Below, piece after piece: positions 1 through 40,053 of a stretch of DNA of 40,053 nucleotides. Origin of the DNA: Magnetovibrio sp. (lineage in GTDB: Bacteria; Pseudomonadota; Alphaproteobacteria; Rhodospirillales; Casp-alpha2); the NCBI GenBank assembly GCA_002709525.1, contig PARE01000059.1:3490-43542 (forward strand). The letters run 5' to 3'. The position numbers were made by a program, and so were the translations under genes. The first letter of the stretch is position 1. Each line of letters begins with the position of its first letter. The notes under the pieces were generated by a model, which did not search any database, was not told where the DNA came from, and saw only the letters and a list, made by a program, of their open reading frames with translations.

Positions 1-4
1 AAGG

Positions 5-1744
5 TTAGCGGTTCGCGTCAGCGGCCGCTGCACCGTCGGCGTATTCGCAAATCACATTTAGCACTGCCTGGCGTTTCTCCACATCGAGGGCATACAGGGC
101 GCGCTCCAGCGCATCTGGCAGATCCGCGGAGTTTTTTACGCTCTCTGAAAAGCCGCCTGACGCCTCGACCACATGCTCGAACCGTGGCGACGGTTTTAAG
201 TGTGTTAACGGGGCGTCGTTGGACCGGGACGCGGCGCCGCTTGGGTACATACTCAGTGTCGCGCGTCTTACTGCGCCCCACATGGCGTTGTTGACGATGA
301 TGGTCAGAATTGGCAGGCCTAGGGCCTCGCATACGAAATGGGCTGGAGTTGGGTTGCCAAACATATAGCTTCCGTCGCCGACCACGGCTATCACGCGCCG
401 GTCCGGGTTGGCTAGCTTTAGGCCGATGCTCTCGCCAAGGCCCCATCCAAGCCCGCCCGCAGGGCTCAGGCCAAAGTGGCAACCTGGATTTGGAAAATCC
501 AAAAGGTGCATGGGAAATACCATCTCCGTCACTACAAGATCTTCCGGTCCCTTGGCCGCGTTCAGGCAATGTGCGATCCATGGTGTGGTAGATAAGGATT
601 TCATGGATGCCGCTCGGACTGCCTTCGATCTTATTTCCCTCAGGCTTGCTTGTGCGGCATTAACCATCTTGCGCCGCTCTGCCACATAGGGTGACGGACC
701 GCGCTTGGATAGGACGGCGTCCAGTCCGGCCAGTACCAGCGACGACTGGCCTGTGATTCCCAGGTGGCTCGGATAATTCCGCATGACGTAGTCGCTGAGC
801 AGCGGATCGGGGCCGATGTGCACGACGCGGGCGTCGGGGTTTGGCTTGTGCAGTTGAGGCAACCACGGGGCATCGCTATCCACAACTATGATAAGATCCG
901 CTGACTCGACGTGTGCGCCCACCTCAAAGCCGATGTGCCAGGGATGGTTGGACGGAATCGGGGAGTGGCGGGGGCGGTAGGCGATCACCGGCAAGGCGTG
1001 CCTATCCACCAGGCACGCCAAGGTGTTCGCGTCACCAGTCCTTTGACCATACCCACCACAGATGATTAATGGGCGGGCGGCATCCGTAACCCAATCCGCG
1101 AGCTGTTCCAGGGCCATTGGGTCTGGCGCTGGTGGCGCGGGTCGTACCACCTCACATAGTTTCGCTGGAGATTTAGAGGTTTCCTGGGCCAGGATTTCTC
1201 GGGGTAGGGTCACGTAGGTCGGCCCGCGCGGCTCACTAAGCGCGATGGCCATTGCTCGGTCGACCACTTGAGTGACCTGATCTGCGGTGCGTAGTTCGTA
1301 ATCCCATTTAACCGTCTCGCGGACCATGCCGCCTTGATCGAACATTTCCTGACCCCAGTGGATGAAAACGTTGCGCGCACCGACACTGTCATACTCGGTT
1401 ATTGGCGTCCTCCCCGCGAACAAAAGGATTGGTACCTTATCTCTCGACGCATTGAAGAGACCGCAAATGGCGTTCGCAGTGCCTACGTTGACGTGAAGCA
1501 TAACTGCTTGGGTTCGGCCAGTCGCGTGATAGTAGCCATGCGCCATGGCAATGGCCAGGTTCTCGTGTGGCACGGCGATTGGCGTTGGTACCGGGCGGTT
1601 GGTTTCTCGGGCACGGCAGTATCCTTCGATAATAGACGGAAAATCAGTGCCCGCATTGCCAAACAAGTAGTCGACACCGTGCGCTCCTAGACGGGCAAGG
1701 AACGCTTCGGCAGCGGTGACAGGTTCAGCAGATGTCTGAGTCAT
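5..1744 (-). CDS. Thiamine-diphosphate-dependent enzyme (acetolactate synthase / benzoylformate decarboxylase superfamily)
   Basis: A complete 579-aa cytoplasmic protein of the three-domain ThDP enzyme family (N-terminal PYR, central, C-terminal PP domain). The catalytic Glu that activates the cofactor is at about residue 61 in PHENLAIAMAHGY. The ThDP/Mg-binding signature is GDGSY at about 456, followed by the paired Asn (VNNAMW) at about 485. The family covers acetolactate synthase, benzoylformate decarboxylase, oxalyl-CoA decarboxylase and many uncharacterised 2-oxoacid decarboxylases or ligases, and the sequence alone does not fix the substrate. No acetolactate synthase small subunit lies next to it, which argues against a housekeeping ilvB. 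The start is the ATG at 1744. It is transcribed away from the DEAD-box helicase, and weak promoter-like elements (a TATACC box) lie about 40 nt upstream. The neighbours do not identify the pathway. Confidence 0.9.
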   Translation of the reverse strand: MTQTSAEPVTAAEAFLARLGAHGVDYLFGNAGTDFPSIIEGYCRARETNRPVPTPIAVPHENLAIAMAHGYYHATGRTQAVMLHVNVGTANAICGLFNASRDKVPILLFAGRTPITEYDSVGARNVFIHWGQEMFDQGGMVRETVKWDYELRTADQVTQVVDRAMAIALSEPRGPTYVTLPREILAQETSKSPAKLCEVVRPAPPAPDPMALEQLADWVTDAARPLIICGGYGQRTGDANTLACLVDRHALPVIAYRPRHSPIPSNHPWHIGFEVGAHVESADLIIVVDSDAPWLPQLHKPNPDARVVHIGPDPLLSDYVMRNYPSHLGITGQSSLVLAGLDAVLSKRGPSPYVAERRKMVNAAQASLREIRSKAVRAASMKSLSTTPWIAHCLNAAKGPEDLVVTEMVFPMHLLDFPNPGCHFGLSPAGGLGWGLGESIGLKLANPDRRVIAVVGDGSYMFGNPTPAHFVCEALGLPILTIIVNNAMWGAVRRATLSMYPSGAASRSNDAPLTHLKPSPRFEHVVEASGGFSESVKNSADLPDALERALYALDVEKRQAVLNVICEYADGAAAADANR

Positions 1745-2100
1745 GATTGACGTTCCGGCGGTGTGGTAGATCTTATTACGGTATAATTTGCGAGGGTGGT
1801 TGTCGAAAATGCGTTCCGCGGAAACGGTCCAAGGCTGCTCGCGTTTCCTTGAATTGCAGTGTCCAGCATCACGATCGTTTCCTTGGCCAAATTCTGGAAA
1901 TCCAATTGAGGGCTCGGAGCGTGTTCGTTGAAGTGAGATACCTTATTGAGATGTCTCAAAATCCATCAATACAAGAACTTTGGTTGAGGTAATGTGACTC
2001 AAAGTACCTTGTCGATGCCGCATTGCACAAAATAAAAAGTTGACAGGTAGGAGCATCGCGCGCAAGAGGGTGCCATTAATTGTCTTGCGATCGCGCGAGA
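1745..2100. other. Intergenic region between divergent genes, no gene recognised
   Basis: This is the upstream half of a roughly 500-nt gap between the ThDP enzyme (minus) and the helicase (plus). Short open frames here show no family resemblance. A TTGACA hexamer at 2040-2045 could be a -35 element for the helicase transcript, but no good -10 follows at 17 nt. The region probably holds the two divergent promoters. Confidence 0.4.
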
Positions 2101-2247
2101 CGCCGTCAAGACTATTTTCTGCGGCGTGGTTCCCTTAGACAATCAACAAGCAACATTCCCAACCGGCCGCGCCCGGGAAGGGAAGAATAGCCAAGAGCTA
2201 TTGGCCAAGGAAACGCCGCCGCTCTTGTCACAAGGATATAATTGAAA
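2101..2247 (+). promoter_or_regulatory. Candidate structured 5' leader of the DEAD-box helicase gene
   Basis: The 147 nt before the helicase can form nested stems. TTCCC at 2130-2134 pairs with GGGAA at 2180-2184, enclosing TTCCC 2156-2160 with GGGAA 2175-2179. Upstream, CGCCG 2101-2105 can pair with CGGCG 2122-2126. A near-palindrome, CCAAGAGCTATTGG, lies at 2191-2204. The ribosome binding site AAGGA is at 2232-2236. Cold-shock RNA helicase genes often carry long regulated leaders, so a thermosensitive or autoregulated leader is plausible. The structure is inferred by eye only. Confidence 0.35.
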
Positions 2248-3540
2248 ATGACTGAACTCTTGTTCACGGATCTCGGCTTAGCCGAACCGGTCCAGCGTGC
2301 AGTGCAGGCGCGTAACCACATCACGCCGACGCCAATTCAGGCCCAGGCCATTCCGAAGCTCTTGAAGGGTCGCGATATGCTTGGCATCGCTCAGACTGGC
2401 ACGGGTAAAACTGCGGCCTTCGTGCTGCCCATACTGAGCCGCATTGCCCACAACCCGCCGCCGAAGAGAGGCAGGCGCCATATTCGCTCTCTGATTTTGG
2501 CGCCGACCCGCGAGTTGGCGATCCAAATTGGCGATGACGTTCAGGCCTACGCAAAGACTCAACGCCTGTTTCAGGCTGTGATTTTCGGTGGCGTTAGCCA
2601 AAAACCCCAGGCGGAGAAGCTGAAACGTGGCGTCGATTTTGTTATTGCTACGCCGGGACGCCTTTTGGACCTCATGGGTCAGGGATACTTGGATTTTAGC
2701 CATCTGGATACAGTGGTCTTTGATGAGGCTGACCGTATGCTGGATATGGGGTTCGTCCATGATGTGCGAAGAATCATTAAGGTCCTGCCGGAACGTCGGC
2801 AATCTCTGCTTTTCTCGGCGACTATGCCGGACGCTATCGCACGGCTGTCGAGGGAGTTCCTTACCGATCCCGTCCGGGTAGAAGTAACGCCCCCATCAAC
2901 GCCCTTAGACCGCATCGTTCAGACCGTGCACCATGTGGAGAAGAGTATGAAGCAGAAGCTTTTGGTGGAGATACTTGCCGATGCAACTCTTGCTAAGGTA
3001 ATCATCTTCACCCGCATGAAGCACCGAGCCAATCGGGTTGCTGAATTTCTTAAAAAGGCCGGCATCTCGGCTGCCGCCATCCATGGCAATAAATCCCAGG
3101 GCGCGCGCCAACATGCCCTAAAGGCGTTCAAGGATGGCGGCATCCGTGTTCTGGTCGCAACCGACATTGCGGCTCGCGGTATCGATATCGACGGCATTAC
3201 ACACGTGATAAATTTCGAGCTTCCCAACGAACCCGAGAGCTATGTGCACCGTATCGGAAGGACGGGCCGGGCGGGTGCGTCGGGCGCAGCGGTGGCCTTT
3301 TGCGACGCCAGCGAGCGCGCCTACCTCATGGATATTGAGAAGCTTACTCGCGTCAGGCTAACGGTGGTTGGAAACGGCGTTGTCGACATGCCGGCACGAG
3401 GCAGAGAGGCCGGTGGTTTTCCAACCAGGCCCTCTGGCGCCCCTCAGAAGAAGCGCCGGCGCGGCGGCCAGAATAACACTCGTCGCGAAGTCCGCGCCTC
3501 CGACAAAGGCAACTTCGGCCAAGTCACTGCGGTCAGCTAG
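2248..3540 (+). CDS. DEAD-box ATP-dependent RNA helicase (RhlE-like)
   Basis: A 430-aa RNA helicase that unwinds structured RNA using ATP, probably acting in ribosome assembly, RNA decay or cold adaptation. The ordered motifs are all present: the Q-motif region (TPIQAQAIP), motif I AQTGTGKT, Ia PTRELA, II DEAD followed by RMLDMGF, III SAT, V ATDIAARGID and VI HRIGRTGRAG. The C-terminal tail (last about 50 residues) is rich in Arg, Lys and Gly, as in RhlE-type proteins, where it helps bind RNA. A TTG lies two codons upstream, but the ATG at 2248 is preferred because AAGGA (2232-2236) is 11 nt upstream of it. The gene converges with the GMC oxidoreductase and the two overlap by 8 nt. The preceding 147 nt may be a regulatory leader. 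The exact subfamily is not certain. Confidence 0.93.
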   Translation: MTELLFTDLGLAEPVQRAVQARNHITPTPIQAQAIPKLLKGRDMLGIAQTGTGKTAAFVLPILSRIAHNPPPKRGRRHIRSLILAPTRELAIQIGDDVQAYAKTQRLFQAVIFGGVSQKPQAEKLKRGVDFVIATPGRLLDLMGQGYLDFSHLDTVVFDEADRMLDMGFVHDVRRIIKVLPERRQSLLFSATMPDAIARLSREFLTDPVRVEVTPPSTPLDRIVQTVHHVEKSMKQKLLVEILADATLAKVIIFTRMKHRANRVAEFLKKAGISAAAIHGNKSQGARQHALKAFKDGGIRVLVATDIAARGIDIDGITHVINFELPNEPESYVHRIGRTGRAGASGAAVAFCDASERAYLMDIEKLTRVRLTVVGNGVVDMPARGREAGGFPTRPSGAPQKKRRRGGQNNTRREVRASDKGNFGQVTAVS

Positions 3541-5149
3541 ACCGATCGGCTTTGATAAAATCTGCCGCCTTCTCAGCGATCATCATGGTCGAAGCATAGG
3601 TATTTGCAGACGGGCAAGCAGGCATAATAGAGGCGTCGGCAACACGCAGGTTCTCCATTCCGTGCACTTTCAGACTAGAGTCGACCACGGCCATGGGATC
3701 TGTGGCCGGACCCATTTTGGCAGTGCCGCAGAGGTGCCAAGATGACGTGCCCACTTGGCCGGCGTAATCCAGACATTCGTCGTCTGTCTGAACGTCATCG
3801 CCGGGCATCGTCTCCAAATCGTAGTATTGGGCCAGAGGCGCTGCGCGCAGCAATTTTCTGGCTAGGCGCATGCCTGCTAACAGCACACGTCGGTCATGTT
3901 CGGCGCTGATGTAATTAGCTTGGATCTCAGGATATTCATCTGGGTCCGTGGATCTGGCGCGGATATAGCCGACACTCTCCGGTCGGTGCGGCCAAAAACC
4001 ACAGGTCATTCCTGGATAATCGTCAAGTACGCCTACGTAACCGGCCTTAAAACTGGCTGGTGCGAACACGCCCTGCAGGTCAGGCAAATCCAGAGTTTCG
4101 TTTGACTTGGCGAAGATGTGAATGAGAGAGGGCACGATTGCCAGGATATTGGGCCGCCCGGTTGCCCATCGCGCAAGCTGGCCTATCAGGCGTGGGCCGC
4201 GCGCGAGTTCGTTGATAGTGATTGAGTTCTTCACCTTGGCCACCACGCGGACGGAAAAGTGATCCTGGAAGTTTTCGCCAACGCCCTTAAGTTCGTGCAC
4301 TAAGTTAACGCCCAGGGATGCGAGAACGTCTGCCGAACCCACGCCGGAAACCTGAAGGAGCCGAGCCGTGTTCACCGTGCCGGAGGAGACAATAAGCTCC
4401 CGTTCAGCCATCATTTGGCGGATCTGACTACCATGACGATATTCCACGCCGATGGCCTTTTTGCCCTCGAACAACAGGCGCGTTACCTGCGCATCTGTGC
4501 GCAGGTCGATGTTTCCGCGTTTCAATGCCGGTTTAAGGTATGCATTAGCGGAATTATGTCGCCGGCCCTTGTGGATAAACCGCTGGAAATAGCCGACGCC
4601 CTCTTGGAGCTTCCCGTTATAATCATCGTTGCGGGGAATACCTTCGTGCTCGACGCCGTCCATGAAGGCTTCACAGACAGGATGGAACCAGTCCATCTCG
4701 GTGATCTTGGTGGGGCCGTCGGTGCCGTGAAACTCCTGCCGACCGGGTCGACCGGCCCAGCTTTCGGATTTCTTGAAATAAGGCAATACGCTGTCGTAGT
4801 CCCAGCCCGGGTTGCCCCGTTGAGCCCAGTTGTCAAAGTCGGCGGCTTGCCCCCGGTTGTAGACCATGCCGTTGATAGCGCCGGATCCGCCCAGCACGCG
4901 GCCCTGCTGCACGCTGACGGCGCGTCCCCCGGTTCGTTCTGACGGTTCCGTCCTAAACTGCCAAGTGTAGTTTGGGTTAAAGATCATTTTGATGAAGCCG
5001 GCCGGCAGGTGAATAAGGGGATGGCGGTCTGGAGGGCCAGCCTCCAAAAGACAAATTTTTACGTTGGACAGTTCACTGAGGCGTGTTGCAATGATCGAAC
5101 CGGACGCTCCGGCCCCAACAATGACGTAGTCAAAAGTGTCATTTGTCAT
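3533..5149 (-). CDS. GMC-family FAD-dependent oxidoreductase (choline/alcohol dehydrogenase-like)
   Basis: About 538 aa, a glucose-methanol-choline oxidoreductase that oxidises an alcohol to an aldehyde using FAD. The N-terminal Rossmann motif is DYVIVGAGASGSIIATRLSE. The GMC signature 1 region contains GGSGAINGMVYNRG, signature 2 contains SSGTVNTARLLQVSGVG, and the C-terminal active site contains SSWHLCGTAKMG (catalytic His) and CPSANTYAST (the second His/Asn position is Asn). The length matches BetA-type choline dehydrogenases, but no betaine aldehyde dehydrogenase or betI is nearby, so another alcohol substrate is equally likely. The open frame extends 39 codons further upstream, but the ATG at 5149 puts the FAD motif at the usual distance from the N terminus and has GAGAG upstream. 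Its 3' end overlaps the helicase gene by 8 nt. Confidence 0.9.
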   Translation of the reverse strand: MTNDTFDYVIVGAGASGSIIATRLSELSNVKICLLEAGPPDRHPLIHLPAGFIKMIFNPNYTWQFRTEPSERTGGRAVSVQQGRVLGGSGAINGMVYNRGQAADFDNWAQRGNPGWDYDSVLPYFKKSESWAGRPGRQEFHGTDGPTKITEMDWFHPVCEAFMDGVEHEGIPRNDDYNGKLQEGVGYFQRFIHKGRRHNSANAYLKPALKRGNIDLRTDAQVTRLLFEGKKAIGVEYRHGSQIRQMMAERELIVSSGTVNTARLLQVSGVGSADVLASLGVNLVHELKGVGENFQDHFSVRVVAKVKNSITINELARGPRLIGQLARWATGRPNILAIVPSLIHIFAKSNETLDLPDLQGVFAPASFKAGYVGVLDDYPGMTCGFWPHRPESVGYIRARSTDPDEYPEIQANYISAEHDRRVLLAGMRLARKLLRAAPLAQYYDLETMPGDDVQTDDECLDYAGQVGTSSWHLCGTAKMGPATDPMAVVDSSLKVHGMENLRVADASIMPACPSANTYASTMMIAEKAADFIKADRSS

Positions 5150-5428
5150 GTATTCTATGTTCTCTCGATGTCTGCCGTTCTCTGTAATAGCCGGTTGGTG
5201 AATTTTAGACAATTCTTGGTTTGTTTTGGTTTGCGAGTATTTTCTGCGGCTGATATTCGCGCACACAATGCAAATGAATGTCCTGGAGAGATGTTTGGAT
5301 ATGCCTTAGACGCATGGCCTGACCATCATAGCGCAGCTTGCTAAAATTGCCTTTCGTGCCCGGGGGCGATAGGTTATGTAAGGTTTTGTACCTGGGCGCC
5401 AGTAATAGTTTTGAGAAGGATGTTATAC

Positions 5429-5818
5429 ATGGCTCGAATTGCTGTTTATGAACCCGCCGGCTGCTGTTCCACCGGTGTATGTGATCCCGCCACCAGCGAC
5501 GCAATGGCGCAGTTTGCCTCCGCCATGGAAGGCCTGAACCAGCAAGGCGTGGATGTAGAACGTTTTGAGCTCTCAAGCCGCCCTGACGCTTTTGCGTCTA
5601 ATGAGGCGGTTAAGGCCGCACTGGAAAGCGACGGTGTGGATTGCCTGCCGCTGATCATGGTCGACGGTGAAATCGTGTCCAAGGGTATGTATCTGGATAA
5701 GGATGCGTTGGGTGCCAAGGTTGGTATTGAAATAGCTGCTGCTGTGCAGTCGTGTTGCGGCCCCTCTGATGTCAAGGCCGAAGCCAAGGAAGAAGAAACT
5801 AGCGCCTGCTGCAGTTAA
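5429..5818 (+). CDS. arsD: Arsenite metallochaperone ArsD
   Basis: A 129-aa cytosolic protein that passes As(III)/Sb(III) to the ArsA ATPase and can weakly repress ars operons. The functional cysteines C12, C13 and C18 (GCCSTGVC) fall exactly at the positions known for the E. coli plasmid ArsD. Two further vicinal pairs, C109-C110 and C127-C128, lie near the C terminus, as in the longer ArsD forms. The start is the ATG at 5429, which has AGAAGGA 9 nt upstream. An upstream TTG (5411) and ATG (5420) are in frame but overlap that ribosome site. arsA follows 11 nt after the stop, so the two are surely cotranscribed. No arsR, arsB, acr3 or arsC is visible in the window, which is unusual. Confidence 0.95.
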   Translation: MARIAVYEPAGCCSTGVCDPATSDAMAQFASAMEGLNQQGVDVERFELSSRPDAFASNEAVKAALESDGVDCLPLIMVDGEIVSKGMYLDKDALGAKVGIEIAAAVQSCCGPSDVKAEAKEEETSACCS

Positions 5819-5829
5819 GGAAGTCTCTC

Positions 5830-7575
5830 ATGCATGTCCTCGAGCACCCGACCCCGACGCTTTTTTTTACAGGCAAGGGAGGCGTTGGTAAGACTTCGCT
5901 ATCTTGCGCCACCGCCGTAGCTCTGGCTGATCGCGGCAAAAACGTGCTGTTGGTCTCAACGGACCCGGCCTCCAACATTCATGAGGTATTCGGTCAAGAC
6001 ATAGGTACTGATCCAACGCCGATCACGGATGTCGACGGTTTGAAGGCCATGAACGTAGACCCGGAGGCCGCTGCCGAGGCTTATCGGGAACGCGTCGTCG
6101 GCCCCTACCGTGGCGTATTGCCGGATTCTGCTATCCAGAGCATCGAAGAACAGTTCGCCGGTGCCTGCACAGTTGAGATCGCCGCATTTGACGAGTTCGC
6201 GAAGTTGTTGGCTAATGAGGACGTGACCGCTGACTTCGATCATGTGGTTTTTGATACCGCGCCTACGGGGCATACTCTGCGTCTTTTGACCCTGCCCACG
6301 GCCTGGACAGGTTTCATCGAGGATGCCGCGGCTGGGACATCGTGCATCGGGCCGTTAGAAGGTATGAAGCAGCAGCGCTCGTTGTACGAGGGCGCGGTAA
6401 ATGCGCTCGCGAACAAGCATGAAACCACCCTGGTCCTGGTGACGCGGCCGGACCGGGCAGCCGTGGATGAAGCCGCGCGCACCAGTGAGGAACTGGCCGA
6501 GATAGGTATCCGTAACCAGGCATTGGCCGTGAACGGTGTGTTCAAAGCGCATGACACCAGCGACATCGTGGCCGTAGCCATGGAGCGACGTGGTGGTGCT
6601 GCGTTGAGGGAATTACCGGCAGCGTTGGCGAGCTTAAAACGGCGCGACTTGCCGTTGAAGTCTGGTCAGGTCTTGGGCGTTGCGTCGCTTCGTTCGTTGC
6701 TTGCTGACCAGGATCTAAAGCCGGTTGAATCCGTTGATATGGTAGCCCTGCCAGAGAATCTGGATGCTCTTGTTGATGACCTGGCCAAGAAGAACCATGG
6801 CGTCATCATGACTATGGGTAAAGGCGGCGTGGGCAAGACTTCGGTGGCTGCCTATGTAGCCGTAGCACTAGCGAAGCGGGGCCACAAGGTTCACCTTTCA
6901 ACGACCGATCCTGCTGCTCATGTAGCCCAGACGGTGACGGACATTCCCGACAATCTGGAAATTGGCCGCATCGATCCGGAGATTGAGGTTGAGAAATACC
7001 GCGAAGAAGTAATGTCCACCACCGGTGCGAACTTGGATGAAACTGGTCTGGCGCTATTGGAAGAGGATCTGAGCTCGCCTTGCACGGAAGAGATCGCCGT
7101 GTTCCGAGCCTTCGCCCGCACGGTGCACGAAGCCACGGATAGTATCGTCGTCATGGACACAGCGCCCACGGGTCATACCATTCTTCTTCTGGATGCGGCG
7201 GAGAGCTATCACCGTGAAGTGGGTCGCCTGACGGACGGTGTGCCGGAGGCTGTGGCAAACCTTTTGCCTCGCCTACGTGACCCGGACTTTACTCGCGTGC
7301 TGATCTGTACGGTTCCGGAAGCTACTCCCGTTCATGAAGCCGCCGATCTGCAACGTGATCTTCAGCGCGCGGGCATGGACCCGACAGCCTGGGTGATCAA
7401 TATGTCACTCGCGCCTTTAAGCGTAACGGACCCTATTTTGGTTGCGCGTAAGGGCCAGGAAGCTCGCTATATAGCGGAAGTGATTAACGATCATGCGACG
7501 CGTGCCGCTCTGGTACCATGGAGGGAAGACTCGGTCTGGGGCATGACCGACGTCACGGCTAGCGACGCGGCCTGA
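5830..7575 (+). CDS. arsA: Arsenite-stimulated pump ATPase ArsA
   Basis: A 581-aa full-length ArsA with two homologous ATPase halves. The Walker A motifs are TGKGGVGKTS at about 14-23 (A1) and MGKGGVGKTS at about 329-338 (A2). The Get3/ArsA signature DTAPTGHT occurs once in each half. The three metalloid-binding cysteines are all kept: C113 (GACTVE), C172 (TSCIGP) and C418 (SSPCTEE), matching C113/C172/C422 of the E. coli enzyme. ArsA energises export of arsenite or antimonite through ArsB or Acr3, accepting the metalloid from ArsD. A good AAGGA ribosome site lies 8 nt before the ATG. Because all catalytic and metal ligands are intact, the gene looks functional, although no membrane pump is encoded nearby. 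The partner is either elsewhere in the genome or this ATPase serves another role. Confidence 0.96.
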   Translation: MHVLEHPTPTLFFTGKGGVGKTSLSCATAVALADRGKNVLLVSTDPASNIHEVFGQDIGTDPTPITDVDGLKAMNVDPEAAAEAYRERVVGPYRGVLPDSAIQSIEEQFAGACTVEIAAFDEFAKLLANEDVTADFDHVVFDTAPTGHTLRLLTLPTAWTGFIEDAAAGTSCIGPLEGMKQQRSLYEGAVNALANKHETTLVLVTRPDRAAVDEAARTSEELAEIGIRNQALAVNGVFKAHDTSDIVAVAMERRGGAALRELPAALASLKRRDLPLKSGQVLGVASLRSLLADQDLKPVESVDMVALPENLDALVDDLAKKNHGVIMTMGKGGVGKTSVAAYVAVALAKRGHKVHLSTTDPAAHVAQTVTDIPDNLEIGRIDPEIEVEKYREEVMSTTGANLDETGLALLEEDLSSPCTEEIAVFRAFARTVHEATDSIVVMDTAPTGHTILLLDAAESYHREVGRLTDGVPEAVANLLPRLRDPDFTRVLICTVPEATPVHEAADLQRDLQRAGMDPTAWVINMSLAPLSVTDPILVARKGQEARYIAEVINDHATRAALVPWREDSVWGMTDVTASDAA

Positions 7576-7626
7576 ATCTCTGGAATTTTGAGGGCAAGTC
7601 TTCACGTTAAAAGGCTACTATCTATC

Positions 7627-7644
7627 TTATAAGCATGCTTATAA
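7627..7644. promoter_or_regulatory. Perfect 18-bp palindrome, probable MarR operator
   Basis: TTATAAGCATGCTTATAA reads identically on both strands and lies 56 nt before the marR start codon. It contains a TATAAT hexamer at its right edge (7640-7645). A related imperfect copy, GTAAGCATATAAC, follows at 7664-7676. MarR-family repressors bind palindromes of this size in their own promoters, so autorepression of the marR-hlyD unit is the likely role. This is inferred from position and symmetry. Confidence 0.65.
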
Positions 7645-7700
7645 TAATCGTGCATGTAATCGTGTAAGCATATAACTGATCGTTTCCCTTGGGATTGCGA

Positions 7701-8213
7701 ATGAGTGACAACCAATATTTTCTGGATCGCAGCCTAGGGTTTCTTCTAGGAGACGCTTCACGATTGCTGCGTAAGCGTTTTGATCGGTTGGCTCGCTCCT
7801 TCGGCATGACTAGGGCGCAATGGCGGGTCATCGCCGTGCTCCGACGCGACGAGGGCATAAACCAGACGGCCATGGCCGATATTATGGAGATCGAACCTAT
7901 TACCCTCGGTCGTCACATTGATCGGCTGGAGGAAGCGGGCTGGGTTGAGCGCCGTCCTGATCCAGATGACCGGCGTGCATGGCGCATTTTCCTTACCGAC
8001 AAGGTGCAACCGGTATTGGAGGAAATGGAAAATATTGCCATCGAGGTGCGTAACGATGCCATGGTCGATTTTTCCTCCATGGAGCGCGAGCGGTTCATCG
8101 ATGATCTGATCCGCGTGAAATCAAATTTGGCCGACGCGATTCGCCGAGACGCCCAGGAAGTCGATCGTGTCCCTGAGAAGACGTGGGCGGTGGGGGGGCG
8201 CCGCGATGGCTGA
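7701..8213 (+). CDS. MarR-family transcriptional regulator
   Basis: A 170-aa protein with the MarR winged-helix fold. It has an N-terminal dimerisation helix, a recognition region (MTRAQWRVIAVLRR, then NQTAMADIMEIEPITLGRHI) and the wing signature RRPDPDDRRAWRIFLT, a classic MarR hallmark. It probably represses the downstream membrane fusion gene and itself through the palindrome at 7627-7644, and is released by small phenolic or toxic ligands. The ATG at 7701 was chosen over an in-frame TTG at 7689, since it gives the usual MarR N terminus, although no strong ribosome site is visible for either. The gene overlaps hlyD by 8 nt (ATGGCTGA), a coupling typical of marR-emrA operons. Ligand and targets are unknown. 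Confidence 0.92.
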   Translation: MSDNQYFLDRSLGFLLGDASRLLRKRFDRLARSFGMTRAQWRVIAVLRRDEGINQTAMADIMEIEPITLGRHIDRLEEAGWVERRPDPDDRRAWRIFLTDKVQPVLEEMENIAIEVRNDAMVDFSSMERERFIDDLIRVKSNLADAIRRDAQEVDRVPEKTWAVGGRRDG

Positions 8214-9330
8214 GGAAGCGCCTGTCTTAGACGAGAACAAACAAGCCATAGGCTCTAGCGTCAAACGGAGCTCTCGCCGCGTCGTAGCGGTGACCCTTTT
8301 CTCCCTGGTGGGACCTGTGGCCATCGGCACCGGGGCGCTTTACATGTACGCAACCGGTGGACGCACCGTATCAACAGAAAACGCTTATGTAAAAGCAGAT
8401 AAGATCGCTATCAGTGCGGACATCTCTGGCCGAGTGGTACGGGTCAATACCACCGCGAACCAGACTGTACGCACGGGTGACGTTTTGTTCCGCTTGGATG
8501 AAGAACCCTTCCGGATCGCCAAGTATCGCGCAGAGGCCAAATTGGAGGCGGCACGCCAAACCATTGCCGCCTTGAAGGCTGAGTACCGTCAGAAAATCGC
8601 CGAACACAAATTGGCCAAAGGTGATATCGGTTACTACCAGCGCGGCGTGGATCGGCAACGCAAGTTGCACGGGAAGGGTTTTGCATCGCAGAGTAAACTG
8701 GATGACGCGGAACAAAACCTACGCGCCGCTCGGGATCGGCTAGCGACGATTACTCAGGACATCGCCCGGGTGCGGGCGCGTCTTGGTGGGCGGGTCGACA
8801 TCAACGCCGACAATCACCCAACCGTGCAGGAGGCTGTGGCCGTTCTGGATGAGGCGAACCTGAATCTTAAGCGCACCGCAGTCATTGCGCCGAGCCGCGG
8901 GATCATTACTAATTTTGGCCTGGAGGTTGGCGAGTATATCGAGGAGGGTAAGCCAATATTCTCCTTGGTCGGCACTGATAACTTTTGGGTAAGCGCCAAC
9001 TATAAGGAAACGGAGTTGACCAACGTCCGTGTTGGCCAACCTGCCAAGTTCCGGGTGGATACCTATCCAGACCGGGTGATTCAAGCAGTGGTCGCATCCA
9101 TCTCGCCAGCCACGGGGGCTGAGTTCGCGTTATTGCCGCCACAGAACGCGTCGGGTAATTGGGTCAAGGTGGTGCAACGCCTGCCGGTCCGCTTGGAGAT
9201 CGTCGACACGGGGAAAATACCTCGGCTTCATGCCGGGATGAGTGTCATCGTTGACATAGATACTGGCCACAAACGTCAGTTACCGCCATTTCTATCTAAT
9301 GCGGTTACCTGGATGAACGATCGGCTATGA
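8206..9330 (+). CDS. HlyD/EmrA-type membrane fusion protein (efflux adaptor)
   Basis: A 374-aa periplasmic adaptor that joins an inner-membrane exporter to an outer-membrane channel. It has a short cytoplasmic N terminus, one membrane helix at about residues 25-47 (VTLFSLVGPVAIGTGALYMY), and then the first half of a biotinyl-lipoyl-like domain (SADISGRVVRVNTTANQTV, GDVLFRLDEEPF). A long helical hairpin follows (about residues 100-200, rich in Ala, Arg, Lys and Gln), and then the returning lipoyl half and beta-barrel (TAVIAPSRGIITNFGLEVGEYI). It starts inside the end of marR, so the two are cotranscribed. The usual partner, an EmrB-type MFS pump, does not follow. Only a 31-codon ORF overlaps its stop codon, so the efflux system looks incomplete here. 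Confidence 0.92.
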   Translation: MAEEAPVLDENKQAIGSSVKRSSRRVVAVTLFSLVGPVAIGTGALYMYATGGRTVSTENAYVKADKIAISADISGRVVRVNTTANQTVRTGDVLFRLDEEPFRIAKYRAEAKLEAARQTIAALKAEYRQKIAEHKLAKGDIGYYQRGVDRQRKLHGKGFASQSKLDDAEQNLRAARDRLATITQDIARVRARLGGRVDINADNHPTVQEAVAVLDEANLNLKRTAVIAPSRGIITNFGLEVGEYIEEGKPIFSLVGTDNFWVSANYKETELTNVRVGQPAKFRVDTYPDRVIQAVVASISPATGAEFALLPPQNASGNWVKVVQRLPVRLEIVDTGKIPRLHAGMSVIVDIDTGHKRQLPPFLSNAVTWMNDRL

Positions 9331-9422
9331 CCTCAGGGGCTGGCCTTGCCAACATCTTGTTCTGTTGCCTGTCATTGGTGTTATTCATGTCAAGCGGCGA
9401 GCCTATGCAGGCGGAATCCTAA
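9327..9422 (+). CDS. 31-aa ORF coupled to hlyD, possible remnant of an emrB-like gene
   Basis: The ATG overlaps the hlyD stop in ATGA. The 31 codons encode one hydrophobic stretch (ANILFCCLSLVLFM) and end at TAA 9420-9422. EmrB-type MFS exporters normally start at this place and begin with a similar first membrane helix, so this may be the surviving start of a deleted emrB. It could also be a genuine small membrane protein or chance. No further MFS sequence is seen in the next 100 nt. Confidence 0.35.
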   Translation: MTSGAGLANILFCCLSLVLFMSSGEPMQAES

Positions 9423-9446
9423 GCCCAAAGAAGGAGACAAGAACTT

Positions 9447-10508
9447 GTGAAAATTCTCATCCTACCCGGTGACGGCATCGGCCCCGAGATAACTGCGGTG
9501 ACCCGTTCCGCTTTGGAAGTCTTGGACCGAAGGTTCGCGTTGGGCCTGGAATTTGTAGAGCGGGACATCGGCATGGCCGCTATTGAAAAGGGCCTTGATC
9601 CCATGCCTGATGCTATTATGGAGGAGGTTCGTACCACACCTTTCACCATGCTGGGTCCTGTTTCTACGATGGAGTATCCATCCGAAGTCCAGCATCTACC
9701 TAGTCCTTCATCTCTAATTCGCGACAATCTTGATCTGTTCGCAAATATCCGGCCCAGTCGCACCCGATCTGGCGTGCCATCCGTCGCAAAGCAAATGGAT
9801 TTGGTCATCGTTCGAGAAAATACCGAGGGTTTCTATGCGGTCCGCACTATGTTCGAAGGTAAGGGTGAATTTATGCCGACGCCGGATCTAGCTATGTCCC
9901 TTCGAAAGATTACGGTTCAGGGGTCGCGTCGTATTGCGAAGGTGGCTTTTGACTTGGCCCAGACGCGCCGTAAAAAAGTGACCGTTGTCCACAAGGGCAA
10001 TGTGCTTCGCGTCACTGACGGCCTGTTTCTTCGCGAGGTCCGTTCTGTTGCCGAGGACTATCCCGATGTGGAGACGGAAGAGATCATCGTCGATGCCATG
10101 GCGGCACTGCTGATACGTCGGCCTGAGAGTTTTGATGTATTGGTGACCACAAATCTGTTTGGCGACATACTCTCCGATGAGGCCGCTGAGTTGTCCGGCG
10201 GTCTAGGCCTTGGCGGTTCCATCAACGCGAGCCACGACCATGCCGTCGCGCAGGCCGCTCACGGTTCCGCACCAGACATCGCGGGTCAGAACAAAGCCAA
10301 CCCCACGGCACTGGTGATCTCCGCACAGATGTTGTTAAAGTGGCATGCAAACAGGTCTGGGAACAACCAACTGGCGCACGCGGCGGCACATTTGGAAGCC
10401 GCATTGGACGACGTCTTGGCGGATCCGAGCAACCACACGATGGATATGGAGGGTAGCGCCAGGACGGATGAATTTGGAGAGGTTTTGGCGCGCGCGGTCG
10501 ATCAGTAA
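9447..10508 (+). CDS. Isocitrate/isopropylmalate dehydrogenase family protein
   Basis: A 353-aa NAD(P)-dependent beta-decarboxylating dehydrogenase of the IDH/IPMDH/tartrate dehydrogenase family, which oxidises a 2-hydroxyacid carrying a 3-carboxylate. The N terminus is KILILPGDGIGPEI. The substrate region RENTEGFYAV, the catalytic Lys in VHKGNVLRVTDGLF, the metal-binding Asp cluster in TNLFGDILSDEAAEL and the nucleotide loop AAHGSAPDIAGQNKANPTA are all present. The active-site loop is not diagnostic for isocitrate, isopropylmalate, homoisocitrate or tartrate. The absence of leuA/leuC/leuD neighbours makes leuB less likely. The start is GTG at 9447 with a strong AAGGAG 10 nt upstream. A class V aminotransferase follows 108 nt downstream and may act in the same C2-C4 acid metabolism. 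Confidence 0.9.
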   Translation: MKILILPGDGIGPEITAVTRSALEVLDRRFALGLEFVERDIGMAAIEKGLDPMPDAIMEEVRTTPFTMLGPVSTMEYPSEVQHLPSPSSLIRDNLDLFANIRPSRTRSGVPSVAKQMDLVIVRENTEGFYAVRTMFEGKGEFMPTPDLAMSLRKITVQGSRRIAKVAFDLAQTRRKKVTVVHKGNVLRVTDGLFLREVRSVAEDYPDVETEEIIVDAMAALLIRRPESFDVLVTTNLFGDILSDEAAELSGGLGLGGSINASHDHAVAQAAHGSAPDIAGQNKANPTALVISAQMLLKWHANRSGNNQLAHAAAHLEAALDDVLADPSNHTMDMEGSARTDEFGEVLARAVDQ

Positions 10509-10616
10509 AAATCACAGCGATGTTTTTGCCTTTCGTCCTTGGCGACGATAGGGTGCGCTCAATTCGAAGAAAGCCTCAGGCTATCATTACCAATTAAGAC
10601 CGCAGGGATACGTGGA

Positions 10617-11816
10617 ATGCCGACTTTTAATACCCGCCAGCGCGGGTGGAATTTCCTCCAGACACCCGGACCGACGAACATCCCGAATAGGGTGTTGAGT
10701 GCTATGAATCAGCCGGCTGTAGAATTCTTGGGACCGGAATTCATAGATTTTGCGCAGGGACTATTCGATGATCTCAAGCCCTTGTTTGGGACTACAGGTG
10801 ACATGATTATCTACGCTGCCAACGGTCATGGAAGTTGGGAAGCGGCGCTAACCAATACTTTGGAGATCGGCGAAAAGGTCTTGATCCCTGAAACGGGCCG
10901 TTTCGCGCTTAGTTGGGGCGACTTCGCTGGTAAACTTGGTATCGAATGTGAAGTCGTGGAGAATGATTGGCGCAAGGCCGTTGATCCCAATGCTATCGAG
11001 GAACGGCTCCGAGCCGATACCGATCACGAGATCAAGGCAATCTTACTGGTCCATACGGACACAGGAACGGGAATAACTTCTGACGTAGCTGGGGTCCGCG
11101 CTGCCATCGATGCGGTCGGACATCCTGCATTGCTCATGTGCGACACCATCGCGTCTTTGGTCACTTGTCCTTACGAGATGGATGCTTGGGGCGTAGATGT
11201 GACCATCAGCGCTGGTCAGAAAGGGTTTATGCTGCCGCCTGGTTTGGGCTTCAACGCGGTGAGCCAAAAGGCGCGCGAAGTGGCCAAGACCTGTCATAGA
11301 CCTGGTAATTACTGGGATTGGTCGGAGCGTCTGGACTCGGAGGAGTTCTATTTGTCCTTCTGTGGAACTGCGCCAGAGCACATGATGTTTGGCTTGCGCG
11401 CTGCCATTGACATGATCAACGAGGAAGGCTTGGAAAACGTGTTCAATCGGCACTTTCGCTTATCGCGGGCTGTGCATGCGGCGGTGGATAAATGGGCCGA
11501 GGGCGGTGCGCTACAAAATAACGCGATCAATCCCAAAGACCGATCGAACTCGGTGACCACAATTTTGCTTGATGAAGCTTATGACCCAATCGACGTACGC
11601 GATATCTGCCGGGAACGCTACAATTTGGCGCTGGGCAACGGTATGGGCAAGATCGGGGACGAGTCCTTCCGCATTGGCCATATGGGAGATCTAAACGAAA
11701 CCATGATATTTGGCACCTTGGGTGCCGTTGAGGCCGGGTTGAAGGGCCTTCAGATCCCCCATGGCGAAGGCGCGGTGAACGCGGCTATAGAAAGCCTGTT
11801 GGAATCTAATGACTGA
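10617..11816 (+). CDS. Class V PLP-dependent aminotransferase (serine/alanine-glyoxylate aminotransferase-like)
   Basis: A 399-aa fold-type I aminotransferase of class V. It probably moves an amino group from serine or alanine to glyoxylate or a similar 2-oxoacid. N-terminal LQTPGPTNIPNRVLSAM is typical of the AGT/SGAT group. The substrate-loop region ANGHGSWEAAL is present, Asp of CDTIAS stacks on the pyridine nitrogen of PLP, and the Schiff-base Lys is in SAGQKGFMLPPGL. The open frame extends 26 codons upstream, but that leader has no family likeness, so the ATG at 10617 is preferred. It converges with benE. The isocitrate-type dehydrogenase is just upstream on the same strand. The specific donor and acceptor cannot be set from sequence. 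Confidence 0.92.
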   Translation: MPTFNTRQRGWNFLQTPGPTNIPNRVLSAMNQPAVEFLGPEFIDFAQGLFDDLKPLFGTTGDMIIYAANGHGSWEAALTNTLEIGEKVLIPETGRFALSWGDFAGKLGIECEVVENDWRKAVDPNAIEERLRADTDHEIKAILLVHTDTGTGITSDVAGVRAAIDAVGHPALLMCDTIASLVTCPYEMDAWGVDVTISAGQKGFMLPPGLGFNAVSQKAREVAKTCHRPGNYWDWSERLDSEEFYLSFCGTAPEHMMFGLRAAIDMINEEGLENVFNRHFRLSRAVHAAVDKWAEGGALQNNAINPKDRSNSVTTILLDEAYDPIDVRDICRERYNLALGNGMGKIGDESFRIGHMGDLNETMIFGTLGAVEAGLKGLQIPHGEGAVNAAIESLLESND

Positions 11817-11910
11817 TCTATGTCGGGATGCTATCTCCGGCGGCCGATCCGATTTCCCAAGCCGGTCCTACTGTCTAATTCAACTTTTTGATAACTTTAA
11901 TGAGATGTTC

Positions 11911-13161
11911 TTAGCTAGAGGCTCTCGGCCTGTGAGCCTCGAAATCATGGCGTTCTAGTATCCAGGAGGTGGCAAACCCAAACATCAGGCCCCAAAATGG
12001 TGAACCGATGTTGAATAGCGAGATGTCGGACACCGTGAACATGAAGGCAATCAAGCCGCCCATGGCGAAATCGCCACGAAAGGCGGCCGTAAAGGCTCCC
12101 CGGAGCACGTTCAATAGAGCAATGCCAGCCAGTGTTGCGAGAAATTCTATTGGCGTCGCCAGCATCAGCGAGGTGAAGAACGGCGCGAATAAACCGAACA
12201 ATATGGCGCCAATACAGGCGATCAAGGCCGCTGTGTATTGTCCTTCGCGGGCTGTTCCGCCGCCTGACAAAATGGCATTCAAGGGTCCGGTGAGGCAGGT
12301 TGACACGGTTCCCACCGTTGCTGTAACTAAGGAACCGATCCCGCATACGAACGTGATCGTGTTAATGGGAGGTCGATGACCCGCGACCGTGAGCACAGTA
12401 ATCCCCTGGCTATTCTGCGCCGCAAGAACTGTGATCATCAAGGGCACTACCAACTCCAATATCGCCTGCCAAGAAAACGCCGGTACCTGGAAAACAGGCG
12501 TTGCCAACATTAACGACATTTCTGCCATGTCCGGACCGTCACCGAAGCTTGCAACGCAAAGAGCACCTATGGCAATAGCGACGATCAAAGGTGGAACGCG
12601 ATTGTTGATAGCGGGTATGGCTGTCGTGGCAAAGAAGGCCGCTGTCATGGAGATGGCGATCACCGGCGCGGTGGTAAAGGCCTTGATCCAATCCAGGCCA
12701 AACTGCAGGAAAACCCCCGCCACCATGCCCATGACAATGGGTAAGGGAATGGCATCCATGATCCGTCGGACCCATCCGGACAGGCCGAGGATTAACATCG
12801 CTGCGCCCGCCGCGTAGTACGCGCCTAGGACTTCCGCAAAGCTCATGTGTTCCAGCGCTGGACCGACCAGAACGATACCCGGTATCGACCAAAGGAATAC
12901 GAGAGGCTGACGATAGATACAGCACATGATCAAACTGATTAATCCGTTGATGAAGAACGCGCCAAATAACCACGATGCCAATTCGCCATGTGCCAAGCCG
13001 GCTTGATTGCCGACGGCCAGCATGATTGCGGTCGGGCCGGATACGGCAAAGATACATCCGACTAGGCCGACAGTGACCTGGTCGGTTGTGGTGTCACGCG
13101 CCACTCCTGTTGCGGAAGTTCGCGGTTGCGGGGGCCGCTCCGAGTTAAAGGCTTGGAACAC
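11911..13161 (-). CDS. benE: BenE-family benzoate/H+ symporter
   Basis: A 416-aa inner-membrane protein with about 12 hydrophobic segments, belonging to the BenE family of the nucleobase/ascorbate-like fold (APC superfamily). Recognisable pieces are GLVGCIFAVSGPTAIMLAVG near the N terminus, the Gln-rich AAQNSQGITVL region and the Gly-rich loop CLTGPLNAILSGGGTA at about residue 290. BenE proteins import benzoate or related aromatic acids with protons. The start is a GTG at 13161 with AGGAG 7 nt upstream. It lies only 9 nt after the glycosyltransferase stop, so it is the last gene of a three-gene unit with the enoyl-CoA hydratase. No benzoate dioxygenase or benzoyl-CoA genes are nearby, so its real substrate is open. 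Confidence 0.9.
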   Translation of the reverse strand: MFQAFNSERPPQPRTSATGVARDTTTDQVTVGLVGCIFAVSGPTAIMLAVGNQAGLAHGELASWLFGAFFINGLISLIMCCIYRQPLVFLWSIPGIVLVGPALEHMSFAEVLGAYYAAGAAMLILGLSGWVRRIMDAIPLPIVMGMVAGVFLQFGLDWIKAFTTAPVIAISMTAAFFATTAIPAINNRVPPLIVAIAIGALCVASFGDGPDMAEMSLMLATPVFQVPAFSWQAILELVVPLMITVLAAQNSQGITVLTVAGHRPPINTITFVCGIGSLVTATVGTVSTCLTGPLNAILSGGGTAREGQYTAALIACIGAILFGLFAPFFTSLMLATPIEFLATLAGIALLNVLRGAFTAAFRGDFAMGGLIAFMFTVSDISLFNIGSPFWGLMFGFATSWILERHDFEAHRPRASS

Positions 13162-13170
13162 GATGATCTC

Positions 13171-14928
13171 CTACCCACCGCCCAGTTTGCGCCAGGTTTG
13201 GGAGCGGCCAAAAGGCCCGTTGATGCCCGAAGCGGCGTGAATGGGTGTCGCTGCAACAGCGATCAATCCGACTTTCGCCAGCCACCCGAGGGTTAGATAG
13301 AACGGGGTTATTTTCTCCTGCGTCATGTCTTTGACGACGTCGCCGGCCGACATGGCTCCGGCATTGATGATCTGCTTCAGCAAGTCCGCCGTGTCCGCCT
13401 CATCCAGCAATACCGCCGATAAGGGTGTGGCAATGTCGGATCGATAGAGAGCTTGAAATATTGCTTTATCGAATGGGCCATCGGCTGAAATCGTCGCGGC
13501 GGCGTCCAGCAGGCCCGTGGCATGGGCGAGAAAAGGCCTGAACGGATCTGGCGCAAGAGGGAACGGTGCCTTATTAGGCGATGGTGGAACACTCTCTTTT
13601 GCGTGGGCGCGTATGTCGGCGAGTTCGGTCCAGAGTTCCTGATGTGCGCGAGCAACATGGCGCCAGTCGTAGACGTCGGCGGCTCGCTTTTGGCCTGCAG
13701 CTCCAAGGCGTGCACGAAGGTCATCGTCCTCGATCAATCTGCTTATCGCTAGGGCCGCCGCCGGGACCTCCACGGCCGTGCTTTGGGATATGGCTGCGGT
13801 GAAAACTGGGGAGGGCACGAACCCCGTATCGTATAGGAACGCCATCTCCGCGCCCGCGCCGGGAGCTGGTTGGGAACTTGGTACAGTAAAACCCTCGACG
13901 CCATCGCGAACACTTTCGCGGTAGCCGTCATAGTGGCTGATCACCAATGGAAGGCCCGCGGCCATAGCCTCGATGGGCGTCAAGCCGAATGATTCCTGAA
14001 TATTGTCAGACAAGGAAATGAAAATGTCCGCCGCTGCCCAGACCTTATCATAAAGATCGTCTCTACTGCCGTCGATGAAGTGATGTTTGACGTTGGGGGC
14101 AAAGTCTTGGGCGGCTTGCTTGAAGGCGTTCTCGACCTCGGTGTTGGTGGCTTGGCCGGCCTGGATAAGATGCAGCTGGACCCCCGTATTGGCAGCCGCA
14201 GCTTCGGCTGCCAGATACATTGGCACGGGGTTGGCTTTCTCAACATGGTTCAGCCGACCGGCATACAGAAGTGCGATGTCGCTGTCCTTGATGTCCATTG
14301 CCTCGCGGAGGGTTAAGCGGGAATCGCTGTCGTTCGTCCTCGCCGCCATCTCGGCGCTGTCGACACCAAGCGGGATCACCGGAAGTTGACACGGGAGTTG
14401 GACGTCATGCTCGAACCGCGCACCCAGATAATCTGCCCAGTCGGCCAACAGGCGTTCAACCACGCCCTTCACACATTTTGAAGTGCAGACCAGGGCGTCC
14501 CAAGGTTGGACCGGGGCGACCATTAAATTGCCGATTACCTGCATAGCCTTGGTTTCTGACACCGTATGCGTGATCCCACAGATAGAGAAATCACGCTGAT
14601 CGAAGTGCCTCCGCCGCCAGGCTAGGTCGCCTAAGTCCGGGCCGGGCCGGAATACTGTACCCAGCTGTTTCAGGTGCGCGGTCGTCACGGGCAGAAAAGC
14701 CGCAGTCTGGTCCGCCCTCGCGCCGGAGTCGACGGCAAAGCGCTGGAATTTCTCAAACACATCAGCCGAGTCAGCGTAGATAAAGAAACGGTCGGTGCCG
14801 CCGTGCTTGATGAAACCGCGCAGAAATCCGCCCGTGGCGGATTGGCGTCCTACTATGCCGTCTCCCGAGGTTTGGTAGTTTTCGGGATTGTAATAAAAAG
14901 CGGCGTTGGGCGCGGATGGGCCCGCCAC
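13171..14928 (-). CDS. GT4-type glycosyltransferase with C-terminal extension
   Basis: A 585-aa protein. The C-terminal half of the GT-B core is clear: LLYAGRLNHVEKANP, a Rossmann-like region (VQLHLIQAGQ), and the donor-binding E-x7-E motif in ESFGLTPIEAMAAGLPLV at about residues 312-329. It most likely transfers a sugar from a nucleotide donor. The last 100 or so residues lie beyond the usual GT4 end. They contain MSAGDVVKDM and LTLGWLAKVGLI, which resemble a small winged-helix domain. The start is read as GTG at 14928, one nt after the stop of the enoyl-CoA hydratase. Further upstream codons would run deep into that gene and have no GT likeness. No polysaccharide gene cluster surrounds it, so the acceptor is unknown. 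Confidence 0.82.
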   Translation of the reverse strand: MAGPSAPNAAFYYNPENYQTSGDGIVGRQSATGGFLRGFIKHGGTDRFFIYADSADVFEKFQRFAVDSGARADQTAAFLPVTTAHLKQLGTVFRPGPDLGDLAWRRRHFDQRDFSICGITHTVSETKAMQVIGNLMVAPVQPWDALVCTSKCVKGVVERLLADWADYLGARFEHDVQLPCQLPVIPLGVDSAEMAARTNDSDSRLTLREAMDIKDSDIALLYAGRLNHVEKANPVPMYLAAEAAAANTGVQLHLIQAGQATNTEVENAFKQAAQDFAPNVKHHFIDGSRDDLYDKVWAAADIFISLSDNIQESFGLTPIEAMAAGLPLVISHYDGYRESVRDGVEGFTVPSSQPAPGAGAEMAFLYDTGFVPSPVFTAAISQSTAVEVPAAALAISRLIEDDDLRARLGAAGQKRAADVYDWRHVARAHQELWTELADIRAHAKESVPPSPNKAPFPLAPDPFRPFLAHATGLLDAAATISADGPFDKAIFQALYRSDIATPLSAVLLDEADTADLLKQIINAGAMSAGDVVKDMTQEKITPFYLTLGWLAKVGLIAVAATPIHAASGINGPFGRSQTWRKLGGG

Positions 14929-14929
14929 T

Positions 14930-15721
14930 TTACTTGCCTTTGAACTGGGGCTTGCGTTTCTCCATAAACGCCTTGCGACCCTCCTGGTAATCGGCACTGT
15001 TGAAGCAGTCGTCGACAACTCGCGCCATGCGGGCTTCGTCGCCACCGTCGGACTTAATCAACTCGTCGATGACCACCTTGGCCGCATAAATGGTCAGGGG
15101 CGCGTTCCGCGCGATGGTTTGGGCATAGTCATTGACGTAGGTGTTCAGTATGGCGCGCGGTACAATACGGTTTATTAGACCCATTTCCAGCGCTTCGGTT
15201 GGGTTAAACTGACGTGCTGTGTAAAAGATTTCCTTGGCGAACGAGGGGCCAACTACATCCACAAGCCGAGTCAGGCCATCGGCACGGTAGCCCAGGCCTA
15301 GTTTTGCCGCTGGCACGGCGTAGGTAGAAACATCGTTGGCGATCCGCAAATCGCAGCACAAGGCCAGACCGACGCCGCCACCGATGCAGAACCCTTCGAT
15401 CTTAGCAATCGTCGGCTTACTGCAGTTGGCAAGTCGGTCGGACGCGGCCTTCACCGTATTGTTATAAATTTCCACCGCATCTTCGCTGGAGCGGTTCTTC
15501 TCGAACTGAGAGATATCAGCGCCGGCGCAGAAGGCCTTGCCGCCGCGGCCCGATACGACGACCACGCGTACCGCGTCGTCTGCTTCAAAGTCATCTAGTA
15601 CTTTAGGGATCCCTTGCCACATATCAAAGGTCATGGCGTTTCGCTTGGCTTGGTTGTCGAGCTGGATAAAGCCTATTCCATTATCCCTCGAAACGATCAA
15701 TTGATCGGTGATATCACTCAT
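14930..15721 (-). CDS. Enoyl-CoA hydratase/isomerase (crotonase) family protein
   Basis: A 263-aa soluble crotonase-fold enzyme that probably hydrates a trans-2-enoyl-CoA or isomerises or cleaves a related acyl-CoA. The CoA/oxyanion region is seen in GRGGKAFCAGADISQFE (first oxyanion loop) and KIEGFCIGGGVGLALCCDLRIA (second oxyanion Gly). Typical crotonase catalytic Glu positions are not clear by eye (the segment after CDLRIA reads NDVSTYAVPAAKLGLGY), so it may not be a classic hydratase. The start is the ATG at 15721, with AAAGGGGA just upstream. An earlier in-frame ATG at 15751 lacks a ribosome site. It leads a unit with the glycosyltransferase and benE and is divergent from the MFS gene over a 124-nt gap. 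Confidence 0.9.
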   Translation of the reverse strand: MSDITDQLIVSRDNGIGFIQLDNQAKRNAMTFDMWQGIPKVLDDFEADDAVRVVVVSGRGGKAFCAGADISQFEKNRSSEDAVEIYNNTVKAASDRLANCSKPTIAKIEGFCIGGGVGLALCCDLRIANDVSTYAVPAAKLGLGYRADGLTRLVDVVGPSFAKEIFYTARQFNPTEALEMGLINRIVPRAILNTYVNDYAQTIARNAPLTIYAAKVVIDELIKSDGGDEARMARVVDDCFNSADYQEGRKAFMEKRKPQFKGK

Positions 15722-15845
15722 GGCATTCCCCTTTTGGCAAACTCGAGACATTTTACGGCCCCCTGCCTTGGAGACAACGCAAAAGCAACGACTTTGAAGC
15801 TCCGTCGGTCTTGCCGTCGGGCGAAGGTGGGCCTAGGTTTACGTT

Positions 15846-17081
15846 ATGATTGCCGCAATTGAACAGATGACCGGTCTTAACTGGAAGAGACAGGGAGCAG
15901 CCTTCTTGGTAGCCGGCGGGCATGGCGCCACACATTGGATTATGGCGACCTTCTATGTCCTCGTGCCCTTCATTCGGGAGGACTTGGGACTTAGCTACGC
16001 AGAGGCCGGAATATTCGCCTCCGTCTTTTTCGTTTCTTCTTTTGCCGCGAATGCGGGAAGCGGCGCGCTCGTCGATATAAGTGGACGCCGAGTTCTGTTG
16101 CAGGTTATCTCGCTGGTAATCGGCGGCGCGGCCTTGGTCGTCATGGGGCTGGCTCAGGGAAGCTGGTTGATCATCCTCTCGCTGGTCTTTATCGGCGCGA
16201 CCAATAACCTGTGGCATCCGGCCGCCATCTCCTATCTTTCTGAGCGCTTCCCGGTAAACCGCGGATATGTTCTGTCGATTCATACCTTGGGCGCGAGTTT
16301 TGGGGACATGATCGCACCGTTGGTTGCCGGTGTCTTGTTGGTGTGGACCACGTGGCAGACAACGGCGGCGGTATGTGCGGCCCCAATCTTTGCCATGGCA
16401 TTGGTACTGTATGTGTTATTGGGTGGTCGCGGGAGGCGAATGTCGACTGAGGATACGGCTGATGGCGACGCCGTCGAAGGTTTGAGTATCGGCGACTATA
16501 TCAACGGTATTCTGGGTGTGCTGCGGAATGGTGCCTTCCTGGGCATTTGTCTGATGGCGGCTTTTCGGTCGATGGCTCAGAATGGCCTCCTGTTCTTCCT
16601 ACCGTTGTTGATGTTGGATGACCTGGGTTTTGGACCGATTTTTCTGGGCGTGGCGCTGACATCCTTGCAGGTTGGCGGCATGATCGCTGGACCCGTGGCG
16701 GGAACGCTCTCGGATCGCACCGGTCGGCGGCCTATAGTCCTTGCTGGTCTGGCGACGACGACCTTGGTGATCACCGTGGTGCCAGCCATCACCGTTCCTA
16801 CACCGTTCGCGGTGCTTCTGGTCGTTCTTGGCTTCACCTTGTTCGCCGTCCGTCCCGTAGTGCACAGCTGGTCAATGGACCTAGTTCCTAGGAAGGTCGG
16901 CGGTAGCGCGATCAGTCTCTTGTTTGGGGCTCAGGCAGGATTCTCGACCCTTGTGCCGATTGTCGGCGGGCTCATCGCTGACATATGGGGCTTAGAGATG
17001 GTTTTTATGGTTTTGGCGCTTTGCATGGGCGTCGCAACGAGCGTCGCCTATGTGCTACCATCCGAAAAACGGGCATCGTAG
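15846..17081 (+). CDS. MFS transporter, fosmidomycin-resistance (Fsr)-like
   Basis: A 411-aa inner-membrane protein with about 12 predicted helices in two sets of six, split by a polar loop at about residues 195-215 (GGRGRRMSTEDTADGDAVEG). The MFS loop 2-3 signature appears as GALVDISGRRVLLQ and is repeated in the second half as GTLSDRTGRRPIVL. N-terminal GGHGATHWIMATFYVLVPF and NNLWHPAAISYLSERFP resemble the Fsr drug exporter group. It probably exports small molecules with proton exchange, and the substrate is unknown. It is divergent from the enoyl-CoA hydratase. Its stop is only 1 nt from the 3' end of the HCCA isomerase pseudogene coming from the other side. Confidence 0.9.
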   Translation: MIAAIEQMTGLNWKRQGAAFLVAGGHGATHWIMATFYVLVPFIREDLGLSYAEAGIFASVFFVSSFAANAGSGALVDISGRRVLLQVISLVIGGAALVVMGLAQGSWLIILSLVFIGATNNLWHPAAISYLSERFPVNRGYVLSIHTLGASFGDMIAPLVAGVLLVWTTWQTTAAVCAAPIFAMALVLYVLLGGRGRRMSTEDTADGDAVEGLSIGDYINGILGVLRNGAFLGICLMAAFRSMAQNGLLFFLPLLMLDDLGFGPIFLGVALTSLQVGGMIAGPVAGTLSDRTGRRPIVLAGLATTTLVITVVPAITVPTPFAVLLVVLGFTLFAVRPVVHSWSMDLVPRKVGGSAISLLFGAQAGFSTLVPIVGGLIADIWGLEMVFMVLALCMGVATSVAYVLPSEKRAS

Positions 17082-17082
17082 G

Positions 17083-17731
17083 TCAACATTTCCGGGCCTG
17101 ATCAAACCTCCAGTTCAAAAGATCCATGCGATCTTGGCCGAAAAATGGCTCGTCTTCGAAGACCATGCATGGCACGCCCCAATGGCCTGCCGCGGTGCGC
17201 GTGTCGGTGTTGGCTTAAATAATCGCTTCCAAGCGCTCGGCCTCTGGATCAGCTTGGATCCGGAGGCTGCTGAAATTCAAACCAGTGCCCGTGGCGGCGT
17301 TTAGCAAGTGCTCGCCTTCATGCCATTTCTCGACCGTGCCGCTCCAAATCAGGCGGGTCACCGGATCCAGGAAGGTCATCCCGACTTCGGCCTCCACAGA
17401 CAATTGGGCATCGCGCGTCAACCAGCCGATGTGTGGTTGATTTTCGAGCGGTAAGGGTTCCATTGTTCGCGTGTCGAAGACCGGGGTCGGGTTTGGGTCG
17501 CCCGTTCGGCAGGCCCATATACTCGGCCAGTCGTTTTGTGTATCACTGGTGAAACGAGGGATAGTTCGGGTTCAGGCTCTTAAAGTAGCTCTTGAAGCGG
17601 ATGGCTCCTGGCCAGACGAGTTTCACGTACACGGTGACGTTAACTTGCCTGTCCAACGCCAGAATGTGATCTATCGCCAGATAACAGAAAGGGCTCCGCA
17701 TTGACCAGTAAAGATCGATCGCGTGGACCAT
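17083..17731 (-). pseudogene. Degraded 2-hydroxychromene-2-carboxylate isomerase (DsbA/kappa-GST family)
   Basis: A near full-length family match is broken in three places. The N-terminal part reads DLYWSMRSPFCYLAIDHILA. An in-frame TGA follows at 17545-17543, then YTKRLAEYMGLPNGRPKPDP in the same frame. A frameshift between about 17500 and 17463 leads into LTRDAQLSVEAEVGMTFLD and RLIWSGTVEKWHEGEHLL. A TAA at 17217-17215 interrupts the frame, and it ends with AGHWGVPCMVFEDEPFFGQD. The family performs glutathione-dependent isomerisation in naphthalene or aromatic breakdown, or related thiol chemistry. It lies 7 nt after the alpha/beta hydrolase gene and was probably the last gene of the gst-hydrolase unit. 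The lesions make it non-functional, unless sequencing errors account for them. Confidence 0.88.
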
Positions 17732-17738
17732 GATGGAA

Positions 17739-18605
17739 TTAGTTCACGCCCATTTGTCGCAACATACCCTCGACCATAGAGCTGTCGGCGTTGGCGAGAT
17801 TGGATAGGATGGAGAAATGATTGCACTCGGGCTGCTCCAGGAACGTACAGTTGGCACCCTTGGCTTTCCAATTATCGTTGAAATCCTGTGATTGGCGACG
17901 GAACTCGTATGTCTCTGCGCCACCGACAGCGATGATCAAGTCGGTATTTGGAACAGCGGTCATGCGGACAGGGCTGTACTGAAACACATCCTCATCCGAG
18001 AAATCCAAGGTTTTCTGCATGTAGCACAATTGAATGGGAGTTAGGTCATATATGCCGCTGATAGCGCATCCACCTTTCATAAGATCGGTAGGGCCGCCAC
18101 AAAAGGTTGGCCAGTCAGTAAGAGACAACATGATCGTTAGATGTCCGCCGGCGGAATGGCCGGAAACATAGATGCGATTTGGATCCAGGTTATAGGCAGC
18201 GGCGTTGGCATGGACCCAGGCAGCGGCCGACCGACACTGTCGGACGATGTCGCTAATCCGAACATCGGGGATCAGATCATACTCAATCAGACCAAAGGCT
18301 GCGCCGGCCTCCACGAAGGGTCGCGCCAAAAAGGTCTGGTCGGTTTTTGACCGGCTCATCCAGTAGCCGCCATGGATATACAACTGTACCGGATGGGGTC
18401 CGTTACCCCTGGGCAGGATGAGGTCAATACCTTCACGCGGACTGTCCCCATACTTGAGATCGATGTGATGGTCGAACTGCGCCAAGACTTCGGAGCACAT
18501 GGGTTCCCAAGTTTCGTAGTACTTGGGGTGGCTAGGCACGTGTTCGCGATTGTTGTACTGGGCATCCAGGCCCGCCTGATCGTAGTCTCTGAAGAGAACG
18601 CTCAT
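17739..18605 (-). CDS. Alpha/beta hydrolase (kynurenine formamidase/esterase-like)
   Basis: A 288-aa alpha/beta-hydrolase. The oxyanion region is HGGYWMSRSK (HGG motif), the nucleophile elbow is SGHSAGGHL (Ser at about residue 150), and a likely acid (GGAETYEFRRQSQDF) and catalytic His (CNHFSIL) lie near the C terminus. The N-terminal layout (FRDYDQAGLDAQYNNR) matches the family that includes arylformamidases and small-ester hydrolases. No kynurenine-pathway gene is near, so a general esterase or amidase acting on an aromatic catabolite is as likely. The ATG at 18605 has GGAG 9 nt upstream. The gene is 18 nt downstream of gst and 7 nt upstream of the HCCA isomerase pseudogene, so all three formed one transcription unit. 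Confidence 0.88.
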   Translation of the reverse strand: MSVLFRDYDQAGLDAQYNNREHVPSHPKYYETWEPMCSEVLAQFDHHIDLKYGDSPREGIDLILPRGNGPHPVQLYIHGGYWMSRSKTDQTFLARPFVEAGAAFGLIEYDLIPDVRISDIVRQCRSAAAWVHANAAAYNLDPNRIYVSGHSAGGHLTIMLSLTDWPTFCGGPTDLMKGGCAISGIYDLTPIQLCYMQKTLDFSDEDVFQYSPVRMTAVPNTDLIIAVGGAETYEFRRQSQDFNDNWKAKGANCTFLEQPECNHFSILSNLANADSSMVEGMLRQMGVN

Positions 18606-18623
18606 TATATGAATCTCCGGATT

Positions 18624-19247
18624 TTAGCTGAGCGGCAGCATAACGTGGTTCTGATATGGAATGCGATCCGACAGGCGCGCATACCAGGCATCGACGTTAG
18701 CGAAGGCGGGCTTGTCGAAGTCCATAGCGCTCCAGCGATGAATGGCGCAGCCGACCGGAATGTCGCCGACCGAAGGGGCCGCGCCGCCAATGAAATCCAT
18801 GGACGACAAATGCGTATCGAGAATGGCCCATAGTTTCTCTGCGTCCGCAGTGGCAGCGATCACGGCATCCGGATCGCGTTTCTCTGGCGGATGACGAACA
18901 ACATTCCAGAAGATGGTTGTCATGGGTGCGTGTAGTCGGCTCGCGTACCAATCCATCCACTGTCCCGCGTGAGCCCGTCCCGCGGGGTTGTTCGGCCACC
19001 AGTTTGTATCGGAACCGAATTTGTCTGCCAGATAACGCACGACAGAATGAGATTCCCAGACGATAACATCGCCGTCTTCGAGGGTCGGCACCAGTCCGTT
19101 TGGGTTTTTAGCCAGGTATTCCGGAGTATCGTTGAGGCCAAACTGCAGGCCCGCATCGACACGTTCATGTTCGAGCGCTAATTCGCCGATCATCCACATG
19201 GCCTTCTGGACGTTGATAGAATTAGCGCGGCCGAGTATGCGGACCAT
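18624..19247 (-). CDS. Glutathione S-transferase family protein
   Basis: A 207-aa soluble protein with an N-terminal thioredoxin-like domain (VRILGRANSINVQKAMWMIGEL) containing the cis-Pro segment NPNGLVPTLEDGDVIVWESHSVVRYLA (glutathione gamma-Glu binding by Glu-Ser), and an all-helical C-terminal domain from about residue 85. GSTs conjugate or remove glutathione from electrophiles. In this cluster it may act on an aromatic or halogenated substrate together with the hydrolase. The start is the ATG at 19247, with AAGGAG 6 nt upstream. An upstream in-frame ATG at 19283 has no such site. The next gene starts 18 nt downstream. The upstream VOC pseudogene is a separate unit with its own terminator. 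Confidence 0.92.
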   Translation of the reverse strand: MVRILGRANSINVQKAMWMIGELALEHERVDAGLQFGLNDTPEYLAKNPNGLVPTLEDGDVIVWESHSVVRYLADKFGSDTNWWPNNPAGRAHAGQWMDWYASRLHAPMTTIFWNVVRHPPEKRDPDAVIAATADAEKLWAILDTHLSSMDFIGGAAPSVGDIPVGCAIHRWSAMDFDKPAFANVDAWYARLSDRIPYQNHVMLPLS

Positions 19248-19416
19248 GGCGTTCTCCTTCGTTATTTTTTGTTTCGATGGCACGGTTCTTGCCCCAAGTC
19301 AGCGGGGGTGGAGACTAACAGAAATTCACATAGTGCTTACACATAATTCAGCCTCTGGGGCGATTGCTGATGTAGACTGATAGCAAGTGGAGATTTAAAC
19401 AAGAGATTGTCATTTT

Positions 19417-19438
19417 TAAAAAACCCTTGCACAGGGGT
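19417..19438 (-). terminator. Rho-independent terminator of the VOC pseudogene
   Basis: On the minus strand the hairpin ACCCCTGTGCAAGGGT (19438-19423) is followed directly by a run of T (19422-19418). It starts 9 nt after the last codon of the decayed VOC gene, so it fits as its terminator. The region from here to the gst start (19248-19416) is about 170 nt and shows no gene. Confidence 0.65.
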
Positions 19439-19446
19439 CGGGTGTG

Positions 19447-19851
19447 CTATGTGGCTGCTCTCTGGTCCGTATCTTTGAGATACTGTTCGTAGTTAAATAT
19501 CAACTAAATTTAGAAGCCTTCTGACGTCTCTACAAAGATCTGGTGAACGCCGAACTTAGGTCGCGTCTTTTTCTTTTGGGTCGCGCCGCAGGCATAAAGG
19601 TGTGCCTTCACGCCTGAATAGTCTGAACAGTTTAAGGCCATATGGTCGATATGGCCACCACCGGTATCGCCCGGCGAATCCTTGCCTACCATATGGATCA
19701 CCGGCTGTTCCCTGCAGGAGAGCCAGGCCGGAGGAAAGCCCACTCCCGGCGTATAGCCATCTGTGAACCCAAGCGCCGTTTTCAGGAATTTAGAGGTTTC
19801 CTACACGTCCTTTGTCAAGATCGTGAAGTGGCGCAGCAAGTCGACGGGCAT
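19447..19851 (-). pseudogene. Degraded VOC (glyoxalase-fold) family gene
   Basis: One reading frame of about 135 codons, normal for single-domain VOC proteins, is interrupted by three stops and no frameshift. It starts MPVDLLRHFTILTKDV, then TAG at 19803-19801, and goes on with ETSKFLKTALGFTDGYTPGV, GGGHIDHMALNCSDYSGVKA and FGVHQIFVETSEGF. TAA at 19512-19510 and TAG at 19506-19504 follow, then LIFNYEQ, and it ends at TAG 19449-19447. VOC enzymes bind a divalent metal and act on glutathione adducts, aromatic diols or similar. The first metal ligand would be His in RHFTIL and another in GHIDHMAL. The pairing with a GST and an HCCA isomerase suggests a lost glutathione-dependent aromatic pathway. 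Confidence 0.85.
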
Positions 19852-19999
19852 GATGTATGTCTCAGAGCTTGTACCGTGAAGCTTCTGTATCGGGCACTCT
19901 CAATAAGTTTAAATCGCGCCGAAACATGTCCATTAAAACCAACGCTGCGATGGTCAGAGTTCCCTAAGAATGGGCGAGGTTTTGATGAAGCGTAAAAGC

Positions 20000-20107
20000 T
20001 CAGCGTAGCGCATGGGGGTGGAATCGGATCATCTCGGCCGAGGGTGAGCGCCGACGGATGCCAATGGCACGGGCGAGAGTTTTGATGATGGCCCGGAGAA
20101 TTCCCAT
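20000..20107 (-). CDS. Short basic hypothetical ORF (35 aa)
   Basis: A 35-codon frame starts at ATG 20107 with GAGGA about 10 nt upstream and stops at TGA 20002-20000. It encodes an amphipathic, Arg-rich peptide (MGILRAIIKTLARAIGIRRR, then a Ser/Pro/His tail). No family is recognised. It lies in the long gap between the VOC pseudogene and the dehydrogenase gene and could be a real small protein, a leader peptide or a chance frame. The rest of 19852-20201 shows nothing else. Confidence 0.3.
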   Translation of the reverse strand: MGILRAIIKTLARAIGIRRRSPSAEMIRFHPHALR

Positions 20108-20201
20108 GGCGTTAGTGTTCCTCTAAAATAAAATTTCTAACGCCATTAGCTCATTTTGAACGCCTTGTAAACGAGATGTCGTGTATTTTTACGTAGCTTA
20201 T

Positions 20202-20216
20202 ACTACATATTGTAGT
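20202..20216. promoter_or_regulatory. Inverted repeat upstream of the D-2-hydroxyacid dehydrogenase gene
   Basis: ACTACA (20202-20207), a 3-nt spacer TAT and TGTAGT (20211-20216) form a perfect 6-bp inverted repeat about 70 nt before the ATG at 20289, within AT-rich DNA. Size and form suit a dimeric repressor such as a GntR-type protein, but no regulator gene is adjacent. Confidence 0.4.
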
Positions 20217-20288
20217 TATTTGGATTCATCTGGAGGCGTTGCTGTTCTCGGTCTAGAAAGTAGCCAATTAAACATATGGAGAACGGAC

Positions 20289-21344
20289 ATGACAGAATGC
20301 GGACGAAGGTTGGTTTACTTCGATGAATGGATGGACCCGAGTGGACCAGAGCGCGCCCGCACATTAAGCGGCGTAGAACTCATCGAGTTGGATAGTGCTG
20401 GGTCAACAGATAAAAATTGGCAGGCTTTGTCCGGAGCCCATGGCCATCAACTTCGTCCCAGTACGGAAACGCCTGAAATCTACTATCCCCGTGGTGATTT
20501 TTTTCAGCGCTGCCCGAACCTGCTGGCCATCGGATCCGCTGGCGCTGGATATGATATGGTTAACGTCGACGACTGTACGAAAGCTGGCGTCTTGTTGTTC
20601 AATCAGACAGGGGCGAACGCGGAGTCCGTTGCCCAGCATGTACTGGCGATGATGTTGACGTTGACGAAACAGCTCATTCAATCCGACAGGGCCATGCGGT
20701 CCAGCCACCGAAATTGGACGCGCTGGGATTATTCGGGCCGGGAACTGACTGGCCGGACGCTGGGGATTGTCGGGCTCGGTAATATCGGACGCTGCGTGGC
20801 AAGGATCACTGGATCCGTGTTTCGAATGCGGGTCATTGCTTACGACCCTTATCTCGCAGACTCGGATTTCGCCAAACGCGGGGCTGATAAGTGCGACAAC
20901 TTGGAAAACTTGTTTCGCGAGGCTGATTTCGTGTCCATCAACTGCCCGCTCACGGATGAAACCCGCGGTATGATCAATCAGGATCTTTTCAACGTCATGA
21001 AAGAAACAGCCTATTTTGTGATTACCGCACGGGGTGGCATATACGACGAACTGGCCCTGGAGGATGTATTGCGGGCGGGACGGATAGCCGGCGCCGGCCT
21101 GGATGTTTTTGAGCAGGAGCCACCGGCGGCGGAACACCCGCTGTTGAAATTCGACAACGTTTTGGTTAGCCCGCACAACGCAGGCATTACCGATGACGCC
21201 AACTTGAACATGGTCACGTCGGCGCTTGAACAATGGACCGATGTTTTCGCCGGCAGACGGCCACGCAACTTAATCAACCCGTCGGCCTGGGACGCATTTC
21301 AAACCCGCTACCAATCGGTGTTCGGTTTAAATGCGGCGGAGTAG
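20289..21344 (+). CDS. D-isomer-specific 2-hydroxyacid dehydrogenase
   Basis: A 351-aa NAD(P)-dependent dehydrogenase that interconverts a 2-oxoacid and a D-2-hydroxyacid (glyoxylate, hydroxypyruvate or phosphoglycerate type). The Rossmann motif is LGIVGLGNIGRCVARI. The catalytic Arg is in VITARGGIYDE, Glu in LDVFEQEPP and His in VSPHNAGIT, the classic R/E/H triad. N-terminal residues (RLVYFDEW) differ from SerA, and there is no ACT domain, so it is not a standard phosphoglycerate dehydrogenase. The frame stays open 36 codons upstream, but the ATG at 20289 is preceded by GGAG at 7 nt and the leader has no family likeness. Transcription is probably governed by the inverted repeat at 20202-20216. 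It stands alone. Confidence 0.9.
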   Translation: MTECGRRLVYFDEWMDPSGPERARTLSGVELIELDSAGSTDKNWQALSGAHGHQLRPSTETPEIYYPRGDFFQRCPNLLAIGSAGAGYDMVNVDDCTKAGVLLFNQTGANAESVAQHVLAMMLTLTKQLIQSDRAMRSSHRNWTRWDYSGRELTGRTLGIVGLGNIGRCVARITGSVFRMRVIAYDPYLADSDFAKRGADKCDNLENLFREADFVSINCPLTDETRGMINQDLFNVMKETAYFVITARGGIYDELALEDVLRAGRIAGAGLDVFEQEPPAAEHPLLKFDNVLVSPHNAGITDDANLNMVTSALEQWTDVFAGRRPRNLINPSAWDAFQTRYQSVFGLNAAE

Positions 21345-21673
21345 GATTATGGTCGATTTGGTCGATTGAAATAACCAACTTTACCTCTCAAACTTGAAGG
21401 CTCGCGCCAATGCTGACCGACAGGAGTTTGGAAAGAAGTCACGCGACATATCTATCAGCGGCTCGGCACTCGAACGCAACGACATCTATTAGAACAAAAT
21501 CTAGTGTGACCTCCGAGTGGAAGGTTATGACCAACACAAAATCTGTTGAATTCCGAATTTGTCGGGCGGCGCGACGCTGATTTCCGAGTACACCGCTTCA
21601 AAATTTCACGCGATGGTTTACGCGATTAAAAAGTAAAAAAGCTGGCCGAGCTAGGAGGTCGCTGCAGGCCTCG
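21345..21673. other. Intergenic region between convergent genes, no gene recognised
   Basis: 329 nt between the dehydrogenase (plus) and the LhgO-like oxidase (minus). A 56-codon plus-strand frame begins at ATG 21411 but resembles no family. No clear terminator hairpin with a T-run was found. Confidence 0.4.
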
Positions 21674-22789
21674 TCAGACAACGCCGACTTGTTCCGCTAC
21701 TTTATCGGCGATGGCTAACGATGAGGTTAGGCCAGGGCTTTCGATGCCGTATAAATTAATCAGGCCGGCTATGCCGTGTTTGGTCGGGCCCTGGATCATG
21801 AAGTCGGCGGCGTACTTGGCCTGGTCCGGTCCCCCGAGTTTTGGTCGAATGCCCACATACCCAGGTTGTAGGGCGCCGTCGCTGAGGCCCCGCCAGTAAC
21901 GGCGGATAGCGTCGTAGAAGCTATCCGCTCGGGCTGTGTCGATCTCGTAGTCCGGTTCATCCACCCAGGAGACGTCGGGGCCGAACTTGGTCTGACCTCC
22001 AAGGTCCAAGGTTGAATGGGTGCCCAAACCGCCCGGTACCGGCACAGGATAGATGAGGTGGTTGAACGGGCTTTTCCCGGTCAGGGTGAAGTAAGTCCCC
22101 TTGGCGTAAAAGAGGGGCGGGATGGTGTTTTTTGGGATGCCTGAGATAGTGTGCGCCAGGGGTTGCGCGCCGAGCCCTGCCGAATTAATCATAGTCCGGC
22201 AATGCAGCGTCATGGCGTTGGTGCCGCCGGTCTCAATTGTGATGCCGCCATTCTCGACCCGACCGCCAACAACCGGACTCATGAACGCGATCATGCCACC
22301 GTGGGCTTCCATGTCGCCTTGAAAGGCTAGCATCAGGCCGTGCGAGTCAATAATTCCGGTGGACGGTGATAGAAGCGCGCGAACAGCATGAAGATTTGGT
22401 TCTAAGTCTTGCAGTTCATCCGTGTCCACCCACGTCAGGTCGGTTACGCCGTTGGCGGCGGCCTTCTGCTTAGTGGCTTCAAGGGCGGAGATTTCCTGCT
22501 CCGTTGTGGCCACAACGAGTTTTCCAAGGCGCTTGTGGGCTACCCCGTGGCTTTCACAGTATTTATATAGATTAGTTTTGCCGGCGACGCAGCAGGTGGC
22601 CTTTAGGCTGCCTTTGGCGTAATAGATTCCGGCGTGAATTACTTCGGAATTTCTGGATGAGGTTCCCGTGCCGATATCATTGGCCGCTTCCAGGACTATT
22701 ACTTCACGCCCAGCTATGGCCAAGCGGCGCGCGATGGCTAGACCGACGACGCCGGCGCCTACTACAATGCAATCTACAGTTTCGGTCAT
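21674..22789 (-). CDS. FAD-dependent oxidoreductase, L-2-hydroxyglutarate oxidase (LhgO)-like
   Basis: A 371-aa DAO-family flavoprotein. The N-terminal FAD motif is [19 protein letters not shown] with the acidic end VIVLEA. The LhgO-type segment [18 protein letters not shown] follows at about residues 47-64, and a C-terminal FAD contact is seen in [18 protein letters not shown]. The family oxidises L-2-hydroxyglutarate to 2-oxoglutarate and passes electrons to the quinone pool, with a metabolite-repair role. Related members act on other hydroxyacids. The start ATG at 22789 has no strong ribosome site upstream. It converges with the D-2-hydroxyacid dehydrogenase, and both could act on short 2-hydroxyacids, although no operon links them. 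Confidence 0.88.
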
Positions 22790-23198
22790 GATAGGAAGAT
22801 GACGCTGTGGTCCGGAGCTGTCCAGTAGTTATCGTTTGACCTATTCGCAAAACCTATGCTCCACCTGCTAGAGTAACGTCATTGAAGCAAGATAGGCTAG
22901 AGAAAATACAATCTTGATTCTTTAATATCGTATATCTTTCTTGCGCAATTGTCCCGGGTTTGACTCGCAATCGAGCTCTTTGTGGAATACTATCTCCCGA
23001 TGGACGTTTGGCGTATTACGACGTGCCAAGTACCAGCGAAATAGTCTCACAATCGATAGCGAGGCTATGACAAAAGAAAGAGCCTCGAGTAGTTCGTGAT
23101 GACTGGTTTTTTGTCAGCTATAGACTTAGTGTCGCGTTGTTCAGCGGTGGACTTAAACTTGTCGCAATAGTGATCAGGCATGGATGGAGAAAGTGATA
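22790..23198. other. Intergenic region between divergent genes, no gene recognised
   Basis: About 400 nt between the LhgO-like gene and the aldolase gene, AT-richer than its surroundings. A plus-strand frame across about 22930-23095 stays open but has no recognised family. A weak hairpin, GAGGCT 23061-23066 with AGCCTC 23081-23086, may be chance. The two divergent promoters are probably here. Confidence 0.35.
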
Positions 23199-23978
23199 AT
23201 GGTCTATCGCGCGCCCAAATCGTCTTTCGAGGCTCGCGCATCTGCTGAGATGAGCGAGCATCTAAGCGAACGCCCGGCGTGGTCAACACAACAGAAACTT
23301 GCGCTAACGGCTCGTATCCTCGCAGCTGATGGACATGGTTCCGGCGTCGCTGGTCAGATCACCGCGCGTGGCAAAGCCCCTGACACCATGTGGACAGCGC
23401 GGTTTGGGTTAGGGCTTGATGAAATCCGCGCCAGCGATTTTTTACTGGTCGATAACGATTTAAATGTTATTGAGGGTGCGGGTATGCCAAACCCGTCAAA
23501 CCGGTTTCATCTTTGGGTATACAGGGTGCGTCCCGATGTCATAAGTATCGTCCATACCCATCCGCCAAACGTGTCGGCGCTCTCCATGCTCGGTGTGCCG
23601 CTGATCGTGTCGCATATGGATACGGCCATGTTTTACGAGGATTGCGCGTGGCTTTCCGAGTGGCCAGGGCCGCCAATCGGGGACGAAGAAGGTGAACTGA
23701 TCTCAAACGCACTTGGTGACAAGCGCGCTATCCTCTTGGCCCACCATGGGCAATTGTCTGCGGGCAGTACCGTTGAGCAGGCGGCAATCCTTGCATATCA
23801 TTTTGAGCATGCGGCAAAAATGCAGTTGCGTGCCATGGCGGCTGGCGAGATCAAGCCATTGCCGCCGGACGCTGGTCGCCATGCCCACGACTACCGGCTC
23901 AAACCCGAACCCTTGAACGCTACTTTTGATTGCTATGCTCGAGCTGTATTGCGTGCAGGACAAGATATCTTGGATTGA
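23199..23978 (+). CDS. Class II aldolase/adducin family protein
   Basis: About 259 aa, a zinc-dependent class II aldolase-fold enzyme that usually splits or forms C-C bonds in sugar phosphates or short hydroxyacids. The metal ligands are visible in IVHTHPPNVSAL (two His) and in ILLAHHGQLSAGSTVEQA (His), with the N-terminal ATRILAADGHGSG-like segment TARILAADGHGSGVAGQIT holding the substrate loop. ATG at 23199 has GGAG 9 nt upstream. An earlier ATG at 23184 is in frame with a weaker site, and either may be used. Some members act as 3-oxo-tetronate decarboxylases or in fuculose and ribulose pathways. None is fixed by the neighbours, although a transporter follows 200 nt downstream. Confidence 0.88.
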   Translation: MVYRAPKSSFEARASAEMSEHLSERPAWSTQQKLALTARILAADGHGSGVAGQITARGKAPDTMWTARFGLGLDEIRASDFLLVDNDLNVIEGAGMPNPSNRFHLWVYRVRPDVISIVHTHPPNVSALSMLGVPLIVSHMDTAMFYEDCAWLSEWPGPPIGDEEGELISNALGDKRAILLAHHGQLSAGSTVEQAAILAYHFEHAAKMQLRAMAAGEIKPLPPDAGRHAHDYRLKPEPLNATFDCYARAVLRAGQDILD

Positions 23979-24179
23979 CACACGGAGGGAGGGGATCCAG
24001 CTGGAGTTTACGAATGGGTACGCTATCGCCGTGCCGAGATCATTAATCTATCAGTAGAAGTCAGTAATGCTGATCAAGAGCTCTTTTGAATTTTAGTTGT
24101 GAATCATCGCAAACTGAGAGTAATTATGCGTCCGATTTTTTGATCGTTTCTTTCTTCACTTGGATGCCTAAAAATCGTC

Positions 24180-25145
24180 GTGTGGGGAGTAGGGTCAATA
24201 AACCGCATCTTGGTTTTCATCGGTCGAAACGCCATGGTCGCCATGGTGATTGGCGTATTTATTGGGCTCTTGATACCGCCGCTCGCGACACTTATGCAGC
24301 CGTTACTGGCGCCATCGGTTTGGTTGCTGTTGGTAATCAGTCTGCTCCGGGTCAACACCCGAGAGGGGTTGGCTCACCTCAGTAAACCGAGGCGTTTGGT
24401 GCTGCTGATGTTCAGTTTTCTGGTGATCCTTCCGATCGGCATGCAGGGCCTGTTGAGCCTTACGCCGTTGCCGTCCGGCCTCATCGGCGCAATGGTTCTG
24501 ACTGCCGGATCGTCCGTATTGATCTCTACCTCGACCCTCGCGCTGCTGATGGGTTTGGATGGCGCGATGATTTTATTGATAATGCTGGGCACCACGTTGC
24601 TTATGCCCGTGACCTTGCCGATAGTGGCTTTGGGCTTGTTGGGCCTGGAGTTGGAGATGAGCTCATGGGAGCTCATGGGGCGGCTTGTATTTCTGGTGGG
24701 GTCTGCGGTCATATTGGCCACTCTTGGCCGCAGGGTTATCGGCGAGGCGCGGCTGAAGACGCAGGCTGAGGTATTGGACGGCGCGGCGGTGGTGACCCTT
24801 GTAATCTTTGCGATCGCCATTATGGACGGTCTTGCCGCGCGTTTGATGGCAGAGCCGGGGTACGTGCTATTCGTCATTGGCGTAAGCTTTATGGTCTATA
24901 CCGGATTAATAATATTAATGACGGCGACTCTGGCAACAATAGTGCCGCAATGGGGACGCAGGTTACAACTTAGCGTCGGCCTGGCCTCTGGGGCGCGAAA
25001 TCTGGGTGTAATATTGGCGGTGATGCCTGCTAACGCGGATCCGGATATGTTGTTGTATTTCGCTGCTGGGCAGTTTCCTATCTATATCATGCCGGCGGTT
25101 CTGAAGCCTATAATGTTGAGGCTGGTTGGGCGAGAGACGACATGA
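24180..25145 (+). CDS. BASS-superfamily-like membrane transporter (bile acid:Na+ symporter family)
   Basis: A 321-aa inner-membrane protein with about nine to ten hydrophobic segments. N-terminal FIGRNAMVAMVIGVFIGLLI and the discontinuous-helix region LTAGSSVLISTSTLALLMG resemble the BASS/10-TM fold, as does the late ASGARNLGVILAVMPA (the second crossover region, with Asn-rich ARN). Members import organic acids with sodium, so it could take up a hydroxyacid for the neighbouring aldolase or dehydrogenases. The start GTG at 24180 is chosen for length only. No ribosome site is seen, and a downstream ATG at 24234 would clip the first helix. It lies 201 nt after the aldolase gene. It is not an ACR3 arsenite pump by visible motifs. 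Confidence 0.75.
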   Translation: MWGVGSINRILVFIGRNAMVAMVIGVFIGLLIPPLATLMQPLLAPSVWLLLVISLLRVNTREGLAHLSKPRRLVLLMFSFLVILPIGMQGLLSLTPLPSGLIGAMVLTAGSSVLISTSTLALLMGLDGAMILLIMLGTTLLMPVTLPIVALGLLGLELEMSSWELMGRLVFLVGSAVILATLGRRVIGEARLKTQAEVLDGAAVVTLVIFAIAIMDGLAARLMAEPGYVLFVIGVSFMVYTGLIILMTATLATIVPQWGRRLQLSVGLASGARNLGVILAVMPANADPDMLLYFAAGQFPIYIMPAVLKPIMLRLVGRETT

Positions 25146-25375
25146 AGGCCCGATATTTTTAGCAGGCTTAGAATGACGCCGTATTTTCGAAGGCTTTAGT
25201 TAGAACCGACTATGAGTTCTCTGTCGTCGGGCTGCGTGGCCTCATGGCGAGGTTCCAAGAAGGTGTGAAATTGGATATGCTTAGACTAAATTTCGGCATT
25301 GACCCCCCGGCGCCGGCGATCAAACTGTCCACCGTCGGGCGTATCGGCGGGGTCTAACGGTATAGAGAGACGATC

Positions 25376-26131
25376 ATGAGCATTTGGGGGAAGGTCATAG
25401 GAGGTGTCGCGGGGTTCGCCCTGGGCGGACCTTTGGGCGCGATAATGGGTGCCGTCGCAGGCCATGCTGTGGACAAGGTCAAGGCGGAAGAATTAGGCGC
25501 GGGACCGTCGACCTTTGCGGGCCACGGCCCGGATGCCCGTCAGGTCGCATTTACTACCGCGATCATCGTACTGTCGGCGAAGATCGCAAAAGCCGATGGC
25601 CAGGTGACCGCTGACGAAATTGCTACTTTTAAACGCATCTTCCAAATTCCCGACGATGAACAGCAGATCGTGGCTAAGATTTGGGGCGAGGCAAAAAGCG
25701 ACGCCACTGGATATGAGCCCTACGCGCATCAGATTGCTAGCTTATTTGCGAACGATCCTCAGGTATTGGAGGAGCTGCTGGGTGCACTATTCCACATCGC
25801 AAAGGCCGACGGTGTCATGCACTCTGAGGAGACGAAGATGCTCGAGAACATCGCCATGATTTTCGGCTTTGACCAGCACGCCTTCGAGCGTATCAAGCAT
25901 ATCCACTTGGGCGCTGAAGGGGCGGAAGAAAATGATCCTTATGAGATTCTGGGTATTGCCCGCTCGGCCAGTGATGACGAGATCAAGGCTAAGTATCGCG
26001 CTCTGACTCGCGAGAACCACCCGGATATCCTCATGGCCAAGGGTGTGCCTCAGGAATTCATCGACCTCGCCAACGAGAAGATGGCCGTCATCAACGCCGC
26101 CTACGACAAAATCGAGAAGGAGCGGGGCTGA
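25376..26131 (+). CDS. djlA: DjlA-like membrane-anchored J-domain co-chaperone with TerB domain
   Basis: 251 aa. The N terminus (KVIGGVAGFALGGPLGAIMG) is a Gly-rich membrane segment as in DjlA. The middle, about residues 60-165, is a TerB-like helical domain (FTTAIIVLSAKIAKADGQVT, then AKADGVMHSEE). The C terminus is a J-domain from about residue 185 (DPYEILGIARSASDDEIKAK), with the invariant HPD in ENHPDI that triggers DnaK ATPase. It probably recruits DnaK to the inner membrane. The start ATG at 25376 follows GAGAGACG. The muramyl amidase gene begins one nt after its stop, suggesting cotranscription. DjlA is standard in proteobacteria. The 230 nt before it show no gene. Confidence 0.92.
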   Translation: MSIWGKVIGGVAGFALGGPLGAIMGAVAGHAVDKVKAEELGAGPSTFAGHGPDARQVAFTTAIIVLSAKIAKADGQVTADEIATFKRIFQIPDDEQQIVAKIWGEAKSDATGYEPYAHQIASLFANDPQVLEELLGALFHIAKADGVMHSEETKMLENIAMIFGFDQHAFERIKHIHLGAEGAEENDPYEILGIARSASDDEIKAKYRALTRENHPDILMAKGVPQEFIDLANEKMAVINAAYDKIEKERG

Positions 26132-26132
26132 A

Positions 26133-26807
26133 GTGAGCAGCCAAGTGACGGATCATCTCTCACCTAATTTTGGCTCGCGGCCCGAAGGTATCGTCATCGA
26201 TATGCTGGTGCTCCACTATACCGGGATGCCTACGGGCGCGGCAGCGCTAAGACGGTTGTGTGATCCTTCGGCGAAGGTTAGTGCCCACTACCTCATTGAG
26301 GAAGATGGTCGATTGTTTCGTTTAGTGAGAGAAGCGGAGCGGGCTTGGCACTCTGGTGTTGCATCGTGGCGGGGCGAGAGCAATATCAACGACCGCTCCA
26401 TCGGAATTGAGCTAGTCAACCCAGGACACGAGTATGGCTATCGGCCTTTCCCGGCCGTCCAGATGGCGGCGTTGATTGAGTTAGCAAGCGATATCCTGGC
26501 TCGCCATCCCATTCTATCGCGAAATGTGGTCGGGCATTCGGACGTGGCGCCGACGCGGAAGCAGGATCCAGGGGAGCTGTTCGATTGGCGTGCGCTAGCC
26601 GCAGCGGGGATCGGCGCTTGGCCGGATGAATTCGGTGACAGTTGCGGCTGCGACGCTGGCACGTTGTTGGCGGACATTGGTTATGACACGAGCGACTTTG
26701 AGCTAGCCCTAATTGCGTTCCAGCGGCGCTATCTGCCAGCGCGGGTGGATGGGCAGTTGGACGTAAATGTTCTAAACCAACTTGCCGCCGTCGCGGCCTT
26801 GAATTAG
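26133..26807 (+). CDS. N-acetylmuramoyl-L-alanine amidase (AmpD/AmiD type)
   Basis: A 224-aa Amidase_2/PGRP-fold zinc enzyme that cuts the MurNAc-L-Ala bond in murein or its anhydro-muropeptides. Zinc ligands are seen as His in LVLHYTGMP, His in VVGHSDVAP and Asp in RKQDPGELFDW. The C-terminal part (SCGCDAGTLLADIGYDTSD to the end) resembles a small peptidoglycan-binding region, as in AmiD. No signal peptide or lipobox is evident, so a cytoplasmic murein-recycling role like AmpD fits. The start GTG at 26133 lies 1 nt after the djlA stop, with AAGGAG 10 nt upstream. rnpB begins within about 10 nt of its stop. Confidence 0.9.
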   Translation: MSSQVTDHLSPNFGSRPEGIVIDMLVLHYTGMPTGAAALRRLCDPSAKVSAHYLIEEDGRLFRLVREAERAWHSGVASWRGESNINDRSIGIELVNPGHEYGYRPFPAVQMAALIELASDILARHPILSRNVVGHSDVAPTRKQDPGELFDWRALAAAGIGAWPDEFGDSCGCDAGTLLADIGYDTSDFELALIAFQRRYLPARVDGQLDVNVLNQLAAVAALN

Positions 26808-26815
26808 TCTTCGCT

Positions 26816-27211
<396 letters not shown>

Positions 27212-27607
27212 CTTTCTTTTCCATTGCGAGTTGCGTGCGGATTAAACCACCGTCCAATGCCGTCGAATTGTCATCTTTCCACCGCTGGGTCGCCCTAATG
27301 CCGGTCTAAGCTTTGTCTCAAGAAATACCTTATGTACGTTCTTGGTACGCCACGGGTTTTCGGTTCTATCGACCGAAAACAGTTTGTTAACCCATAAAAT
27401 GCAACTTTAAACCCGTTGACGCCCATAATAACCCATGATATCCCATTATATCCCAAATATTATCTTGGTGATATTCGGGTCAGGTCTGTATTCGGAGATT
27501 GGCGCCGACATCATCGAGTGCGGTCTTTGGTAACGGGAGGTTAGGGGTATGCCAGCCTCCTTCACGTCAGAAGAATCTGGCGAAACGTACGTTGAATGGG
27601 GTCTCTG
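27212..27607 (+). other. Intergenic region holding the dcw cluster promoter
   Basis: About 395 nt with no gene. AT-rich DNA begins near 27300, and the MraZ box array lies at 27412-27455. The TTGACG at 27416-27421 within the array could be a -35 element, but its -10 at 17 nt (TATCCC) is poor. Leader RNA of about 100-150 nt precedes mraZ. Confidence 0.5.
27412..27455 (-). promoter_or_regulatory. MraZ operator: five direct boxes with 10-bp period
   Basis: Read on the minus strand, TGGG occurs at 27455-27452, 27445-27442, 27435-27432 and 27425-27422, with a variant CGGG at 27415-27412, each exactly 10 bp apart. MraZ of E. coli is known to bind TGGGN repeats with 5-nt spacers just upstream of mraZ. 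The phasing and position (about 150 nt before mraZ) fit that operator on the dcw promoter. An extra CCCA at 27391 is out of phase by 1 bp. Confidence 0.8.
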
Positions 27608-28081
27608 ATGGCAATGTTCGTCGGTCGCCATATAAACAAAATTGACAAGAAGGGGCGTGTATCTGTCCCGAAGTCCTTCCGCGCGGCCTTACAATCCGTC
27701 GGTAGCAATATTCTGTATCTATACCCGCTTTTCAAGGTGTCCGCCGTTGAGGCCTGTGATGAGGCATTTATGGCACGCCTTAGCGCTAGCCTTGACGACT
27801 TGGATATGTTCTCAGACGAACAAGACGATCTGGCCGCTATCGTTATGGAGAGCGCACACGCATTGAATTTTGACACGGAAGGTCGTGTCCAGTTGCCAAG
27901 AGAGATCGTGGAGCACGCTGGTATCTCGTCAGAAGCTGTCTTCGTCGGACGCGGTGCAAGGTTTCAAATTTGGACGCCGGCGGCTTATGAGGCAAATCGG
28001 GCCCAAGCCTTCGAGCGCGCTCGGGCCCGTGACGCGACACTAAGGCTGCTGCCTGACGATGATCGGGAGAGCGGTAAATGA
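27608..28081 (+). CDS. mraZ: Transcriptional regulator MraZ
   Basis: A 157-aa ring-forming DNA-binding protein with two SpoVT/AbrB-like repeats. The first repeat starts near GRHINKIDKKGRVSVPKSFR and the second near GRVQLPREIVEHAGI. It binds the boxes 150 nt upstream and represses the dcw cluster in studied bacteria. Start choice: an ATG at 27596 also exists, but the ATG at 27608 gives the usual short MraZ N terminus (MAMFVGRHIN). No strong ribosome site is seen for either. It overlaps rsmH by 4 nt (ATGA at 28078). Confidence 0.95.
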   Translation: MAMFVGRHINKIDKKGRVSVPKSFRAALQSVGSNILYLYPLFKVSAVEACDEAFMARLSASLDDLDMFSDEQDDLAAIVMESAHALNFDTEGRVQLPREIVEHAGISSEAVFVGRGARFQIWTPAAYEANRAQAFERARARDATLRLLPDDDRESGK

Positions 28082-29019
28082 TCGCCACTCCGCACATTCC
28101 CGTCATGTTAGATGAGGTCATTGAGGCCTTGGCGCCCTGTTCGGGCGCTGTTTATGTCGACGGTACTTTCGGTGCTGGTGGATATTCCCGCGCACTCTTG
28201 GAAACCGCCAACTGCTCGGTCTGGGGCATCGATCGCGACCCCTTGGCCGTGAAAAATGGTGCGCGCATGGCGGCGGATTTTCCGGGCCGCCTTACCGTAC
28301 TGCAAGGTCGTTACGGAGAAATGACGGACCTACTGGCCAATGTAGGGGTCGCGCAAATCGATGGATTGGCGTTGGACATTGGGGTGTCATCGATGCAGAT
28401 CGACGATCCGTCGCGTGGGTTTTCTTTCCGCGCGGATGGCCCCTTGGACATGCGTATGGGTGACGACGGTCAGACCGCCGCCGACGTGGTCAACGAATTA
28501 GCGGAGCGCGATCTGGCCGATATCATTTATAAGTACGGTGAGGAGCGAGCTTCGCGACGGATCGCGCGGGCGATCGTCGAGCTTCGTGGACGTACCGCGA
28601 TCACACGCTCGGCGCAATTAGCGAATTTGGTGCGCGGCGTTGTCGCCAAGTCCCGAGATGGCATCGACCCCGCGACGCGAACTTTTCAGGCGCTGCGCAT
28701 CTATGTGAATGACGAACTTGCCGAATTAGACCGAGGACTGGAGGCGGCGGAGGCGCTGTTGGGGCCTTGCGGGCGTCTAGTGGTAGTGTCCTTCCATTCC
28801 CTTGAAGACCGACGCGTCAAAACCTTCCTTAAGGCCCGCAGCGGTAATGCGGCTCATCCGTCTCGGCACATGCCCGTCGACGATATTGTCGCCGGCGCTC
28901 CCACCTTCCGCTTGATCAAGCAGGGTGCCGTTAAACCTAAAGCGGCGGAAACGCGAGCTAACCCCCGGGCTCGTTCGGCGCGCCTGCGTTGGGCCGTTCG
29001 GACGAGGGTGGCGGTATGA
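28078..29019 (+). CDS. rsmH: 16S rRNA (cytosine(1402)-N4)-methyltransferase RsmH
   Basis: 313 aa, also called MraW. It methylates N4 of C1402 in 16S rRNA using S-adenosylmethionine. The SAM loop is VDGTFGAGGYSRALLE, the acidic follow-on is WGIDRDP, and the family block ALDIGVSSMQIDDPSRGFSF comes at about residues 98-117. SFHSLEDRRVK near residue 240 is the typical C-terminal motif. It is translationally coupled by ATGA overlaps to mraZ (5') and ftsL (3'). The length is normal. Confidence 0.97.
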   Translation: MIATPHIPVMLDEVIEALAPCSGAVYVDGTFGAGGYSRALLETANCSVWGIDRDPLAVKNGARMAADFPGRLTVLQGRYGEMTDLLANVGVAQIDGLALDIGVSSMQIDDPSRGFSFRADGPLDMRMGDDGQTAADVVNELAERDLADIIYKYGEERASRRIARAIVELRGRTAITRSAQLANLVRGVVAKSRDGIDPATRTFQALRIYVNDELAELDRGLEAAEALLGPCGRLVVVSFHSLEDRRVKTFLKARSGNAAHPSRHMPVDDIVAGAPTFRLIKQGAVKPKAAETRANPRARSARLRWAVRTRVAV

Positions 29020-29366
29020 GACAGTCGACTCTCGCGCTTGTCTTAATAACCGTTGCGGTTGGTGTCGGCCTGTTCCTGATTAAATATCGGGTGCAAGGCC
29101 TCGAGGCGCAGTTGCAGACCCTAAATCGCAATATCGTTCAGGATCGCGAGCGAATTCACGTGCTGCGCGCAGAGTGGAGCCATTTCAACGAGCCCGATCG
29201 CCTTCGGGCGCTGGCCGGCAAACATCTAGATATGATACCCGTACATTCGGAACAGGTCGTTGAGCGCGGCCGCATTGAAGAGAAACTTCCTGAACGTCCC
29301 GATATTCCATTCGATCAACCGGCCGCAGAAAGCGGCGACAACGCTGGAAAGGAGTTCTGGCCATGA
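29016..29366 (+). CDS. ftsL: Cell division protein FtsL
   Basis: A 116-aa single-pass inner-membrane protein. The membrane helix is near the N terminus (LALVLITVAVGVGLFLIKY), followed by a periplasmic coiled coil with heptad-like leucines (GLEAQLQTLNRNIVQDRERI) and the short family motif NEPDRLRALAGKHLDM. It joins FtsB and FtsQ to recruit and activate FtsWI at the septum. Identity rests on this layout and on the position between rsmH and ftsI, since FtsL sequences vary greatly. The ATG at 29016 overlaps the rsmH stop by 4 nt, and the ftsI start overlaps its stop by 4 nt. Confidence 0.9.
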   Translation: MRQSTLALVLITVAVGVGLFLIKYRVQGLEAQLQTLNRNIVQDRERIHVLRAEWSHFNEPDRLRALAGKHLDMIPVHSEQVVERGRIEEKLPERPDIPFDQPAAESGDNAGKEFWP

Positions 29367-31255
29367 CGATCACCGCACATAGGATCGTGGCGAAACGCCG
29401 CCATATGGAAGGTGTCCGTAAACACGCTTTGGAAACGGGGCGAAGCCGATTGCTGCTTACCGGTATGGTTTTTGCCGTGGCGTTTGCCGGGATCGCTGGA
29501 CGATTGGTTAGCCTGACTGTATTGAACGGCGGAACTGAACCTCGGGTTGCCAGCGTCTCCTCTTATGAGAGCCAAGCCACGGGTCGAGGCAATATTGTGG
29601 ATCGCAACGGCATCATCCTGGCCGCCAGCCTGCCCACCGTGTCCTTATCGGCGGATCCGACGTTGATCATCGACCATGATGAGGTCGTAGCTGGATTGAT
29701 GTCTGTGTTCCCAAACATGAGCCGAGAGGAAATTATAGTCCGATTGAACGCCAAGGGACGGTTCTCGAGACTGGCCCGCTATCTCACGCCAAAACAGCAC
29801 CAGAAGCTTATCCGTCTGGGCATTCCTGGCTTGCAATTTCATCGTGGAGAACGGCGGGTTTACCCGCATGGTCCCCTGGTTTCCCATGCTATTGGGATTA
29901 CCGATGTGGATGGCCACGGGATTACTGGTATCGAGAATTACTTCGACCAAAGTCTGCGCTCAACCGGTGCGCCGCTGCGACTGTCTGTCGACCTTCGGGT
30001 TCAGTCAGTAATGCGCGAAGAACTGATTGACGCTATGGCCGAGTTCAAGGCTACCGGCGCGACCGGTCTGGTAATGGACGTGCGCAACGGAGAGATAATT
30101 GCCATGGTATCGTTGCCTGACTTCAATCCGAACCATCCCGGGGACATGAGCGGTGAGGCGGCCTTCAACCGCGCCACCAAGGGTGTCTATGAGATGGGTT
30201 CCACTTTCAAGCTGTTTACGGCTGCGATGGCCTTGGACTCCGGAACCATTTCCATGGCCGGCGGCTATGATGCATCGAAGCCAATTCGCGTGGCGCGGTT
30301 CACCATAAAGGATTTTCACGCCAAGAACCGTTGGCTGTCAGTACCGGAGATTATTTTGCACTCGTCCAACATCGGTGCGGCTAAGATGGCCCGTGACGTG
30401 GGCGGCCCGGCACTGCGCAACTACTTGGGTAAATTCGGCATGCTGGAGCCCGTCGGATTGGAACTGCCCGAAGTGGGGGCGCCTTTGCTCCCATCCGTGT
30501 GGCGTCCCATCAACACGATGACGATGTCCTATGGCTACGGTATTTCAGTGAGCCCCATGCACGTGGTCGCCGGCGTAGCCGCTCTTGTTAACGGCGGCGT
30601 CTACAAAAGGCCGACTATTTTGAAACAGGGACGGCAAACTGTGACTGGTCAAAGGGTGATTACGCCCGAAACATCGAGCAACATGCGTAGCCTCATGCGC
30701 CTTGTCGTGAGCGAAGGCACGGGACGCAAGGCAAATATCCAGGGCTATTTGATTGGTGGCAAGACTGGTACGGCGGAAAAGACTTCAAGCCGTGGTTACT
30801 CGAAGTCGTCCAAAATGGTGTCCTTTGTCGGCGCTTTTCCAATGAACGCGCCACTATATGCGTTGCTAGTTACCGTTGATGAGCCGATTGGCAATAAGCG
30901 CACCTTCAATTACGCCACTGGTGGATGGGTGGCAGCACCTGTAGTCGGCAAAGTGGTTGATCGAATAGGGACAATGCTTGGCATTGCGCCGAACCCTGAG
31001 GCTGCGATCTCTTTGCCGGAGATCAAGTTGGCGAGAACCAAGCACACAGTACGCCCAGAGGTCCGTGAGACTAGCTGGGAAAAATCAGTAGCCCTGGCCG
31101 TAAGCGATAAAGCTGGAAGGCAAACAGCGGCGGAGGAGCGTATGGTAATAAGGACGCGCAAGGCACTTCATCGCGCGGTTTCCACCAGCGAAGCTCATCG
31201 GCCCATTGCGGAAACCTTGCGATCGACCTTGGAGAGGAAAGTTGTGGCTCGTTGA
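29363..31255 (+). CDS. ftsI: Septal peptidoglycan transpeptidase FtsI (PBP3)
   Basis: A 630-aa monofunctional class B penicillin-binding protein that crosslinks septal murein. One N-terminal membrane helix lies at about residues 30-50 (LLLTGMVFAVAFAGIAGRLV). The pedestal domain includes GRGNIVDRNGIILA. The catalytic motifs are SXXK in MGSTFKLF (Ser at about 275), SXN in HSSNIGA at about 335, and KTGT in GGKTGTAEK at about 470. The C-terminal tail after about 540 is longer and more basic than in E. coli FtsI. It ends inside the start of murE, with a 14-nt overlap if murE begins at TTG 31242. Confidence 0.97.
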   Translation: MTITAHRIVAKRRHMEGVRKHALETGRSRLLLTGMVFAVAFAGIAGRLVSLTVLNGGTEPRVASVSSYESQATGRGNIVDRNGIILAASLPTVSLSADPTLIIDHDEVVAGLMSVFPNMSREEIIVRLNAKGRFSRLARYLTPKQHQKLIRLGIPGLQFHRGERRVYPHGPLVSHAIGITDVDGHGITGIENYFDQSLRSTGAPLRLSVDLRVQSVMREELIDAMAEFKATGATGLVMDVRNGEIIAMVSLPDFNPNHPGDMSGEAAFNRATKGVYEMGSTFKLFTAAMALDSGTISMAGGYDASKPIRVARFTIKDFHAKNRWLSVPEIILHSSNIGAAKMARDVGGPALRNYLGKFGMLEPVGLELPEVGAPLLPSVWRPINTMTMSYGYGISVSPMHVVAGVAALVNGGVYKRPTILKQGRQTVTGQRVITPETSSNMRSLMRLVVSEGTGRKANIQGYLIGGKTGTAEKTSSRGYSKSSKMVSFVGAFPMNAPLYALLVTVDEPIGNKRTFNYATGGWVAAPVVGKVVDRIGTMLGIAPNPEAAISLPEIKLARTKHTVRPEVRETSWEKSVALAVSDKAGRQTAAEERMVIRTRKALHRAVSTSEAHRPIAETLRSTLERKVVAR

Positions 31256-32735
31256 GCTGATAGACGGAGATGTCGGAACGAGAATGAACGCGGCGGCTCT
31301 TGATAATATCCAAATTGCAGGCATCACATGCGACTCAAGAGAGGTGCGTGAGGGTTATCTGTTCGCAGCGATCCCCGGCACGCAGGATGACGGCCGGCTC
31401 TTCATTTCCGATGCTATCAAACGCGGTGCGGCTGCGATCTTGGCGCCGCCGGGCACTGTCATTGAGCCGCCAGATATTCCCGTCCCGATCATCATCGACG
31501 ACAACCCTCGTCGTCAGTACGCGATAATGGTGGCGCGCTTCTTTACCAATCAACCAGCCATAATCGCCTGCGTGACGGGCACCAACGGTAAGACTTCCGT
31601 AGTTTCCTTTTTGCGCCAGATCTGGGCTGCCGCTGGTTATAACGCCGCCAGCGCAGGGACTTTGGGCGTTGAACTCAGCGGCGATCTTGATGGCGATGAG
31701 CTGGTGCTTCGTCACGGCATAAAGTTGACGACGCCGGACCCCGCCAGTCTGCATCGCAGTCTTGCGGAGTTGGCTGGACACGGGATCAATCACCTGGGCC
31801 TGGAAGCTTCCAGTCACGGATTGGCGCAGTTCCGGTTAGACGGGGTTCGCGTTGCTGCCGGCGCTTTCACGAACTTAACCCACGACCACCTGGACTATCA
31901 TGGCGACGAAGTTGCCTATCTTGCGGCAAAATCACGCTTGTTTTCAGAGATCGTTGCGGATGGTGGCACGGCGGTGATTAATGCCGATATACCCGAGGCT
32001 GACGGATTGCGTGCGGTCGCTGCTGACCGAGGACTTAGGGTGATTGATTATGGGCATTACGCTACCGATTTGGTTTTGACTAATATTGTAGCGGATGGCG
32101 GTGGTCAGACCCTCGCGCTCGATATCTTTGGTCGTCGCTATGATATTCGATTGCCACTGCTTGGCACATTTCAGGCTTCTAACGCGTTGGCAGCTCTGGG
32201 GCTGGCCGTCGCGACCGGCGTGTCGGAACATACTGCGGTTAGCGCAATGGCAGAACTTGAAGGGGTACGCGGCCGGATCGAACTAGTGGCACGACATTCC
32301 AACGGCGCGGCGATCTTCGTGGATTACGCTCATACGCCGGATGCGCTTAAGAAGGTATTAGAGACATTGCGGCCGCATTTGGCCGGCGAACTGCATGTTG
32401 TGTTCGGTTGTGGCGGTGACCGTGACCCAGATAAACGTGCGGCGATGGGACGTTGTGCTGCTGCCGCTGCGGAGCACGTTATTCTCACCGATGATAACCC
32501 GCGCACTGAAAATCCAGCGGAAATCCGCAAGGCTACTCGCGTTGGCTGTCCGGACGCGCTGGAGATCGGGGACCGGGCCGAGGCTATTGCTGAGGGCATT
32601 CAGGCGTTGAAGCCAGGAGATATTCTGGTTGTTGCCGGCAAGGGCCATGAGCTTGGCCAGATCGTCGGCGACACCGTCATTCCATTCGATGATGCCGAAT
32701 TGGTGCGTCAGGTAGTCCAGGATGTGAACGGATGA
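31242..32735 (+). CDS. murE: UDP-MurNAc-tripeptide ligase MurE (meso-DAP adding)
   Basis: About 497 aa. It joins the third residue to UDP-MurNAc-L-Ala-D-Glu in the cytoplasm. The ATP loop is CVTGTNGKTSVVSF, and YAHTPDALKKVL and the motif DNPR in LTDDNPRTENPAEI are present. DNPR is the signature for meso-diaminopimelate, so DAP-type murein is expected. Start choice: TTG at 31242 follows GGAG with 7-nt spacing and retains the usual N terminus (about 25 residues before GITCDSRE). An ATG at 31284 would cut that segment. It overlaps ftsI by 14 nt and murF by 4 nt. Confidence 0.95.
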   Translation: MWLVELIDGDVGTRMNAAALDNIQIAGITCDSREVREGYLFAAIPGTQDDGRLFISDAIKRGAAAILAPPGTVIEPPDIPVPIIIDDNPRRQYAIMVARFFTNQPAIIACVTGTNGKTSVVSFLRQIWAAAGYNAASAGTLGVELSGDLDGDELVLRHGIKLTTPDPASLHRSLAELAGHGINHLGLEASSHGLAQFRLDGVRVAAGAFTNLTHDHLDYHGDEVAYLAAKSRLFSEIVADGGTAVINADIPEADGLRAVAADRGLRVIDYGHYATDLVLTNIVADGGGQTLALDIFGRRYDIRLPLLGTFQASNALAALGLAVATGVSEHTAVSAMAELEGVRGRIELVARHSNGAAIFVDYAHTPDALKKVLETLRPHLAGELHVVFGCGGDRDPDKRAAMGRCAAAAAEHVILTDDNPRTENPAEIRKATRVGCPDALEIGDRAEAIAEGIQALKPGDILVVAGKGHELGQIVGDTVIPFDDAELVRQVVQDVNG

Positions 32736-34168
32736 GGGTGCCCGGCACACCCATCCTATGGACCGATCGAGACACGGTCTCCTTGGGATCGTCATCGGCG
32801 TCATGGTCGGTGACAGGCGTATCAATTGACACGCGCACTATCGTGCCGGGCGATCTTTTTATCGCCCTGCGCGGACCAAATTTCGATGGTCACCATTTCG
32901 CATCCCAAGCGGTCGAGGCGGGCGCCGCCGCGATCATGGCTATCGAGTCTGAGGCTCATGGCTTGGGCGTCGACATACCGGTACTGGCTGTGAACGATAC
33001 CAAGTACGGCCTTCAAGACTTGGCCAGGCTAGCGCGGGCCCGGACGAGCGCGCAGATCATTGGAGTTACTGGAAGTGTGGGCAAGACCGGCACCAAAGAA
33101 GCCTTGCGCTTAGCCCTGTCGGCCCAAGGGCGGACCTACGCTACGGAAGGTAATCTGAACAATCATTGGGGCTTGCCACTTAGCCTGGCGCGATTGCCCG
33201 TTGACGCAGAATTCGGCGTCTTTGAAATGGGCATGAGCGCTCCTGGCGAAATCTCTCTCTTGAGCAACATTGCCCGTCCACATGTCGCGATAATAACCAA
33301 CGTAGCCGAGGTCCATGCTGAATTCTTCGATAATGTTGAACAGATTGCGGATGCCAAGGCAGAAATCTTTGAAGGTTTGAATGACGAGGGTGTCGCCGTT
33401 GTTTACCGAGATCACACCCTATTTGAACGCTTGATAAGTCAGGCCCGTCGTCACGGTATCCAGCGAATTATAAGTTTCGGCAAAAATGAACAGGCCAAGG
33501 TTCGATTGGTGAGTTGTGATCTGGGGGAAACTGACAGCTCAGTAGAGGTGGAGATCGAGGGTCAGCATCTGCGCTATGTCGTCGGTGCTCCCGGTATGCA
33601 TCTTGTGATTAATTCTCTTGCGGTTCTCGCAGCCGTCGATGCTATCGGCATGGATGTGCCAGTTGCTACCTCTGCGCTAGGTGATATTCGGGCCACGAGA
33701 GGCCGCGGCCAGCGCCAGAATATTGTCTGGCAAGGGGGCGCCTTCGTGATGATTGACGAAAGTTACAACGCTAGCCCTGTCTCCATGGAAGCTGCCATCA
33801 GTCTGTTGGCGGGGGCGACGCCAGTGAGGGAAGGTCGCCGTATCGCGATCATGGGGGATATGCTCGAACTAGGTGCGCGGTCCAACGAACTTCATGCGGC
33901 GCTTGTTGAGCCGTTGATGGCGCGTGGTATTGACCTGGTGTTCACTGCTGGGACGCACATGGCCTCACTCTGGCGTCAATTGCCGCCGAGCATGCGCGGT
34001 GGTCATGCGGATACCGCCAAGGAGCTGGTTCCTTTAGTGACGGCGGCTGTTGGCGACGGCGACGTCGCTATGGTGAAAGGCTCGTTTAGTAGCCATATGG
34101 CAGACGTGGTCGACGCCTTGGAGGCTTTGGACAGCGGTGGGACTCGTAAACTGGTCAACGGGGAGTAG
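32732..34168 (+). CDS. murF: UDP-MurNAc-pentapeptide synthase MurF
   Basis: A 478-aa ATP-dependent ligase adding D-Ala-D-Ala to the UDP-MurNAc-tripeptide. The ATP loop is [19 protein letters not shown] at about residues 111-129. [16 protein letters not shown] and [14 protein letters not shown] are the family blocks, and [15 protein letters not shown] holds the conserved central motif. Downstream, [15 protein letters not shown] is typical of MurF. It starts in the ATGA overlap with the murE stop, and mraY begins 5 nt after its own stop. Confidence 0.97.
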
Positions 34169-34173
34169 GCGGC

Positions 34174-35262
34174 ATGTTATTCCATATCTTAGTCCCCTTG
34201 GCGGACGATTTTGGAGCCCTCAACGTTTTTCGCTATTTGACCTTTCGCACCGGCGGCGCGGTAATCACTGCGTTGATTGTCAGCTTCCTGTTTGGGCCGG
34301 TGCTGATCGAGCTCTTGAAGTCTCGCCAACACGGTGGGCAACCAATCCGTGATGATGGGCCTGAGAGTCATCTACTTACCAAAAAGGGTACGCCTACCAT
34401 GGGTGGAATCCTAATCCTTATTGCGTTGTCCAGTGCGACGCTACTGTGGTCGGATTTGAGAAATGGGTTTGTGTGGGCAGCGCTGGGAGTCACTTTGGCG
34501 TTTGGAATGATAGGTTTCTTGGATGACTATTTGAAGGTTTCGAAGCGGGACAGCCGCGGCCTTACGAGCAAGTTAAAATTCCTCCTGCAAGTTGTAATCG
34601 CCGCCGTTGCCACATTCTGGATAATGCGCCATCTGCCGCCTGATTTGGCTACAACGCTAGCTATTCCATTCGTCAAGAATTTGCTTTTGGACCTGGGATG
34701 GATGTTCATTATTCTTGCGGTGATGGTCATGGTTGGGGCGTCCAATGCGGTCAACCTAACTGACGGACTGGATGGTTTGGCAATCGTACCGGTGATGATT
34801 GCCGCCGGCGTATTTGCCCTAATCGCATATTTGAGCGGTCATAGTGTTTTCGCCAACTACTTGCAGATTCACCATGTGACTGGGGCCGGTGAATTGGCCG
34901 TTTTCTGCGGTTCCTTGGTAGGAGCAGGTCTGGGGTTCCTGTGGTTCAACGCCCCACCGGCGAAGGTATTTATGGGTGACACAGGTTCGCTAGCGTTGGG
35001 CGGTGCTTTGGGTGCTATTAGCGTAATTACTAAACACGAGTTGGTGTTAGCTATCGTCGGCGGTTTGTTTGTGTTGGAGACCATTTCGGTAATCGTTCAG
35101 GTGATGTCCTTCAAATTAACGGGCAAACGTGTGTTCGCTATGGCGCCCCTACATCATCATTTTGAGAAGAAGGGTTGGGCGGAAAGCACCATCGTGATTC
35201 GCTTTTGGATCATCGCGACAATTCTGGCTTTGGCGGGTCTTTCGACCCTAAAACTTCGGTAG
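34174..35262 (+). CDS. mraY: Phospho-MurNAc-pentapeptide translocase MraY
   Basis: A 362-aa inner-membrane enzyme with about 10 helices that transfers phospho-MurNAc-pentapeptide to undecaprenyl phosphate, making lipid I. Characteristic pieces are [33 protein letters not shown], the catalytic Asp region [13 protein letters not shown], the [15 protein letters not shown] block and the metal/substrate loop [14 protein letters not shown] near the C terminus. The ATG at 34174 is 5 nt after murF, and murD follows 7 nt after its stop, so these junctions are closely spaced but do not overlap. Confidence 0.97.
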
Positions 35263-35269
35263 ATAGATC

Positions 35270-36724
35270 ATGATCGACGTTTTCCCCTTTGCGGGTTTTC
35301 CAATCGCAGTATTCGGACTTGGCCGGTCTGGCATCGCCTCAGCCCTCGCATTGCAAGACAGTGATGCCGAGGTCTGGGCCTGGGATGATAACGAGGATGC
35401 TCGTGCCACTGCGGTGGCCAAAGGTGTCGGCTTGACTGATCTCTATGCCTGTGATTGGCGGGAACTGACCACTCTAATGGTCAGTCCTGGCGTGCCGTTG
35501 GATCACCCAAAGATTCATCCCATCGTCGCCAACGCCCGAGCGGCAAAATGCGAGGTCATCGGCGACATCGAGCTTCTGGTCCGGACCCAACGGTGGTGCA
35601 ATTTCATTGGCGTTACGGGCACCAATGGCAAATCCACGACTACGGCGCTGCTGGGTCACATAATGCAGGTGGCCGGACGCGAGGCTGAGGTGGGGGGGAA
35701 TCTGGGCATTCCCGTACTGACTCTGGACCCGTTGGGGGCGGAAGGTACCTATGTGCTTGAGATGTCGTCCTATCAGCTGGAATTGACGCCGTCTGCGACT
35801 TTTGACGTGGCTGTCCTGCTAAACATTAGCGCCGATCATTTGGACAGGCACGGCGGTATGGATGGCTACATCGCTGCGAAACGCATCATATTTCAGCGTC
35901 AGACAAAGCCACGCGCCGCTGTAATAGGTATGGACGACAACATCTGTCGAGGAATCTGCGATGAACTTAAAGCCACGGATGAACAGGTAGTCATTCCCGT
36001 CTCCGGGCAAGACCGCGTGCACGGTGGAGTTTATGCCATCAACGGTGTCCTCTATGATGACATGGATGGCGACGAAACGCCTGTCTGCAATCTCCGACAA
36101 AATCCATGCTTGCTGGGTTCGCACAACGGCCAAAATGCGGCGGCGGCTTACGCCGCGGCGAAGACCGCCGGCGTTGCACCGCACGCCATCATGGCTTGTC
36201 TGCAGAGCTACCCGGGACTTGTGCACCGACAGGAGGCAGTTGCCATTGTTGATGGCGTGGCCTACTTGAACGACAGCAAGGCCACTAATGATGAGGCCGC
36301 AGCCCGAGCGCTGGCTTGTTTCAACAATGTCTATTGGATCTTAGGCGGCCAGCCTAAAAAAGTCGATCTAGCCGCCTGTCTGCCGCATCTCGATAGGGTT
36401 CGCCATGCTTATCTGATCGGAGAGGCAGCCGTAGCTTTTTCTCAAATCCTGGATGGTAAGGTGCCTTTCACCCTATCCGGTAGATTAGATGCTGCGGTTA
36501 CTGCGGCTCACGAACAGGCCCGAGCGGACAAGTTGCCTCAGCCCATTGTGGTTCTGTCGCCAGCGTGCGCATCCTTCGATCAGTTTGCTAGCTTCGAGGC
36601 GCGCGGCGATGTCTTCAAGAATCTGGTGGAGGCCTTGTCCGGCGATCATCTGGACCCTTTTGAGGGACCCGGGATTTTCCCAGGCACAGCAGATGCCCAC
36701 GGCATGACGGATTCTCCGAAATGA
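35270..36724 (+). CDS. murD: UDP-MurNAc-L-alanine:D-glutamate ligase MurD
   Basis: A 484-aa cytoplasmic ligase adding D-glutamate to UDP-MurNAc-L-Ala. N-terminal IAVFGLGRSGIASALALQ binds UDP, the ATP loop is VTGTNGKSTTTALLGH at about residues 117-132, and EMSSYQLE and YLNDSKATNDEAA are the family blocks. The C-terminal domain holds LSPACASFDQFASFEARGD, a MurD hallmark. It is slightly longer than many MurDs because of the acidic C-terminal tail. The start at 35270 lies 7 nt after mraY. The stop overlaps ftsW by ATGA (36721-36724). Confidence 0.97.
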   Translation: MIDVFPFAGFPIAVFGLGRSGIASALALQDSDAEVWAWDDNEDARATAVAKGVGLTDLYACDWRELTTLMVSPGVPLDHPKIHPIVANARAAKCEVIGDIELLVRTQRWCNFIGVTGTNGKSTTTALLGHIMQVAGREAEVGGNLGIPVLTLDPLGAEGTYVLEMSSYQLELTPSATFDVAVLLNISADHLDRHGGMDGYIAAKRIIFQRQTKPRAAVIGMDDNICRGICDELKATDEQVVIPVSGQDRVHGGVYAINGVLYDDMDGDETPVCNLRQNPCLLGSHNGQNAAAAYAAAKTAGVAPHAIMACLQSYPGLVHRQEAVAIVDGVAYLNDSKATNDEAAARALACFNNVYWILGGQPKKVDLAACLPHLDRVRHAYLIGEAAVAFSQILDGKVPFTLSGRLDAAVTAAHEQARADKLPQPIVVLSPACASFDQFASFEARGDVFKNLVEALSGDHLDPFEGPGIFPGTADAHGMTDSPK

Positions 36725-37845
36725 GTGCGCTTGCCCGAACCGACACGAGCCTTGTGGGCCGTTGGTGGTGGACCGTGGACAGGTGGCTTCTGTCCTCGGT
36801 GATTGCTATCGCCATCGCGGGCGCAATCCTTGCCATGGCGGCATCGCCGCCCGTGGCGGAACGGATGGGCTTCGATACTTTCCACTTTGCCAAGCGTCAG
36901 ATTATTTTTATCGTTGTTTCAATGATTTTGATGTTCGGTGTGTCGTTCCTCGGTCCTCGCGGGGTTCGCCGCGCCGCCGCGTTAGTGACCTTTGGTGCTA
37001 TTGGCCTGATGGCCATGACATTAGTGATCGGTACCGAGATCAAGGGCGCGACCCGTTGGCTGCACATTTCTGGATTTTCCATCCAGGCCAGTGAGTTCGT
37101 GAAGCCGGGCTTCGCGGTGCTATCCGCCTGGTTATTTGCGACGCGGCGCCTAGACGATCAATTTCCTGGCTACATGCTCGTTGGTTGCTTGTACGTGTTG
37201 ATCGCAGGATTATTGCTTTTGCAACCCGATGTGGGAATGACCTTGGTGATTTCCGCAATTTGGGCCGTGCAGTTCTTCATCGCTGGGCTGCCGTGGCTTT
37301 TGGTTGCGGTGATCGCATCGCTATTTTTGGGTGGCAGCGTTGCTGCATATTTCAGCTTCGCGCATGTGCGCATCCGCGTTGATCGGTTTTTCGACCCACA
37401 GGCAGAGCAAGGTTACCAAGTGGGACGGGCCCTAGATGCTTTTCGCAACGGTGGTTGGTCTGGTCGTGGACCTGGCGAAGGCCGAGTAAAGGAAGTGCTG
37501 CCCGACGCGCACGCCGATTTCATTTTTGCGGTCGTCGGCGAGGAATTTGGATTGATTGCTTGTCTGATCATCGTCGTGCTTTTCTGTTTTGTAGTTCTTC
37601 GAGGCTTCTCTAACGCGGCCAAGGAAAACGACCTTTTCGTGCTGCTGGCCGTTGCCGGGTTGCTAACACAGTTTGCCTTGCAGGCGCTCATCAACATGGC
37701 TTCCACTGTAAATCTAATGCCGCCCAAGGGCATGACGTTGCCGCTCATATCTTATGGAGGATCGTCGACCTTAGCACTCGGTTTCGCGCTCGGCATGGTA
37801 TTGGCCCTAACCCGATATCAACCTGGCCGGGGAGGGGCGCCATGA
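36721..37845 (+). CDS. ftsW: Septal peptidoglycan polymerase FtsW
   Basis: A 374-aa SEDS-family glycosyltransferase with about 10 membrane helices that polymerises lipid II at the septum with FtsI. SEDS motifs are visible: GATRWLHISGFSIQASEFVK, the conserved catalytic-region Asp segment EVLPDAHADFIFAVVGEEFG, and the C-terminal LMPPKGMTLPLISYGGSS. The N terminus (about 30 residues) is cytoplasmic. It overlaps murD by 4 nt and murG by 4 nt (ATGA each), keeping the usual alphaproteobacterial order murD-ftsW-murG-murC. Confidence 0.97.
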   Translation: MSALARTDTSLVGRWWWTVDRWLLSSVIAIAIAGAILAMAASPPVAERMGFDTFHFAKRQIIFIVVSMILMFGVSFLGPRGVRRAAALVTFGAIGLMAMTLVIGTEIKGATRWLHISGFSIQASEFVKPGFAVLSAWLFATRRLDDQFPGYMLVGCLYVLIAGLLLLQPDVGMTLVISAIWAVQFFIAGLPWLLVAVIASLFLGGSVAAYFSFAHVRIRVDRFFDPQAEQGYQVGRALDAFRNGGWSGRGPGEGRVKEVLPDAHADFIFAVVGEEFGLIACLIIVVLFCFVVLRGFSNAAKENDLFVLLAVAGLLTQFALQALINMASTVNLMPPKGMTLPLISYGGSSTLALGFALGMVLALTRYQPGRGGAP

Positions 37846-38981
37846 GCGCGCCTTTGGTCATTTTGGCAACCGGTGGCACTGGCGGGCACATGTTTCCCGC
37901 AGAAGCACTGGCCGGGGTATTGGCCAAGCGCGGCTATCGGCTTGCGCTTATAACCGATCATCGTGGTGATGCCTTCAGTGGGGTCCTTGGAGATCTCGAC
38001 ACCTACCGTATCCGGGCCGGTGGCCTCGCAGGAAAAAACCTGATTTCTATGCTTTTGAGTAGTTCCGAATTAGCTATTGGGCTCATACAAGCCCGTATCT
38101 TGTTGCGTAAGTTGGCCCCTCAGATGGTGATCGGATTTGGCGGATACGCCTCAGTGCCAACCATGTTAGCGGCGGTTTTCAGTGGTTTTGCGGCGGCAAT
38201 ACATGAGCAAAACGCTGTTCTGGGTCGGGCCAACCGACTGCTGGCTTCCCGAGTAGAGAAGATCGCCACCTGCTTTGAAGTTGTCGCCGGCGTACCCAAA
38301 GACATGCATGCGAGGGTGGTGCGTACCGGCATGCCAGTGCGACCATCGGTGATCGAGTGCCGACAAACGCCTTATCCAGAATTGAGTAAGGACCTTCCGC
38401 TTAATCTGCTCGTATTTGGTGGCTCACAGGGTGCAAGAGTGTTGAGTGACGTGGTGCCCGATGCTGTCAGTCGCTTGGGGAGGGACTTGAAGCAACGGCT
38501 TCGGATCACCCAGCAATGCCGGAGCGAGGATTTGAGCCGCGTCTCCGACGCATATGCGAGTGCTGGTGTTGCGGCTGAGTTGGAAACGTTTTTTTCTGAT
38601 CTTCCGAAGAGAATTAGCGCATCACATTTGGTGATTGGGCGTTCCGGTGCGTCAACAGTCGCGGAATTGACGACTATCGGCCGACCGGCGATTCTCATCC
38701 CCTACCCCAATGCGACGGATGACCATCAGTCCGGCAATGCCCATGCCATCGACGAGGTTGGTGGCGGTTGGCTGATCAATGAGTCGGCGTTCACCGCCGA
38801 TGCGTTGGCGAAGCGACTAGACTCCTTGTTCGGCTTGCCGGCTGTCCTTCGGCGAAGCGCCGCCAATGCCCGTGCCTCCGGCAGCCCCGACGCAGCCATC
38901 GATCTGGCGAACCTCGTGAGCGACATGATGTCAAACGATGCCAACGGTAATGGTCCGGCCAGCGGAGGAGACGCGGTATGA
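37842..38981 (+). CDS. murG: Lipid II synthase MurG
   Basis: A 379-aa peripheral inner-membrane GT28 glycosyltransferase that adds GlcNAc from UDP-GlcNAc to lipid I, giving lipid II. G-loop 1 is [15 protein letters not shown] at the N terminus, G-loop 2 is [14 protein letters not shown], then [14 protein letters not shown]. The C-domain has [14 protein letters not shown] and the UDP-GlcNAc loop [24 protein letters not shown]. It starts in the ATGA overlap with ftsW, and its stop overlaps the murC start in the same way (38978-38981). Confidence 0.97.
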
Positions 38982-40053
38982 GGCAGCTCCCCCTGGATCT
39001 TGGCATCATTCACTTCGTCGGTATTGGCGGCATCGGCATGAGTGGCATTGCAGAGGTCCTGCATACCTTGGGCTACGCCGTTCAGGGCAGTGATATTGGC
39101 AAGAGTGCAAACGTTCTCCGCTTGCGTGAAATGGGTATTTTCGTGTCCATCGGTCATATGGCGGAAAATCTTGGCGCGGCACAGGTGGTGGTCGTGTCTT
39201 CGGCGGTGAAGGCGGACAATCCCGAAGTCATGGCCGCGCGAGAAAACCTTGTTCCTGTGGTTCGGCGGGCTGAGATGCTGGCTGAATTGATGCGACTAAA
39301 ATGGTCCATCGCAGTTGGTGGTACTCACGGTAAAACGACAACCACGTCCATAATTGCGGCACTGCTGGATGCGGCAGGCATGGACCCCACTGTGATCAAC
39401 GGAGGCATAATTAACGCCTGGGGCTCAAACGCTAGGTTGGGCACGGGCAACTGGATGGTCGCCGAGGCGGATGAGTCTGATGGCACTTTTTTGAAGCTGC
39501 CGGCCACCGTCGCGGTGGTCACGAATATTGACCCTGAACATATGGAGCACTACGGCTCTTTCGATAAGCTGCGCGATGCTTTTGACGCCTTCGTCGATAA
39601 TATTCCCTTCTATGGATTCGCGGCCCTTTGCGTTGATCATCCGGAAGTGCAAGCGATGATCCCTCGGGTATATGAGCGGCGCCTGATAACATACGGGTTC
39701 AGTCCACAGGCTGACTTGCGCGGGATCAACCTACAACCGGGTCCTGGTGGCATGAAGTTCGATGTCGTGGTCACTGACCGGAAGTCTCGGGTGGAGCGGA
39801 CCATCGAGGACCTGAACCTTCCCATGGTGGGTGATCATAACACCCAAAATGCTTTAGCAGCCGTTGCCATCGCGGTGGAAATGAACCTGGATGACGAGAT
39901 TGTTCGCAAGGCGCTTGCGGGTTTCGCTGGCGTGAAACGCCGTTTTACCCAAACCGGCGAGGTAGATGGTACCGTCATCATTGACGATTACGGTCATCAT
40001 CCAGTCGAAATCTCTGCTGTGCTTCGGGCCGCCCGATCTGCTGCGCTTGGCAA
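38978..40053 (+). CDS. murC: UDP-N-acetylmuramate-L-alanine ligase MurC (3' end missing)
   Basis: About 358 codons are present before the window ends. This cytoplasmic ligase adds L-Ala to UDP-MurNAc. The N-terminal UDP-binding loop is [18 protein letters not shown], the ATP loop is [19 protein letters not shown] at about residues 112-130, and [24 protein letters not shown] and [11 protein letters not shown] are all family blocks. The reading frame starts at ATG 38978, overlapping the murG stop by 4 nt, and is open to 40053. About 100 or more residues are expected beyond the edge, with murB and ddl perhaps following. Confidence 0.95.

Follow-up and report, generated by a model that had tools for sequence, protein, structure and literature searches.

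A conserved palindrome as the very probable operator of a marR-emrA operon without its pump gene

We here describe a perfect 18-bp palindrome, O1, which lies directly 5' of a MarR-family repressor gene in the 40,053-nucleotide stretch of DNA under analysis (the window) and which, judged from comparative sequence evidence, is very probably the autoregulatory operator of a marR-emrAB-type efflux operon. The explanation that we favor, and in which we have high confidence as a whole, is that a MarR dimer at O1 represses marR-emrA, that a second dimer probably occupies a neighboring site, O2, and that the pump gene emrB has been lost. An earlier note, made from the letters of the window alone, had reported the palindrome, an imperfect copy downstream of it and a marR-hlyD unit, and had proposed an autoregulatory operator with a regulon that could be traced by motif search. 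The features of the region are the following.

5411-5818: arsD, upstream of arsA
5830-7575: arsA, immediately upstream of the O1-marR region
7601..7606, + strand: probable -35 hexamer of the marR promoter, TTCACG (TTGACG/TTGACC in relatives), placed by its spacing
7623..7630, + strand: probable -10 region over the left end of O1, at 16-18 nt from the -35 hexamer
7627..7644, no strand: candidate operator O1, perfect palindrome TTATAAGCATGCTTATAA with core TAAGCNNGCTTA at 7630-7641, conserved 5' of orthologous marR
7645..7656, no strand: candidate operator O2, degenerate, TAATCGTGCATG, 15 bp from O1, with 7 of 10 core positions, from offset scoring
7665..7676, + strand: partial copy TAAGCATATAAC, a genus-limited half-site at +35, with 5 of 10 core positions
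7701..8213, + strand: marR, 170 aa, winged-helix repressor with recognition helix IEPITLGRHIDRL (Pfam MarR 2.7e-16)
8206..9330, + strand: hlyD/emrA, membrane-fusion adaptor (Pfam HlyD_3 2.4e-18, HlyD_D23)
9327..9422, + strand: emrB deletion scar, a 31-codon ATG-initiated frame MTSGAGLANILFCCLSLVLFMSSGEPMQAES that matches the EmrB C-terminus

The palindrome and its conservation 5' of marR

The protein encoded directly 3' of O1 has a Pfam MarR score above the cut-off, and marR and hlyD/emrA share 8 bp, the end of the one and the start of the other. A MarR-type regulator and then an EmrA adaptor is the gene order of an EmrRAB efflux operon. Further 3' are genes for a dehydrogenase of the Iso_dh family and an aminotransferase of class V. 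Among named genomes, the closest is a metagenome assembly entitled 'uncultured Rhodospirillaceae bacterium', in which MarR is 85% identical. On the 5' side, arsA is of double length and arsD-arsA adjoin marR throughout the genus; no arsB, acr3 or arsR was recognizable among the neighboring frames looked at (arsD-arsA, 5411-7575).

The self-complementarity described in the earlier note is confirmed over all 18 bp of TTATAAGCATGCTTATAA at 7627-7644, an inverted repeat without spacer, and this is the sole copy at up to three mismatches both in the 40-kb window and in the whole 3,175,648-base (3.18 Mb) assembly. The bare palindrome is unremarkable, because about 0.4 perfect palindromes of at least 18 bp are expected from dinucleotide shuffles of the window and 1 is seen; what exceeds chance is its place 5' of marR together with its conservation there. 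A self-complementary AT-rich intergenic stretch that arose by chance would fit this near-expected count, but the same sequence recurs 5' of orthologous marR genes far more often than in shuffled regions, which already refutes chance, and it keeps a set distance to a second site, so that we give this reading practically no weight. Another perfect palindrome in the window, of 16 bp (22502-22517), lies within an FAD-dependent oxidase-like frame on the minus strand (21674-22789) and is at chance level.

Conservation upstream of orthologous marR genes was the check on which the proposed operator could have failed. MarR orthologs were drawn from two sources, 48 genomes of the family and a collection with one genome per species, and TAAGCNNGCTTA is kept 5' of marR in 7 of 9 close family orthologs (mean of 0.005 in shuffled regions) and in 19 of 30 other orthologs (mean of 0.015). 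A relaxed core, TAAGNNNNCTTA, is found in 8 of 9 close and 5 of 16 more distant family orthologs and in 21 of the 30 others. The 29 core-bearing sites agree in both arms and differ in the two central bases. Since the sites were picked by their core TAAG/CTTA, the constancy of these eight bases is in part a product of the selection, which does not account for the C and G adjoining TAAG/CTTA, for the T and A on the flanks or for the free center. This pattern of fixed arms and free center in 29 orthologous loci argues for the autoregulatory operator that the earlier note had suggested. Nearly all core-bearing marR loci have hlyD next, and the same O1 core precedes MarR orthologs of 37-48% identity, again followed by hlyD, in Bradyrhizobium, Tardiphaga and other alphaproteobacteria. 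The core TAAGCNNGCTTA is absent 5' of marR in some orthologs (L011-L014); these marR-hlyD loci have no TAAG core, yet another conserved stretch, TTGCCTTGCATATAGTNTNCATGG, stands before marR. Two MarR paralogs of the window's own genome (L090, L091), both within operons, have no such site.

The core is kept at marR also where arsA is not upstream. On the strand of arsA the repeat follows that gene, where an RNA hairpin or arsA terminator would also be placed, but it persists at loci without arsA upstream, it has no loop, few G-C pairs and no T run, and a scan gives no terminator-like site; a role in arsA termination is therefore extremely improbable.

Promoter, second site and recognition helix

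In 7 of 9 family members the TAAGC core is preceded, at 29-30 nt counted from the first base of the hexamer, by TTGACG, TTGACC or TTGGCG (in the window, TTCACG), and the -10 region of relatives reads TATTAT, TAATAT or TATTTT. A TTGAC-like hexamer at that spacing was not found in L007 or L010, TTGAC was not seen in the Rhizobiales orthologs, and a consensus promoter scan listed no promoter on the + strand. Because the TTGAC-like -35 hexamer stands at a set 29-30 nt before the core, O1 probably overlaps the -10 region and start of the marR promoter. An operator over the -10 is a usual layout for repression by blocking RNA polymerase. The TATAAT that the earlier note had seen at one edge of the palindrome is indeed present, at 7640-7645 on the right edge, but we rejected it as the promoter -10, since it is not conserved: orthologs have TATACC, CATAAT, TATATT, TACATT or TATTAT at this position.

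A dimer of the downstream-encoded MarR would bind O1 through the core TAAGCNNGCTTA and, lying over the -10 and start, would block RNA polymerase and repress marR together with the overlapping emrA/hlyD. If EmrR and SlyA are a guide, the repressor would be released by a small ligand, perhaps a drug or aromatic acid.

A second MarR dimer probably binds the adjacent, degenerate O2, 15 bp further. When every offset from -45 to +60 was scored against the core in two ortholog groups, +15 ranked second in both, behind 0 itself (z 4.9 with n = 9 and z 5.1 with n = 20; z is inflated by relatedness inside each group). The agreement of two groups on +15 is hard to explain unless the second site is real, and in some Rhizobiales O2 is nearly perfect (TAAGCTTGGTTA, 9 of 10 positions). 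As for the imperfect copy reported 20 bp downstream, it exists at 7665-7676, where TAAGCATATAAC starts about 20 bp after the palindrome, but it is common only to the two closest genomes (L003, L004); the conserved second site is the one at +15 instead.

Operator and recognition helix vary together. MarR proteins with helix type PITL (also AITM or PISL) are found with the site TAAGCNNGCTTA, those with EPITVARLVDRLE and near variants (L039, L046, L049, L054, L060) with TAACGNNCCTTA or TAAGCNACGTTA, those with KASAGRLIDKLE or KATAGRVIDKLE (L015-L026) mostly with GTAAGNATNCTTAC or GTAACNATNCTTAC, and those with KAALGRMLDRL (L011-L014) with none of these operator variants. This joint change of helix and site is the best support, short of binding, that this MarR reads O1. 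The EPITVARLVDRLE-helix branch (L046, L049, L050, L054, L056, L060, L039) appears to be a natural specificity variant with an altered operator.

The same co-variation bears on the reading that O1 belongs to another regulator, for example of arsD-arsA or a global one, and that MarR acts elsewhere. Such a reading could draw on the position of arsD-arsA immediately upstream in the genus and on the fact that we infer the operator identity of O1, but the site is found at marR even at loci that have no arsA, changes along with the MarR recognition helix and, unlike the site of a global regulator, is single copy in the genome. We consider it quite improbable, and retain MarR as the protein that would bind O1.

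The motif search that the earlier note had recommended did not yield a regulon. Exact WTAAGCNNGCTTAW, the core with flanking A/T, occurs at one place in the genome assembly (about 82% complete), and one-mismatch matches were found at 13 further places in the genome compared with 29 for a reversed control; 11 of these 13 lie inside open frames of more than 200 codons. An order-wide pattern scan gave matches at about control level, with no evident second target family. From these counts, MarR looks like a local, single-target regulator.

Loss of emrB and the remaining adaptor

Both genes of the marR-hlyD unit are as the earlier note described them, but the unit is not intact: it is by ancestry a marR-emrA-emrB operon, from which emrB was deleted in this lineage. 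The EmrB (DHA2 MFS) pump gene is absent from the operon in the window and in the sister genomes G039 and G036, where the C-terminal scar alone is left and the space between hlyD and the dehydrogenase gene is about 120 bp. At locus L080 a full DHA2 EmrB gene (512 aa) lies between hlyD and the dehydrogenase gene, and the same gap holds an EmrB match in L081, L083, L084 and L085, with emrB intact in L081. The last EmrB residues, AILFCCLPLTLLLS, are matched by the middle of the scar (window, NILFCCLSLVLFMSS; G039, IILFCCLPLMFFMSN), and 0 of 1000 shuffles score as well against the EmrB C-terminus as the window scar peptide. The scar frame is open in all three genomes (the window; L078 and L079, 3' of hlyD), and because these were separately assembled it is not the accident of one assembly.

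With emrB deleted but for its last codons, the operator would now govern a repressor and an adaptor without a pump of their own. It could also be that operator and marR-hlyD are together the decaying relic of a dead efflux operon, functionless in this lineage, as the deletion of emrB, the changed marR and O1 arm of G036 and the MarR dN/dS of 0.16-0.38, less constrained than the neighboring genes, would suggest. However, this MarR dN/dS is well below 1, HlyD dN/dS in the emrB-less clade is 0.075-0.12, like that of the neighboring genes and indicative of purifying selection, and O1 is still a perfect palindrome in the window, all of which makes a functionless relic unlikely. In the sister genome G036 (G036:C3; L004/L079), an in-frame TGA stands in marR in place of the tryptophan codon of MTRAQW and the O1 arm is changed to GCTCA, which suggests that the regulator is decaying there; L007 (G022) has one TGA inside the marR match.

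If the adaptor is still in use under MarR control, a possible partner is the product of an orphan EmrB-type DHA2 pump gene that lies at G000:C20:30934-32460 (L133) with no adaptor nearby; it has orthologs in G036, G037 and G038, and HlyD is found in the examined flanks of 0 of the 4 copies. A newly gained replacement pump is not supported, given the orthologs in G037 and G038, which keep emrB, and because the gene predates the loss of emrB it offers no more than a possible partner for the orphan adaptor. A wider picture, which we offer as tentative but conceivable, is that this MarR and EmrA belong to a subfamily widespread among alphaproteobacteria and marked by an operator code of its own, O1 TAAGCNNGCTTA together with a degenerate O2 at a distance of exactly 15 bp; in one marine lineage this system may have survived deletion of its pump, the adaptor remaining under repressor control and working with a pump from elsewhere in the genome, such as that of the C20 gene.

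Comparison with known systems

The literature search for the motif, or for a characterized alphaproteobacterial MarR with TAAGC..GCTTA, found nothing relevant; LdtR was rejected as a lead for the motif, the matching text being a primer sequence. The present comparison offers a concrete candidate operator code for a large MarR group, from marine Rhodospirillaceae-like bacteria to Bradyrhizobium, in which no characterized member was found. Its natural variants tie recognition-helix residues to operator bases, and the window lineage provides a clean case of an efflux operon that is without its pump, yet has kept regulator, operator and adaptor.

Among proteins of solved structure, the nearest relatives of this MarR are PA3341 and SlyA. 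SlyA and RovA autorepress (PMC6401476, PMC2156107), belong to the same protein family and share a 12-bp palindrome of the same layout, and of the 10 specified positions of the SlyA consensus, TTAGCAAGCTAA (PMC2156107), 8 are identical in the present core. The difference lies at position 2/11, which is A/T in the present core TAAGCNNGCTTA and T/A in SlyA. The site is accordingly TAAGCATGCTTA and not of the SlyA type TTAGCAAGCTAA, with A at position 2 in 29 of 29 and T at position 11 in 28 of 29 sites, all of them selected on this core. SlyA has a large regulon, whereas a single local target linked to emrA is seen here, and no constant offset of +15 bp applies to the second sites of SlyA.

In C. 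violaceum, EmrR represses both emrCAB and its own gene, and salicylate releases it (PMC6249546). What EmrR (MprA)-EmrAB and C. violaceum EmrR-EmrCAB have in common with the present locus is a MarR-family repressor gene grouped with genes for an EmrA adaptor and, in the ancestral state, for an EmrB DHA2 pump. Unlike EmrR, the present MarR has its best structural matches in PA3341 and SlyA; emrB is missing in the window lineage, so a complete EmrAB is not found; and direct repression by C. violaceum EmrR extends to a few dozen genes (PMC6249546), compared with the one site found here. The uncharacterized marR-hlyD(-emrB) loci of Bradyrhizobium, Tardiphaga and other alphaproteobacteria share the O1 core, and some of them have an almost perfect O2, whereas the window lineage is without emrB, has a weaker O2 and carries the extra genus-specific half-site at +35. 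By gene and site this is a MarR-family regulated operon, and by analogy it would work like SlyA, RovA and EmrR.
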